DNA of 64,000 nt from Pseudomonas mendocina (GTDB lineage: Bacteria; Pseudomonadota; Gammaproteobacteria; Pseudomonadales; Pseudomonadaceae). Positions 1 to 64,000 of the stretch are shown here, one piece after another. The stretch spans positions 3,658,001 through 3,722,000 of the forward strand of contig CP148074.1 of assembly GCA_037482215.1 (NCBI GenBank). Direction: 5' to 3'. Made by a program: the position numbers and the translations under genes. The notes beneath the pieces are model-generated. The model had not been told where the DNA came from and made no database searches. It worked only from the letters and a program-made list of their open reading frames with translations. How positions within the stretch are numbered: the stretch's first letter is position 1; every line of letters begins with the position of its first letter.

Positions 1-583
1 AGTAAGCAGAAGCCAACTGCTCAAGGATGATGTCATCCACTTCCAACCCGCAGCGACGCACACATTTTTCAATGTTCTGTGCAGCATTGACCGCACAGGT
101 GACCACATGCACCTTGGCCTCAAGACGTACGCCGGACATCCCCAGCGGCTCGCGCACGCCTTCCTGATTGTCGATTACATAGTCCTGCGGCAGTGTATGC
201 AGCACTCGCTGATCGGACGGAATCGCCACAGCTTGTGCAGCATCCAGCACTCGTTCGAGGTCAGCACCGCTGACTTCACGATCACGGATGGCCACAATGC
301 CGTGGCTGTTCAGGCTGCGCACGTGGTTGCCGGCAATACCGACGAAAGCCGAGTGAATCCGGCAACCCGCCATCAGCTGGGCCTCCTCCACTGCGCGCTG
401 AATAGATTGCACAGTGGACTCAATATTCACCACCACGCCCTTCTTTAGGCCGCGCGACGGATGCGTGCCGATGCCGACCACCTCCAGCTGACCATCAGCA
501 TTAACCTCACCCACCAAGGCCACAACCTTGGATGTGCCGATATCGAGGCCTACGATCATCTTGCCGCTCTGCACGTTTGCCAT
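1..583 (-). CDS. ftsA: Cell division protein FtsA (partial, C-terminus off the window)
   Basis: Actin-like ATPase that anchors FtsZ to the inner membrane and recruits later division proteins. Only the first 194 codons are present, because the gene runs off the left edge. The N-terminus MANVQSGKMIVGLDIGTSK holds the phosphate 1 motif of the actin/HSP70 fold (GLDIGTSK), followed by the 1C subdomain region (RGLKKGVVVNIEST). The ATG at 581-583 is preceded by an AGGAG at about 596-600. It lies 20 bp downstream of ftsQ, the usual dcw order; ftsZ should follow beyond the edge. Identification is secure from sequence and position. Confidence 0.95.
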   Translation of the reverse strand, partial: MANVQSGKMIVGLDIGTSKVVALVGEVNADGQLEVVGIGTHPSRGLKKGVVVNIESTVQSIQRAVEEAQLMAGCRIHSAFVGIAGNHVRSLNSHGIVAIRDREVSGADLERVLDAAQAVAIPSDQRVLHTLPQDYVIDNQEGVREPLGMSGVRLEAKVHVVTCAVNAAQNIEKCVRRCGLEVDDIILEQLASAY

Positions 584-603
584 GGCTTTATAGTTCTCCT
601 AAA

Positions 604-1467
604 TCACTGCATAGCAGCGGTTTCACCCGCTACAGGCGCCACCGGCTCACGCCATGCCACAGCCAGGCCGTTGGCATAACGCAAATCGATCCGCGCAATA
701 TTCTCTTGTTGCTCTTTCAGAGCCTTGTTCCAGATGCTCGCAAAGCGGCGCATCTTCTCAACCACATGATCACGGCCGAGCAACAACTCAATGCCCTGCC
801 CGGTGGACAGGAACCAGCTACCGCGCTCACGCAATTCCAAGCGCGCCACCGTGAAGCCCAGAGGCCGAAGCATCTGACTGAGTACCTGATACTGCTGCAT
901 CACCCGCTGCTGTGCCCGCTTAGGCCCATACAGCTGCGGTAAATGCTGATAATTCTTCAACTCCTGAGGTGCGAATGCGCCCCCCTGGTTGTTCAGCAAC
1001 GCTTCATCCCCCCAACGGGCAATCGGCAGCTGTTCTTCCAACCGCACCACCAGTTGATCAGGCCATACTCGGCGCACTTGAGCACTGGCAATCCAAGGCA
1101 TCGCTTCCAGATCGTGGCGCAGCCCCGGCAAGTCCACACTGAAAAAGGTCGCACTGGCATAGGGCGCAATACGATCTTGCACAGCCTGCTGGTTCACATA
1201 GCCCAGATCACCCTCGACGCTGATCTTGGAAATCGGCTGATCGGCATAGGGCAACGCCCGGACTGACAACTCATAGGTGCCAAACCCAAGCCCAATCAAC
1301 AACAGCGGCCAGGTCACACGGCGCACCCAGGAAAAACTAACCTTGGGCGCAGTCAGACGCCGGCTGATTGGCTCCTTCGCCACCAGACGGCTCGCACCGC
1401 GAGGCACAGGCTTGCCGCGCAGCGGAGCGCGAGCAGGTCCTGACTGGTGACGCAAAGAGATGGTCAT
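604..1467 (-). CDS. ftsQ: Cell division protein FtsQ
   Basis: Bitopic inner-membrane divisome protein that forms a complex with FtsL and FtsB. The 287 residues show a basic cytoplasmic tail, one transmembrane segment at about 52-72 ([15 protein letters not shown]), a POTRA domain starting near [16 protein letters not shown], and the beta domain with [19 protein letters not shown]. Length fits the family. It lies 6 bp downstream of ddlB and is part of the dcw operon. Confidence 0.95.
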
Positions 1468-1473
1468 GGCGAA

Positions 1474-3864
<2,391 letters not shown>

Positions 3865-3872
<8 letters not shown>

Positions 3873-4935
3873 GAGCCACCTCCAGGCAGATATCGACAAC
3901 GGTGCGGGTCGCATCAGGTTTGGACAGGCGACGTGCAATCTGCCCCATGTTTTCCAGTTGCTCGGGGTGCATCAGAACCTCAGTCAGCTGCGCGGCCAGT
4001 TTGCTCGCGTCAGTGGAATGTTGCGGCAGCAGGACGGCTGCGCCCTGGCTAGCCAAATAATCAGCATTGCGCGTCTGGTGATCATCAATCGCATGCGGCA
4101 GCGGTACCAAAAACGCCGGCAGGCCAGCGGCAGCCAGTTCGCTTACGGTCAGTGCACCTGCGCGGCAGACCACCAGATCAGCCCAGGCATAAGCGCGGGC
4201 CATGTCTTTAATAAAAGGAGCGACCTGAGCCTCGACGCCCGCTTCGCGATAACGCTCTGCGGTAACACCATCGTGTTGTTTACCCGCTTGGTGCATCACC
4301 TCTGGGCGCAGTTCAGCAGCCACTTGAGCCAACGCCTGTGGCAGCAGCTTGTTCAGCGGTTCTGCACCGAGGCTTCCCCCCACAATCAGCAAGCGCGGTT
4401 TGCGGTTACGCAACGGATCGCGAGGTGTTTCCAGAAACAACTCTTCGCGTACAGGGTTGCCGGTGCTGCTCAACTTCGCGCTCGAACTGAAAGTACCTGG
4501 GAACGCTTCGCAAATACGTGCTGCCATTGGCGCCAGCGCACGGTTAGCAGTCCCCGCAACAGCGTTCTGCTCGTGAATAATCAACGGCACACCGCCCATA
4601 CGCGCCGCTAGACCGCCAGGGCCGGTGACGTAGCCACCCATGCCAAGCACACACACCGGCTTCAGCTCGCGAACCACCTTACGCGCCTGGAACAGCGACT
4701 TAATCAGCTGGAACGGTGCCTTCAGCAAAGACAGCTTGCTCTTACCGCGCAAACCGGAAACCTGAATTAAATGCAGCGGAATATTGGCTGCAGGCACTAA
4801 TTCATTCTCAATCCCACGGGGCGTACCAAGCCAGTGCACGGTGTAACCACGTGCTTGGAACTCGCGGGCACAGGCCAGCGCGGGGAACACGTGGCCACCG
4901 GTACCACCGGCCATAATCAGGACGTTACCGCGCAT
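3865..4935 (-). CDS. murG: UDP-GlcNAc:lipid I N-acetylglucosaminyltransferase
   Basis: Peripheral membrane GT-B glycosyltransferase converting lipid I to lipid II on the cytoplasmic face. It shows [17 protein letters not shown] near the N-terminus, a second glycine-rich loop [11 protein letters not shown], and [17 protein letters not shown] in the donor-binding half. The ATG at 4933-4935 gives 356 aa, matching the Pseudomonas family length; longer reading frames upstream lie inside ftsW. It overlaps the ftsW 3' end by 11 bp. Confidence 0.96.
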
Positions 4936-6151
4936 GGCGCACCTCCCTGGCCGGTTGTACATCAAAAAAGTCTTCTTCTTTAAATTCCACTTCTGCACTG
5001 CCCAACTGCGTACGACGCTCCCACTCAATGCGCAACAACATGGCCAGACAGACACAGCAGATCACCAGGGAACTACCACCGTAGCTGAGGAACGGCAGGG
5101 TCAGCCCCTTGGTGGGCAAGCGCCCGATGTTCACACCGATGTTGATGAGGATCTGACCGATCCACAAAAAGCTCAGGCCGTATGCGACATACGCCGAGAA
5201 GAATTGTTTCGCCTTCTCCGCCCAAAGACCGATATAAAGTGCGCGCACGCTGACAAACACGAACAGCGCCACTGTCAGCAGCGCCCCGACCATGCCCAGT
5301 TCTTCAGCCAGAACCGAGAACACAAAGTCAGTGTGTGCTTCAGGCAGATAGAACTGCTTTTGCACGCTGTTACCCAGACCAACACCCAGCCACTCGCCAC
5401 GGCCGAACGCAATCAGGGCCTGACTCAGCTGATAACCAGCACCATATTGGTCGGCCCATGGGTCAACGAAGTTGGTCAGACGCTGCAAGCGGTAGGACTC
5501 TTTAGTCATCACCAGAATGCCGACCGCCAGAACGCCAATACCCAGCGGGATAAAGCGCACCAGATTGATGCCGCCTAAGAACAGCATGGCAATCGAGGCG
5601 CCAAACAAGACCACGGTTGCACCGAAGTCTGGCTCAGCCAGCAGAAGCACAGCGATGGGGCCCAGCACCATCAGCGGCTTGATGAATCCACTGAGTTTTT
5701 CCCGGACCTCAACCTGACGACGGACCATGTAACCGGCCAAGAACAGCACGGTAAAGACTTTGGCCAGCTCAGAAGGCTGCAAGTTAAAGATGCCGAAACC
5801 GATCCAACGCTTCGCACCGTTGACCTCGCGACCAATACCCGGCAGCAGCACCAGAATCAGGCACACCACAGCCACCAGCAGCAGCTTGGCACTGTGCTTC
5901 TGCCAGAATGCCATCGGCACCATCAATGTCATCAGCGCAGCACTAACCCCGATCACCACATAAATAATGTGGCGAATCAGGTAATACATTGGATTGCCTG
6001 TCTGCGCCGCGGCCACCTCAGTTGAAGCGGACGCAATCATCACCAGACCAAGCCCGAGCAAGGCCAGGCAGCCGGCCAGCATTGGGAAATCGATATCAAT
6101 CCCACGGGGGCTGCGCAGCGGTGACGGTGCAGCTAACAGGCGGGCCAGCAT
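4925..6151 (-). CDS. ftsW: Septal peptidoglycan polymerase FtsW (SEDS family)
   Basis: SEDS-family glycosyltransferase that polymerises lipid II at the septum together with FtsI. The 408 residues form about ten transmembrane segments starting after a cytoplasmic tail (RSPRGIDIDFPMLAGCLALL). The conserved SEDS stretches GAKRWIGFGIFNLQPSELAK, EPDFGATVVLF and LPEAHTDFVFSVLAEELG are present, as is the C-terminal GLTLPFLSYGGSS. It overlaps murD by one base at its start and murG by 11 bp at its end. Confidence 0.96.
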   Translation of the reverse strand: MLARLLAAPSPLRSPRGIDIDFPMLAGCLALLGLGLVMIASASTEVAAAQTGNPMYYLIRHIIYVVIGVSAALMTLMVPMAFWQKHSAKLLLVAVVCLILVLLPGIGREVNGAKRWIGFGIFNLQPSELAKVFTVLFLAGYMVRRQVEVREKLSGFIKPLMVLGPIAVLLLAEPDFGATVVLFGASIAMLFLGGINLVRFIPLGIGVLAVGILVMTKESYRLQRLTNFVDPWADQYGAGYQLSQALIAFGRGEWLGVGLGNSVQKQFYLPEAHTDFVFSVLAEELGMVGALLTVALFVFVSVRALYIGLWAEKAKQFFSAYVAYGLSFLWIGQILINIGVNIGRLPTKGLTLPFLSYGGSSLVICCVCLAMLLRIEWERRTQLGSAEVEFKEEDFFDVQPAREVRHAR

Positions 6152-7497
6152 CAGTTCAGCCCTCCTACAGCTTGAGCGAACAACTGCCCACGCTGCTCAA
6201 AGTTTTTGAACATATCCAGACTTGCGCAGGCTGGGGACAACAGTACGGCATCACCTGCTTTTGCCAGCTCAGCGCAACGCTGCACAGCCTCTTCTAAGGT
6301 CTGCACACGAACCAACTCAGTGGCGCCACTCAATGCGCTCTCAAGCAGTGCGGCATCACGGCCAAGCAACACGACTGAACGGCAGAAGCGTCCTACAGGT
6401 GCCTTGAGTCCAGAAAAGTCCGCGCCTTTACCATCACCACCAGCAATCAGCACCAGCTTCCCGTCGATATCGGCGCCCAAGCCTTCAATCGCCGCCAATG
6501 CTGCACCGACGTTGGTCGCTTTGGAGTCGTCGTAATAATTCACGCCATTTAGCTCACGCACCCACTGGCAACGGTGTGGCAAGCCTGCAAACTGGCGCAG
6601 GGTTTCCAGCATCGGTGCGAATGGAAGACCGACTGCCTGGCCCAATGCCAAGGCTGCGAGTGCGTTGGATTGGTTGTGTGCACCACGGATTTTCAATTCG
6701 CGTACCGGCATCAGTGTTTCGAACTGATAGGCCAAGTACTTCTCACCCTGTTCTTCGATAAGGCCAAAACGCTTGAAGTCGGGCTTACCCAGGCCAAAAA
6801 CTGTGCACGGCAGTTGATCTGCAACCAGCGGACGAGAGAGTGCGTCGTCGGCATTCACCACAACTTGGCTCGCGCCTCGGAAGATGCGGTGTTTGGCGAG
6901 GTGGTACGCCTGCAGATCGGCATAGCGATCCATGTGGTCTTCGCTGATATTCAGGCAAGTCGCCACTTCAGCATTGAGCTGATGTGTGGTTTCCAGCTGG
7001 AAGCTAGACAGCTCCAGCACATACAACTCGACATCATCCGCCAGTAAATCGAGCGCTGGGGTGCCGAGGTTGCCACCCACAGCCACTTTCTTGCCCGCCG
7101 CCGCAGCCATTTCACCCACTAAGGTGGTTACGGTGCTCTTAGCGTTGGAACCTGTAATGGCCACGATCGGTGCCTTGGCGTAGCGAGCAAACAGATCGAT
7201 GTCACCGGATAACTTCACGCCACGGGCAGCGGCAGCCTGTAGCTCAGGCGTTGCAATGGCGAGCCCAGGGCTGACCAAGAGCTCTTTGGCAGTGCAGAGG
7301 AAATCCACATCCAGCCCGCCACAGCGCACTTCAACCTGCGGATACTGTTCACGCAACGTGCTCAGCTCCGGCGGGTTGGCACGTGTATCCACCACAGCAA
7401 AGGGCAGGCCCTGGCGTGCGAGGAATCGCACCAGAGACATGCCGCTCTTGCCGAGGCCGACAACGATGCGCATATGGTCAGAAGCAATCAGGCTCAT
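6151..7497 (-). CDS. murD: UDP-MurNAc-L-alanine--D-glutamate ligase
   Basis: Second Mur ligase; adds D-Glu. The 448 residues show an N-terminal Rossmann-like UDP-binding domain (RIVVGLGKSGMSLVRFLARQ), the ATP loop ITGSNAKSTVTTLVGEM and the C-terminal YDDSKATNVGAALAAI and LLSPACASLDMFKNFEQRG. It sits between mraY (7 bp gap) and ftsW (1-bp overlap) in the operon. Confidence 0.96.
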   Translation of the reverse strand: MSLIASDHMRIVVGLGKSGMSLVRFLARQGLPFAVVDTRANPPELSTLREQYPQVEVRCGGLDVDFLCTAKELLVSPGLAIATPELQAAAARGVKLSGDIDLFARYAKAPIVAITGSNAKSTVTTLVGEMAAAAGKKVAVGGNLGTPALDLLADDVELYVLELSSFQLETTHQLNAEVATCLNISEDHMDRYADLQAYHLAKHRIFRGASQVVVNADDALSRPLVADQLPCTVFGLGKPDFKRFGLIEEQGEKYLAYQFETLMPVRELKIRGAHNQSNALAALALGQAVGLPFAPMLETLRQFAGLPHRCQWVRELNGVNYYDDSKATNVGAALAAIEGLGADIDGKLVLIAGGDGKGADFSGLKAPVGRFCRSVVLLGRDAALLESALSGATELVRVQTLEEAVQRCAELAKAGDAVLLSPACASLDMFKNFEQRGQLFAQAVGGLN

Positions 7498-7504
7498 GCT
7501 TTCC

Positions 7505-8587
7505 TCAACGCAGTTTCAAAGTAGCCAGACCAATCAGCACCAAAATCACGGTGATGATCCAGAAACGCACGATCACGCGCGGCTCAGGCCAGCCTTTCAA
7601 TTCAAAATGGTGGTGAATGGGTGCCATGCGGAAGACACGCTTGCCGGTCAGTTTGAATGACGCGACCTGGATAATCACCGACAGGGTTTCCACAACGAAG
7701 ATGCCGCCCATGATGAACAGCACTACTTCCTGACGAACAATGACAGCAATGGTGCCGAGCGCTGCGCCCAGTGCCAGCGCCCCCACATCGCCCATAAACA
7801 CTTGAGCCGGATAGGTGTTAAACCAAAGGAAGCCCAAGCCTGCGCCCACCAGAGCTGCACAGAAAACGATCAGCTCGCCAGCACCCGGTACATAGGGGAT
7901 CAGCAGGTATTCGGCAAATTTAACGTGGCCAGACAGGTAGCAGAAAATGCCCAGCGCACCACCAACCAGCACAGTTGGCAGAATCGCTAAGCCATCCAGG
8001 CCGTCAGTCAGGTTAACCGCGTTGCTTGAGCCGACAATGACGAAATAAGTCAGCACCACAAAGCCGACACCAAGCTCCAGAGCGAAGTCTTTAACCATCG
8101 GCATGTAGAACGTAGTTTCGACCGGGCTTTGCGCAGTCATAAACAGGAAGATTGCAGCCCCCAGACCAAACACGGACTGCCAGAAATATTTCCAACGGCT
8201 CGGCAGACCACGGGAGTTTTTCTCTATGACTTTGCGATAGTCATCCACCCAGCCAATGGCACCGAACAGCAGAGTGACAGCCAACACCACCCACACGTAA
8301 CGGTTGCTGAGGTCGGCCCACAACAAGGTACTAACCGCGATGGCAGTCAGAATCAGCGCGCCGCCCATAGTTGGCGTGCCCTTTTTCGACAAATGCGATT
8401 GCGGGCCATCGTTGCGCACCGCCTGACCAATCTGACGGACCTGCAAGGTGCGAATCATCCACGGCCCCAGCCACAAAGCCAGTGCCAGCGCAGTTAAAAC
8501 GCCAAGGATGCCGCGCAGTGTCAGGTACTGAAACACTGCAAAACCCTTGTAGAACTGTTGCAGGTATTCCGCCAACAGCAGCAGCAT
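7505..8587 (-). CDS. mraY: Phospho-MurNAc-pentapeptide transferase
   Basis: Integral membrane enzyme that transfers phospho-MurNAc-pentapeptide to undecaprenyl phosphate, making lipid I. It shows ten hydrophobic segments and the family motifs [29 protein letters not shown] (catalytic Asp region), [11 protein letters not shown] and the C-terminal [13 protein letters not shown]. The start [15 protein letters not shown] at 8585-8587 gives 360 aa, the standard length, and shares one base with the murF stop codon. Confidence 0.97.
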
Positions 8588-9960
8588 TAGTGTATCTCCC
8601 CGGATGTGCCACAAAGCGCCGCTACAACTTTCTCCATCGCAGCGCTACGTGAACCTTTAATTAGAATGGTGGTGCCGCTCTGCTCGCCTCGCAGAGCTTC
8701 AATCAGGCTGGCCTGATCCTCGAAGTGACGTGCGCCTTGGCCGAACTCACTCACAGCAAATGCCATCAGCGGCCCGACTGCATACAGCGCATCAACTTTA
8801 CCAACGGCATAGCTACCCACCTGACGGTGGCCTTGTTCCGCCCAGGCGCCCAACTCGCCAATATCCCCAAGTACCAGCACAGTACGAGTGGAAAAACCGG
8901 CCAGGATATCAATAGCCGCACACACAGAACTTGGGTTCGCGTTATAGCTGTCATCAATCACGCGAACACCGCTGGCCGACAGCAGAGCAACTGCACGCCC
9001 CTTAACGGGTTGCAGGTTTTCCAAACCAGCTTTGATTGACTTAAGGGTAACGCCGAGCGTGAGTGCAGCAGCCGCAGCCGCCAACGCATTGGTGACATTG
9101 TGTTCACCCAGCAGGTTAAGCTGGATGCGGATAGCGTCGGCGCCCCCCTGATTCAGGGTAAATACCGGGCAACCACGCTCATCCCGAGCCAAATCACTCG
9201 CATAGACATCCGCCGCAACATGGAGCTGTGAAAAGCTGCGCACCTGATGACCTTGCGCTCGCTTCTGCCAAGTCGCGAAAGCAGCGTCATCCAGATTGAG
9301 GATGGCTACACCGCCCTCACCCAATCCTTCGAGAATTTCACCTTTAGCCTCGACAATCTTTTCCGGCCCACCAAATTCACCGACATGGGCAGTGCCCGCA
9401 TTGTTGATCAAGGCAACCTGCGGCTTAGTCAGCGCGACGGTGTAAGCAATTTCGCCGACATGGTTAGCACCCAGCTCGATAACGGCGGCAACATGTTCCG
9501 GCGCCAGCTCCAGCAGAGTCAGTGGTGCGCCCAGATCGTTATTGAGATTGCCGCGGGTCGCCAGCACCGGCCCGCCCAGCCCCTCTCGCAGAATGCTGGC
9601 GAGCATTTCCTTAACAGTGGTTTTGCCACTGGAGCCGGTAATAGCAACAACAGGTGCATTAAAGGCTGCGCGATTCAGCGCTCCCAACTGACCAAGGGCT
9701 AAGCGCGTATCCGCCACCAGCAGTTGTGGGATTGACACACCCGGCACTTGTCGCTGCACCAATGCTGCCACGGCGCCTTTTCCCGCCACTTCATTGAGGT
9801 AGTCATGGCCATCGAAACGCGGCCCACTCAAGGCAACGAACAGTTGTCCTTGAGTAATGCCACGGCTGTCTGTGCTGACCCCAGAGAACGCAACATCAGC
9901 CCCGATTACCTGAGCATTGAGTGCTGCCGCAACTTCAGCTAGACGCAGAGGCTTAAGCAT
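8587..9960 (-). CDS. murF: UDP-MurNAc-tripeptide--D-Ala-D-Ala ligase
   Basis: Final cytoplasmic Mur ligase, adding the D-Ala-D-Ala made by Ddl. It has the N-terminal [19 protein letters not shown], the ATP loop [28 protein letters not shown] and the C-terminal [13 protein letters not shown]. The start is placed at the ATG at 9958-9960 ([14 protein letters not shown], 457 aa), which overlaps murE by 8 bp; a slightly longer reading inside murE is unlikely. Confidence 0.96.
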
Positions 9961-11415
9961 CGCCAGCCTCCCAGGCCGCAAGGGCATTAGCGGCTTCGAT
10001 CAAATCAGAGAACGGCTGACGCACACCGTTAATTTCCTGATAGTCCTCATGGCCTTTGCCTGCCAGCACCAACACATCATCAGCGTGTGCAGAGGCAATC
10101 AGCTGGGCGATAGCAGCACCACGCCCATGTACGAACTGCACCTTTTGCGGCTGGCTGAATCCGCCGCGAATATCTTCAAAAATCACTTCAGGTGCTTCAG
10201 TTCGTGGGTTGTCATCTGTTACCAGCACAGCATCGGCCAGGCGCTCTACAACAGCCGCCATCAGCGGACGCTTACCGGCGTCTCGGTCACCGCCACAACC
10301 AAACAGGCACAGCAGACGGCCTTTGGCGTGGGGACGCATGGCTTCAAGAACCTTTTCCAGCGCATCCGGGGTATGGGCGTAATCCACAACCACCAGCGGC
10401 TTATCAGCACCCCCGAGACGCTGCATACGGCCTATAGGGCCTTGCAGCTCGGGCAATACCTTGAGAATTTCATCCAGCGGGTAATCCATCCCCAACAGTG
10501 CGCCGACCACAGCCAGCAGGTTGCTCAGGTTGAAACGCCCCAGCAGCGAACTGCGCAGGCTGCCTTCACCTTGTGGCGTCACCAACGTGGCGCGAACGCC
10601 GTGATCGTCAAAATGTGCATCGCGACAATATAAATACGCACGGCTTTCGTTCAGGCTGTAGCTGATGAGACGGGATTCATGCGCTTGCTCAGCCAGTTGG
10701 CGACCGAAGGCATCGTCTAGGTTCAGTACCCGGCAGCGAAGGCTGGGCCATGCGAAGAGCGCCGCCTTGGCCTCAGCGTAGGCCTCCATAGAACCGTGAT
10801 AGTCAAGATGATCGCGGGACAGATTAGTCAGCACCGCCACATCAAACTCAAGAGCCGCGACACGCCCCTGATGCAGACCATGGGAGGAAACTTCCATAGC
10901 TACAGCCCGGGCACCTTCAGCTTTCAAACCAGCCAACGCAGCCTGCACACCCACAGGGTCAGGTGTTGTATGCCGACCTTGCTCAAGCTCGCCATAGAAG
11001 CCGTTGCCCAGTGTCCCGAGAATGCCGCAACGTTCTCCAAGACGATCAAGCGCCTGAGCCAGCAACTGAGTCACACTGGTTTTGCCATTAGTACCGGTCA
11101 CACCGACCAGATGCAGGCCACGGCTCGGCTCACCGTAAAAGCGTCCAGCCAATGCAGACAACTGCCCTGCCAGCCCTTTTACCGGCAACAACTCGGCACC
11201 CTGCACACTCAAATCAGGAGCGTTATCGGCCTCGTATGCAATCGCAGCGGCACCACGAGCGACAGCATCATTTATATGGTTGCGGCCATCTTGCTGGATA
11301 CCTGGCACCGCCAGGAACAAATCACCCGGCAGCACTTTGCGGCTATCCAGTGTCAGTTCACGAATCAATGTGGCGCTATCGGCCTGCGGCAAAAGCTGAT
11401 TCAGAGGCATTGGCA

Positions 11416-11416
<1 letters not shown>
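9953..11416 (-). CDS. murE: UDP-MurNAc-L-Ala-D-Glu--meso-diaminopimelate ligase
   Basis: Third Mur ligase. The 487 residues include LTLDSRKVLPGDLFLAVPG, the ATP loop GVTGTNGKTSVTQLLAQAL, EVSSHGLHQGRV and the C-terminal DDNPRTEAPEVIFEDI. The DNPR motif is the known signature of meso-diaminopimelate-specific MurE, so the peptidoglycan is DAP type. It shares one base with ftsI upstream and overlaps murF by 8 bp. Confidence 0.96.
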
Positions 11417-13432
<2,016 letters not shown>

Positions 13433-13436
<4 letters not shown>

Positions 13437-14380
13437 CGCAACTTCTCCGCGATGCGCATCACGGCGCTACGTGAACGTGGGTTTGCTTGTAATTCTGCCT
13501 CAGATGCGAAGACAGGCTTGCCAATGATTTTCAGGCGTGGCTCAAAAGCCTTAGGAATAATAGGCAGATCCCGAGGCAGCTTATCCGCCTCGCCCTTGGC
13601 ATGCTTGCGCATGAACAGTTTGACGATCCGGTCTTCCAGAGAGTGGAAGCTGATCACCACCAGACGACCACCGACCTCAAGACTCTCCAAAGCCGCATCA
13701 AGGCCACGCTCAAGGTCACCCAACTCGTTGTTAACGTGAATACGCAGCCCTTGGAACGCTCGAGTAGCGGGGTTTTTACCTTTTTCCCAAGCAGGATTGG
13801 CAACCGTCAACACCTGAGCCAAATCAGCTGTACGTTCAAAAGGCTTCTCGCTACGACGCTGTACGACGGCGCGTGCCATGCGTTTGGCGAAGCGCTCTTC
13901 ACCATATTCTTTAAAGACACGGGCGATTTCTTCTTCTGGGGCTGTAGCGATGAACTCAGCCGCACTCATGCCGGCATCTGGATTCATACGCATGTCCAGA
14001 GGGCCATCATTAAGAAAGCTGAAGCCACGCTCGGCATCATCCAGTTGAGGAGACGACACCCCGAGATCCAATAAAATGCCGCTGACCTTACCCGTCAGAC
14101 CGCGCTGCGCGAACTCATCCGCCATCTCAGCGAAGCTGCGTTGCACAACGACAAAGCGGCCGTCCTCGGCCGCCAGTGCATTTCCAGTTGCGATTGCCAG
14201 TGGGTCCTTATCAAACCCGATTAGCTGACCGTCGCCCCCAAGCCTCTGCAAGATCAATCGGCTATGCCCTCCGCGGCCGAAGGTGCCATCTGCGTAGCAC
14301 CCTCCAGCGCGCACTGCTAACCCCTCGACAGCCTCGTCGAGCAGTACAGTGATGTGGCGGAAGTTATCAGTCATAGTCAC
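13433..14380 (-). CDS. rsmH: 16S rRNA m4C1402 N4-methyltransferase
   Basis: SAM-dependent methyltransferase for cytidine 1402 of 16S rRNA; formerly mraW. The SAM-binding motif [20 protein letters not shown] is near the N-terminus, followed by [28 protein letters not shown] and the C-terminal [13 protein letters not shown] and [10 protein letters not shown]. At 315 aa it has the usual length. It overlaps mraZ by 4 bp. RsmI, which modifies the same nucleotide at the ribose, is encoded about 1.1 kb upstream. Confidence 0.97.
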
Positions 14381-14832
14381 AGGATCAAATCCCGCAGGTC
14401 ATCAGACAAAGCGCCAGGTTGCTTGATGGCAGCCATATCGGCCTCATTCACAGCATTCCAAGCGTCTTCATCCCACAGTTGAAATTTATTGATTTGCCCC
14501 ACCAGCATCGCCCGCTTATCCAGCTTGGCGTACTCACGCAAACGAGGCGGCACCAGGAAACGACCACTAGCGTCCAGCTCAATGTCTACGGCATTACCAA
14601 TCAGCAAACGCTGGAGGCGGCGGTTCTCTTCACGGAAGGAGGCAAGTTCGCGGAGCTTTGCTTCAATCAGCTCCCACTCAGGAAGCGTATAGACACACAG
14701 GCATGGGTCGATTGCATCAATGGTCACGATGAGCTGGCCAGCACAACGCGAAACGAGCTGATCACGATACCGGCTTGGCATCGCGAGTCGCCCTTTGGCG
14801 TCGAGACTGATGGCATTTGCTCCGCGAAACAC
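14377..14832 (-). CDS. mraZ: Transcriptional regulator MraZ
   Basis: DNA-binding protein of the SpoVT/AbrB fold; the first gene of the dcw operon and, in E. coli, a repressor of that operon. The 151 residues contain two copies of the domain, marked by [19 protein letters not shown] near residue 9 and [19 protein letters not shown] near residue 80. A promoter and an array of GTGG boxes, the expected MraZ target, lie just upstream, so autorepression is likely. Confidence 0.96.
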
Positions 14833-14865
14833 GATCGCGATCCCCTTTTATGTTAGCTATCCGTG

Positions 14866-14910
14866 CCCCAAATACCCACTTTGCGCCACTTCTTACCACT
14901 TCTGCACACT
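14866..14910 (-). promoter_or_regulatory. MraZ operator array, 10-bp-period GTGG boxes
   Basis: Read on the minus strand, the array runs AGTGTG, AGTGGT, AGTGGC, AGTGGG, TGGGG, each box starting 10 bp after the last and separated by 4-5 bp of unrelated sequence. MraZ is known to bind direct repeats of a TGGG-type box at 10-bp spacing, so this is very probably its operator. It begins at the -10 element and covers the transcription start and early leader of mraZ. Confidence 0.8.
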
Positions 14911-14937
14911 ATAGGAACGCAAGCGCCCCACCGTCAA
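14908..14937 (-). promoter_or_regulatory. Sigma70-type promoter of the dcw operon
   Basis: On the minus strand TTGACG (14932-14937) is followed after 18 bp by TATAGT (14908-14913), a near-consensus pair. The predicted start falls near 14901, inside the GTGG array, about 70 bp before the mraZ ATG. No other strong promoter is apparent in the roughly 290 bp between mraZ and rnpB. The rest of that gap (14938-15125) is A/T-rich and holds nothing else I recognise. Confidence 0.75.
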
Positions 14938-15125
14938 GGTACGCTCGACAGGAAAAGTCCTTATAGAACGGCGATTTAGGTCACTTTTGAGGGGTAAAAC
15001 TGAAAGCAAAAACAAAAGGGGAATATAAAAACGCAGGCAGCACAAAAGGCTTAAGCACAAACTTAAAGTAGTTTCTTAAGAGAAAGAATTTTTAGATATT
15101 TAAAACGGACTTGTAAGAAGAGAAG

Positions 15126-15484
15126 GAGAGTCGATCTATAAGCCGGGTTCTGTCGAGGACAGCCATTCCTCTACGACGTACATCACTGCACGTCTTTAGC
15201 AACCTACCCGGTTCCAGCGCGGGCCACGCCAATGGAACCCTATTTGGTCTTGCTCCGAGTGGGGTTTACCTAGCCACGGACTGTTGCCAGCCGTGCGGTG
15301 CGCTCTTACCGCACCTTTTCACCCTTACCGGCACCGAAGTGCTTAGGCGGTTATTTTCTGTGGCACTTTCCGTAGGCTCACGCCCCCCAGGCATTACCTG
15401 GCACTCCGCCCTATGGAGCCCGGACTTTCCTCCCCCAGATTTCGTTGAACGAAACCCGGCAGCGACTGTCCGATCGACTCTCCA
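15126..15484 (-). ncRNA. rnpB: RNase P RNA (type A)
   Basis: Catalytic RNA that removes 5' leaders from pre-tRNA. On the minus strand it starts near GGAGAGTCGATCGGACAG and ends near CCGGCTTATAGATCGACTC. The two ends are complementary (GAGTCGAT/ATCGACTC) and form helix P1. Internally the plus-strand text shows the complement of the conserved GAGGAAAGTCCGGGCTC core (around 15417-15434), of the universally conserved ACAGAA near the 3' end, and of the CCGGUU region. Length of about 355 nt fits type A. Ends are accurate to a few bases only. Confidence 0.95.
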
Positions 15485-15490
15485 CCCACA

Positions 15491-15519
15491 AGAATACCGA
15501 CTAGCGCCCCTTGTAACAA
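15491..15519 (-). promoter_or_regulatory. Promoter of rnpB
   Basis: Minus-strand TTGTTA (15514-15519) and TATTCT (15491-15496) are separated by 17 bp. The predicted start at about 15484 coincides with the expected 5' end of RNase P RNA. The -35 element lies directly after the rsmI stop codon and is part of a 13-nt dyad, CCTTGTTACAAGG (15509-15521). Confidence 0.65.
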
Positions 15520-15522
15520 GGC

Positions 15523-16395
15523 TTAACCGTCCTTCTGGCGCTCTAAGGCAACCTGATAGAGCAGGTTTTTGCGCACGCCTGTGATCTCGGCAGCCAGCGC
15601 AGCTGCCCGCTTGAGCGGCATTTCTGCCAGCAACAGATCCAGCACCCGCATCGCCTCGGCACTCACGGCATCATCCCCTTCCGGTGCCTGCCATCCTGCC
15701 ACCAACACTACACATTCGCCGCGCTGCTGATTGGCGTCAGCCGCCACCCATTTAGCAAGATCAGCCAACGGCATCCCCTGCAGGGTCTCAAAGGTTTTGG
15801 TCAGCTCACGCGCTAATAAAGCCGGACGTTCAGCGCCAAATACATCGCGCATATCCTGCAAGCATTCCAAGATCCGATGCGGTGCTTCATAAAAGATGAG
15901 CGTCCGTGGCTCTTCCCTGACCTGCTCGAGACGCGCCCTGCGCCCCACAGCCTTGGCTGGCAAAAAACCTTCGAAGATAAATCGATCAGAAGGCAAACCC
16001 GCCGAAGACAAGGCCGCAATCAAGGCACAGGCACCAGGCACTGGCACCACTCTAATACCCGCTTCGCGTGCCTGACGCACCAAATGATAGCCAGGATCAG
16101 AAATGAGCGGCGTTCCAGCATCCGAGATAAGCGCCACATCGTCACCCGCAAGCAGACGCGCCAAAAAGCGACCACCCTGATCGCGCTCATTGTGCTCATG
16201 ACAAGGCGCCGACGGCGTAGAAATACCAAAGTGCTGCAACAACTTGGCTGAATGCCGAGTATCTTCGGCGGCAATCAGTGCAACGCTTTTCAAGACACCT
16301 AATGCCCTGGCCGTTATGTCATCCAGATTACCGATCGGCGTTGCCACAACATAAAGGCAACCCGGTGTGGAATGAGTGGTCGCAGGTACAGTCAC
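15523..16395 (-). CDS. rsmI: 16S rRNA 2'-O-methyltransferase RsmI
   Basis: Tetrapyrrole-methylase-fold enzyme that methylates the 2'-OH of C1402 in 16S rRNA. The 290 residues include the N-terminal [53 protein letters not shown] and the central [18 protein letters not shown]. Length and motifs match RsmI. It is transcribed divergently from lpoA, a common arrangement in gammaproteobacteria. Confidence 0.95.
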
Positions 16396-16515
16396 AAGCC
16401 AGGCCCCTGAAATTAAAAAGGTATTGTATCTCGATATCGCCGCCTCAAGATCGCGAGATAGCGCACTGTTGGGTACAATTAAACATCCAACAGGATCAAG
16501 TAACAGGACCTTTAC

Positions 16516-18327
16516 ATGATCGCACGCCTGCGCCCACTTTCCATTTTCTGCTTTGCAGGCCTGCTGGCTGCCTGCTCCAGCTCACCATCATCCAGCCTGG
16601 GAGAGCTTCCGCGCACACCTCAGGCCAGCGTTGACCAACTGCTGCAACAAGCTGCAAACAGCCCAGCTGAACAAGCCAACCCGTTGCGACTATCTGCTGC
16701 AGACACTGCATTCAAACAAAATGATTTCAGTCGCGCGTACAGCATCCTTGACCAAGTCTCGCTCGACGGCCTCAAGCCTGCGCAACAGATTTTCGCGAGT
16801 ACCCTGCGTGCTGAACTGGAACTAAAGCGCAACAAACCACAAGCGGCACTGCGAGCACTCGCACATCCTAGCCTCGAGCGCCTGGGCGAACTCCCCGTTG
16901 AGCAGCAAGTTCGCACCCAACAAGCCCGCGCCAATGCTCTTCAGGCTGATGGACGCAGCCTGGCAGCCGCTAAAGAACGCGTTTTTATCGCTCCTCTGCT
17001 TAACGGCGCTGCGGCAAGCGATAACCACAACACTATTTGGGCACTCGTTTCCAGCCTGCCATTGGCGCAACTAGAGCCGACAGGTGACGCTGACTTGGAT
17101 GGCTGGCTGTCATTAGCCAAAGGCTTTAAAAGCAGTGGCACACTTGAGCTGCAACAAGCTGCAATTAACAGCTGGGTCGCAGCCAACCCACAGCATCCAG
17201 CTGCAGTCAATTTGCCTAAAGCGTTGGTTGATTTGAAAAAAATCTCAGCCCAGCAAATTAACCAAATCGCATTGCTGCTTCCTCAGGAAGGTCAATTGGC
17301 CAGCGTAGCCCGCGCCCTGCGCGATGGTTTTATGGCGGCTCATTTTCAAGCCCAACAGGCCGGGCAGAACCCGCCTGAAATCCGCCTCTACGATAGCGCC
17401 CGCATCGGCTCGATGGATAACTTCTACAACCAAGCCAAGGCAGATGGCGTACAACTGGTTGTAGGCCCATTGGAGAAGAATCTCGTCAGCCAGCTCAACA
17501 GCCGCGAACAACTGCCTATTACCACCCTCGCACTGAATTACAGCGAGAACGCCCACGAAGGGCCAGCGCAACTGTTCCAGTTTGGCCTCGCAGCTGAAGA
17601 TGAAGCACGCGAAGTGTCGCGCCGCGCTTGGTCCGACGGCATGCGCCGTGCCGTTGCTTTGGTTCCGAGTGGCGACTGGGGCAACCGAGTTCTGGCCGCA
17701 TTTCGCCAAGACTGGGAGGCCAAAGGAGGCACCCTGATTGCAGCTGAGCACGTAGATCAGCCGGTAGAACTGGCTCGCCAGATTGCCGACCTGTTCCAAT
17801 TACGGGAAAGCGAAGCCCGTGGTCAGGCCTTGCAAGAAACCCTTGGCAAGACCGTGGCCGCCACGCCTGCACGGCGCAACGACATTGACTTTATCTTCCT
17901 CGCTGCAACCCCTCAGCAGGCCCAACAAATCAAGCCTACCCTAGCCTTTCAGTACGCTGGTGACGTTCCCGTATATGCCACTTCACACCTGTACAGCGGC
18001 GTCTACAACCAGTCCCAGTACATGGACATGAATGGCATTCAGTTCTGCGAGACCCCATGGCTGCTTAACGTAAACGACCCGTTGCGCCAACAAGCCGCCA
18101 GCCAATGGCCACAAGCCACCGGCAGCCTTGGCCGCCTGTATGCGATGGGCGCCGATGCGTACCGCCTAGCACCACGCCTGGGCCAACTTAAAGCACTGCC
18201 TGAGACCCAGCTACAGGGTCTGACTGGCAACCTCAGCCTGGGCCAAGGCCAGCGCATTGAGCGCCAACTGCCATGGGCTGAGTTCCGTGACGGACAAGTA
18301 CAGGCACTGCCAGAGCGCCTCAACTGA
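16516..18327 (+). CDS. lpoA: Penicillin-binding protein activator LpoA (YraM/LppC)
   Basis: Outer-membrane lipoprotein; in E. coli LpoA reaches through the periplasm to stimulate the synthase PBP1A. The 603 residues begin with a signal and lipobox (FAGLLAAC, Cys near 19), followed by a helical TPR-like N-terminal part (about 40-240) and a C-terminal domain with the fold of periplasmic binding proteins ([20 protein letters not shown] onward, with [12 protein letters not shown] and [14 protein letters not shown]). It is the first gene of a four-gene plus-strand set. P. aeruginosa family members are annotated the same way; direct partner choice here is inference. Confidence 0.9.
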
Positions 18328-18331
18328 CCCC

Positions 18332-19850
<1,519 letters not shown>

Positions 19851-19864
19851 AGCCAGCTACAAAT

Positions 19865-19896
19865 AAAAAAGGCGATCATCAGATCGCCTTTTTTAT
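19865..19896. terminator. Bidirectional terminator between dolP and sspB
   Basis: Perfect 7-bp stem GGCGATC/GATCGCC with loop ATCA at 19871-19888, flanked by an A-run on the left and TTTTTT on the right. It can end both the plus-strand dolP transcript and the minus-strand sspB transcript. Confidence 0.9.
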
Positions 19897-20297
19897 TATT
19901 TGACCACTTTCAGACTTGGCCGGCCCGTCGGACGTGGCGGCTCATTATCCGGCGGATCAATATCATCTTCGTCATCATCCAAAACCGGTGGCTCGGCATC
20001 AAACACCATGCCCTGCCCGTTCTCTCGAGCATAAATCGCCAAAACAGCTGCCGATGGTATGTACAGACTCTGAGGAACGCCAGAAAAACGCCCTTCAAAA
20101 CTGATTGCCTCATTATCCATATGCAGATGGCGGACTGCGTTCGGAGAAATATTCAGGACAATCTGGCCATCTTTAGCAAAGCCAGCGGGAACACTGACCC
20201 CTTCAAAGTCAGAGTTCACCAATAAATGAGGTGTGCAGTCATTGTCGACAATCCACTCATACAGAGCACGTACCAGATAAGGACGACTCGACTTCAT
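19896..20297 (-). CDS. sspB: ClpXP protease specificity-enhancing factor SspB
   Basis: Adaptor that binds ssrA-tagged and other substrates and delivers them to ClpXP. It has the N-terminal substrate-binding domain (RPYLVRALYEWIVDNDCTPH, GVSVPAGF, LNISPNAVRHL) and an acidic flexible linker (DDDEDDIDPPDNEPP). It ends with the ClpX-docking tail GRPSLKVVK. I choose the ATG at 20295-20297 (133 aa) because GGAGG lies five bases upstream; two upstream in-frame ATGs have worse spacing. It is the second gene after sspA. Confidence 0.95.
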   Translation of the reverse strand: MKSSRPYLVRALYEWIVDNDCTPHLLVNSDFEGVSVPAGFAKDGQIVLNISPNAVRHLHMDNEAISFEGRFSGVPQSLYIPSAAVLAIYARENGQGMVFDAEPPVLDDDEDDIDPPDNEPPRPTGRPSLKVVK

Positions 20298-20312
20298 CAT
20301 GACCTCCATGCG

Positions 20313-20930
20313 TTAACGCATTTCACGCTCAGCAGGCGAAAGACTTGCCTGAAATGCCTCACGGGCAAACTGGCGCTCCATATAATCCAGCAATGGCTTA
20401 GCCTGCCTCGGTAGCTCAATACCCAAAACAGGCAAACGCCACAAAATAGGCAGCAAACAGCAATCAACAAGGCTCATTTCGTCACTCAGAAAAAAAGCCT
20501 TATCGGCAAACAACGGCGATACACCTGTCAGACTCTCACGCAATTCCTTACGCGCTTGCGCTCGCGCCGCATCTTTAGACCGCGCATCAAGAATCTGATC
20601 CACCAGGACACACCAATCGCGCTGAATGCGATGAATCAGCAGTCGGCTATTGCCGCGTGCAACAGGATATACCGGCAGTAGTGGTGGATGTGGATAACGC
20701 TCATCCAGATACTCCATCACCACCGTCGACTCATACAACGCAAGATCACGATCAACTAGCGTTGGCAGACTGGCATAGGGATTAACTTCTAACAGCTTGG
20801 CAGGATAACGGTTCTTGTCGACGCTAATAACTTCAGCGGCAACGCCTTTTTCTGCCAAAACGATACGCACACGATGGGAATAATGATCGGTGGGATCTGA
20901 GTAACAGGCCAACCGGTTGGTCACGGCCAT
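20313..20930 (-). CDS. sspA: Stringent starvation protein A
   Basis: RNA-polymerase-associated protein with a glutathione-S-transferase fold; a regulator of stationary-phase and stress genes. The 205 residues show the thioredoxin-like half ([42 protein letters not shown]) and the helical half ([34 protein letters not shown]). The ATG at 20928-20930 follows GAGG with good spacing. It is followed after 15 bp by sspB. Confidence 0.93.
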
Positions 20931-20970
20931 GGTGATCCTCCTCACTTGTAGGGATATTTACAGCAGAATG

Positions 20971-20998
20971 AACTGCGCGCCCCGAAGGGCGCGCAGTT
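20971..20998 (-). terminator. Terminator of the cytochrome bc1 operon
   Basis: A perfect 12-bp stem, read on the minus strand AACTGCGCGCCC then the loop TTCG then GGGCGCGCAGTT. A UUCG loop closed by C-G is exceptionally stable. There is only a weak T-run after it. It lies 20 bp downstream of the petC stop and 40 bp upstream of sspA. Confidence 0.8.
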
Positions 20999-21018
20999 TG
21001 ACAACGAATCAGGAAGGA

Positions 21019-21798
21019 TTAATGAACGTCCTTCCAGTACTCACGCTTGAGCAGATAGGCGAACACAAAGAAGAACGCCAGATACAGCAGAACGTAGGTA
21101 CCGATACGCTGGCTTTCCAGCTTAACCGGGTTAGCAGAGTAAGCGAGGAAGGTCACCAGATTCTGGATCTTCTCGTCAAACTCCTCAGTACTCAGAGAGC
21201 CTGGAGTCGCTTCGACCGTCAACTGATCGCACGCCTCATGAGTAATCGGCGTACCAGTCAGAGGATCAAACTGCTTCTTGCCATCCTCTACGACCTGAAC
21301 CTGCTTACAACCGATGTACTGACGACCCTGCAGGCCGACCAACACGTTAGGCATACCCACGTTCGGGAACACCTTGTTGTTAGCACCCAGCGGGCGAGCT
21401 GGGTCTTCATAGAAGGTACGCAGATAGGTGTAGAGCCAGTCAGTACCACGTACACGGGCAACCAGCGTCAGATCGGGCGGCGCAGCACCAAACCAAACCT
21501 TGGCATCACTCGGACGCATACCGATCTTCATGTGATCACCGATTTTGGCACCAGTGAACGCAATGTTTTTGAGCATGATTTCGTGCGGAATACCCAGGTC
21601 ATCAGCAACACGCTCATAACGCTGGTACTGCGCAGAGTGGCAACCCATGCAGTAGTTGGCAAAGGTACGAGCACCATCTTGCATAGCTGCCTTATCGGTC
21701 AGGTCGATATCAACCTTATCCAGCGGGTAGGTGCTAGCAGCACCCATCGCAAAGGCTGGCAGTGCAGCGATAACAAATGCAGCAAATAGCTTTTTCAT
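21019..21798 (-). CDS. petC: Cytochrome c1 of the bc1 complex
   Basis: Membrane-anchored c-type cytochrome that takes electrons from the Rieske protein and passes them to soluble cytochromes. The start MKKLFAAFVIAALPAFAMG gives a cleavable signal peptide and 259 aa; longer readings lie in petB. The heme site is YCMGCHSAQ (about residues 44-52). The C-terminal anchor is YVLLYLAFFFVFAYLLKREYW. The ATG shares one base with the petB stop. Confidence 0.96.
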   Translation of the reverse strand: MKKLFAAFVIAALPAFAMGAASTYPLDKVDIDLTDKAAMQDGARTFANYCMGCHSAQYQRYERVADDLGIPHEIMLKNIAFTGAKIGDHMKIGMRPSDAKVWFGAAPPDLTLVARVRGTDWLYTYLRTFYEDPARPLGANNKVFPNVGMPNVLVGLQGRQYIGCKQVQVVEDGKKQFDPLTGTPITHEACDQLTVEATPGSLSTEEFDEKIQNLVTFLAYSANPVKLESQRIGTYVLLYLAFFFVFAYLLKREYWKDVH

Positions 21799-23012
21799 CA
21801 GCCAGTCACCCTTTCCGGAACGGGTTTGGTCTTCTCGATTTTGGTGTAGAACGGCATCAGGATGAAGTACGCGAAGTACAGGAAGGTACATACCTGAGAC
21901 AGCAGCGTACGACCCGGAGTCGGCGCCAGAACGCCCAACACACCCAGAATCACGAAAGACACACAGAAGATCAGCAACCAGACCTTGCTCAGCCAGCCTT
22001 TGTAGCGCATGGATTTAACCGGGCTACGATCCAGCCATGGCAACACGAACAGGACAGCAATTGCTGCACCCATGGCAATTACACCCAGCAGCTTATCCGG
22101 AACAGCGCGCAGGATTGCGTAGAACGGGGTGAAGTACCAAACCGGAGCGATGTGCTCAGGCGTTTTGAACGGGTTAGCCGCTTCGAAGTTAGGCTTCTCG
22201 AGGAAATAACCACCCATTTCCGGGAAGAAGAAAATCACGAAGCAGAACACAAAGAGGAACACCACTACGCCAACGATGTCTTTAACGGTGTAGTACGGGT
22301 GGAATGGAATGCCGTCCAGCGGAATACCGTTCGCATCCTTGTTCTTCTTGATCTCAATGCCGTCTGGGTTGTTCGAGCCAACTTCATGCAGAGCCAGGAT
22401 GTGCAGAACAACCAGACCCAGAATCACGATAGGCAGAGCAACAACGTGCAACGCAAAGAAGCGGTTCAGGGTAATGCCGGAGATCAGGTAGTCACCACGG
22501 ATCCACTGAGTCAGGTCATCACCAATGACTGGAATGGCACCGAACAGGGAAATAATTACCTGAGCACCCCAGTAGGACATCTGACCCCATGGCAGCAGGT
22601 AGCCCATGAAGGCTTCAGCCATCAGCATCAGATAGATCAGCATACCGAAGATCCACACCAGCTCACGCGGCTTCTGGTAGGAGCCATAGAGCAGACCGCG
22701 GAACATGTGCAGGTATACGACAACGAAGAATGCCGAAGCACCGGTGGAGTGCATGTAGCGCAGAATCCAACCGTACTCAACGTCTCGCATGATGTATTCG
22801 ACCGAAGCAAATGCTTCTTCAGCCGAAGGGGTGAAGCTCATGGTCAGCCAAACACCGGTGACGATCTGGTTTACCAGAACGAGCAGTGCCAGAGAACCAA
22901 AGAAGTAGAAGAAGTTGAAGTTCTTCGGGGCATAGTACTTGGAGAGATGGTCTTCCCACATTTTGGTCGCGGGAAAGCGCGCATCAACCCATTCCATGAA
23001 TTTACTCATCAT
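21798..23012 (-). CDS. petB: Cytochrome b of the bc1 complex
   Basis: Quinol-oxidising and quinone-reducing subunit with two b hemes and eight transmembrane helices. The 404 residues contain the histidine pairs in HSTGASAFFVVVYLHMFRG and HVVALPIVILGLVVLHILALH, the Qo-site LLPWGQMSYWGAQVI, and the PEW-like motif as PVWYF near residue 290. C-terminal helices are present. Either of two adjacent ATGs could start it; it overlaps petA by about 4 bp. Confidence 0.96.
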   Translation of the reverse strand: MMSKFMEWVDARFPATKMWEDHLSKYYAPKNFNFFYFFGSLALLVLVNQIVTGVWLTMSFTPSAEEAFASVEYIMRDVEYGWILRYMHSTGASAFFVVVYLHMFRGLLYGSYQKPRELVWIFGMLIYLMLMAEAFMGYLLPWGQMSYWGAQVIISLFGAIPVIGDDLTQWIRGDYLISGITLNRFFALHVVALPIVILGLVVLHILALHEVGSNNPDGIEIKKNKDANGIPLDGIPFHPYYTVKDIVGVVVFLFVFCFVIFFFPEMGGYFLEKPNFEAANPFKTPEHIAPVWYFTPFYAILRAVPDKLLGVIAMGAAIAVLFVLPWLDRSPVKSMRYKGWLSKVWLLIFCVSFVILGVLGVLAPTPGRTLLSQVCTFLYFAYFILMPFYTKIEKTKPVPERVTG

Positions 23013-23602
23013 GCTTGCTCCTGATCCACACCGATGACGATTACATCGTCACTCTCATACATGTGCGGCGGCACTGGCAGGTTCAACGGCGCAGGCTGGG
23101 CCTTATAAACACGACCTGCGAGGTCATAACGCGAACCATGGCATGGGCAGAAATAGCCACCAACCCAATCGGCACCCAGATCAGCAGGAGCCACTTCCGG
23201 ACGGAAAGATGGCGCACAACCCAGGTGAGTACACAAACCAACGAGCAGCAGGATTTCCGGCTTGATCGAACGGGTTTTCGGATCGACATAAGTCGGTTGA
23301 ACGGAAGCTTTGGATTCAAAGTCCGCCAACTGCCCTTCGATCTTCACCAGATTACCGAGGATTTCCTCGGTACGGCGCACAACAAACACCGGTTGCCCAC
23401 GCCACTCAGCAACCATCTGCTGGCCTGGCTCAACCTTGCTGACGTTCACCTTAACGGGTGCCCCAGCAGCTTTAGCCTTGGCGCTCGGGAACCAGGACCC
23501 TACGAACGGGACCGCGGCACCCACCGCTCCTGCAGCACCCACCACGGAGGTGGCCGCTACCAGAAAGCGACGCCGGCCTGCATTCACGCCGTCATTGCTC
23601 AT
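23009..23602 (-). CDS. petA: Rieske iron-sulfur subunit of the bc1 complex
   Basis: 2Fe-2S protein anchored by one N-terminal helix that shuttles electrons from quinol to cytochrome c1. It has a twin-arginine-type N-terminus (GRRRFLVAATSVVGAAGAVG) that also acts as anchor. The two cluster-binding boxes are CTHLGCAP and CPCHGSRYD (about residues 123-130 and 153-161). At 197 aa it is normal. First gene of the petABC operon. Confidence 0.97.
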   Translation of the reverse strand: MSNDGVNAGRRRFLVAATSVVGAAGAVGAAVPFVGSWFPSAKAKAAGAPVKVNVSKVEPGQQMVAEWRGQPVFVVRRTEEILGNLVKIEGQLADFESKASVQPTYVDPKTRSIKPEILLLVGLCTHLGCAPSFRPEVAPADLGADWVGGYFCPCHGSRYDLAGRVYKAQPAPLNLPVPPHMYESDDVIVIGVDQEQA

Positions 23603-23627
23603 TCAGTCGTCTCCCATCAGCTCTTAT

Positions 23628-23671
23628 GGCCTGTACACAGGCCTATACTTGGTAAAAATCATTTCGCGCAA
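23628..23671 (-). promoter_or_regulatory. Promoter of petABC with overlapping inverted repeat
   Basis: Minus-strand TTGCGC (23666-23671) and TATAGG (23642-23647) are 18 bp apart. Directly over the predicted start lies a perfect dyad with 7-bp arms, GGCCTGT-AC-ACAGGCC (23628-23643), touching the -10 hexamer. The dyad could be an operator or an early hairpin in the leader; the binding protein is unknown. Confidence 0.55.
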
Positions 23672-23801
23672 AAAATTTGCCAAATGGTAAAGAAAAGCCC
23701 CTCTACTGACAAGGAATTACCCTCTCAGAACAGTCGCAACCCCTTACAAATCAGGCCCTGCACGTATGCGGCATGATGCCGCACAAGCATTCTACGCCCA
23801 T

Positions 23802-23838
23802 AAAAAACGCCCAGATCCACAAGGAGTCTGGGCGTTTT
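23802..23838 (-). terminator. Terminator of rplM-rpsI
   Basis: Stem CGCCCAGA/TCTGGGCG (23808-23815 and 23827-23834), extended by A-T pairs. Read on the minus strand it is followed by TTTTTT. It lies about 20 bp downstream of the rpsI stop. Confidence 0.9.
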
Positions 23839-23856
23839 GACGAACGCAGTAGCGAA

Positions 23857-24249
23857 TTAACGCTTGGAGTACTGCGGACGCTTACGCGCTTTACGCAGAC
23901 CAACCTTCTTACGTTCAACTTCACGAGCGTCGCGAGTCACGTAGCCTGCTTTACGCAGAGCAGGACGCAGACCTTCGTCGTAGTCCATCAGAGCGCGAGT
24001 GATACCGTGGCGGATTGCGCCAGCTTGACCACTTACACCGCCACCGATAACGGTAACGTAGATATCGAACTTCTCGGTCATCTCAACCAGTTCCAGCGGC
24101 TGACGAACTACCATGCGGGCAGTTTCACGACCGAAGAAATTGTCGAGAGAGCGATTGTTGATGGAGATTTTGCCAGTACCAGCACGCAGGAATACGCGAG
24201 CGGTTGCAGTCTTGCGACGGCCAGTGCCGTAATTTTGAGTCGCCGACAT
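23857..24249 (-). CDS. rpsI: 30S ribosomal protein S9
   Basis: Small-subunit protein whose C-terminal tail reaches the P-site tRNA. The 130 residues start [20 protein letters not shown] and end with the characteristic basic tail [30 protein letters not shown] is also typical. The ATG at 24247-24249 matches the family start. It is 14 bp downstream of rplM. Confidence 0.98.
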
Positions 24250-24263
24250 AATCAACTATTCCG

Positions 24264-24692
24264 TTAAAACTTCAGTTCTTGGGGCTGCTGAGCAGTATGA
24301 GGATGAGCAGCACCCGCATAGACTTTCAGCTTACGATACATGTCGCGACCCAGCGGGTTCTTCGGCAGCATGCCTTTAACCGCGGTCTCGATCACGCGCT
24401 CAGGAGCTTTGTCGATCAGCTTTTCAAAGCTGATGGACTTGATGCCGCCCGGGAAACCGGAGTGGGAGTAGTACATCTTGTCGGAGGTTTTTGCACCAGT
24501 AACGCGAACCTGCTCAGCGTTGATGACAACGATGTAGTCGCCAGTATCAACGTGAGGGGTGTACTCAGGCTTGTGCTTGCCACGCAGACGGCTTGCAATC
24601 TCGGTAGCCAGACGACCCAGGGTCTGACCTGCAGCGTCGACGACATACCAGTCGCGCTTAACTGTTTCCGGTTTAGCAGTAAAAGTTTTCAT
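24264..24692 (-). CDS. rplM: 50S ribosomal protein L13
   Basis: Early-assembly large-subunit protein. The 142 residues include [54 protein letters not shown] and [20 protein letters not shown], all standard L13 features. First gene of the rplM-rpsI operon. Confidence 0.98.
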
Positions 24693-24741
24693 TCTTTATA
24701 GCCTCAGGGGCCGTCCAGATAAAATAAGACGGCGGATCTTA

Positions 24742-24770
24742 CTGATAAGTGCGTACTTTGACAAGGTCAA
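24742..24770 (-). promoter_or_regulatory. Promoter of rplM-rpsI
   Basis: Minus-strand TTGACC (24765-24770) and TATCAG (24742-24747) are 17 bp apart; an overlapping alternative pair TTGTCA/TAAGAT is also spaced by 17. The leader contains a small hairpin, CCGTC/GACGG, just before rplM. That could correspond to the autoregulatory L13 leader known in bacteria, but I cannot confirm the match. Confidence 0.5.
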
Positions 24771-24939
24771 AGGCAGCCGAAAACAGGCGCTATCGGGGGC
24801 TCGGGTCAGCGCGTCCGTCTTTCGGCAAGATTCTTCGGCAGGCGGCGCATCACTTCCACTGCAGAAAGAGGTGCGCAATTATGCAGATTATGCAGAGAAT
24901 AGCAACCCAATTATCCAAACCGTTCCAAGGAGCCACGTA

Positions 24940-25977
24940 ATGGATTACCGCCAGCTGGGTCGCACCGGTATCAATGTTAGCAGCCTGTGCCTGGGCACCA
25001 TGACCTGGGGTCAGCAAAACACGCCCAGTGAAGGGATCGCCCAGATTGAACGGGCTAAAGCCTACGGCATCAACTTTATTGATACTGCTGAGATGTATCC
25101 GGTCCCTCCGCGCCCTGAAACCTATGGCCGGACCGAAGAGATCATCGGTGAGTACTTTCAAAAGCACGGTGATCGTGCGGATTGGATCCTAGCCAGCAAA
25201 GTGGCAGGGCCTGGCAACTCGATTTCGCATATTCGTGACGGCAATCTTAAGCACAACCGCGAGCACATCGTTGCTGCGCTTGATGCCAGCCTTAAACGCC
25301 TGAAAACCGATTGGATCGATCTTTACCAGCTGCATTGGCCAGAGCGCCCGACCAACTACTTCGGTCAGTTAGGCTACAGCCACACCCCCTCAGAATTCAC
25401 GCCTCTGGAAGAAGTACTTGAGGTACTCAATGACCAAGTTAAAGCGGGCAAAATTCGTCATATCGGCCTGTCTAACGAGACCCCTTGGGGCACAATGAAG
25501 TTTCTGCAATTGGCAGAGCAGTTCGGCTGGCCACGAGCCGCTTCGATTCAAAACCCTTACAACCTGCTTAATCGCTCGTTCGAAGTAGGCCTGGCTGAGG
25601 TAGCCATTCGCGAGCAGTGCGGCTTACTGGCCTACTCTCCCCTCGCCTTCGGCATGCTTTCGGGCAAGTATTCAAATGGCGCTCGCCCTGAGAATGGACG
25701 GATTACTCTGTTCAGCCGCTTTACCCGCTACACCAATCCTGAGTCCGAGGCAGCCTGCGAGCGCTATGTCGCGCTGGCACGGGAGCACAACCTTGATCCG
25801 GCACAGATGGCCTTGGCATTTGTGACCGCCCAACCCTTCGTGACCAGCAATATCATTGGTGCAACCAGCCTGGAGCAACTGGAAAGTAACCTGACCAGCA
25901 GTGAGCTGAAACTCAGCGACGAGGTGTTGGCAAGTATTGAAGCCATTCACCGCTCACAGCCCAACCCAGCCCCCTGA
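24940..25977 (+). CDS. Aldo/keto reductase, Tas-like
   Basis: NADP(H)-dependent oxidoreductase with a TIM-barrel fold; physiological substrate unknown. It begins MDYRQLGRTGINVSSLCLGTMTWG and has the catalytic tetrad residues in FIDTAEMYP (Asp, Tyr), LASKVAG (Lys) and QLHWPERP (His). Overall it resembles E. coli Tas. The ATG at 24940 follows AAGGAG (24927-24932) and gives 345 aa; the open frame upstream lacks AKR features. It stands alone, with a terminator after it. Confidence 0.88.
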   Translation: MDYRQLGRTGINVSSLCLGTMTWGQQNTPSEGIAQIERAKAYGINFIDTAEMYPVPPRPETYGRTEEIIGEYFQKHGDRADWILASKVAGPGNSISHIRDGNLKHNREHIVAALDASLKRLKTDWIDLYQLHWPERPTNYFGQLGYSHTPSEFTPLEEVLEVLNDQVKAGKIRHIGLSNETPWGTMKFLQLAEQFGWPRAASIQNPYNLLNRSFEVGLAEVAIREQCGLLAYSPLAFGMLSGKYSNGARPENGRITLFSRFTRYTNPESEAACERYVALAREHNLDPAQMALAFVTAQPFVTSNIIGATSLEQLESNLTSSELKLSDEVLASIEAIHRSQPNPAP

Positions 25978-25986
25978 TCCATAAAT

Positions 25987-26015
25987 AACAGGCCCCCGCA
26001 TAAGCGGGGCCTGTT
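25987..26015. terminator. Bidirectional terminator between aldo/keto reductase and acyl-CoA dehydrogenase
   Basis: Stem AACAGGCCCC(C)GC / GCGGGGCCTGTT with loop ATAA and a single bulged C. It lies between two convergent genes. The T-run is short on both sides. Confidence 0.75.
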
Positions 26016-26027
26016 AACAACTCATGA

Positions 26028-27164
26028 TTACAGTGAGCGAGCAATGATCTCTTTCATGATCTCGTTGGTGCCTGCATAAATACGCTGCACCCGCGCATCA
26101 GCCCAAGCCCTGGCAATTGGGTACTCCCACATATAGCCATAGCCGCCATGCAACTGGACGCATTCATCCAGCACCTTGCATTGCAGATCGGTTCCCCAGT
26201 ACTTAAGCATTGCAGCAGTTGGCACATCGAGTTTGCGTTGTAAGTGCAATTCAAGGCAGCGATCTACAAACACCCTCCCCACCTGCACTTCGGTAGCGAT
26301 TTCGGCCAATTTGAAACGGGTATTTTGGAAGTCAGCCACTGATTTACCGAACGCTTTGCGCTCACGGGTGTAGTCCAGCGTCCATTTCAACCCGGCCTCA
26401 GCAGAGGCGATTGCACCGATACCGACGGTCAGGCGCTCCTGCGGCAGCTCCTGCATCAGATAGGCAAAGCCCATCCCAGCTTGCCCGAGCAAGTTTTCTT
26501 TGGGGACGCGGACATCTTGGAAGAACAGCTCTGAAGTGTCCTGTGCCTTCATGCCGACCTTTTCCAGGCGCTTACCTTTGGAAAAGCCCGGCGTCCCAGC
26601 CTCTACGAGGAAAAGACTGGTGCCCTTGGCACCGGCTTTAGGGTCGGTCTTGGCCACAACAATGACCAAATCAGCCAACCAGCCATTGGTGATAAAGGTC
26701 TTGGAACCATTGATGACGTACTCGTCACCATCCAAAACTGCAGTGGTTTTAACGCCCTGCAGATCAGACCCTGCACCCGGCTCAGTCATCGCGATAGCTG
26801 AAACCATCTCACCGCTAACCAGCTTGGGTAGGTAGTGCTGCTTCTGCGCCTCGCTACCGTAATGCAGGATGTAAGGAGCCACGATATCGGAGTGCAGGGA
26901 GAAACCAATCCCTGTCAAACCAAGCCGTGCCACCTCCTCAATAACAACCGTGCTGTAGAGAAAATCTGCCGACATACCACCGTACTCTTCGGGGATGTGG
27001 GAGCAGAGCATCCCAGCCTCGCCGGCCTTCCTCCACAATTCACGATCAATGTGTCCATCCTTCTCCCACTGGTGGTGATGCGGCACAGCTTCTTGCTCGA
27101 GAAATTTACGGACGCTGTCGCGAAACTGTTCGTGTTCGGAGCTGAATATTGTTCTTGGAATCAT
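26028..27164 (-). CDS. Long-chain-type acyl-CoA dehydrogenase
   Basis: FAD-dependent dehydrogenase introducing a trans-2 double bond into acyl-CoA. The 378 residues contain AMTEPGAGSDLQGVKTTAV and FITNGWLADLVIVVAKTD (flavin-contact region). At the usual C-terminal catalytic position it reads RIYAGTNEIMKEIIARSL, with Ala where many relatives have Glu. This is the pattern of LCAD-type enzymes, whose base is instead a Glu in a helix reading ELPQERL; this protein has LMQELPQERLTVG. So it is probably active with a long-chain or branched acyl-CoA. It is divergent from the AraC regulator at 27309. Confidence 0.88.
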   Translation of the reverse strand: MIPRTIFSSEHEQFRDSVRKFLEQEAVPHHHQWEKDGHIDRELWRKAGEAGMLCSHIPEEYGGMSADFLYSTVVIEEVARLGLTGIGFSLHSDIVAPYILHYGSEAQKQHYLPKLVSGEMVSAIAMTEPGAGSDLQGVKTTAVLDGDEYVINGSKTFITNGWLADLVIVVAKTDPKAGAKGTSLFLVEAGTPGFSKGKRLEKVGMKAQDTSELFFQDVRVPKENLLGQAGMGFAYLMQELPQERLTVGIGAIASAEAGLKWTLDYTRERKAFGKSVADFQNTRFKLAEIATEVQVGRVFVDRCLELHLQRKLDVPTAAMLKYWGTDLQCKVLDECVQLHGGYGYMWEYPIARAWADARVQRIYAGTNEIMKEIIARSL

Positions 27165-27308
27165 CGTACGACCTACACGTTCTGGCGGTTTAGAATGGAA
27201 TCGACTTTAGCCAAGCAAATGCTCGGCAGCACTGGACACAAGCGACAAAAAATAAGACGATCCAGCCAGCGCATGACCACTTAGCCTTAATAAATAAGAA
27301 CAATATCC

Positions 27309-28313
27309 ATGTCTATTAAGTCAGCTACATCAATGCCTCGAGTGAGCATTTTGGCCACTGAAGGTGTATTCGCATCGCCCCTGATGCAAGCCAAGGATTT
27401 CTTTCATCTGGCCAGCCTGCGTTACGGTAAACAATTAGGCAAAGGCCTTACGCCTACATTCGATATTCGTCTGGTCAGCCCCGACGGCCAGCCTGTGCGT
27501 AGTTTTAGCGGCGTAATGATCCCAATTGACGGGGAGCTGGACGATGCCGACCTAATTATTCTGCCTGCATTCTGGGACGATGTTGATGCGCTGTTCCAGC
27601 GCTATCCCAATGTCCTTGAGTGGCTGAAAAACCGCCACGGGGCAGGCGCATCCATCTGTGGCGAGGCCTCAGGGGTATTTTGGATGGCACAAGCCGGCCT
27701 GCTGGATGGCAAAGAAGCAACCACCTACTGGCGCTTCTTTGGCGACTTCGCGGCTCGCTTCCCCAAAGTGCTCTTGAATCAGGAAAAACACCTGTCCGAC
27801 GCAGACAACCTCTACTGCACCGGTGGCGTTACCTCATCCTGTGATCTTTACATCTACTTAATTGAGCGCTTCTGTGGAGCAGGTGTCGCACAGGGCGTTG
27901 CCCGCGACATTCTGTATGAAGTTCAGCGCAACTACTCTCCGGGACGCATCGGATTTGGCGGTCAAAAGCTGCATCAAGACACAACCATTCTGCAAATTCA
28001 GCAGTGGCTGGAAGACCACTTTGCGGACAAGTTTCGTTTTGAAGATGTAGCCCGCGATCATGGCATGAGCATCCGCAACTTTATGCGCCGCTTCCAGAGC
28101 GCAACCGGCGACAAGCCACTGCATTACCTGCAGCGCTTGCGCATCGAAACCGCCAAGGGACTGCTCAGTACTACCCGCAAAAGCATCAAGACCATCAGCT
28201 ATGAAGTGGGCTATGACGACGCGAGTTTCTTTGCGCGCCTGTTCCGCCACCATACAGAACTGTCACCCAATCAATACCGTCGTCAGTTTCAGCATAAGGA
28301 CAACTATTCTTAA
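27309..28313 (+). CDS. GlxA-type AraC family transcriptional regulator
   Basis: Two-domain regulator of 334 aa. The N-terminal half (about 10-200) has the DJ-1/PfpI amidase-like fold (DDADLIILPAFWDD, ASICGEASGVFWMAQAGLL, LYCTGGVTSSCDLYIYLIE). The C-terminal half is an AraC HTH pair (FRFEDVARDHGMSIRNFMRR and KTISYEVGYDDASFFARLFR). Such regulators often control catabolism of amines or amino-acid derivatives. Its divergent orientation to the acyl-CoA dehydrogenase makes that gene a possible target, but I see no clear operator. Confidence 0.88.
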   Translation: MSIKSATSMPRVSILATEGVFASPLMQAKDFFHLASLRYGKQLGKGLTPTFDIRLVSPDGQPVRSFSGVMIPIDGELDDADLIILPAFWDDVDALFQRYPNVLEWLKNRHGAGASICGEASGVFWMAQAGLLDGKEATTYWRFFGDFAARFPKVLLNQEKHLSDADNLYCTGGVTSSCDLYIYLIERFCGAGVAQGVARDILYEVQRNYSPGRIGFGGQKLHQDTTILQIQQWLEDHFADKFRFEDVARDHGMSIRNFMRRFQSATGDKPLHYLQRLRIETAKGLLSTTRKSIKTISYEVGYDDASFFARLFRHHTELSPNQYRRQFQHKDNYS

Positions 28314-28528
28314 AGCTGGCCATCAAACCGGATGACGTCCTACCCGTTAACCATTACGAGTACGCCAATGCACTCCATTACGTGTATGGCGATGAACAGC
28401 AAGAGAGTGCACTGGAACACCTGAAAAAAGCCGTGGCGATAAAACCTGTCACCGCAATGGAAGCTCTCGAGATCGCCCATGCGCAGAAACTGCTGCACCG
28501 GCAAGAGCAACGTTTAGACAAACGATGA
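28298..28528 (+). pseudogene. 3' remnant of a TPR-repeat protein gene
   Basis: An open frame of about 75 codons with no usable start encodes a coding-looking peptide. It contains LKLAIKPDDVLPVNHYEYAN, then SALEHLKKAVAIKPVTAMEA, and ends in a TGA at 28526. The two IKP-ended helix pairs are the pattern of tetratricopeptide repeats and the codon use is like that of its neighbours. It overlaps the last bases of the AraC gene in another frame, lacks a 5' end, and is followed by a terminator (28558). I read it as the surviving C-terminal end of a deleted gene. An alternative is a small real ORF starting internally. Confidence 0.55.
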
Positions 28529-28557
28529 TCAAGTCCGAGCACATAACTCCCAAGCAG

Positions 28558-28594
28558 ATAACCAAGGCCGCCAGGCAGCCTTGGTTATCGTTTT
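28558..28594. terminator. Terminator after the TPR remnant and the exonuclease gene
   Basis: Perfect 11-bp stem ATAACCAAGGC/GCCTTGGTTAT (28558-28568 and 28578-28588), followed on the plus strand by CGTTTT. It lies between the convergent TPR remnant and the exonuclease gene. Confidence 0.8.
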
Positions 28595-28603
28595 ACAGCA
28601 CGT

Positions 28604-29224
28604 TTAAACGCGCTCACGAATCGTCTGTAATGCCTGAGCCATTTTAGCCGCAGGTACTCGCTGTAAATCACACAACAAACGATGGGAGATATCGGCAATG
28701 CCATGGCGCTCGCGCAATAGCATCGCCATAAAGCAGGTCAGGTTGGCCGCCATTTCCGCATCAGCCATGGCCCGGTGCGCCTTACCGGTATCAGGCAGTC
28801 CGATCCAGCTATTCAGAACACCGAGTTTGTGACTGGGGGCTTGGGGTAACAGTCGCCGCGCCAGCAAGAGCGAACAGGCAAATGCTTGCTCGCGACGGCG
28901 ATGCACCAAAGCCAGCTCAGCATCCCAGAACTTCTGGTCAAAGCTGGCATTGTGCGCGATCAGCGGGCGCGCCCCGACAAAGTCAGCCACCTCCTGCATC
29001 ACCTCAGCGGCAGGTGGTGCCTTACGCAACATGGCATTGCTGATACCTGTCAGTTGCTCGATAAAAGGCGGTACCCAGGCACCGCTGTTCATCAGGCTTT
29101 GATAGCGATCAACGATCTTGCCGTCTTCGACAATCACCACCGCTATTTCTGTGGCACGGGCCTGCTGGGCGGGAGACATGCCGGTGGTTTCAAAATCCAG
29201 TACCGCGATGGAATCAGTGATCAA
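28604..29224 (-). CDS. DEDDh 3'-5' exonuclease (DnaQ/PolC-like)
   Basis: Nuclease of 206 aa. The exonuclease motifs are VLDFETTGMSP (Exo I, D-E), LIAHNASFDQKFWDAEL (Exo II) and HRAMADAEMAANL (Exo III with the DEDDh His). It has no polymerase, GIY-YIG or BRCT extension, so it is a stand-alone proofreading-like or RNA/DNA-trimming enzyme. Two base pairs separate it from the NYN gene upstream, so the two nucleases are almost certainly one operon. Confidence 0.88.
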   Translation of the reverse strand: MITDSIAVLDFETTGMSPAQQARATEIAVVIVEDGKIVDRYQSLMNSGAWVPPFIEQLTGISNAMLRKAPPAAEVMQEVADFVGARPLIAHNASFDQKFWDAELALVHRRREQAFACSLLLARRLLPQAPSHKLGVLNSWIGLPDTGKAHRAMADAEMAANLTCFMAMLLRERHGIADISHRLLCDLQRVPAAKMAQALQTIRERV

Positions 29225-29226
29225 CC

Positions 29227-29712
29227 TCAGCCCCTTAACAGCAATTCGCCTTCAATCGGTACGTAAAGGCTGGCAGCCCGAACCAGCGAATGAGCCGTCA
29301 AGCCCGGCACACCATAGGCCACGGCTTCGACGCCATAACTGGAGCGTACTTTTTCCAGCAGCAGATCAAAATCACCATCGCCGGAGGCCAGCACAACTTC
29401 GTCCACACGCTGTGCAGCATCCATCACATCAATGGTAATACCCACATCCCAATCGCCCTTGGCTGAACCATCGCTACGTTGGATATAGGGTTTAAGCTTT
29501 ACGGTAAAACCGAGGTTGCGCAGGATCTGCTGAAACTGCTGTTGTTTGTGGTCGCCCCGGTCAATCGCGTAGGCATACGCCTCGACGATCTGCCCGCGCT
29601 GGCTCAGCTGGGCCCAGAAGGCCGAATAGTTGAAGTGGCAGCCATATATCTGCCGGACGGTGTAGTAGAGGTTCTGTACATCGGCGAATACCGCAATCTT
29701 CTTCACCGGCAT
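29227..29712 (-). CDS. NYN domain (LabA/DUF88) putative ribonuclease
   Basis: PIN-like NYN-domain protein of 161 aa. The conserved acidic residues are in AVFADVQNLYYTVRQIY, KGDWDVGITIDVMDAA and VVLASGDGDFDLLLEKVR, the pattern of metal-dependent RNases of this family. No membrane or accessory domain is visible. It is the first gene of a two-gene unit with the exonuclease. Confidence 0.87.
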   Translation of the reverse strand: MPVKKIAVFADVQNLYYTVRQIYGCHFNYSAFWAQLSQRGQIVEAYAYAIDRGDHKQQQFQQILRNLGFTVKLKPYIQRSDGSAKGDWDVGITIDVMDAAQRVDEVVLASGDGDFDLLLEKVRSSYGVEAVAYGVPGLTAHSLVRAASLYVPIEGELLLRG

Positions 29713-29840
29713 TCCTCGCGCCTGAACAAAGCACCCAGTATGACAGATACACCCAAACGAACGGTGTAGGTTTCACAGCAATTGGAGACAGGCTGGTGAT
29801 CGGCTAGAGTGCACAATGTTTTTATTGCCTGCGATTATTC

Positions 29841-30509
29841 ATGAACCTGTTCTCCATTCTGCGCGACGGCTGGTACTTCTACAGCCGCAACCTATTCAGT
29901 CTGGCCCTCCTCTGCCTGCCATTGATTGTGCTTGAGGCCGTCCTGAGCCACCAAATAGCCAACATGGTGAGCGGCAACAATCTTACCCTGGCACGTCTGG
30001 CGATCAGCCTGGTGATCTACCCACTGTACAGCGTTCCATTGATCCTGTTTTTGCAGGCCCGCAGCGACGGTCAGCAACCACGCGTGGCAGATCTGCTCGC
30101 GGCTGGGCTGCGCTACTGGCCAAGCTTCGCCTTACTCACAGGGCTAGCGACTACAGCGATTATGCTCGGCGCCTCACTGTTTGTGCTCCCCGGCCTCTGG
30201 CTGATGGTCAAACTGGCCTTTGCCGAGTATCTGCTCGTGGTTGAACGGCATACCCCGTTGCAGGCCCTGCATGAGAGTTTCAAACTCACCACAGGATGTT
30301 TCTGGCCAACCTTGAGCTGCGTCCTGATTGTGATGCTGCCGCTATGGCTGATGGATGCTTGGAGCCAGAGCAGTGCCGAGCTTGCAAATGACGCCCTGAA
30401 AAGCATTGCGCTCGACAGTGTCAGCCGCTTCTTGCAGCTCTTTTCCAGTATCGTGTTATTCCGCTTGTACATGCTCCGCCGAGCCCAGTCCCCAGCGTCT
30501 GCCCAGTAA
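29841..30509 (+). CDS. YciC-like (UPF0259) inner membrane protein
   Basis: Polytopic membrane protein of 222 aa with about five or six hydrophobic segments. Examples are LALLCLPLIVLEAVLS, LAISLVIYPLYSVPLILFL, FALLTGLATTAIMLGASLFV and LSCVLIVMLPLWLMDAW. The segment LAFAEYLLVVERHTPLQALHESFKLTTGCFW is typical of YciC/glycerophosphoryl-diester-phosphodiesterase-like membrane domains. Function is unknown. It ends convergently with the SDR gene. Confidence 0.7.
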   Translation: MNLFSILRDGWYFYSRNLFSLALLCLPLIVLEAVLSHQIANMVSGNNLTLARLAISLVIYPLYSVPLILFLQARSDGQQPRVADLLAAGLRYWPSFALLTGLATTAIMLGASLFVLPGLWLMVKLAFAEYLLVVERHTPLQALHESFKLTTGCFWPTLSCVLIVMLPLWLMDAWSQSSAELANDALKSIALDSVSRFLQLFSSIVLFRLYMLRRAQSPASAQ

Positions 30510-30519
30510 AACTGAGCAA

Positions 30520-31359
30520 CTAGTGTCCGGCCTTCCCTTTGAGGCCGGACAGGCGCGGTAGCAGTACCCGCTCGAACAATCGTGGGAAGAAGCGCGCCAG
30601 CAAACGTGCACGCCAGTCGACATTGGACAGCACCAGCAGGCGTCGCCTGCGCAAAGCGCCCAGGTAGATCGCCTCAGCCACATCTTTGGGCGAAGCCACC
30701 TTGCCCATTGCTAGAGGCGGCTGAGCAGCAACCGAACCATCGCCAACCAAAGCATTCTTACGTAAATCTGTTGCGGTGAATCCGGGGCAGACCAGCATCA
30801 CATTGACGCCAGAGCCTTTTAGCTCATAGCGCAGGGTTTCGAACAAACCATGCAGGGCATGCTTGCTGGCGTTATAGGCACTGCGATACAGCAGCGGAGC
30901 AAATCCGGACAGGGAGCTGAGCACAATAATCTGCCCCTTGCGGATAATCAGGCTGTCCAATGCCGCCTTGGTGCAATGCAATGCGCCGCCATAATTGACC
31001 GCCATAACACGTTCAAAGACCGCCAGATCAGTATCGGCAAACCGGCTGCGATGAGTCACTCCGGCGTTATTCACCAGTACATCAATGCCACCGAAACGCT
31101 CAATAACCAGAGCCATTGCCTGAGCCACTGCATCAGCATCCGCCACATCGCAGACCAGCCCCAGCGCTTCAGCGTTATGGTGATCAGCCAGGTGCTGAAC
31201 AAGACTGTCCAGCTCAGCCTGTTGCAAATCGAAGATCACTAGCCGCGCCCCGGACTGAGCCAGTCGCACAGCCAGCGCGCGCCCAATCCCTGCGCAACCA
31301 CCGGTGATCAAGACCACCTTGCGATCGAAGACCTTGCTTGCAAAGACCTTACGGTACAT
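30520..31359 (-). CDS. Short-chain dehydrogenase/reductase
   Basis: Classical SDR of 279 aa. It has the cofactor loop LITGGCAGIGRALAVRLAQ, LVCDVADADAV, VLVNNAGVTHRSR and the catalytic Ser and Tyr-x-x-x-Lys in IVLSSLSGFAPLLYRSAYNA followed by SK. D42-like Asp after the second strand (VIFDLQQ) suggests preference for NAD(H). A basic C-terminal tail (RRRRLLVLSNVDWRARLLAR) may associate with membranes. The ATG at 31357-31359 has a G-rich Shine-Dalgarno at good spacing; a GTG two codons earlier is possible. Substrate unknown. Confidence 0.86.
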   Translation of the reverse strand: MYRKVFASKVFDRKVVLITGGCAGIGRALAVRLAQSGARLVIFDLQQAELDSLVQHLADHHNAEALGLVCDVADADAVAQAMALVIERFGGIDVLVNNAGVTHRSRFADTDLAVFERVMAVNYGGALHCTKAALDSLIIRKGQIIVLSSLSGFAPLLYRSAYNASKHALHGLFETLRYELKGSGVNVMLVCPGFTATDLRKNALVGDGSVAAQPPLAMGKVASPKDVAEAIYLGALRRRRLLVLSNVDWRARLLARFFPRLFERVLLPRLSGLKGKAGH

Positions 31360-31607
31360 AGCCACATCCCCCCGGTACCACGCACTGAGCTCTGGTCGAC
31401 CCTGCCTAACGCTTACAAGACCATAGCTCTGCTAAGGCCATACGGGCAAACACAATGCGTTAGTTGAGGTATGAGCGCCTCGGGTACCGGCGTAAAGGCT
31501 CAATCAATAGCACCAACATCAAGCAAGGCTGGACAACTCAAGCAGCACTTAGCCATTCTTAGCAAAAAGTCCGCGACGGGTCGTGGACAATAACTAAGCA
31601 GTCCAAA

Positions 31608-32348
31608 ATGCGCTTAATTACCTGCCTCACATTGGCAGCTTTGCTGATCTGCAACGCTCAAGCCGATGAAACTCGCCAATCAAAGCCATTGGTGCACGTT
31701 GGCTATTACGAGTTTGCCCCTTACACCTATACAGACTCGGATAACTTGCCTCGCGGTAGCTTGATCGAGATTACCGTGCGCTTGCTTGAACGCGCGGGAT
31801 ACCAAGCGGAATTTCGTTCCTACCCCAACGCTAGGCTCTATCAAGGCCTGCACGATGGAACGATTCACATTTGGCCAGGTGCTGCAGGCAAAGCAGATCT
31901 TAAAGATCTCACGCTGGAAAGCCGCAGCATGCTGGGTGAAGTCCCGCTTAACCTCTACTTCCGCCCTGAAACAGCACGCCCCAACCTTCCAGAAGGACTC
32001 AAGGATAAGCGCCTGATCGTGCTAAACGGCTACACCTACTGGTCGCCCGTCAGCCACTGGCTTGACGACCCACAGCTCAATATCCAGCAACTTAAAACAA
32101 ACTCCCACGCCTCTGCACTGGCCATGCTCCTGCACAAGCGAGGCGACTATCTGCTGGACTACAAAGCCCCCATTGAGCTTGAGCGGAAAAACATGAATAT
32201 TGCCGACCTTAAGCACATTCAATTGCAGTTTATTCAGTCCAAGTTGGTGATTTCTAAAAAGGCACCGAATGCAGAAACACTGTTGGACGATCTGGATCAA
32301 GCCTACGATGCGCTCACCGCCGAAGGAGTAGAACTGAACCTGCATTAA
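31608..32348 (+). CDS. Periplasmic solute-binding protein, family 3 type
   Basis: Secreted protein of 246 aa with signal peptide MRLITCLTLAALLICNAQA, then a family 3 solute-binding fold (HVGYYEFAPYTYTDSDNLPR, GSLIEITVRLLERAGY, KDKRLIVLNGYTYW). No transporter genes are adjacent, so it may be an orphan sensor or amino-acid-binding protein, as in many Pseudomonas genomes. About 250 bp upstream contain no gene I can recognise. Confidence 0.8.
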   Translation: MRLITCLTLAALLICNAQADETRQSKPLVHVGYYEFAPYTYTDSDNLPRGSLIEITVRLLERAGYQAEFRSYPNARLYQGLHDGTIHIWPGAAGKADLKDLTLESRSMLGEVPLNLYFRPETARPNLPEGLKDKRLIVLNGYTYWSPVSHWLDDPQLNIQQLKTNSHASALAMLLHKRGDYLLDYKAPIELERKNMNIADLKHIQLQFIQSKLVISKKAPNAETLLDDLDQAYDALTAEGVELNLH

Positions 32349-32353
32349 GCCGA

Positions 32354-34888
32354 CTACTTGCGTGGTTTAGCCCTGGCTGTCGGCTCAGCAATCAGTGGAT
32401 CATCCGGCCAGTAGTGTTTCGGGTAACGCCCTTTCAGGTCTTTTTTGACCTCGGCATAGGTATTGCCCCAAAAGCTGGCCAGATCCTGCGTCACCTGCAC
32501 CGGACGACGGGCCGGTGACAGCAGATGCAGCTTAACCACTTGCCGGCCGTTAGCAATTCGCGGCGTATCGGCCAAACCAAACAGCTCCTGTAAACGTACA
32601 GCCAACACCGGCGGCTGCTCGGAGTAATCAATCTGAATGCGAGATCCGGACGGTACCTGCACCGTGCGGGGCGCTAGCTCATCCAGTTTTTGCGGTAACG
32701 GCCAGGGCAGCAGATTAAGCAACAGCCCCGGTAAATCGAGATTGGCAAAGTGACTCAGGCGGGTAACCTTGCCCAAGTAAGGCTGTAACCAGTCCTCTAA
32801 GCTCGCTAACAACGTTGCGTCGCTTACATCGGGCCACGGACTTTCGCCGCTGCAGTCCATGTCCAGCTGACGCAGCAGCGCGACCCTGGCTTGCCACTGG
32901 CGCAATTCGGGCGTCCATGGCAGCAACTCCAGCCCTTTACGCCGTACTAGCCCCACTAACGCCTGGCTGCGTGCTTGCTCATCCAGCCCCTTGAGCTCCT
33001 CACGGGCCAACACCAGCTCACCGACTCTGTGCTGGCGCTCTGCGCGCAGCACACCTTCGCGCTCATCCCAATCCAGCACATCCAGCGTACTCAGCTGCTC
33101 TGCCAGTACATCCTCAAACAGCCCTGGATCCAGTTCAGCCGCCAGATAGATGCGCTCTTCCCGCTGCCCCTGGCGACTGCCCAGATCTGCCACCACTAGC
33201 CAGCGCTGCTTCATCAGCCCATCCACCTCTGCGAACTGGGCAGCCCGGCCATTGGCCAAACGGTATTCCGCGCCTCCCTCGCGTCGCTGCTGCGCAACAC
33301 GGTCGGGGTAGGCAAAGGCCAGTAAGGCGCCAAGCCAGCGTGAATGGCCGACATCACTGACAGGTTTATCCACAGGGCGATTTTTCAGCAGCCCCTGAAA
33401 CTGCCGGGATAGCTGTCGCGCCCGCTGCACGGCGCCCTGCGCGCCCCTTTCGGCACGGGACTCACCACTCAACACAGCAATCCGCGTATGTAGATCAGCA
33501 CCCGCGCCGCGAAGAATGTCACGTTCACTTAATAAAGCCGCCAGATCACACGCCAACGCCCCCAACCCCAGCGACTGGCCACGCAATAGCAAGTGGGCGA
33601 TACGGGGATGGGCAGGCAGTTCAGCCATGGCCTGCCCATGGGCGGTAATCACGCCCTGTTGATCAACTGCGCCAAGGCGCTTGAGCAGCTCCAAGGCCTG
33701 TGCGTATGCAGCAGCAGGCGGGGGATCGAGCCAGACCAGCTCGGCCGGCTGCACGCCCCAACGCACCAGTTGCAGAGCTAATCCGGCGAGATCAGCCTGA
33801 AGAATTTCCGCTGAGTCGTATGCATTGAGCTGCTCGTGCTGAGTCTGCGACCACAACCGATAGCAGACACCCGGCTCCATTCGACCAGCACGACCCATAC
33901 GCTGAGTGGCGGAAGCGCGGGAAATGCGCTGGGTATCCAAGCGTGTCATTCCACTGTTCGGATCGAAGCGCGGCACACGCGCCAACCCGGCATCCACGAC
34001 TACCCGCACACCTTCGATAGTCAGGCTAGTTTCGGCAATATTGGTGGCCAGCACCACCTTGCGTGTACCGGGCGGAGCCGGATCAATCGCCGCACGCTGG
34101 GCACTGAAATCCAGCTCGCCGTGCAACGGGCACACCATCACCTCATCACGTCCGAGCAACGCTTGCTCAAGCTGTTCGTTCACCCGGCGAATCTCGGCCT
34201 GCCCAGGCAGAAAGACCAGCACGCTGCCCGGCTCATCCGCCAGCGCTTGCTGAACAGTCTGGACGACCTTCGGCTCAATCCACTCTCCGCTCTGCCACGG
34301 CGCCCCCCAGCGGATATCCACCGGAAACATGCGCCCTTCGCTGCGCAGCACAGGCGCATCATTGAGCATGCCCGCCAAGCGCTCACCCTCAAGGGTTGCG
34401 GACATCAGCAACACTTTGAGCGGTGGCTCGCCCGAGTCAGCATCGCGAAACATGGCGCGACCATTCAGACACAGGGCCAATGCCAAATCGGCGTCCAGAC
34501 TGCGCTCATGAAACTCATCGAAGATCACCAGGCCCACGCCCTCCAGCGCGGGGTCATCTTGCAGACGCCGCGCCAGAATGCCCTCAGTCACCACCTCTAT
34601 ACGAGTGTCCGGGCCAACTTTGCTCTCCAGGCGAATGCGATAGCCCACCGTCTGCCCGACCTTCTCGCCCAGCTCGCTGGCCAGCCGTTCAGCTGCGGCC
34701 CGTGCCGCCAGACGCCTTGGTTCGAGCATGATGATTCGCTGGCCGCCCAGCCAGGGCTGATCCAGCAGCGCGAGCGGAACGCGGGTGGTCTTACCAGCGC
34801 CCGGCGGTGCTTCAAGCACCACTTCATCGCGCTGTACAAGGGCCTGACGCAGTTCAGGCAAGAGGACATCAATTGGCAGAGAGTTCAT
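32354..34888 (-). CDS. hrpB: ATP-dependent helicase HrpB
   Basis: DEAH-box helicase of 844 aa. Motifs are Walker A APPGAGKTTRVPLALL (about 27-42), IFDEFHERSLDADLAL (motif II, DEFH in place of DEAH), LMSATLEGERL (motif III), NIAETSLTIEGV and QRMGRAGRMEPGVCYRLW (motif VI). The HA2-like region and the HrpB C-terminal domain follow (FWGNTYAEVKKDLKGRYPKH). Biological role in pseudomonads is unclear. It ends convergently, 5 bp from the solute-binding protein. Confidence 0.95.
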   Translation of the reverse strand: MNSLPIDVLLPELRQALVQRDEVVLEAPPGAGKTTRVPLALLDQPWLGGQRIIMLEPRRLAARAAAERLASELGEKVGQTVGYRIRLESKVGPDTRIEVVTEGILARRLQDDPALEGVGLVIFDEFHERSLDADLALALCLNGRAMFRDADSGEPPLKVLLMSATLEGERLAGMLNDAPVLRSEGRMFPVDIRWGAPWQSGEWIEPKVVQTVQQALADEPGSVLVFLPGQAEIRRVNEQLEQALLGRDEVMVCPLHGELDFSAQRAAIDPAPPGTRKVVLATNIAETSLTIEGVRVVVDAGLARVPRFDPNSGMTRLDTQRISRASATQRMGRAGRMEPGVCYRLWSQTQHEQLNAYDSAEILQADLAGLALQLVRWGVQPAELVWLDPPPAAAYAQALELLKRLGAVDQQGVITAHGQAMAELPAHPRIAHLLLRGQSLGLGALACDLAALLSERDILRGAGADLHTRIAVLSGESRAERGAQGAVQRARQLSRQFQGLLKNRPVDKPVSDVGHSRWLGALLAFAYPDRVAQQRREGGAEYRLANGRAAQFAEVDGLMKQRWLVVADLGSRQGQREERIYLAAELDPGLFEDVLAEQLSTLDVLDWDEREGVLRAERQHRVGELVLAREELKGLDEQARSQALVGLVRRKGLELLPWTPELRQWQARVALLRQLDMDCSGESPWPDVSDATLLASLEDWLQPYLGKVTRLSHFANLDLPGLLLNLLPWPLPQKLDELAPRTVQVPSGSRIQIDYSEQPPVLAVRLQELFGLADTPRIANGRQVVKLHLLSPARRPVQVTQDLASFWGNTYAEVKKDLKGRYPKHYWPDDPLIAEPTARAKPRK

Positions 34889-35031
34889 GCAGGCTCCATT
34901 CGAGGAGCACGATTATAACGATGAAACCTGTCGCCTTCCGCGCAGTCCAGATAGTGCTTTTGCACTAGCAAAGAATGCCACTAGCAGAATGGCATTGTTA
35001 TAGTTCGCACTTCTTGATTCGGAGATGTTAA

Positions 35032-35451
35032 ATGCGCACCAGATCCCGTGTTGTCGGTGGCCTTCTCGTCACCACACTGGTCACTCAACTTACAGCCTGT
35101 GGCACCCTGTTTTACCCGGATCGACGCGGCCAAATTGAAGGCCGGGTTGACCCTCTTATAGTTGGGCTAAACGCCATCGGCGTATTGTTTTACGTCATTC
35201 CCGGACTGATCGCCTTTGGGGTCGACTTCGCCACCGGCGCTATCTATCTGCCAGATCACAAAGTCTCTCAGGTCGATCCTGAGCAATTGAACAAACTGGT
35301 CGATGCCAACGGCGATGTTGACCTGGCTGGCCTCAAAGCACTTATCCTCAACGAGACCGGACACAATCTGCCTCTGGACGATCCGCGCCTGATTCAGCAC
35401 AGCGGTAGCGTCGAACAACTGGCAGCCTACGGTATTAACCCGCTAGGCTGA
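35032..35451 (+). CDS. Small lipoprotein of unknown function
   Basis: The 139 residues start with a signal and lipobox (VTTLVTQLTAC, Cys near 23) and continue GTLFYPDRRGQIEGRVDP. A hydrophobic stretch follows (IVGLNAIGVLFYVIPGLIAF), then a polar C-terminus. It loosely resembles YceK/YidQ-type lipoproteins, but I do not recognise a specific family. The ATG has GGAG at 35021 upstream. Two small hairpins lie in the upstream region (about 34953-34969 and 34976-34998). Confidence 0.75.
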   Translation: MRTRSRVVGGLLVTTLVTQLTACGTLFYPDRRGQIEGRVDPLIVGLNAIGVLFYVIPGLIAFGVDFATGAIYLPDHKVSQVDPEQLNKLVDANGDVDLAGLKALILNETGHNLPLDDPRLIQHSGSVEQLAAYGINPLG

Positions 35452-35517
35452 TCGTTGGTGAACAAGGTCGGCATCCCTGTCGACCTTGCCCTCTAGATCA
35501 CCGTACAGGTAACGCCC

Positions 35518-36408
35518 TTGAACGCACCGTCCAGCACTGCTCGCCTGATGCGCCTAGCCACACTGGCAGCGCTGATCACCGCCCTCACCTTAGTAGCGGC
35601 CAAAGGGGTCGCGTGGTGGTTAAGTGGCTCGGTGAGTCTGCTGGCAGGCCTTACCGACTCTCTGCTGGATGGCGCCGCCTCACTGCTCAATCTGATTGCG
35701 GTCCATTACGCCCTACGCCCGGCTGACGATGACCATCGCTATGGCCACGGCAAAGCCGAAGCTTTAGCCGGTTTGGGTCAAGCACTCTTTATTGGTGCCA
35801 GCGCCGTACTGGTAGGTAGCCATGCGCTGGATCGTTTGCAGCATCCGGAGCCTGTCACTGCCTCAGGCCTGGGCATCGCCGTGATGCTGCTGTCTCTGCT
35901 GATGACATTCGCGCTGTTGATGTTCCAGCGCTATGTGGTCAAACAAACCGGCTCCACAGCCATTCGCGCCGACTCTTTGCATTACCGCTCAGACTTACTG
36001 CTCAACAGCAGCATTCTGCTCGCGCTGTGGCTGGCAAGCCACGGCTGGCCGAAGGTTGATGCGATCTTTGCCATAGGTATTGCCCTGTACATATTTTGGA
36101 GCGCGCTGACCATTGTTCGTGAGGCCGCTACGGTATTGATGGATCAGGAACTGCCCACAGATGTCACTGCCCAGATGCAAGAAGCAGCCTGCGCGGTACC
36201 CGGTGTGATTGGCATTCACGACCTGCGCACCCGCCTTTCCGGCACGCACTGGTTTGTGCAGCTGCACGTGGAGTTACCGGACGACTTGCCGCTGGTACAG
36301 GCCCATGACATTTGTGTACAGGTGGAAAAGGCCATCACTGACAAGTTCCCAAGAGCCGAAGTGCTGAGCCATGCCGATCCGCACAGCGTGGTCAAAACGC
36401 AGGATTAA
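35518..36408 (+). CDS. Cation diffusion facilitator (FieF-type metal exporter)
   Basis: CDF family antiporter exporting divalent metals (Fe, Zn, Cd or Co) in exchange for protons. The 296 residues show six transmembrane helices and the metal-site motifs DSLLDGAASLLNL (helix 2, D-x-x-x-D) and ADSLHYRSDLLLN (helix 5). The HDLRTRLSGTHWFVQLHVEL cytoplasmic domain and the YGHGKAEAL loop are also FieF-like. The frame starts at a TTG (35518) with weak Shine-Dalgarno; an in-frame ATG ten codons later is the alternative start. Confidence 0.88.
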   Translation: MNAPSSTARLMRLATLAALITALTLVAAKGVAWWLSGSVSLLAGLTDSLLDGAASLLNLIAVHYALRPADDDHRYGHGKAEALAGLGQALFIGASAVLVGSHALDRLQHPEPVTASGLGIAVMLLSLLMTFALLMFQRYVVKQTGSTAIRADSLHYRSDLLLNSSILLALWLASHGWPKVDAIFAIGIALYIFWSALTIVREAATVLMDQELPTDVTAQMQEAACAVPGVIGIHDLRTRLSGTHWFVQLHVELPDDLPLVQAHDICVQVEKAITDKFPRAEVLSHADPHSVVKTQD

Positions 36409-36486
36409 AGGTTTTTAGCATGGCACTGCTACCACCCTCTACACTCGCTGGATTGACCGCCAAACAATAATAAAAGGAACAACAGC

Positions 36487-36903
36487 ATGACCTTAACGGC
36501 TACCGCTCTGCTAGGACTGATTGGCTGGTCCCTTCTGTTGGTCATCCTGCTGGTGAGTCAGCGAGGTCTATGGGTGCTGAGCGGCAAGATGGCCGTTAAT
36601 GCCTTCATGGCTGATGGCAGTAATGCGCCGAGCGCCTTTGGACAGCGACTGGTGCGCGCCCATGCCAATTGCCTAGAAAACCTGCCGCTACAAGCCTCCA
36701 TATTGCTTTATGCCGTTGCCACGACTCAAACCGCATTGACCGACCCGCTAGCCTTCAGCCTGTTGGCCGCCCGCATTGTGCAATCTGTGATGCACCTGCT
36801 CAGCACCCACCCGCTATTTGTCTGGCTGCGCTTTGCCGCATTCTTCGCTCAGGTACTGATCCTGGCGTGGTGGTTACTGCTACTCAGTGGGCTGGCCGGC
36901 TAA
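36487..36903 (+). CDS. MAPEG family membrane protein
   Basis: Four-helix membrane protein of 138 aa. The pattern RLVRAHANCLENLPLQASIL, in which R-A-x-x-N-x-x-E-N is the family signature, identifies the MAPEG superfamily (membrane-associated eicosanoid and glutathione metabolism). Bacterial members are mostly of unknown function. Helices lie at about 5-25, 60-82, 85-105 and 112-134. A strong terminator follows. Confidence 0.85.
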   Translation: MTLTATALLGLIGWSLLLVILLVSQRGLWVLSGKMAVNAFMADGSNAPSAFGQRLVRAHANCLENLPLQASILLYAVATTQTALTDPLAFSLLAARIVQSVMHLLSTHPLFVWLRFAAFFAQVLILAWWLLLLSGLAG

Positions 36904-36914
36904 ATTGCAGACAC

Positions 36915-36948
36915 AAAAAAGGGAGACCTGTGAAGGTCTCCCTTTTTT
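36915..36948. terminator. Strong bidirectional terminator after the MAPEG gene
   Basis: Stem AAAAAAGGGAGACCT/AGGTCTCCCTTTTTT with loop GTGA, perfectly paired over 15 bp including the A and T runs. It can stop transcription from either side, so it could also end a minus-strand transcript coming from the hairpin region at 36991-37088. Confidence 0.9.
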
Positions 36949-36990
36949 GCATGTCCGTCATTATGGCGTAGATAACACCTTTTCTTCGCC

Positions 36991-37088
36991 TGCCTGATTG
37001 GGCAGTGCGGACCCGGGTGCCGTGACGATCCGGTGGGATCGGCGGCGACCGTTCACCTGATTGGGTGATACGGCTGGACGCATCGTCC
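36991..37088. other. Unexplained chain of four hairpins with a repeated CCTGATTGGG tip
   Basis: This G/C-rich stretch lies between the MAPEG terminator and the A/T-rich Lrp-type promoter region. It can fold into hairpins TGCC/GGCA (36991-37004), CGATCC/GGATCG (37026-37041), CCGTTCACC/GGTGATACGG (37049-37073) and GGACG/CGTCC (37076-37088). The first and third share the identical 10-mer CCTGATTGGG, 63 bp apart. No long reading frame fits it. It may be a structured RNA or leader on either strand; I do not recognise a known riboswitch. Confidence 0.4.
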
Positions 37089-37226
37089 GGGCCTTGAAAC
37101 TGAGATAAAGCTTACGCCTCCCGCCCAGGCAAAAGATTGCTAATATTGCTTAAATTGCGCTAGCCACAACAATTAATCACCAATAAAATAAAATTTATCG
37201 CAATAAATAATATAGAGCACAAGAAT

Positions 37227-37706
37227 ATGAACAAACTCGATCGCTACGACCTGAATATTCTTGCTGAATTGCAGCGTGATGCGACCCTCTCCAACCAAGA
37301 GTTAGCCGAGCGCATTGGTCTATCACCATCACCCTGTTCACGCCGGGTGAAACAGCTTGAAGATGACGGCTATATCCTCAAACAGGTTGCGTTGCTTGAT
37401 CGCAAAAGGCTGGGCCTGAGCCTGACGGCTTATGTGCTCATTGGTATGGATCGCCACACGCCGGAACGCTTCGAACACTTCCAAGAAGAAATCCGTAAAT
37501 GCCCGGAAGTGCTGGAGTGCAGCTTAATCACCGGCATGGATGCCGACTACCAGCTCAAGGTGGTGGTTCCGGACATGGACCATTACCAAAAGCTGCTACT
37601 GGGCACACTGACCCGGATAGAAGGTGTTTCCAGCGTTCGCTCAAGCTTCGTGCTTCAACAGGTGCTGTCGTCCACTCAATTACCGCTCACTCACCTACGC
37701 ACTTAA
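37227..37706 (+). CDS. Lrp/AsnC family transcriptional regulator
   Basis: The 159 residues have an N-terminal winged HTH (LDRYDLNILAELQRDATLSN, then QELAERIGLSPSPCSRRVK) and a C-terminal RAM/ligand-binding domain (CSLITGMDADYQLKVVVPDM, YQKLLLGTLTRIEGVSSVRS). It belongs to the leucine-responsive regulator family; the effector is unknown. The 100 bp upstream are markedly A/T-rich with repeated TTGC steps, a typical setting for Lrp-type autoregulation. No transporter gene is next to it. Confidence 0.9.
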   Translation: MNKLDRYDLNILAELQRDATLSNQELAERIGLSPSPCSRRVKQLEDDGYILKQVALLDRKRLGLSLTAYVLIGMDRHTPERFEHFQEEIRKCPEVLECSLITGMDADYQLKVVVPDMDHYQKLLLGTLTRIEGVSSVRSSFVLQQVLSSTQLPLTHLRT

Positions 37707-37934
37707 GTAGCCGCTATACAAAGGAAATAAGCCCATAACAGGCCTGCAACTGCCCACTCTGGCTGGCTTTCGTCATCAACGTCGCGATTACTACGTTCCT
37801 GAGCGTATAATCGCCGCTGTTTTGCTGTGCTTTGTGTGGTCCCATAAGAGCTACTGGCTCATTACTTATTCCAGCAACTGCCACCTCTGCCTCTCTCGGC
37901 AACACAGCCCGTAATACTGGCAAACGAGGTTGCG

Positions 37935-38138
37935 ATGGAACCCGAGCTGTTTGAAGAACTGATGATGACCGGACTGATCGGCGGTCTGGTCCTGTTTATG
38001 GCCTTTATCGTCTGGGACTTGGCTAAAAAGTCCAAGGCGGGGCGCTTCGGCACCATGATCCTATTTTTAGCGCTGGGTCTGGGCGTGCTCGGTTTCCTGA
38101 TCAAGACCTTCGTCATCGCAGGGCTGGAAGGCGTCTAG
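37935..38138 (+). CDS. DUF2788 small membrane protein
   Basis: A 67-aa protein with two hydrophobic helices (TGLIGGLVLFMAFIVWDLA and TMILFLALGLGVLGFLIK) joined by a short basic loop (KKSKAGRFG). This matches the DUF2788 family common in pseudomonads; its function is unknown. The preceding 228 bp (37707-37934) contain no other gene I can support. Confidence 0.8.
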   Translation: MEPELFEELMMTGLIGGLVLFMAFIVWDLAKKSKAGRFGTMILFLALGLGVLGFLIKTFVIAGLEGV

Positions 38139-38214
38139 CCCACGCGTCTGTAGTCCCAATTTTTAATCTGACCGCCTAAACGGTGGCCGGAATTCGTTTT
38201 GCTTTGGAGAGACC

Positions 38215-38607
38215 ATGAAAGCCACTGATCGTGTCATGCAAAGCTATGGCCGCTGCTGTGCAAGTGCTGATTTTTTTGACAGCTTCTACCGCCACTTTCT
38301 CGCATCGTCCCCGCAGATTCGCGACAAGTTCACCGCAACCGACATGAGTGCGCAAAAGCTGTTGCTGCGTCAGGGCATTCTCAATCTCGTTATGTACTCT
38401 CGCGGCATGCCAGATACAAAACTTCGGGCGTTGGGCGAATCCCACTCACGCTTCAAACTGGACATACGCCCTGAGCTGTATGACCTGTGGATTGATGCGC
38501 TGTTGGCCGCCATCAGCGAACACGACAAGGATTACAGCATTGAAATCCGTCAGGCCTGGGTCGAGGTGCTGAACAAGGGCATCAATGTCATCAAAGCCGG
38601 TTACTGA
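38215..38607 (+). CDS. Single-domain globin
   Basis: The 130 residues match the globin fold. Helix B/C contains FFDSFYRHFLASSPQIRDKF with the Phe at CD1, and LGESHSRFKLDIRPELYDLW carries the likely proximal heme His (about residue 76), followed by G and H helices. Size lies between truncated and full globins. Likely roles are oxygen or nitric-oxide binding or sensing; no partner domain is fused. It abuts the convergent pseudouridine synthase gene with no gap. Confidence 0.8.
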   Translation: MKATDRVMQSYGRCCASADFFDSFYRHFLASSPQIRDKFTATDMSAQKLLLRQGILNLVMYSRGMPDTKLRALGESHSRFKLDIRPELYDLWIDALLAAISEHDKDYSIEIRQAWVEVLNKGINVIKAGY

Positions 38608-39243
38608 TTAATCAAGCCGGGCAGGCACTTCCCGCCACTGACCCGGCTCCAGCCCATCCAGGGCGAAAGGCCCGATTCTCACCCTGACCAGGCGCAGCGT
38701 CGGCAAGCCCACAGCGGCGGTCATGCGCCGTACCTGACGGTTACGCCCTTCGCGAATGACCAGCTCCAGCCAGCTTGTGGGGATGCTTTTTCGAAACCGT
38801 ACCGGTGGATTACGCGGCCATAGCTGCGGCTCGTCCAACAGGCGCGCCTCGGCAGGCAACGTCGGACCATCATTCAGTTGCACACCTTCGCGCAATTGCT
38901 TTAACTGCTCCTCGCTCGGTTCCCCCTCAACCTGCACCCAATAAGTTTTCGGCAGTTTGTGTTTGGGATCAGCAATTTTCGCCTGTAAGCGCCCGTCGTT
39001 GGTTAATAACAGCAGGCCTTCGCTGTCGCGATCCAGACGGCCAGCGGGATAGACACCCGGAACATCCACGTAGTCTTTGAGCGTGGCCCGGCCCTGATCG
39101 TCGTTAAACTGGGTCAGTACATCGAACGGTTTGTTCAGCAGCAACAGGCGCGGCTCAACCGGTGCGGCTTTAGAGACACGCCGCGGCGCAGCTGGGCGCG
39201 ATGCGGGGCGGGGTTTACTGGCGGGACGAAAAGGACGCGACAT
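38608..39243 (-). CDS. rluE: 23S rRNA pseudouridine synthase, RluE-type
   Basis: RsuA/RluB/E/F family pseudouridine synthase; RluE modifies U2457 of 23S rRNA in E. coli. It has the N-terminal [16 protein letters not shown], the catalytic [20 protein letters not shown] with Asp in GRLDRDSEG, and [20 protein letters not shown]. The lack of an N-terminal S4 domain distinguishes RluE from RsuA and RluB/F. An R/P/A-rich tail of about 45 residues precedes the domain. The start is taken as [11 protein letters not shown] (39241-39243), 211 aa. Confidence 0.85.
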
Positions 39244-39321
39244 GACTGATCTGTAACTGGCAAGAAATGCCGTCAGTTTAACCGAGACACTCACACATCG
39301 CAGAAGACAGGAACGTTATTC

Positions 39322-39768
39322 ATGCAGATTGAAACACCCTCCAGCAGTGAACTGCCGCGCCTCGTTGAGGTATGGGAGGCCGCCGTGCGCGCCACCCACG
39401 ATTTTCTACCCGAAGCTGATCTGCAACTGATCAAACCTTTGCTAATTAGCCAGTATTTTCCTCAATTGCAGCTGACCTGCATCCGTGATCAGCAGGGCAC
39501 TATTCAAGGCTTTTCCGGCTCAGCTGAGGGCAAGGTGGAAATGCTCTTTGTGGCCCCAGCAGCCCACGGCAAGGGGCTTGGCAAGGCGTTGCTGAACGAT
39601 GCCATCAATCGCCTCGGCGCAACCGAAGTGGATGTGAACGAGCAGAACCCACAGGCTGTGGCCTTCTACCTGAGCCAGGGTTTTGAAGTCGTCAGCCGCT
39701 CACCATTAGATGGTGGCGGCCGTCCCTTCCCGATCCTGCACCTGCGCCTTGCCAGCCACCGTCATTAG
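39322..39768 (+). CDS. GNAT family N-acetyltransferase
   Basis: Acetyl-CoA-dependent transferase of 148 aa. The CoA-binding motif A lies in VEMLFVAPAAHGKGLGKALL and motif B in VDVNEQNPQAVAFYLSQGFE. Resembles YjaB/PhnO-type GNATs; acceptor unknown. Its last four bases overlap the convergent amn gene. Confidence 0.85.
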   Translation: MQIETPSSSELPRLVEVWEAAVRATHDFLPEADLQLIKPLLISQYFPQLQLTCIRDQQGTIQGFSGSAEGKVEMLFVAPAAHGKGLGKALLNDAINRLGATEVDVNEQNPQAVAFYLSQGFEVVSRSPLDGGGRPFPILHLRLASHRH

Positions 39769-41234
39769 CGAAACGGCGGTTCGTCGAAGCTGCGCAGTTT
39801 GCGCGAGTGCAGCGATGTCACCTGCCCACGCAACAGCTCTAGCGCTGCGATACCGATATGCAGATGCTGGGTCACTGCCCGCTCGTAGAACGCGCCCGCG
39901 GCACCGGGCAGCTTGATTTCACTGTGCAGGGGTTTGTCTGACACGCACAGCAATGTGCCGTAGGGCACCCGCAGACGGTAACCCTGAGCGGCGATGGTGC
40001 CGCTTTCCATGTCCACCGCCACCGCGCGGGACAGATTGATCAGCGGCCGTTCCTGCGCCCAGCGCAGCTCCCAGTTGCGGTCGTCGTAGGTCAATACGGT
40101 GCCGGTGCGCAGGCGCTTCTTCAGTTCATCCCCTTCCTCGCCGGTGACCTGCCTAGCGGCCTCTTGCAGCGCTTGCTGCACCTCTGCCAGTGCAGGCAGT
40201 GGAATATTCGGTGGCAACACCCTGTCAAGAATGCCGTCGCGGCGCATATAAGCATGAGCCAGCACATAGTCACCAATCGTCTGCGACTGACGCAGGCCGC
40301 CGCAGTGGCCGATCATCAGCCAGCAATGCGGGCGCAGCACGGCCAGGTGGTCAGTGATGTTCTTGGCGTTGGACGGGCCAACCCCGATATTGACCAGAGT
40401 TATGCCATGACCATCGTCACTTTTAAGGTGGTAGGCGGGCATTTGGTAACGGTGCCAGACCACAGTTTCGATGATGGCCTGCATCTCGCCTTCGGGCATG
40501 CCGCGCTTAACCACGACGTTGCCGGGCAGCACCATTTGGGTGAAACGTGAATCGCTTTGCAGCACATCCAGACCATGGCGAATGAACTGATCCACGTAAC
40601 GGTGATAGTTGGTCAGCAGAATCCATGGCTGCACATGGCGCCAATCGCTGCCGGTGTAATGCACCAGGCGGCGCAGGGAGAAATCCGTACGTGCTGCATC
40701 AAACAGTGCCAGCGGCAGGGTTTCGCGGTCTTCCCAATTTTCCAGGCCATCGGCGATGCCATCGGTGGCAGCGGACAGGTCAGTGCTCGGGAACACCCGC
40801 GCCAACTCGGCAGCCGTTACGCCTTTGCCGCCTAACTCGTCGCCCTGCTCCACCACATACGGATAGGGGATATTCTGTTCACTCAGGCCCACCTCTAGCT
40901 GCACGCTGAATTCCGCCAGCAACGGACGCAGCTGCTCCAGCAAGTATTTACGCAAGGCCTCCGGCTGAGTCACGGTGACCCGGTACTCCCCCGGTACCTG
41001 CACCTTGGCAAAAGCGCGCACGCTCGCTGGCGCTTCCTCCAGGCAGGCATAGTGCAGGCGCAGCTCTGGGTAACGGAACAAGCGCTGCTGCTCGGCACTG
41101 GGGCGTTCACGGTTAGCTAAGTACGCCTTGAGCGCCTGACGCAGGGCCTGACTGGCCTGCTGATAAAGCATCACGAGGCGATCAACAGCCTCTTCAGCAC
41201 TGCTGACCGCTACAAAGCCCGAATCTGACGACAT
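39765..41234 (-). CDS. amn: AMP nucleosidase
   Basis: Hydrolyses AMP to adenine and ribose 5-phosphate, controlling adenylate pools. The 489 residues have an N-terminal regulatory domain (about 1-170) and a C-terminal nucleoside-phosphorylase-like domain with NIGVGPSNAKNITDHLAVLR, MIGHCGGLRQSQTIGDYVL and AVDMESGTIAAQGYRLRVPY. Length is typical. It stands alone, with its 3' end overlapping the GNAT gene by 4 bp. Confidence 0.95.
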   Translation of the reverse strand: MSSDSGFVAVSSAEEAVDRLVMLYQQASQALRQALKAYLANRERPSAEQQRLFRYPELRLHYACLEEAPASVRAFAKVQVPGEYRVTVTQPEALRKYLLEQLRPLLAEFSVQLEVGLSEQNIPYPYVVEQGDELGGKGVTAAELARVFPSTDLSAATDGIADGLENWEDRETLPLALFDAARTDFSLRRLVHYTGSDWRHVQPWILLTNYHRYVDQFIRHGLDVLQSDSRFTQMVLPGNVVVKRGMPEGEMQAIIETVVWHRYQMPAYHLKSDDGHGITLVNIGVGPSNAKNITDHLAVLRPHCWLMIGHCGGLRQSQTIGDYVLAHAYMRRDGILDRVLPPNIPLPALAEVQQALQEAARQVTGEEGDELKKRLRTGTVLTYDDRNWELRWAQERPLINLSRAVAVDMESGTIAAQGYRLRVPYGTLLCVSDKPLHSEIKLPGAAGAFYERAVTQHLHIGIAALELLRGQVTSLHSRKLRSFDEPPFR

Positions 41235-41315
41235 GTGTTGCTCCCTTTTTAATGAATGTCGGTGACTCTCTCACAGACCAGAATGCACGAATCATGTTCA
41301 AACGACCGGTTGCAA

Positions 41316-41344
41316 TTGACCCTAGGTACTGATGTGCCTAGACT
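41316..41344 (+). promoter_or_regulatory. Promoter with internal dyad upstream of the MFS gene
   Basis: TTGACC (41316-41321) and TAGACT (41339-41344) are 17 bp apart, a good sigma70 pair. The spacer carries the inverted repeat CTAGG-N10-CCTAG (41322-41341). An arrangement like this is typical of regulator binding between -35 and -10. Transcription would start near 41351, leaving a 240-nt leader before the MFS start. The remaining part of the 356-bp gap 41235-41590 holds no gene I can support beyond a possible leader ORF (41373-41507). Confidence 0.5.
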
Positions 41345-41590
41345 GCCGGCCTTTTCCAGCCTTACCCGAAAAATGCTGCCCTATCTATCCCCGATCTGTG
41401 CGACTCATCCGAGTCCCGCCTGGCTGTGCCGCACCTGGCCCCGTGACGCCCTGCAACGCAGGCGGCGCAGTGTGCTGTTCGCCTTTACCTTCTCGCCTCA
41501 CCGCTAACAGCCCGAGTTGCTGTGTTGCTGTGCACCGCCTGCCTGCGCGGTGTCGGTCTGTTTTGTCTTGCCCAAAAGGCTGAGTCAGTT

Positions 41591-42748
41591 ATGAAACGCT
41601 GGTTGTTAACGCTGTTGATTTTCACTGCATCGGTGGTGGGCCTAAGTATGGGCGCCACATTACCCTTAGTCTCCTTACGCCTGCATGAATCCGGTGCAAG
41701 CTCTCTGCTGATCGGCCTGATCAGCGCTGTCCCGGCGGCTGGGATGATCCTCGCAGCAATGCTGACCCGTCTGCTCACCCTGCGTTTCAGTGGCCGCCAT
41801 CTGTACGTTGCCTGTTTTGCCATAAGCGTAGCCAGCATGGCAGCACTGGAGCTATTTGGCGACTCACTCATCCTGTTGGGGCTGTCGCGCCTGCTGCTGG
41901 GTGTGGCCATGGGCATTGCGGTGATTCTGGGTGAATCATGGGTTAATGAGCTGTGCGACGAGCAGCGGCGGGGACAGATTGTTGCCCTCTACGCTGCTAG
42001 CTTCACTGGATTTCAACTGGTCGGTCCGGCTCTGATCAGCCTGCTCGGCGCACAAAGTCCGTGGCTGGTGATTTTGGTCTGCCTGGCCAATCTGCTGGCG
42101 CTGATTCTGGTTGCCCGTTATCTGCCTGACCAGACAATCGAAGAAGAAAGCGAACAACGCAGCTTCTCTCTGGTGGGGTTTATTAAGGTGGCACCGGCGC
42201 TGTGCCTGGGTGTGCTGTTTTTCGCCTTTTTTGATGCGGTGGTACTCTCGCTGTTCCCTGTGTATGCCAGCAGCCACGGCTATGCCCTTGGTGTTGCAGC
42301 GTTAATGGCCAGCATTATTCTGGCTGGGGATATGCTGTTTCAGGTGCCGTTAGGCTGGCTCAGTGACCGCCTTGACCGGCGCAGCCTGCATCTGCTGTGC
42401 GGTGTTGTAACCCTGGCGCTGGGGGCCGCACTCCCGTGGTTGATCAGTCATAGCCAACTGCTGTGGCCAGCCCTGGTGCTCATGGGCGCTGCTGCCGGGG
42501 GTATTTACACCCTGGCATTGGTGCTAATCGGTCAGGACTTTCGCGGCAGCGATCTGGTCACCGCCAACGCCTGCGTCGGCATGCTCTGGGGCATTGGCAG
42601 CCTGAGCGGGCCGTTACTCAGCGGTGCACTGATGAACAGCGGCTCAAATGGTCTGCCACTGGCCCTGTGCCTAGCCGCCAGTGTCTTCGTCGCAGCAGCC
42701 ATGTTGAGCCTGGGTTGGGCCCGACGTGTACGCGCCAATGCCCAGTGA
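41591..42748 (+). CDS. MFS transporter, YcaD-like
   Basis: Twelve-helix major facilitator superfamily permease of 385 aa. It starts MKRWLLTLLIFTASVVGLSM and has MFS signature-like segments LLLGVAMGIAVILGESWVNE and LGWLSDRLDRRSLHLLCGVV. It is related to YcaD and similar putative exporters; the substrate is unknown. The start at 41591 gives a normal MFS N-terminus, whereas the open frame upstream (MLLCTACLRGVG) does not. Shine-Dalgarno is weak. Confidence 0.85.
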   Translation: MKRWLLTLLIFTASVVGLSMGATLPLVSLRLHESGASSLLIGLISAVPAAGMILAAMLTRLLTLRFSGRHLYVACFAISVASMAALELFGDSLILLGLSRLLLGVAMGIAVILGESWVNELCDEQRRGQIVALYAASFTGFQLVGPALISLLGAQSPWLVILVCLANLLALILVARYLPDQTIEEESEQRSFSLVGFIKVAPALCLGVLFFAFFDAVVLSLFPVYASSHGYALGVAALMASIILAGDMLFQVPLGWLSDRLDRRSLHLLCGVVTLALGAALPWLISHSQLLWPALVLMGAAAGGIYTLALVLIGQDFRGSDLVTANACVGMLWGIGSLSGPLLSGALMNSGSNGLPLALCLAASVFVAAAMLSLGWARRVRANAQ

Positions 42749-42785
42749 GGCTCAGACCAACTCAGAGTTGGCCTGAGTTCCGGCT

Positions 42786-44435
42786 TTACAGCACTGCCGG
42801 GGTGCTGCGCGCCAGCACCGCCTCGACATCCAAACCACGCTCCAAGGTGCCGTAAACCCGCGACTTATGGGCAATGCGGCTGCTAATAAAGGCATCCGAT
42901 ACGGCACTGTTACCTGCCTCCAGCAGCAACTTGGCCTGCAGACCAACCGCCATGTCTTCGGTCAGCTGGCGGGCGCGGTATTGAATGTCCGAGGTATCAG
43001 TGAAGGCCTTTTTCAGGTGCAAAATGTGCGCAGCTAAGGCGCGGTCACCATGGCCGTCGCCCAACTCATGGAACAGCGCATCCAAGACACCTGGTTCTTT
43101 CGACAAGGCACGCAACACATCCAGACACTGCACGTTACCGGAACCTTCCCAGATGGAGTTGACCGGCGCTTCGCGGTACAGGCGCGGCATGATGGTTTCT
43201 TCGACATAACCGGCCCCGCCCATGCATTCGCTGGCTTCGGCGACCATTTCCGGCGCCCGCTTGCAGATCCAGTACTTGCCCACTGCTGTAACCAGGCGAG
43301 CAAACTTTGCCTCATGCTCGTCATGGGGATTATCCAGCGCCTTCCCCATACGCAGCGTCAACGCCAGTGCGGCTTCGCTTTCAAGGGCCAGATCAGCCAG
43401 CACGTTCTGCATCAATGGTTGTTCCGCCAGTACACGCCCGCCCACTTTACGGTTGGCGCAATGGTGACTGGCCTGCGTCAGGGCCTGACGCATCAGCGAG
43501 CTAGAGCCCATCATGCAATCGAAACGGGTCATGGCCACCATTTCAATAATGGTCGGCACCCCGCGCCCTTCCTCACCGAGCATCCATGCCAACGCCCCCC
43601 GATACTCAATTTCGCTGGAAGCGTTGGCCCAGTTACCCAATTTGTTTTTAAGGCGCTGGATATAAAACTGATTTCGCGAACCATCCGGGCGATGGCGTGG
43701 TACGAGGAAACAGGTCAGGCCTTTGTCGGTCTGCGCCAACGTCAGAAAGGCATCACACATCGGGGCTGAGCAGAACCACTTGTGCCCGACCAACTCATAC
43801 AATTGTCCCGGCCCGCCTACGCCAACCGGATACGCACGGGTGGTATTTGCACGCACATCAGTGCCGCCCTGCTTCTCCGTCATCGCCATACCAATGGTGA
43901 CGCCAGCCTTCTGCTCCATGGGTACGTTACGCGGGTCGTACTCGGTCGCCAAAATCTTCGGCAGCCACTTTTCGGCGACATCTCGCTGCAATTGAATGGC
44001 AGGCACAGCTGCAAAAGTCATGGTCAATGGGCAGCCGGATGCAGCCTCGGCCTGACTGTGCAAATAGCCTAAGCCTGCACGAACGACATTGGCCCCCTGC
44101 ACCGGATGCGTCCAAGGCAAAGACGGCAAGCCATGCTCAATAGCTGTTCTCATCAACTCGTGATAGGCCGGGTGAAAGTCAACCTGATCAATACGATTGC
44201 CATAACGGTCATGTGTACGCAGAACGGGCTTTTGCTCATTGGCAAGAAAACCCGCAGCCATAAGGGGGCCGCCCGCCAGTGCACCGTAGGCATGCAGCTG
44301 TTCCTCCCCCCACCCCCCGCCGAATCGGGCAACCCACTCCTGCAATGGCAAATCGAGGCGATACAGATTGGCACCATCCAAGGAGGGCACCTGGTTGAAC
44401 ACTTCATGGGTTTCGGCGTACTGGCTGGCGTTCAT
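42786..44435 (-). CDS. AidB-like acyl-CoA dehydrogenase
   Basis: Large acyl-CoA dehydrogenase of 549 aa. It has the AidB-type N-terminus (TYPE: HEVFNQVPSLDGANLYRLD), the flavin region AMTEKQGGTDVRANTTRAYP and CMMGSSSLMRQALTQASHHC. Its catalytic segment is RLYREAPVNSIWEGSGNVQC, very like E. coli AidB, with the Glu of WEGSGN as the presumed base. E. coli AidB binds DNA and protects against alkylation, while many Pseudomonas relatives are isovaleryl-CoA-like enzymes; which applies here is open. The ATG shares one base with the stop of the TetR gene, so the two are cotranscribed. Confidence 0.85.
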   Translation of the reverse strand: MNASQYAETHEVFNQVPSLDGANLYRLDLPLQEWVARFGGGWGEEQLHAYGALAGGPLMAAGFLANEQKPVLRTHDRYGNRIDQVDFHPAYHELMRTAIEHGLPSLPWTHPVQGANVVRAGLGYLHSQAEAASGCPLTMTFAAVPAIQLQRDVAEKWLPKILATEYDPRNVPMEQKAGVTIGMAMTEKQGGTDVRANTTRAYPVGVGGPGQLYELVGHKWFCSAPMCDAFLTLAQTDKGLTCFLVPRHRPDGSRNQFYIQRLKNKLGNWANASSEIEYRGALAWMLGEEGRGVPTIIEMVAMTRFDCMMGSSSLMRQALTQASHHCANRKVGGRVLAEQPLMQNVLADLALESEAALALTLRMGKALDNPHDEHEAKFARLVTAVGKYWICKRAPEMVAEASECMGGAGYVEETIMPRLYREAPVNSIWEGSGNVQCLDVLRALSKEPGVLDALFHELGDGHGDRALAAHILHLKKAFTDTSDIQYRARQLTEDMAVGLQAKLLLEAGNSAVSDAFISSRIAHKSRVYGTLERGLDVEAVLARSTPAVL

Positions 44436-45073
44436 CACTGAGCTTCCTTGGCGCCGACGGCGCGCAGACAAAAGGTGACAAGGGCCTGGCTAACTTCGTC
44501 CAGGCTTGGGGTGGGATAACCGGCCTCGCGGTCCGCGCGGGCTTGAGGGGAAAGCGGCCCAACCAGCGCTTCAGCAATAGCGCCAACCAGGCAGGCTGCA
44601 ACGAGGTTGATAGGTTGAACGCAGAACACGCCCCGCGCTTGTCCGTCTTGCAACAGTTGAGCGAACAACTCAGCGTAAGCCTCACGAAAGCGCAAACGCT
44701 GCTCATCCACTTCAGGTTCGACAGGCTCTGCGATGAGGGCAAACGCCAGCTGACGGCTGCTCCAGGCCCGAGCAGCAAAACGCTCAACCCCTGCCTTTAG
44801 GCGCTGGACGGGATCACCTTGCGTCTCAATGACCGCTGCCAGGGCGTCCACCTCACGCTGGCTGGCCACTGCAAACACCGTTGCGGCCAAGCTGCCTTTA
44901 CCGGCGAAGTGGCGATACAGACTGCCGGTGGCGATCCCAACTTCCTCCGCTAGCCCCTGCATGGTCAATGCGGCAAACCCACCCTGCGCCACACGCTCCA
45001 AGGCGCAGGCCACGATGCGCTGGCGCAACGCCTGATCACGGTCAATACGGAGTGCGGTGGTGCGATAGGCCAT
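44435..45073 (-). CDS. TetR family transcriptional regulator
   Basis: Repressor of 212 aa. The N-terminal HTH is AALTMQGLAEEVGIATGSLY followed by RHFAGKGSLAATVF; the rest is an alpha-helical ligand domain. It is the first gene of a two-gene unit with the AidB-like dehydrogenase (TGATG overlap) and very likely represses it. Two TGAATC-NN-GATTCA operators lie between 4 and 44 bp upstream of its ATG, so autorepression is expected. An acyl-CoA or acid ligand is plausible by analogy but not shown. Confidence 0.9.
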   Translation of the reverse strand: MAYRTTALRIDRDQALRQRIVACALERVAQGGFAALTMQGLAEEVGIATGSLYRHFAGKGSLAATVFAVASQREVDALAAVIETQGDPVQRLKAGVERFAARAWSSRQLAFALIAEPVEPEVDEQRLRFREAYAELFAQLLQDGQARGVFCVQPINLVAACLVGAIAEALVGPLSPQARADREAGYPTPSLDEVSQALVTFCLRAVGAKEAQ

Positions 45074-45077
45074 AGTC

Positions 45078-45117
45078 TGAATCCAGATTCATTATCAATT
45101 CAGTGAATCAGGATTCA
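45078..45117. promoter_or_regulatory. Tandem TetR operators TGAATC-NN-GATTCA
   Basis: Two perfect 14-bp palindromes lie at 45078-45091 and 45104-45117, with centres 26 bp apart. The whole 40-bp block is itself an inverted repeat with outer arms GTCTGAATCC/GGATTCAGAC. A minus-strand GATAAT between the two is a likely -10 element, so the transcript would start inside the proximal operator, about 10 nt before the ATG at 45073. Confidence 0.8.
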
Positions 45118-45201
45118 GACCATGCTTAAAGGGATGATATGGGCACTCAAAGCGACATTTACGCCAACTGATACCGGTTTACGTTGGCTAGAAGGCCCAA
45201 C

Positions 45202-47580
45202 TCAAGCAGGCTGGCACAACACCCATGCATCAAGAAGCTCCCGCAGTTGCTCGAACTTAACCGGCTTTTCTAGGCAGTCTGTCATGCCCGCTGCGATATA
45301 GCGTTCTCTTTCAACGGGCTGCTGTGAAGCGGTCAAGGCCAAGACGGGCAACATCTCGCAGCCCGGTAACAGTCTCAGTGCACGGCAGGTTGCATAACCA
45401 TCCATGCCAGGCATTTGTGTGTCTAGCAGTACCGCATCCACCCGCTCGCGACGCAAAAACTCCAGCGCCTCTTCACCGGACTCGGCGCAACACACTCGGT
45501 AGCCCAAGCGCAGCAGCATGCCACGGATCAACAGACGGTTGGCGAAGTTGCTCTTGACCAACAACACCCTACATTCGCCTGCCTGGCGTACAGGTGCCCC
45601 AGCCCTACGCAGGGTTGCGGTTGATTCAGCACGAGTCACAGGCACGCAATTGGGCAGTACTATGTGAAAAAGAGTGCCCTGACCCGGCGTTGATTCATGG
45701 GAGACCTCGCCACCCATCAACATGAGAACTTGGCGACATATCGATAGGCCAATGCCCAACCCACCATAGGCCCGTGTATTGGAACCGTCTAGCTGCTGAA
45801 AGTGCTCATAGAGTTTCGCCCCCTCAGCGGGAGTAAATCCAACCCCACTGTCTTCAATATCTATTAACAGCGGCAGAAAGCTCCCTGTCCCAGCCCCCAA
45901 GGAAAAGCTCAATGTAACGCCACCCTGATGGGTGAACTTGAGAGCATTGTCGAGCAAACAACTAAGCGCTTGGCTGACCATACGGGCATCGCCTTCAAGC
46001 ATGTCAGGCAGGCGCTCATCTACGTTCACGGTCATTTGCAGACCTCGGGCGGCTGCATGCTGCTGATACTTGGCCCTCAATCCATAGATCAGGCCCTGCA
46101 GGCTGTAGGCTTCTCGATGCGGGTACAGGCGCCCCGCCTGCAGCTCAGTCAAATGAATGATGTTATTAACCATCCCCATCATCGTGTTAGCTGAAACATG
46201 GGCTGTCTGATGGTACTGAGCCAGCTCATCATCCATTGGCACCGTCTGCATCAACTCCAACGAACCCAATACACCAATCATGGGGGTACGAAGCTCATGG
46301 GTAACGGTCGAGAGAAATTGATCCTTGAGCAGGTTACTGGCCGCCAGCTCTCGGTTTAAGCCCTCAAGCTTAAGGCTGCTTTCCTTGTGGACTCTGGCCT
46401 GCTCCTCTTTTAATGCATTAATGCGGTCTGCCAAGGCCAACGACAAAAGACTGACCTCAATCGCACAACCGATCTGACTGGCATTCATGGTAAAGAGGTT
46501 GGAGGGCACGATGCCGACCCCCATCAGAGCGCTTATCAAAGCCCCCGACAGCAAAGCACTCCACGCAATAATGAAATACCGGGCCACCCGCATGCCGTTA
46601 AACCAAGCGAGCAAACCAGAACAAAACGCTGTAGCTGTACCGATTATCGTCAGATAAGTCGCCAGAATCATAGGCAGTCGGTAGTCCATGGTCACACTTA
46701 GCACCATGACAGTAACCGCAACACCCATGAACAGTATTAGAAAGCGGTCAGCCCATATGCTGTGCTCAGACATATGCAGGAACTTGCGCACGAACTGAGC
46801 GCCAAACAAGCACGATGCGCTGATCCAAAATGGCATCGAGACATTGATCCAGTCTGGGCTCTCAGGCCACAACAACTCAGTCGCAAGCCCCTTAAGTGTC
46901 AGCAGGTACATCCCGAATGACGTGATATAGAGGATGTAATAGAGGTAGCTGATATCCCGCACGCTGATAAAAATGAACAGGTTGTAGACTGTCATTACCA
47001 GCAGAACCCCAAACAGAGCGCCCAGCGCATAGGCATCTTTGGGAAAAAACTCCAAATACGCTTTGGGCGACCACAAGGTTAGCGGTGCGAGCAATACCCC
47101 CTGAGTTTCTATACGCAGATAGAGCGTCTGCGGCTGCCCTGGCTCAAGCAGCAGCTCAAAAACATAATCCGGTCGCTTAATCATCCGGCTTGAATACGGC
47201 AGCGTATCGCCGGTGTGCTCAGTAAGCGCTACAAGCCCCTGAGGATTGACCTGATACAGCCGGACATCATCCAGCGGCGGATAGGTCAGCACCAACCACC
47301 ATGGCTGAGCCCCCTTTAGCTGCTGAGGCTGATAGGTCAGATCGACCCTAATCCAGAACACCGATGTGGAAAGGCCGGCATTCAGCGTCTGTACATCGTG
47401 CGGACGGAATCGGCCTTGCATGGCGGGAGACGTCACATCTTCGACCGTCGCGTCACCGCTCACATCCTCAAACACCATAATTTCGGTGCCTAACGGGATT
47501 TTCTGGGAGGTCTCATCAAATACCAGCGCATCGGCCAGCCTTGGCAGCAGCAGAAGAACGCACAGGAAGATATAAGGCAT
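45202..47580 (-). CDS. ladS: Hybrid sensor histidine kinase, LadS-like
   Basis: Inner-membrane hybrid kinase of 792 aa. Order of domains: signal/TM; 7TMR-DISMED2 periplasmic domain (about 30-160, FWIRVDLTYQPQQL); seven-helix 7TMR-DISM region (about 180-385); coiled coil; HisKA (THELRTPMIGVLGSLELMQ); HATPase (DNALKF, DSGVGF, GGLGIGLSIC); and a C-terminal receiver. Architecture, length and position beside thiD, thiE and hemL fit P. aeruginosa LadS, which feeds the GacS/GacA-Rsm pathway. The receiver has the acceptor Asp (VLLDTQMPGMDG), Thr and Lys, but its usual acidic pair is replaced: it reads VLLVKSNFANR. Confidence 0.8.
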   Translation of the reverse strand: MPYIFLCVLLLLPRLADALVFDETSQKIPLGTEIMVFEDVSGDATVEDVTSPAMQGRFRPHDVQTLNAGLSTSVFWIRVDLTYQPQQLKGAQPWWLVLTYPPLDDVRLYQVNPQGLVALTEHTGDTLPYSSRMIKRPDYVFELLLEPGQPQTLYLRIETQGVLLAPLTLWSPKAYLEFFPKDAYALGALFGVLLVMTVYNLFIFISVRDISYLYYILYITSFGMYLLTLKGLATELLWPESPDWINVSMPFWISASCLFGAQFVRKFLHMSEHSIWADRFLILFMGVAVTVMVLSVTMDYRLPMILATYLTIIGTATAFCSGLLAWFNGMRVARYFIIAWSALLSGALISALMGVGIVPSNLFTMNASQIGCAIEVSLLSLALADRINALKEEQARVHKESSLKLEGLNRELAASNLLKDQFLSTVTHELRTPMIGVLGSLELMQTVPMDDELAQYHQTAHVSANTMMGMVNNIIHLTELQAGRLYPHREAYSLQGLIYGLRAKYQQHAAARGLQMTVNVDERLPDMLEGDARMVSQALSCLLDNALKFTHQGGVTLSFSLGAGTGSFLPLLIDIEDSGVGFTPAEGAKLYEHFQQLDGSNTRAYGGLGIGLSICRQVLMLMGGEVSHESTPGQGTLFHIVLPNCVPVTRAESTATLRRAGAPVRQAGECRVLLVKSNFANRLLIRGMLLRLGYRVCCAESGEEALEFLRRERVDAVLLDTQMPGMDGYATCRALRLLPGCEMLPVLALTASQQPVERERYIAAGMTDCLEKPVKFEQLRELLDAWVLCQPA

Positions 47581-47768
47581 ACAACCAGACCGCCCTTAAT
47601 AGTGCACTGATGTATCAATAATATTATTCAGGGACTCTAGCACAGGCTGTCTACAGAACCACTCAGTCACACTGAGTCCTTGCTACATGATCCTAAGAGT
47701 GTTTTTACAGCAACGCTTTAGTGCTAGCCACGCCAGTTCAGACCGGTTTGATGGTAAGCTCGCGCACC

Positions 47769-48563
47769 ATGAAAACACCTACTTCTCGCCCCGTTGTTCT
47801 CTGCTTGTCCGGCCATGACCCTGTAGGCGGTGCTGGTTTGCAGGCAGATATCGAAGCACTCCTGGCCCAAGGCTGTCATGCAGCTCCTGCTGTCACAGCA
47901 CTGACCGTCCAGGATACCGTTGATGTTTCCGACTTCCGCGTACTGGATCGCGACTGGGTGCTGGCACAGGCCAACGCGATTATTGATGACTTGCAGGTGC
48001 AGGCCGTCAAGCTCGGTATGCTCGGTTCAGTGGAGATGGTCGATACGGTCCTTGAAATCATGCAGCGCCTTCCCGGTGTGCCGTTGGTCTGCGACCCCGT
48101 CCTGCGTGCAGGCGGCGGCGGCGCCTTGGGTAAAGATGAGGTCGGCTATGCCATGCGCGAGCGTCTTTTCGCTGCCTCCACCATCGCCACCCCCAACCTG
48201 CCGGAAGCACGGATTCTGGCTGAACTGCCCAACGGCAGTGCAGATGAGTGCGCAGAAAAACTGCTGCCCTATATCCGTCACCTGCTGATCACCGGCGGGC
48301 ATGGCGATGAACAAGAAGTACACAACCGTCTGTACAGCCGGGATGGCAGCCAACACACCTTTGTCTGCCAACGCCTGCCCGGGAACTATCATGGTTCCGG
48401 CTGCACCCTCGCCAGTACCCTCGCGGGTCGCCTGGCCTTAGGGCAAGAACTGGTCAGCGCAGTGGAACTGTCACTGGACTATACGTGGCGCACCCTGCGG
48501 GATGCCGAACAGCCCGGTCGTGGCCAGTACATTCCGCGCCGCCTGCCTCTCGATTTCTGCTGA
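47769..48563 (+). CDS. thiD: Hydroxymethylpyrimidine/phosphomethylpyrimidine kinase
   Basis: Phosphorylates HMP and HMP-P to HMP-PP for thiamine synthesis. The 264 residues contain [61 protein letters not shown] and the C-terminal anion hole [13 protein letters not shown]. The start [10 protein letters not shown] at 47769 matches the family; an earlier in-frame ATG adds a 16-residue tail without features. No TPP riboswitch was recognised in the 188 bp upstream shared with ladS. Confidence 0.95.
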
Positions 48564-48576
48564 AGGAGTCACTTCG

Positions 48577-49203
48577 ATGAAATTGAGTGGCCTGTACGCC
48601 ATTACCGATACACAACTGCTGAGCGGCAGGCTCCTTCCTTATGTGGAGGCAGCCCTGAAAGGCGGTGCACGCCTGCTGCAATATCGCGACAAGAGCAACG
48701 AAGAAGCCCGCCGCCTGCGCGAAGCCGAAGCCCTGCGCGAATTATGCGAACGCTACAGCGCCAAGCTGATCATCAACGATGACGCCGAACTGGCTGCACG
48801 CCTTGGCGTCGGCCTGCACTTGGGCCAGGGTGATGGTTCGCTATCGGCTGCCCGCGCTCTGCTTGGCCGTCAGGCGATTATCGGCAGCACCTGTCACAGT
48901 CAATTAGAACTGGCCGATAGAGCCATAAAGGAAGGCGCCGACTACGTTGCTTTCGGCCGCTTCTATAACTCCAATACCAAACCCGGTGCGCCAAGCGCCA
49001 ACCTTGAGCTGTTGGATACAGCAAAAGCGCGCCTGACCGCCCCCATCGTTGCGATTGGCGGCGTTACGCTGGACAACGCGCCACAGCTGATTGCCCACGG
49101 CGCAAGCATGCTGGCGGTTATCCACGGTTTGTTTTCAGCTGAGTCAGCGGCAGAAGTAGAACGCCGCGCGCACGCCTTCAGCCAACTGTTTCACACGAAT
49201 TAA
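48577..49203 (+). CDS. thiE: Thiamine-phosphate synthase
   Basis: Joins HMP-PP and thiazole phosphate into thiamine phosphate; TIM barrel. The 208 residues show [68 protein letters not shown] and [14 protein letters not shown], all typical of ThiE. The ATG at 48577 has AAGGAG (48563-48568) upstream and follows thiD by 13 bp. Confidence 0.96.
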
Positions 49204-49248
49204 TGAATGTCGGGCGTACAGCCCGCTTTAAAATTACGAGGCCCTGCC

Positions 49249-50538
49249 ATGTCCCGTTCCGAAATGCTGTTCAACAACGCCCAGAAACACATCCCTGGTG
49301 GCGTTAACTCGCCCGTGCGTGCGTTCCGCAGTGTTGGCGGCACCCCGTTGTTCTTCAAACATGCAGAAGGTGCATATGTCACCGACGAAGACAACAAGCG
49401 TTATGTTGACTACGTAGGCTCATGGGGCCCGATGATCCTTGGCCACAGCCATCCCGACGTACTGGAAGCCGTACGCCAGCAGCTGCAACACGGCTTGTCC
49501 TATGGCGCGCCTACTGCCATGGAAACCGAAATGGCTGACTTGGTATGCAGCTTGGTGCCATCCATGGAAATGGTGCGCATGGTCAGCTCCGGCACCGAAG
49601 CCACAATGAGCGCCATCCGTCTGGCCCGTGGTTTCACCGGCCGCGACAACATCATCAAATTCGAAGGCTGCTACCACGGCCACTCCGACAGTCTGCTGGT
49701 TAAAGCTGGTTCCGGCCTGTTGACTCAAGGTGTTCCAAGCTCTGCTGGTGTTCCAGCCAGCTTCGCCCAACACACCCTGACTCTGCCATTCAACAACTTG
49801 GCGGCTGTTGAGCAGATGCTCAACGAAGTAGGCAGCACTGTGGCGTGCATCATCGTTGAGCCGGTTGCCGGCAACATGAACTGCGTACCGCCTGCACCGG
49901 GCTTCCTCCAAGGCCTGCGCGAGCAGTGCGACAAGCACGGCGTGGTACTGATCTTTGACGAAGTAATGACTGGCTTCCGTGTCGCGCTGGGCGGCGCACA
50001 AGCTCATTACGGCGTTGACCCGGACCTGAGCACCTTCGGCAAGATCATCGGCGGCGGCATGCCGGTCGGCTGCTTCGGCGGCAAGCGCAAGATCATGGAA
50101 TGCATCGCACCGCTGGGCACCGTTTACCAAGCAGGCACGCTGTCCGGTAACCCATTGGCCATGGCTGCTGGCCTGACCACCCTGAACCTGATCAAGCGTC
50201 CGGGCTTCCACGCCGCCCTGACCGACTACACTGAGCGTATGCTCAAAGGCATCAAAGAGCGCGCCGATGCGGCTGGCATTCCATTTGTTACCACCCAAGC
50301 CGGTGGCATGTTTGGTCTGTATTTCAGCGAAGCCGACAATATCGTCACCTTCGACGATGTAATGGCCAGCGACGTTGAACGCTTCAAGCGCTTCTTCCAT
50401 CTGATGCTGGAAGGCGGTGTGTACCTGGCCCCAAGCGCCTTCGAAGCCGGCTTCACCTCCATCGCCCACGGTGATGAGGAGCTGAAAATCACCCTGGACG
50501 CCGCCGAGCGCGCCTTTGCCGAGCTGAAGAAAGCCTAA
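49249..50538 (+). CDS. hemL: Glutamate-1-semialdehyde 2,1-aminomutase
   Basis: PLP enzyme converting glutamate 1-semialdehyde to 5-aminolevulinate, the C5 route to heme. The 429 residues start [20 protein letters not shown]. They include [38 protein letters not shown] and the PLP lysine segment [18 protein letters not shown]. It is 45 bp after thiE and shares a base of its stop codon with the next ATG (TAATG). Confidence 0.96.
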
Positions 50539-51182
50539 TGCAATACAGCACAGCGCTCACTGACGCCATTCTGGCTTTCGCCTGCTTTGTCTGTACCTTT
50601 GCCATTGGCAAGGCCCGTCAAAGCTACAGTGAAAGCCTTCAGCCAGCGCTGTTCTGCGCCTTGCTCGGCTTTCTGCTGCCCGCTGCGGCAGCAACCGCTG
50701 GGGTCATTCGCTTCGGCTTTGACCCCGTGGCCCAGCCCACCCATGTGTGGTTGACCCAAGCCAGCACCTTCCTCGGTTTCCCCTTGCTGGGAGCCTCAGC
50801 ACTTAGTCTCAGCACCGGAAAACTCTTCAGCGGAGCCACCTGGGGGCGCCTATTGCTAGGACTGTGCGCATTCTTTGAACTGTTCCGGCAAATGAACCAT
50901 CTGGATGATTACCGACTGGCCATTAGCCTCATCACCCTCTTGATGATTCTCTATGCCGGCGTAAGCCAGTGGCCTCAGCGCCTCAGTGCGTTAAGCGCCG
51001 TTTTGGCTGCAACATTGTTTGCCATCGCCGGAATGGCTGTGGGCACTCATGGGCTCATGGGGGCAGTTCAGCGTATAGACCTGTTCCACATACTCTTAAG
51101 CATCGCCTATCCACTGCTACTCTGGTTAATGATTGGCTTGGCCAACAAAGCCACAAAGGCCAGTTCAGAAGAAATCCGGTAA
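50538..51182 (+). CDS. Polytopic membrane protein of unknown function
   Basis: A 214-aa protein with about six or seven hydrophobic segments (AILAFACFVCTFAIG, LFCALLGFLLPAAAATAGVI, FLGFPLLGASALSLS, LAISLITLLMILYAGV, VLAATLFAIAGMAVG, ILLSIAYPLLLWLMIGLA). The stop of hemL and this ATG overlap by one base, so it is translationally coupled to hemL. I do not recognise the family. A small hairpin (CCCGGT/ACCGGG near 51228) follows. Confidence 0.75.
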   Translation: MQYSTALTDAILAFACFVCTFAIGKARQSYSESLQPALFCALLGFLLPAAAATAGVIRFGFDPVAQPTHVWLTQASTFLGFPLLGASALSLSTGKLFSGATWGRLLLGLCAFFELFRQMNHLDDYRLAISLITLLMILYAGVSQWPQRLSALSAVLAATLFAIAGMAVGTHGLMGAVQRIDLFHILLSIAYPLLLWLMIGLANKATKASSEEIR

Positions 51183-51285
51183 AGGCTTTGAAAGAACAGC
51201 AACGCTTATTTCATAATGCGCTCGCAACCCGGTCCCCACTCACCGGGCTTTCCGCCTGTTCAGCTTCTGAGGTAAACGGATTTTC

Positions 51286-51837
51286 ATGAAACGCACCGGC
51301 TGCACCCTCTCACTGGGCTGCCTGTTGCTCCTGCTACCACTGCTTGCTTCTGCTGGCAGCAACTCCCTGCTGATCCCGGCAACGGGCAGCTGCGCGCTCA
51401 ATAGTGAGCCAGAAGAGCTGCCTGCCGCCCTCGAAGCCTGCGAGACAGCCGCCAACAACGGCGACCTGCAAGCTGGGTATGAACTGGGCGAGTTTTATTA
51501 TTCCGGCGAACGTACTGAGCGCGACCTTGACCGTGCCCTGCACTGGTTCGAGCAGGCCTCGCTGCAAGGCCATGCTCAAGCACAATATCGCCTGGGCATG
51601 ATGTTTTTTCACGGGGAAGGCGTGCCCGCAAACGCCATGCAAGCCTACATCGTGCTGAAAATGGCAGCCGTCAACGGCTCAGATCAAGCCATGGATGATG
51701 CAGACGTAATTGCTGCGCAGATGCCCAACAGGGAACTGGAAATAGCCACCCAAGTACTCGGACAAATCTTCCGTAACTACTTGCTCGAGCTACAGAATAC
51801 CGACCTGCTGCGTTCACCCTTCGCCCCGCTGCCCTGA
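51286..51837 (+). CDS. Secreted Sel1-repeat protein
   Basis: A 183-aa protein with a signal peptide (CLLLLLPLLASAG) and two Sel1-like repeats. These are AGYELGEFYYSGERTERDLD then RALHWFEQASLQGHAQAQYR, and LGMMFFHGEGVPANAMQAYI. Sel1 repeats mediate protein-protein contact; the partner is unknown. The C-terminal tail has no recognised domain. It ends at a 9-bp hairpin shared with the convergent DUF1820 gene. Confidence 0.82.
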   Translation: MKRTGCTLSLGCLLLLLPLLASAGSNSLLIPATGSCALNSEPEELPAALEACETAANNGDLQAGYELGEFYYSGERTERDLDRALHWFEQASLQGHAQAQYRLGMMFFHGEGVPANAMQAYIVLKMAAVNGSDQAMDDADVIAAQMPNRELEIATQVLGQIFRNYLLELQNTDLLRSPFAPLP

Positions 51838-51840
51838 GTC

Positions 51841-51862
51841 GCTGGCTCGAGTCCGAGCCAGC
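51841..51862. terminator. Candidate terminator between Sel1 protein and DUF1820 gene
   Basis: Perfect 9-bp stem GCTGGCTCG/CGAGCCAGC with loop AGTC. It lies in the 35-bp gap between the two convergent genes. The T-runs beside it are poor, so efficiency is uncertain. Confidence 0.45.
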
Positions 51863-51872
51863 CTCCGTACAG

Positions 51873-52196
51873 CTACTTTTCAGGCATCGGCATTGGAAAC
51901 GGCATGACATTGCCGCCACCCTTCGCCTCACTGATCTTAGCTGTTCCCAGACGTTCCACTTCATCAATGCGAATAACAGCCTGCATCGGGATGAAGCTAC
52001 GCAGCACGCCATCAAATTGAGCTTTCAGCTTTTCTTCACTGGGGTCTACAACCAGCTGGCTGCGCTCACCAAAGACGAACTCTTCAACCTCCAGAAAGCC
52101 CCAAAGGTCACTCTGGAATACTTGCTTGGCGTAAACCTCGTACACCTGTCCCTGATTGAGAAAGATCACCTTATAGATAGGATCGCGACTACTCAT
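51873..52196 (-). CDS. DUF1820 family protein
   Basis: A 107-aa protein starting MSSRDPIYKVIFLNQGQVYE and continuing LWGFLEVEEFVFGERSQLVV, then SFIPMQAVIRIDEVERLGTA, with a proline/methionine-rich tail. The pattern fits DUF1820, conserved in pseudomonads next to miaB; its function is unknown. The ATG at 52194-52196 is preferred over a longer frame with an unrelated leader. Confidence 0.85.
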   Translation of the reverse strand: MSSRDPIYKVIFLNQGQVYEVYAKQVFQSDLWGFLEVEEFVFGERSQLVVDPSEEKLKAQFDGVLRSFIPMQAVIRIDEVERLGTAKISEAKGGGNVMPFPMPMPEK

Positions 52197-52331
52197 AACT
52201 CTACAGATCTGATGAAAGGGTTGATGTGACGGGCCCGGATCATAGCACAGCACTCAGACAGGCAACGCTAGGAACCTTGGCCCGGCAAGCCTATAATGCG
52301 CGGTTCTTCGATTTCTCATTTCTGAGCAAGC

Positions 52332-53675
52332 ATGACCAAGAAGCTTTACATCGAAACCCACGGCTGCCAGATGAACGAGTATGACAGCTCGCGCATGATC
52401 GACCTGCTGGGTGAACATCAGGCCGTGGAAGTCACCGAGCATGCAGCAGATGCTGACATCATTCTGCTCAACACCTGCTCTATCCGGGAAAAAGCCCAGG
52501 ACAAAGTGTTCTCGCAACTTGGCCGTTGGCGCGAACTGAAGTTGGCTAACCCCGACTTGGTGATCGGCGTTGGTGGCTGCGTAGCCAGTCAGGAAGGCGC
52601 GGCCATCCGTGACCGCGCTCCGTACGTGGACGTGGTATTTGGCCCGCAGACCTTGCATCGCCTGCCAGAAATGATCAACGCAGCCCGCGATACCAAAACC
52701 GCGCAGGTCGATATCAGCTTCCCGGAAATCGAGAAATTCGACCGCCTGCCAGAGCCTCGCGTTGAAGGCCCAAGCGCCTATGTATCAGTCATGGAAGGTT
52801 GCAGCAAGTACTGCACGTTCTGCGTTGTACCCTACACCCGTGGCGAAGAAGTCAGCCGTCCGATGGAAGATGTACTGGCCGAGATCATTCACCTGGCCGA
52901 GCACGGCGTGCGTGAGGTGACTCTGCTCGGTCAGAACGTCAACGGCTATCGCGGCACCACCCGCGACGGCAAAATTGCCGACTTCGCCGAGCTGCTCTAC
53001 GCCGTAGCCGCCATCGACGGTATCGACCGCATCCGCTACACCACCAGCCACCCGCTGGAGTTCTCCGACGCGATCATCCAAGCCCACGCCGATATCCCGG
53101 AGCTGGTGAAATACCTGCACCTGCCAGTGCAGTCTGGTTCTGACCGCATCCTCGCAGCGATGAAGCGTAACCACATGGCAATCGAGTACAAATCCCGTAT
53201 TCGCAAGCTGCGTGCTGCCGTGCCAGATATTCTGATCAGCTCGGACTTTATCGTTGGTTTCCCCGGCGAAACTGAAAAAGACTTCGAACAGACCATGAAG
53301 CTGATTGAGGAAGTCGGTTTCGACTTCAGCTACTCCTTCATCTATAGCGCTCGCCCTGGCACACCGGCAGCCGATCTGGTTGACGACACGCCGATGGAAG
53401 TGAAGAAACAGCGCCTAGCGATCCTGCAGCAGCGCATCAACCAGCAAGGCTTTGAGAACAGCCGCCGTATGGCCGGTACCGTGCAGCGCATTCTGGTCAG
53501 CGACTACTCAAAGAAAGACCCTGGCATGCTCCAAGGCCGCACCGAAACCAATCGCGTGGTCAATTTCCGCAGCGATAACCCCCGCCTGATTGGCCAGTTC
53601 GTCGATATTTACATCGACGAAGCCCTGCCCAACTCACTACGCGGCACCCTGGTGAGCCCGGCGACCACTCATTAA
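52332..53675 (+). CDS. miaB: tRNA-2-methylthio-N6-dimethylallyladenosine synthase MiaB
   Basis: Radical-SAM methylthiotransferase making ms2i6A37 in tRNA. The 447 residues contain the N-terminal cluster domain ([40 protein letters not shown]), the radical SAM C-x3-C-x2-C in [17 protein letters not shown] and the C-terminal TRAM domain. Length matches the family. A hairpin with CGGCGCCCG/CGGGCGCCG arms lies after the stop (53684-53731) without a T-run. Confidence 0.97.
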
Positions 53676-53812
53676 GCAGCGCCCGGCGCCCGACCTGAGA
53701 TGCCCCCACACGGGGTACAAGACGGGCGCCGACCGTCACGCTTCCAACTGCTGACAGCTAGCGCTATGCTTTCACCTTATTCTTTCTGCCGACTGGCGGC
53801 CATTTAACGACC

Positions 53813-54817
53813 TTGAACGCACCTATAGAACCTCGTCGTTTCATCCTCGAACCCTTTGAAGCTCGCCGCTTTGCCAACCTGTGCGGCCAATTTGACGAGC
53901 ACCTGCGCCTGATCGAACAGCGCATCGGCATCGAAATCCGCAACCGCGGCAACCAGTTCGAGCTGGTTGGTGCTGCCGAAAAAACCAACTCCGCTGAACA
54001 GCTCCTGCGCCGCCTGTACCGTGAAGCGCAAAATGCTGAGCTTTCGCCGGAAATGGTGCATCTGTTCCTGCAGGAGTCTGGCGTCGAGGAGCTGGTCAAC
54101 CCGACCACCGATCTGAATATCGCCCTGCGTACCCGTAAAGGCATGATCCGCCCACGCGGTGCCAACCAGCAGCGCTACGTTAAATCCATCCTCGATCACG
54201 ACATCAACTTCGGCATCGGTCCAGCCGGTACAGGTAAGACGTACCTGGCCGTTGCCTGCGCCGTTGACGCCCTGGAACGCGAGCAAATCCGCCGCATCCT
54301 GCTGGTACGCCCTGCGGTTGAAGCAGGCGAGAAGCTCGGCTTCCTACCTGGCGACCTAAGCCAGAAGATCGACCCATACTTGCGCCCGCTGTATGACGCC
54401 CTGTACGAAATGCTCGGCTTTGAGCAAGTTGCCAAGCTGATCGAGAAGCAAGTAATCGAAGTTGCGCCGCTGGCCTATATGCGCGGCCGTACCTTGAACA
54501 ACAGCTTCATCATTCTCGACGAAAGCCAGAACACCACCATGGAACAGATGAAAATGTTCCTGACCCGGATTGGCTTTGGCTCCACAGCCGTTATCACCGG
54601 CGATATCACCCAGGTCGACTTGCCGCGCGGCACCAAGAGCGGCCTGACCCACGTGATTGAAGTGCTACGCGACGTGCCAGGCATCAGCTTCACCCACTTC
54701 AAACCGAAGGACGTGGTACGCCACCCACTGGTGCAGCGCATTGTTGAGGCCTACGACCGTTTTGATGAACGCAGCGGCGGCAAGCCAGCCCACACACAGG
54801 GCAACAGCCATGATTGA
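53813..54817 (+). CDS. ybeZ: PhoH-like ATPase (YbeZ)
   Basis: P-loop ATPase of the PhoH family that acts with YbeY in RNA/ribosome processing. The 334 residues have a KH-like N-terminal part ([20 protein letters not shown]), Walker [16 protein letters not shown], Walker [16 protein letters not shown] and [18 protein letters not shown]. The start is a TTG at 53813; no in-frame ATG exists near the conserved N-terminus. It overlaps ybeY by 8 bp. Confidence 0.93.
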
Positions 54818-55265
54818 GCTGGATTTACAGATCGCCAGCCAAGGCAACAACTTGCCCGCTGAAGCTGATTTCCGTGCGTGGTGCGAACTTGCCCTGCGCC
54901 AACGCAAAGGTGACTCTGAGCTGACCATCCGCTTGGTCGACGAAGCGGAAGGCCGTGAACTCAATCACACTTGGCGTCATAAAGATTACGCAACCAACGT
55001 CCTATCCTTCCCTGCCGATGTACCGGACGAGCTGCTGGATATCCCACTGCTCGGCGACTTGGTCATCTGCGTCCCTGTTGTGGGGCGCGAAGCACAGGAA
55101 CAGGGCAAACAATTGCAAGCGCACTGGGCACACTTAGTTATCCACGGCTGCTTGCATTTACTCGGCTACGACCACATAGAAGACGATGAAGCCGAGGAAA
55201 TGGAAGCGCTGGAACGCGAATTGCTGGCTGAATTGGGTCATCCCGACCCTTATGACGATCATTAA
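54810..55265 (+). CDS. ybeY: Endoribonuclease YbeY
   Basis: Single-strand metallo-endoribonuclease for rRNA maturation and 70S quality control. The 151 residues start [16 protein letters not shown] and contain the zinc signature [15 protein letters not shown] (H-x3-H-x5-H) at about residues 112-126. It overlaps ybeZ by 8 bp and precedes corC by 32 bp, the standard ybeZ-ybeY-corC-lnt order. Confidence 0.97.
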
Positions 55266-55297
55266 CCCCAACACAGAAGGTCCCTGAGTACCCCATC

Positions 55298-56137
55298 ATG
55301 AGCGAAGACCGATCGAGCAACGAGCATAAGTCCTGGTTGAATAAGCTGACCCAGGCTTTTGCTCATGAGCCGAAAAACCGCAAGGAGCTGCTGGAAGTCC
55401 TGCGCGACGCCCACCAGAACAATCTGCTCGACAGCGAAGCACTGGCCATTGTCGAAGGCGCCATCCAAGTAGCCGACCTACAGGTTCGCGACATCATGGT
55501 TCCGCGTTCGCAGATGATCAGCATCAAGTCCGAGCAAACTCCAAAAGAGTTCCTGCCTTCGATCATCGAATCCGCCCACTCGCGCTTCCCGGTTTTCGGC
55601 GAAAACCTGGATGACGTACAGGGCATTCTGCTGGCTAAAGACCTGCTGCCCCTGATCCTCCAAGAGGATCAATCGACATTCAATATCACTGACCTGCTGC
55701 GACCAGTCACGTTTGTCCCCGAGTCCAAACGACTTAACGTGCTGCTGCGTGAGTTTCGCGCCAATCACAACCACATGGCGGTGGTGATTGATGAATACGG
55801 TGGAGTAGCCGGTCTGGTTACCATCGAAGACGTTCTGGAGCAGATCGTTGGTGACATTGAAGACGAACACGACATTGAGGAAAACAGCTACATCAAGCCG
55901 TTGCCCTCCGGCGACTTCTTGATCAAAGCCTTGACGCCGATCGACCACTTTAATGAAGCCTTTGACAGCGAGTTTTCCGACGACGAGTTTGACACTGTCG
56001 GCGGCCTGGTCATGGGTGCATTTGGTCGCTTGCCTAAGCGCAATGAGGTCACTGAGATTGGTGAATGCCGATTCCGCGTGGTCAATGCCGACAGCCGACG
56101 CATCCACCTGCTGCGCTTGACCCCAGTCAAGCAGTGA
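55298..56137 (+). CDS. corC: CorC/HlyC family magnesium-cobalt efflux protein
   Basis: Cytoplasmic CBS-domain protein linked to Mg/Co efflux with CorA in enteric bacteria. The 279 residues contain a CBS pair (VRDIMVPRSQMISI onward, with SRFPVFGENLDDVQGILLAK and HNHMAVVIDEYGGVAGLVTI) and a C-terminal CorC_HlyC domain (DDEFDTVGGLVMGAFGRLPK). It has no membrane domain, as in E. coli YbeX. Confidence 0.94.
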   Translation: MSEDRSSNEHKSWLNKLTQAFAHEPKNRKELLEVLRDAHQNNLLDSEALAIVEGAIQVADLQVRDIMVPRSQMISIKSEQTPKEFLPSIIESAHSRFPVFGENLDDVQGILLAKDLLPLILQEDQSTFNITDLLRPVTFVPESKRLNVLLREFRANHNHMAVVIDEYGGVAGLVTIEDVLEQIVGDIEDEHDIEENSYIKPLPSGDFLIKALTPIDHFNEAFDSEFSDDEFDTVGGLVMGAFGRLPKRNEVTEIGECRFRVVNADSRRIHLLRLTPVKQ

Positions 56138-56143
56138 TCAACT

Positions 56144-56175
56144 CAGGCCACCCGCAACGGGTGGCCTGTTTGTTT
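56144..56175 (+). terminator. Terminator after corC
   Basis: An 11-bp stem, CAGGCCACCCG/CGGGTGGCCTG, with loop CAA (56144-56168), followed by TTTGTTT. It separates the ybeZ-ybeY-corC unit from lnt, which then needs its own promoter in 56176-56243. Confidence 0.88.
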
Positions 56176-56243
56176 ATAAGCCTTCCCCCGATCAGGAATC
56201 CGCTCTACCCTTTCGCCACTTTAAATCCAAGGAACAGCATCCG

Positions 56244-57764
56244 ATGCACTGGATAACCCGAGCTGGCTGGCCTGGCCACTTGATCGCCCTATTGGCGGGC
56301 GCTATTACTCCACTCGCTCTTGCCCCTTACGATCTTTGGCCGCTGGCTCTGGTGTCGATCGGGCTGTTTTACCTGAGCCTGCGCGACCTTAACCCACGTC
56401 AGGCCAGCCTGCGCGGCTGGGCCTACGGCTTCGGTCTATTCCTGGCAGGTACCAGCTGGGTCTACGTCAGCATCCATGATTACGGCGCCGCCTCTCCGGC
56501 ACTTGCAGGCTTTCTGACATTGCTGTTTGTGGCGGGCCTTGGTCTGTTCTTCGCACTTTTAGGGTGGATATGGGCGCGCTGGCTTCGCCTTAACGACGCC
56601 CCCTTAGGCAACGCCCTAACCTTTGCAGCGCTCTGGCTGGCGCAAGAAGCACTGCGTAGTTGGATCTTTACCGGTTTTCCCTGGCTCTTTGTAGGCTACA
56701 GCCAACTGGATGGGCCACTCGCCGGGCTCGCCCCACTCGGCGGGGTCTGGCTGATCTCGTTCACCTTGGCCTTAACAGCAGCGCTACTGGCTAGCTGCAA
56801 AGCAATCCTCGCGAAACGCACAGCCATGGCTGCAAGCCTAGTGCTGATGGGTGCCGTATGGATCAGCGGCATTGCCTTTAAAGGCCACGAATGGACCTCT
56901 GCCAAAGGACAGGCCCTGAGCGTGACAGCCGTGCAGGGCAATATCGAACAAAACCTGAAGTGGGACCCACAGCAGCTCAACGCCCAACTGCGCCTGTATC
57001 GCGACCTGACATTCAATGCCAAACCCACTGACCTAATCATCTGGCCGGAGACCGCCGTCCCCGTCATGAAAGACCGCGCCACCGACTTCCTGCAAATGCT
57101 CGATGACTTTGCCAAAGGCCGTGATGCAGCGTTAATCACTGGGGTGCCGATCCGCAAAAATAACGAACATGGCGAGCTGCGCTACTACAACGGCATAACG
57201 GTTGTGGGCCAAGGCCGTGGTGACTACCTGAAGCAGAAGCTGGTGCCCTTTGGGGAATATGTGCCCCTGCAAGAAATGCTGCGCGGCCTGATTGCCTTCT
57301 TCGACCTGCCCATGTCCGACTTCGCCCGCGGCCCGGCCAATCAGCAGCACTTGCAGGCCAAGGGCCAAGATGTAGCCGCCCTGATTTGCTACGAAGTGGT
57401 CTACCCAGAGTTTGCCGCCGAACAAGCTGCACGCAGCGACCTGTTGCTCACCATCAGCAACGACACATGGTTTGGCCGCTCACTCGGCCCGTTACAACAC
57501 CTGCAAATGGCCCAAATGCGCGCGCTTGAGGCCGGACGCTGGATGATCCGCGCCACCAACAACGGCGTGACCGCGCTGATCGACCCGCAAGGCAAGATCA
57601 CAGAAAGCGTTCCGCAGTTTGAACAGGCCATCCTGTACGGCGAAGTGCAGCCCATGCAGGGTCTTACGCCTTATCTGCAATGGCGTGGATGGCCGGTGTT
57701 TGCTGTCTCTCTGCTGCTTTTGGCCGCGGCCTTACTGCGCAAACGCAAGGCCGGGCGCAACTGA
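56244..57764 (+). CDS. lnt: Apolipoprotein N-acyltransferase
   Basis: Inner-membrane enzyme that N-acylates the Cys of lipoproteins. The 506 residues have N-terminal transmembrane helices and a nitrilase-like periplasmic domain. The catalytic Glu is in LIIWPETAVPVM, the Lys in YLKQKLVPFGEYVPLQ and the Cys in AALICYEVVYPEFA. A last helix (WPVFAVSLLLLAAALL) ends the protein. It abuts the convergent pxpC gene without a gap. Confidence 0.96.
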   Translation: MHWITRAGWPGHLIALLAGAITPLALAPYDLWPLALVSIGLFYLSLRDLNPRQASLRGWAYGFGLFLAGTSWVYVSIHDYGAASPALAGFLTLLFVAGLGLFFALLGWIWARWLRLNDAPLGNALTFAALWLAQEALRSWIFTGFPWLFVGYSQLDGPLAGLAPLGGVWLISFTLALTAALLASCKAILAKRTAMAASLVLMGAVWISGIAFKGHEWTSAKGQALSVTAVQGNIEQNLKWDPQQLNAQLRLYRDLTFNAKPTDLIIWPETAVPVMKDRATDFLQMLDDFAKGRDAALITGVPIRKNNEHGELRYYNGITVVGQGRGDYLKQKLVPFGEYVPLQEMLRGLIAFFDLPMSDFARGPANQQHLQAKGQDVAALICYEVVYPEFAAEQAARSDLLLTISNDTWFGRSLGPLQHLQMAQMRALEAGRWMIRATNNGVTALIDPQGKITESVPQFEQAILYGEVQPMQGLTPYLQWRGWPVFAVSLLLLAAALLRKRKAGRN

Positions 57765-58685
57765 TCAACGCTTAAAGAAGCGATAAAACGCTCGCAGGTC
57801 AGCCTGAGCTTGTTCCGGGCTGACCCGAGCGAAGCGCATCTCGTGATGCGCCGGGCACTGAGCGAGCCGGTTTAAATCCAGTGGATGCACCCACCCCAAC
57901 ACCGGATAACCGCCCATGGTCTGATGATCCGCCTGCAAAATAATCGGCAGACCATCCGGCGGCACCTGAATAACACCACGGCCAACACCTGCCGACCACT
58001 GCCGCTTAGGCGCCTCAATAGGCTGCCCTAACAGGCGCGCGCCCATGCGATCCGACTGCGGGCTGAGTTGCCAGCCTTGAGAGAAAAACTGCTCGACCTG
58101 CTCCGGCGCAAAATCCGCAGCATCCATCCCCAGCATCACTCGCAGCTGCGCTGGAGCTCGATAGTCTGGGCGATAAGCTGAGGGCACCGAGACTCTGCCA
58201 CTCAGTTCGGCGACGGTACAAGGCAGTAAATCCCCGCTTTGCAAAGCCAGCCCAGCACCTGAAAGCCCGCCCAGCCCTTCCCGCCGGTGCACGCTGATAC
58301 TGCCCAGCACCGGCATAACCTGAAAACCACCGGCGACTGCCAGATAAGCGCGCTGCCCGGTTCTGGCAAAGCCCAAGCGCAAACGCTGCCCACGTCTCAC
58401 AGGAAAGCGGCTCCACATCAGCTGCAACTGATCATCTAAATACACATCCAGCTCAGCGCCAGTCAGGCTGATCCAGGTGTCTACTTCCGCCTCAAGCTCA
58501 AGGCCGCCTAAAGCAATTTCCAGCAGCGGTGTACCCCACTGATTGGCCAGCAGGCGATTGGCCCATGCTGCCGCATGTATATCCATTGCCCCGCCCGGAG
58601 ACACCCCCAGATGTTGCCAGCCGGAACGCCCTGCGTCCTGAAGCAGGCTCTGCGCGCCAGATTTGATCACCCGTAGCCCGCTCAC
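57765..58685 (-). CDS. pxpC: 5-oxoprolinase subunit C (KipA/AHS2)
   Basis: Biotin-dependent-carboxylase-like subunit of the bacterial 5-oxoprolinase that opens pyroglutamate with ATP. The 306 residues show LRVIKSGAQSLLQDAGRSGW, QHLGVSPGGAMDIHAAAWAN, SDRMGARLLGQPIEAP and the C-terminal GGYPVLGWVHPLDLNRLAQC of the AHS2 family. It overlaps pxpB by 4 bp. The three Pxp genes in this order are typical. Confidence 0.92.
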   Translation of the reverse strand: MSGLRVIKSGAQSLLQDAGRSGWQHLGVSPGGAMDIHAAAWANRLLANQWGTPLLEIALGGLELEAEVDTWISLTGAELDVYLDDQLQLMWSRFPVRRGQRLRLGFARTGQRAYLAVAGGFQVMPVLGSISVHRREGLGGLSGAGLALQSGDLLPCTVAELSGRVSVPSAYRPDYRAPAQLRVMLGMDAADFAPEQVEQFFSQGWQLSPQSDRMGARLLGQPIEAPKRQWSAGVGRGVIQVPPDGLPIILQADHQTMGGYPVLGWVHPLDLNRLAQCPAHHEMRFARVSPEQAQADLRAFYRFFKR

Positions 58686-59359
58686 AACTTACCGCCTTCA
58701 CGGATAAAGGTGCTCTCATCAATCGGCAGAAAACGCACCTGATCGCCTAGCGCCAGCGGGCAAGGTGGTGTTTGTGTCACATCGAACAGCGCCCACGGAC
58801 AGCACCCCAGCAGATGCCAGCCACCTGGAGAGCGTTGTGGATAAATTGCCGTCTGCCGTTCAGCAATTGCCAGGCTACCAGCCGGTACAGACAACCTCGG
58901 TGTACTGCGACGCGGTAGCGCCAGCCGCGCATCCAGCGTGCCGAGGTAAGCAAAGCCCGGTGCAAAACCAATGGCGCCCACGTTGTACAACGGCTGGCTG
59001 TGTAGGCTGACGACCTGCTCTGTCGTGAGCTGACACAACCGCGCCACTTCATGCAGGTCTTCGCCGTTATAAAAAATCGGGATTTCATGCACGCGGGCGT
59101 GATAGCTGGCCAAAGGCTCAACTCGCCAACGCTCAATAATCGGCTGCAACAAAAGACTGAGCTGATGGTGATCCGTACGCATCAAATCGTAGTGCAATAG
59201 CAGGCTTGTCCAACCCGCCACCATATCGGTCAGCAGCGCTCCCAGCTCACCTTTGATGCGGTCAGCCAGGCGGGCAATGCGCAGCGGCAATTGCTCATCC
59301 GGCTGCTCAGCCAACACCAACAACAGCGCTTCGGCACCTGCTGGTTCAATGCGTATCAC
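58682..59359 (-). CDS. pxpB: 5-oxoprolinase subunit B (KipI/AHS1)
   Basis: AHS1/KipI-type subunit. The 225 residues contain HEIPIFYNGEDLHEVARLCQ, NVGAIGFAPGFAYLGTLDAR, RRSTPRLSVPAGSLAIAERQ and TAIYPQRSPGGWHLLGCCPW. KipI in Bacillus inhibits kinase KinA, but in this operon context the enzyme role is far more likely. It overlaps pxpC and pxpA by 4 bp each. Confidence 0.92.
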   Translation of the reverse strand: MIRIEPAGAEALLLVLAEQPDEQLPLRIARLADRIKGELGALLTDMVAGWTSLLLHYDLMRTDHHQLSLLLQPIIERWRVEPLASYHARVHEIPIFYNGEDLHEVARLCQLTTEQVVSLHSQPLYNVGAIGFAPGFAYLGTLDARLALPRRSTPRLSVPAGSLAIAERQTAIYPQRSPGGWHLLGCCPWALFDVTQTPPCPLALGDQVRFLPIDESTFIREGGKL

Positions 59360-60099
59360 AGGCTGTCCAAACTAGCCCGCAAACGCCGCAACACCGCCAG
59401 CGATTCGGCATTGTCGCCGTGCACGCAGAGGCTATCAGCATGCAATTGCAGTGGATTCCCGTTGATATCAACAAAAGGAGCGCCCTGAGCAATGAGCAAG
59501 GCCTGCTCCAGTATGCGCTGCGAGTCTTTATGCACTGCACCTTCCAGACGTCGTGGCGCAAGCTGGCCGTCAGGTAAATACGCGCGATCAGCAAACGCTT
59601 CGAACAACAAAGGCACGCCTGCGGCCTCAGCCAGTTGCTGCTCACGCCGGTTATCCGCCAGCGCCAGCACCATTAAAGGCAGCCCTTGGCGAAAGGCTCT
59701 GCAAGCCGCCAGCACAGCATTGAACAGCGCATCATCCCGTACCAAATCGTTGTACAGAGCACCATGCGGCTTGACGTAAGCCACCTGAGTACCTGCGGCC
59801 TTACAAAAGGCCTCAAGCGCGCCTAATTGGTAAAGCACCAGCGCGGTGACTTCTTCAGGTGAGCAACTGATGTGGCGACGGCCAAAGCCCTGGAGGTCGG
59901 GATAAGCCGGGTGGGCGCCGATGCTAGCCCCATGCTTCACGGCTAGGGCCACCGAACGCTGCATGGTCAGCGGGTCACCCGCGTGATAGCCACAAGCCAG
60001 ATTAGCCTGATCCACCAGTGGCATCGCCAGGGCGTCATCGCCCATTTTCCATGCGCCGAAGCTTTCGCCCATGTCGCAATTGAGAAGGATCTTTTTCAT
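59356..60099 (-). CDS. pxpA: 5-oxoprolinase subunit A (LamB/YcsF)
   Basis: LamB/YcsF-family subunit. The 247 residues start MKKILLNCDMGESFGAWKMG and contain NLACGYHAGDPLTMQRSVAL, IGAHPAYPDLQGFGRRHI and AYVKPHGALYNDLVRD, which define the family. The ATG at 60097-60099 fits better than an earlier in-frame start that adds 24 unrelated residues. First gene of pxpABC; about 250 bp separate it from the divergent TonB receptor gene. Confidence 0.93.
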   Translation of the reverse strand: MKKILLNCDMGESFGAWKMGDDALAMPLVDQANLACGYHAGDPLTMQRSVALAVKHGASIGAHPAYPDLQGFGRRHISCSPEEVTALVLYQLGALEAFCKAAGTQVAYVKPHGALYNDLVRDDALFNAVLAACRAFRQGLPLMVLALADNRREQQLAEAAGVPLLFEAFADRAYLPDGQLAPRRLEGAVHKDSQRILEQALLIAQGAPFVDINGNPLQLHADSLCVHGDNAESLAVLRRLRASLDSL

Positions 60100-60282
60100 G
60101 TCGGCATGCTTAAACAAGTGGCCGCCTAGTGCAAGTGATCCGTCAGCTAAAAACGCTCTACGACTTGCCAACGCGATACAGAAACATTCACTTACACTTT
60201 GCCGTTTTGTTTCAAACCCTTACCGGACTTGCGTTCCACAACTTTCACCTTGCATCAACGTTCACACTCGCCCCATTCATCA

Positions 60283-60310
60283 TTGATCATCATTTGCGAA
60301 CAATTATCAT
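60283..60310 (+). promoter_or_regulatory. Candidate Fur-regulated promoter of the TonB receptor
   Basis: TTGATC (60283-60288) and TATCAT (60305-60310) are 16 bp apart. The same stretch carries Fur-like half-sites: TGATCAT at 60284-60290 and ATTATCA at 60303-60309, compared with TGATAAT/ATTATCA in the consensus. So iron repression of the receptor is likely but the match is imperfect. The transcription start would be near 60317. A related decamer ATTTGCGAAC occurs here (60292) and again upstream of the PepSY gene (62641). Confidence 0.45.
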
Positions 60311-60352
60311 GAACCAATACAAAACTTACACAGATGCAAGAGCCAACCATTC

Positions 60353-62575
60353 ATGCCAACACATTACAAACGCTCACTGCTCGCTAGCGCCATTGCCCTA
60401 ACCGGGACTTTTGCAGCCTACTCCCACGCTGAAGAAGCCCTTACTTTGGATAACGTTGTCGTCAGCGCATCGGGTTTCGAACAAAAAATCACCGAAGCCC
60501 CAGCCAGCATTAGCGTTATCAGCCAGGAAGACCTGCTTCAAAAGCGTTACAACAACCTAGCCCAGGCGCTGGGAGACGTTGAGGGCATCGATATTGGCCA
60601 AGGCACCGGTAAAACTGGTGGTCTAAATATCAGCATTCGTGGCATGCCCAGCGAATACACCCTAATCCTTATTGACGGCCGCCGTCAGAACGCAGCTGGG
60701 AATGTTACGCCGAACGGCTTCAACGAAACTCGCACCAGCTTCATGCCTCCTATAAGCGCTATCGAGCGCATTGAAGTTATCCGTGGCCCGATGTCGACGC
60801 TTTATGGGTCGGATGCTATGGGTGGTGTTATTAACATCATCACCAAAAAAGTCGCAGATGAGTGGAGTGGCTCAGTAACCCTCGACCACACGTTCCAAGA
60901 AGAAAGGGACTTCGGAGATACTAGCAACACGAGTATCTATGCCAGTGGCCCTTTGATTAAAAATCTTCTAGGTCTGCAGGTGCGGGGCAGTCTGTTCAAA
61001 CGTGAAGAGTCAGAGCTCAGTTATGGCAATGGTGTCGACGTTAGCAAAAGAGGCCCTTCGCCTGTTGAAGGTGATAACAATAATCTAGGTGCACGTCTAA
61101 CCCTCACCCCACACGATGATCATGATTTCGCACTGGATATCGAACGCGGCCGTCAACGCTACAACAACGACGAGTGTCAGTTGGGAACACTTGATGGTTT
61201 AGACAGCACCTGCACTAACATCAGTACCGCCGCTGCAGGCTACGAGGATGAACTGCGCTTCGAGCGCGAGCAAGTTGCCTTAACACATACTGCGCGCTTT
61301 GATTTCGGAACGCTTGAGTCCAGTCTCATGCAAAACACAACCGAAACTAAGGGCCGCACCATTCCTGGTACTACCATTGGAAATCCTACTGCTGTCCCTG
61401 GTGCCATCACAGGTGACAAGCGTGAGCTGGAGACCACCAATCTAGTCCTAGACTCCAAGTTAGTAGCTCCAATTGGAGAAGACCATATCGCCACGGTTGG
61501 TGGCCAGTGGTGGAAAGCCGAGATGACCGACGGCATTGCCCAAACAGATTTTGAGCAAAAAACCTGGGCGGCTTTCGCAGAAGATGAATGGCGGTTGACT
61601 GACAATCTCGCTCTTACTTTAGGTGCGCGATATGACGATCATGAGTCCTTTGGCGGCCATGTAAGCCCGCGCGCATATCTGGTTTGGAATACTACCGAAA
61701 ACTGGACTTTGAAAGGCGGTGTCAGCCGAGGTTACAAGACACCGGATCTTAATGACCTGCACGCTGGTATCAATGGAGCCACCAGCCAAGGTCGGGTCAT
61801 CACCATCGGTAGCCCTGACTTAGAACCAGAGACCACAACCAGCAGTGAGATTGGCGCATACTTCGACAACCTCAATGGTTTTAACGCAAACGTCACATTC
61901 TTCCACAACAAATTTAAAGACAAGATAGCTTCAGGTGATCCAGTCACGATCTCAGGCGACCCTATCATTCCTGATGGTGAGTACTCGCAACAGATCAACA
62001 TTGACGAGGCCATCACTCAAGGTGTCGAACTTGCTGCTAGTTGGAACTTTGCACCCGCTTGGACCCTCAGCGGTAATTACACCTATACAGATAGCGAGCA
62101 AAAGAGCGGCGATAACAAAGGGGAACCCCTGACAAACACCCCTGAACACTTGGCCAATATCAAGCTAGCTTGGCAAGCTCATGATCGTCTTAACCTATGG
62201 TTAAAAACCGAATACCGCGGTGAGCGCGCTCGATTCACCTCTAAATACGAAAACCTGGCTGACGATAGTGGGCGGTACACAACCAACCAATCTATCTACG
62301 ACACTCTTGGCAAGAACACTAAAGCGTATTCACTTCTGCACTTTGGTGGGTCTTACAAAGCCACAAACAATTTTACTTTAAATGCAACTATCTACAACTT
62401 ACTGGACAAGGACTTTGTTAAAGGCAAAGCCTATGAAACTTACACGTATGAAAGAAATGGCAGCTTGACCAAAGATATCGCATACGGCACCGACTATATT
62501 CAAAGCACCTCGTCAACAACGGGTGTTCTTGAAGAAGGCCGCCGCCTGTGGCTGTCAGCCAACTTGACGTTCTAA
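60353..62575 (+). CDS. TonB-dependent outer membrane receptor
   Basis: Receptor of 740 aa for a metal chelate or siderophore. It has a signal peptide (LLASAIALTGTFAAYSHA), a TonB box region (LTLDNVVVSASGFEQK), a plug domain (about 45-165: SISVISQEDLLQKRYNNLAQ, ERIEVIRGPMSTLYGSDAMG, GVINIITKK) and a beta-barrel. It ends in an aromatic residue (LSANLTF), as expected for outer-membrane export. It looks like the FepA/PirA/CirA-like group. A Fur-like promoter and the downstream PepSY/DUF2271/DUF4198 genes suggest iron or another reducible metal; the ligand is not identifiable from sequence. Confidence 0.9.
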   Translation: MPTHYKRSLLASAIALTGTFAAYSHAEEALTLDNVVVSASGFEQKITEAPASISVISQEDLLQKRYNNLAQALGDVEGIDIGQGTGKTGGLNISIRGMPSEYTLILIDGRRQNAAGNVTPNGFNETRTSFMPPISAIERIEVIRGPMSTLYGSDAMGGVINIITKKVADEWSGSVTLDHTFQEERDFGDTSNTSIYASGPLIKNLLGLQVRGSLFKREESELSYGNGVDVSKRGPSPVEGDNNNLGARLTLTPHDDHDFALDIERGRQRYNNDECQLGTLDGLDSTCTNISTAAAGYEDELRFEREQVALTHTARFDFGTLESSLMQNTTETKGRTIPGTTIGNPTAVPGAITGDKRELETTNLVLDSKLVAPIGEDHIATVGGQWWKAEMTDGIAQTDFEQKTWAAFAEDEWRLTDNLALTLGARYDDHESFGGHVSPRAYLVWNTTENWTLKGGVSRGYKTPDLNDLHAGINGATSQGRVITIGSPDLEPETTTSSEIGAYFDNLNGFNANVTFFHNKFKDKIASGDPVTISGDPIIPDGEYSQQINIDEAITQGVELAASWNFAPAWTLSGNYTYTDSEQKSGDNKGEPLTNTPEHLANIKLAWQAHDRLNLWLKTEYRGERARFTSKYENLADDSGRYTTNQSIYDTLGKNTKAYSLLHFGGSYKATNNFTLNATIYNLLDKDFVKGKAYETYTYERNGSLTKDIAYGTDYIQSTSSTTGVLEEGRRLWLSANLTF

Positions 62576-62596
62576 CCTGAACGATCAGCCCTCCCA

Positions 62597-62630
62597 CAAC
62601 CCGGCCAGCTTCTGGCCGGGTTGTTTGTTT
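62597..62630 (+). terminator. Terminator after the TonB receptor gene
   Basis: Perfect 12-bp stem CAACCCGGCCAG/CTGGCCGGGTTG with a 3-nt loop (62597-62623), followed by TTTGTTT. It makes the PepSY-DUF2271-DUF4198 genes a separate transcription unit or a read-through one. A TATAGA at 62692 could be the -10 of the next promoter, but no good -35 is present. Confidence 0.88.
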
Positions 62631-62729
62631 CAGGGTGAAAATTTGCGAACGTATAGTATTTGTAAATTAATCCCAATTAGACCGTGCAACTTATAGAATC
62701 ACGTCCTTGTTTTAGCTGCTGGATTCATC

Positions 62730-63329
62730 ATGCGCTCACTCCCCTGGCTCGGCACGTTGCGCCAATGGCACTGGATCAGCTCTGCGCTGTGCCTAGTCGG
62801 CATGCTGTTGTTTGCAATCACCGGTATCACCCTCAACCACGCCGGGCAAATCGAAGCCAAACCACAGATCACAAGCAAACAAGCTCAGTTGCCCGCTGAG
62901 TTACAGAGCACACTGCAAGCAAAAACGCCTAGCCAAGGCCTGCCACTCGTACTGCGCCAATGGCTGGAAAGCGAACTGGCAATTCGCCTGGATGGCCGTG
63001 CTGCGGAATGGTCAGACGGCGAGCTTTATATCGGCATGCCCCGTCCTGGTGGCGACGCCTGGTTAAGTCTGGATATCGAGTCGGGCGAGCTGGAATACGA
63101 GCGCACCGACCGTGGCTGGATTGCTTACCTCAATGATCTTCACAAAGGCCGCAACACTGGCACCGCCTGGAGCTGGTTTATCGATCTGTTCGCGGTGGCT
63201 TGTGTGGTCTTCAGCATCAGCGGCTTATTGCTGTTGCAGCGCTATGCACCCAACCGCCCCAGCACTTGGCCCTTAGTTGGCTTGGGGCTGGTTATTCCTG
63301 TTCTGCTGGCCATTTTGTTTATTCACTAA
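62730..63329 (+). CDS. PepSY-associated membrane protein
   Basis: A 199-aa inner-membrane protein with a helix at about 15-37 (WISSALCLVGMLLFAITGIT), a periplasmic PepSY-like domain, and helices at about 146-172 (WFIDLFAVACVVFSISGLLL) and 178-198. Histidines sit near the membrane faces (QWHW, LNHAG, LNDLHKGRNTG), as in PepSY transmembrane proteins thought to pass electrons. Nine base pairs separate it from the DUF2271 gene, so the two form one unit. An electron-transfer role is inference from the family and context. Confidence 0.82.
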   Translation: MRSLPWLGTLRQWHWISSALCLVGMLLFAITGITLNHAGQIEAKPQITSKQAQLPAELQSTLQAKTPSQGLPLVLRQWLESELAIRLDGRAAEWSDGELYIGMPRPGGDAWLSLDIESGELEYERTDRGWIAYLNDLHKGRNTGTAWSWFIDLFAVACVVFSISGLLLLQRYAPNRPSTWPLVGLGLVIPVLLAILFIH

Positions 63330-63338
63330 GGATGCCCC

Positions 63339-63848
63339 ATGCGTAAATGCCTGCTTCCCTTACTCGTGGCGCTGTCCACTCCAGCACTGGCTGCTGAAGT
63401 GGATCTGTCCGTCGAAATCCCGCAACTGGACGTCGCCGAATACCATCGCCCTTACGTCGCCATCTGGCTGGAGCGCCCAGACCAGAGCCACGTCGCCAAC
63501 CTGGCCGTGTGGTACGACGGCAAAATGGCTGATCGCGAAGGCGAGAAATGGCTGAAGGACTTGCGCCAATGGTGGCGCCGCAGCGGTCGCGCACTGGAAA
63601 TGCCGGTAGATGGCGTCAGTGGTGCAACTCGCAAAGTCGGCACCCACAGCCTCAGCCTCAGCGATAAAGACCCAGCCTTCAAAGACCTGCCCGCCGGTGA
63701 ATACCGCGTTGTAGTAGAAGCCGTGCGCGAAGTTGGTGGCCGAGAACTGCTGCGCGTACCGTTCCAGTGGCCGGTAGATAAAGCTGCAAGCAACAGCGCG
63801 AAAGGCTCAAGCGAGCTGGGCGCAATTGAACTGACACTCAAACCTTAA
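63339..63848 (+). CDS. DUF2271 protein with ApbE-type flavinylation motif
   Basis: Secreted 169-aa protein with signal peptide MRKCLLPLLVALSTPALA and a DUF2271 domain (YHRPYVAIWLERPDQSHVAN, LAVWYDGKMADREGEKWLKD). Residues 91-97 read DGVSGAT, the D-x-x-S/T-G-A-T motif in which ApbE attaches FMN to the final Thr (here T97). DUF2271 has been proposed as an ApbE-flavinylated domain. The ApbE enzyme itself is not in this window. It lies between the PepSY and DUF4198 genes and may carry electrons in the periplasm. Confidence 0.85.
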   Translation: MRKCLLPLLVALSTPALAAEVDLSVEIPQLDVAEYHRPYVAIWLERPDQSHVANLAVWYDGKMADREGEKWLKDLRQWWRRSGRALEMPVDGVSGATRKVGTHSLSLSDKDPAFKDLPAGEYRVVVEAVREVGGRELLRVPFQWPVDKAASNSAKGSSELGAIELTLKP

Positions 63849-63863
63849 CCTGAGGACACTGCC

Positions 63864-64000
63864 ATGAATCCACTTCTCAAATGGACAGCCCTGACCCTGG
63901 CCGTATGCTTGCCGCTGACTGCCAATGCTCACCGCGCCTGGATGCTGCCTTCCGCCACCGTGCTCTCCGGTGACGACGCTTGGGTCACTGTTGACGCAGC
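63864..64000 (+). CDS. DUF4198 periplasmic protein (partial, 3' end off the window)
   Basis: The first 45 codons are present. They encode a signal peptide (LKWTALTLAVCLPLTANA) and then HRAWMLPSATVLSGDDAWVT, the start of a DUF4198-type domain. The ATG is preceded by TGAGGA and lies 15 bp after the DUF2271 gene. DUF4198 proteins often accompany metal-uptake genes; the function is unknown. The rest of the gene, and any ApbE gene beyond it, lie outside the window. Confidence 0.8.
   Translation, partial: MNPLLKWTALTLAVCLPLTANAHRAWMLPSATVLSGDDAWVTVDA

Follow-up and report, generated by a model that had tools for sequence, protein, structure and literature searches.

The last part of a 64,000-nucleotide stretch of the Pseudomonas mendocina genome (hereafter the window) contains a PepSY/DUF2271/DUF4198 operon that continues into a diflavin reductase gene just beyond its edge, and in which we found no apbE gene. 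We consider it probable that this operon moves electrons from cytosolic NAD(P)H across the inner membrane and reduces ferric iron or a ferric siderophore in the periplasm, with the DUF2271 protein being flavinylated in trans by an ApbE encoded next to nqrF. In the chain that we infer, the diflavin reductase would draw electrons from NAD(P)H (NADPH in the most likely form of the chain), PepSY would pass them along haems liganded by conserved histidines, a covalent FMN on Thr97 of DUF2271 would serve as the periplasmic relay, and periplasmic ferric iron (or a ferric siderophore) would be reduced at the end. DUF4198 would have a role in metal binding or hand-over, and FMN would be put on DUF2271 by the only ApbE of the genome, whose gene follows nqrF, in a lineage whose operon carries no apbE.

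The three protein families named in the initial annotation were all matched by Pfam, and DUF2271 indeed lies between PepSY and DUF4198 (Table 1). The DUF4198 portion inside the window gave only a partial Pfam match, below the cut-off, and the full match was obtained once the gene was read beyond position 64,000. The initial annotation had also read these genes as an electron-transferring module; the domains, the motif and the module stand, and the diflavin reductase gene, which lies beyond the window and was not in its view, has to be added to them. The PepSY, DUF2271, DUF4198 and diflavin genes follow each other with gaps of 9, 15 and 20 bases.

Table 1. Features of the operon and its upstream region. 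Positions are those of the window unless a locus (L002) is given.
Feature	Position	Strand	Evidence
Fur-box-like site upstream of receptor	60296..60314	-	13/19 matches to a Fur consensus
TonB-dependent outer-membrane receptor, 740 aa	60353..62575	+	Pfam plug 1.2e-27, barrel 2.5e-60
Hairpin resembling an intrinsic terminator, in the receptor-PepSY interval (13 pairs, 9 GC, loop 3)	62596..62624	+	hairpin scan
Element of 23 bp before the PepSY gene, conserved among relatives	62645..62667	+	sequence GCGAAYGTATNNTNTTTGTAAAT
PepSY_TM_like_2 membrane protein, 199 aa	62730..63329	+	PF16357 E 4e-87; PF03929 2.9e-10
DUF2271 secreted protein, 169 aa	63339..63848	+	PF10029 E 7.8e-52, over cut-off
D91-G-V-S-G-A-T97 codons, predicted ApbE site	63609..63629	+	sequence; residue numbers agreed in alignment
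Acceptor Thr97 codon, predicted ApbE site	63627-63629	+	sequence and alignment
DUF4198 secreted protein, runs past window edge	63864..64000	+	full 291 aa at L002:5864-6739, PF10670 E 4.6e-55
Diflavin reductase gene, first after DUF4198, outside window	L002:6760-8328	+	Flavodoxin_1 1.3e-25, NAD_binding_1 3.3e-8

Examination of 248 genomes of the family revealed DUF2271 in 106 (105 of them over the cut-off) and ApbE in 220. We compared 112 DUF2271 proteins from 111 loci in 102 of these 106 genomes; the four genomes left out were G066, G085, G074 (weak match) and G002 (sub-cut-off match), with ApbE present in the first three and absent from G002. Type A, to which the window belongs, spans 78 genomes, with 79 loci that encode 80 DUF2271 proteins. 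PepSY was found in 78/79 of these loci, DUF4198 in 75/79 and the diflavin gene in 73/79. The six loci in which the diflavin gene went undetected, one of which is a contig end, were counted against the proposed chain. ApbE was not found in any of the 79 type A loci, 30 of which are 3.4 kb long. Type B comprises 32 short DUF2271 proteins in 32 loci (L082-L113), with ApbE nearby in 24 of these loci and a motif ending in G-A-S in all 32 proteins. In 30/32 type B loci the DUF2271 gene adjoins a frame of about 750 aa that matches the diflavin protein; Pfam scans of three such frames showed PepSY_TM, flavodoxin and NAD domains joined in a single protein. This fusion supports the notion that a separate diflavin protein acts as the electron donor of PepSY in type A loci.

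In the window's own operon the diflavin protein, whose best solved-structure matches are the flavoproteins of sulfite reductase and cytochrome P450 reductase, has a hydrophobic N-terminus (by eye). It is CysJ-like and probably membrane-anchored, and it is likely to be the cytosolic electron donor of the chain. An alignment of 114 PepSY sequences shows four histidines, His14, His37, His138 and His199 at the C-terminus, conserved at 99-100%, as expected of candidate haem ligands. Searches of the PDB with PepSY, by sequence and by profile, matched no solved relative, FoxB included.

Upstream of the operon, the initial annotation had described a TonB receptor with a Fur-like promoter. The receptor is there, and its best NCBIfam models, NF010012 (TonB-dependent receptor) and NF050067 (CfrA ferric enterobactin receptor), although both below the cut-off, suggest that it is most like the siderophore receptors. 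The Fur-like site before it, in contrast, is weak when taken singly, since its score was reached in 63 of 1000 shuffles of the upstream region and, among 3000 pieces of 250 bp drawn at random from the window, in 59 (all box scores count matches to a Fur consensus). Fur-like matches are nevertheless enriched before the receptors as a group, occurring in 17/32 loci as compared to 67/1920 control segments. A Fur box before PepSY was also considered and rejected as too weak, with a best match of only 9/19 in the window and 8/67 reaching at least 13 in the group, versus 133/4020 controls. The weak site at the receptor and the lack of one before PepSY were both counted against the proposed chain.

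The receptor is possibly its own transcription unit, since the terminator-like hairpin lies between it and PepSY. Our scan retrieved 6 terminator-like sites versus a mean of 4.6 in shuffles, so that stem length alone, the longest of the six, favours this hairpin. Between the hairpin and PepSY lies the conserved 23-bp element (GCGAAYGTATNNTNTTTGTAAAT), which was found, allowing up to 2 mismatches, in one copy in each of 6 genomes searched (control 0); this single copy per genome makes it look specific to the operon rather than regulon-wide. At the flanks we noted, by eye, three adjoining minus-strand frames resembling the 5-oxoprolinase subunits PxpC, PxpB and PxpA (window positions 57765-60171), and beyond the window a lone NuoA-like frame (L002:8719-9132) between the diflavin gene and a permease-like frame on the opposite strand.

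The mature form of the DUF4198 protein is expected to start with a histidine: His23 stands after a signal-like stretch, and a histidine after the expected cleavage site was found by pattern in 130 of 131 DUF4198 ORFs, a set that includes 7 re-fetched copies. Two further histidines, His56 and His197, are conserved at 96-97% in 111 sequences. A DUF4198 protein from Ideonella (PMC12537917, 2025), whose crystal structure shows Ni bound via the N-terminal His with His18 as the second ligand, has a Kd of 18 nM for Ni and favours nickel in vitro, a preference that counts against iron as the substrate of the proposed chain. It is conceivable, then, that the same chain reduces or delivers nickel, cobalt or copper, with DUF4198 as a nickel carrier and the receptor importing that metal complex, and another PepSY_TM protein, CrpH, has been reported to support copper enzymes (PMC13038864). 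We regard this as unlikely, however, given that the window receptor resembles siderophore receptors and that relatives of the operon respond to iron: Fur regulates the Caulobacter crescentus operon CC_3059-3063 (CCNA_03155-03159), whose expression rises when iron is limiting (PMC3751524), and DUF2271 and DUF4198 genes of Alteromonas are also induced by iron limitation (PMC7190382). In favour of the proposed chain, transposon mutants of the Caulobacter operon are less fit in EDTA (PMC11870441, a preprint). A further point against another metal is that the DUF4198 profile did not match the nickel-binding structure in the PDB set, pointing either to a distant subfamily or to the absence of that entry from the set; a PDB search by sequence likewise yielded no useful relative and no alignment to 9GCB. 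The same profile matched PDB entries 9mhi and 9mhk (E about 1e-7), labelled phosphoribosylglycinamide formyltransferase, a label that appears doubtful.

The DUF2271 protein begins with a signal-like stretch (judged by eye only) and carries D-G-V-S-G-A-T at residues 91-97, exactly as the initial annotation had placed it, with S-G-A-T at 94-97 fitting the [S/T]GA[S/T] acceptor pattern. In an alignment of the window's family the Asp, G92, the Ala and the final Thr of this motif occupy the same columns in 80/80 type A proteins, and the motif is therefore no chance occurrence. A PDB search with the protein sequence found no useful relative. Flavinylation of a DUF2271 protein was demonstrated by co-expression with its ApbE, and replacing the Thr by Ala abolished it (PMC8238504, eLife 2021), so that the statement in the initial annotation that no biochemical proof was known is outdated for this step. 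By analogy, Thr97 would be the residue that carries FMN in the window protein.

The motif Gly within S-G-A-T, on the other hand, is not fixed. Of the 80 type A proteins, 51 have Gly at this position, 24 have Ala and 5 have Ser, with at least 12 state changes on a poorly resolved tree; the full [S/T]GA[S/T] pattern is thus kept in 51/80, while the acceptor Thr is present in all 80. These 29 departures were counted against the proposed chain. Loss of the motif in homologs had been named in advance as a sign against the site, and what we found is divided, as Asp, Ala and Thr hold while Gly does not. We accordingly dropped a strict D-x-x-S-G-A-T scan as a test of homologs, since Gly is variable and the other three residues are constant. 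In another target protein, changing Gly to Ala left flavinylation at about 50%, whereas changing Thr to Ala abolished it (PMC12052999); the drift would therefore be expected to weaken the DUF2271 site rather than abolish it. That Asp, Ala and the acceptor Thr remain in 80/80 proteins while Gly drifts further indicates that the site is not in free decay.

This conservation bears on another idea, in which PepSY acts as a permease for siderophores or DUF2271 serves as a structural partner, FMN matters little or not at all in this subfamily, and the site is decaying. The authors of the Alteromonas study did predict PepSY_TM proteins to be siderophore permeases (PMC7190382), and the drift of the motif Gly in 29/80 proteins would fit a decaying site. 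Yet the near-invariance of the four PepSY histidines, the constancy of Asp, Ala and the acceptor Thr despite the drift, and the presence of a diflavin reductase gene in 73/79 loci make this explanation very unlikely. It is likewise very unlikely that a flavinylated DUF2271 serves a respiratory or repair acceptor rather than metal uptake: flavinylated carriers are known to have many acceptors (PMC8238504), but the adjoining TonB receptor, with its group-level enrichment of Fur sites, and the published iron regulation of the Caulobacter and Alteromonas relatives argue against it.

When loci were divided by the presence of a nearby apbE, Pro occupied the motif Ala position in 13/31 loci with a local ApbE versus 0/94 without, and Ala occupied the motif Gly position in 24/94 loci without a local ApbE versus 0/31 with one. 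These counts omit five loci: in L162, L163, L165 and L166 a single frame covers both ApbE and DUF2271, and L177 is a long frame that gave no ApbE match. We do not claim that motif drift is coupled to a local ApbE, as the pair test is powerless with local status changing 3 times on the tree. Several loci had unusual architectures. L163, L165 and L166 appear to be ApbE-DUF2271 fusions in a single reading frame, with the site altered to RPT or GPT. At L076:7295-9372 two DUF2271 genes flank DUF4198; the site reads SAAT in one of them and SGAT in the other, and no diflavin gene was found there. Reduced loci (L078, L079, L080, and L217 of Azotobacter chroococcum) contain PepSY and DUF2271 only, or DUF2271 alone (L080), with DGVSGAT intact.

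The ApbE gene that the initial annotation proposed to look for beyond position 64,000 does exist in the genome (a single contig of 4.76 Mb), but 1.96 Mb away from the operon. This sole ApbE (C1:1759032-1759874, E 1.0e-84) stands directly after a frame that we read as nqrF, part of a respiratory sodium pump, and before one read as sthA; the nqr and sthA names are our own reading of the frames, with NqrB alone confirmed by Pfam. NqrB carries DGFAGAT and NqrC carries DGLAGAT in this genome. Out of the 77 type A genomes besides the window's, 20 were checked for this gene order, and ApbE directly follows NqrF in 19 of them. In other families apbE sits within the operon itself, between the DUF4198 and diflavin genes (e.g., L182), and across 44 named loci ApbE was found nearby in 29 (Solimonas, Dyella, Chiayiivirga and others). 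The named loci without a nearby ApbE, some of which are cut by contig ends, include both of the Pseudomonas loci (2) and all five from Alteromonas. The nearest named relative, Pseudomonas sp. TTU2014-080ASC, has a DUF2271 protein 93% identical to that of the window and the same five genes, with no ApbE in the locus.

Genomes with DUF2271 nearly always encode an ApbE somewhere. ApbE was found in 101/102 of the sampled DUF2271 genomes in the family, the exception being a genome that is 75% complete (G211). In a phylum sample of 398 genomes, DUF2271 over the cut-off occurred in 65, all of which had ApbE, versus 226/333 of the others (Fisher 2.5e-10, a value that ignores kinship). Five more genomes in this sample had a sub-cut-off DUF2271 match, and among them G278 was without ApbE. 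Since ApbE is common even among genomes without DUF2271 over the cut-off, the co-occurrence is partly background.

The one exception among the 20 genomes checked for gene order, the 99% complete G010, is informative on a supply in trans. Here a GAPDH-like gene is followed by apbE and then sthA; all three lie on a single contig that contains no N, with no nqr genes between them (L053, L198). The ApbE of G010 is intact and the only one in the genome, and is 58% identical to the window ApbE over 341 residues. We found no match in this genome to the NqrB/RnfD family, FMN_bind or DUF3570, while the PepSY, DUF2271, DUF4198 and diflavin genes are all present, the site reads DGVSGAT, and no same-strand receptor precedes PepSY. 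Among the four families searched (NqrB/RnfD, FMN_bind, DUF3570 and DUF2271), DUF2271 is therefore the only ApbE substrate in G010. A pattern search of its DNA for D-x-x-[S/T]-G-A-T gave 15 matches versus 25 for the reversed pattern, and G010 may have further substrates. ApbE without FMN_bind occurs in four genomes of the family (G010, G167, G190 and G220), three of which have DUF2271. The fourth, G167, has an ApbE with no match to FMN_bind, DUF2271 or DUF3570; persistence of ApbE thus needs no DUF2271, and the ApbE of G167 must serve another substrate. G211, with DUF2271 and no ApbE match, and G167, with the reverse, were both counted against the proposed chain, as was the fact that the support from G010 comes from one genome.

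These results suggest that the nqrF-linked ApbE flavinylates DUF2271 in trans, and that apbE was lost from the operon rather than never having been there. There is precedent for an ApbE with a further client, as the ApbE of P. stutzeri flavinylates NosR (PMC12052999). We are evenly divided on a broader evolutionary scenario, in which the Pseudomonadaceae operon gave up its own apbE and came to rely on the ApbE of the sodium pump, the shared transferase could outlive the pump, as in G010, and the repeated Gly to Ala or Ser changes represent natural tuning of a substrate of a shared enzyme.

The operon lends itself to testing whether a covalent flavin reduces iron in the periplasm, and the whole route of the electrons from NAD(P)H to that compartment is predicted. 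Because ApbE is encoded far away, the genetic test would be clean, as apbE can be deleted with the operon left intact; G010 provides a setting free of recognised NQR, RNF or FMN_bind substrates. On the practical side, searches with a strict [S/T]GA[S/T] pattern would overlook 29 of the 80 type A proteins. Flavinylation of DUF2271 by ApbE and the proposal of iron reduction by PepSY/DUF2271/DUF4198 clusters are already known from the published work cited here. New here are the absence of apbE from the operon, together with a transferase that is probably shared, the case of G010, and a motif whose Gly is allowed to drift. In the material covered from the literature on PepSY/DUF2271/DUF4198 systems and from an ApbE review we found no description of an apbE-less, nqr-supplied version, which is not proof of its absence. 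The operon is a known kind of system, probably for iron uptake, with a rearranged flavinylation supply.

Several described systems resemble the one studied here. Clusters with PepSY (PF16357), DUF2271, DUF4198 and a TonB receptor were reported by Meheust et al. 2021 (PMC8238504), who proposed the module for iron reduction; an apbE-less version supplied from nqr and the drift of the motif Gly are not singled out in the parts of that paper considered here. The DUF2271 protein of Amantichitinum ursilacus shares the [S/T]GA[S/T] site with the window protein and is flavinylated by ApbE, with the Thr being essential (PMC8238504), but it is served by a cognate ApbE, whereas the window operon has no cognate apbE. 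FoxB of Pseudomonas aeruginosa (PDB 7ABW according to PMC11334425) belongs to the PepSY family and has His-ligated haems and a function in ferrisiderophore reduction; the window PepSY is, in comparison, a PF16357 protein of 199 aa whose four histidines are only candidate haem ligands. The type B loci have the same domains and the same presumed electron order as the window, and differ by the fused reductase, the site ending in Ser and the frequent local ApbE (24/32). The closest known system is CC_3059-3063 of Caulobacter crescentus, with PepSY-like, DUF2271, DUF4198, ApbE and sulfite-reductase-flavoprotein genes (PMC3751524; the identity of PepSY from PMC11870441). Genes and order are the same as in the window except for apbE, with the diflavin reductase last in both; in the P. 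mendocina operon, unlike that of Caulobacter, there is no apbE, the sole ApbE is encoded at the nqr locus, and a TonB receptor gene stands directly upstream.
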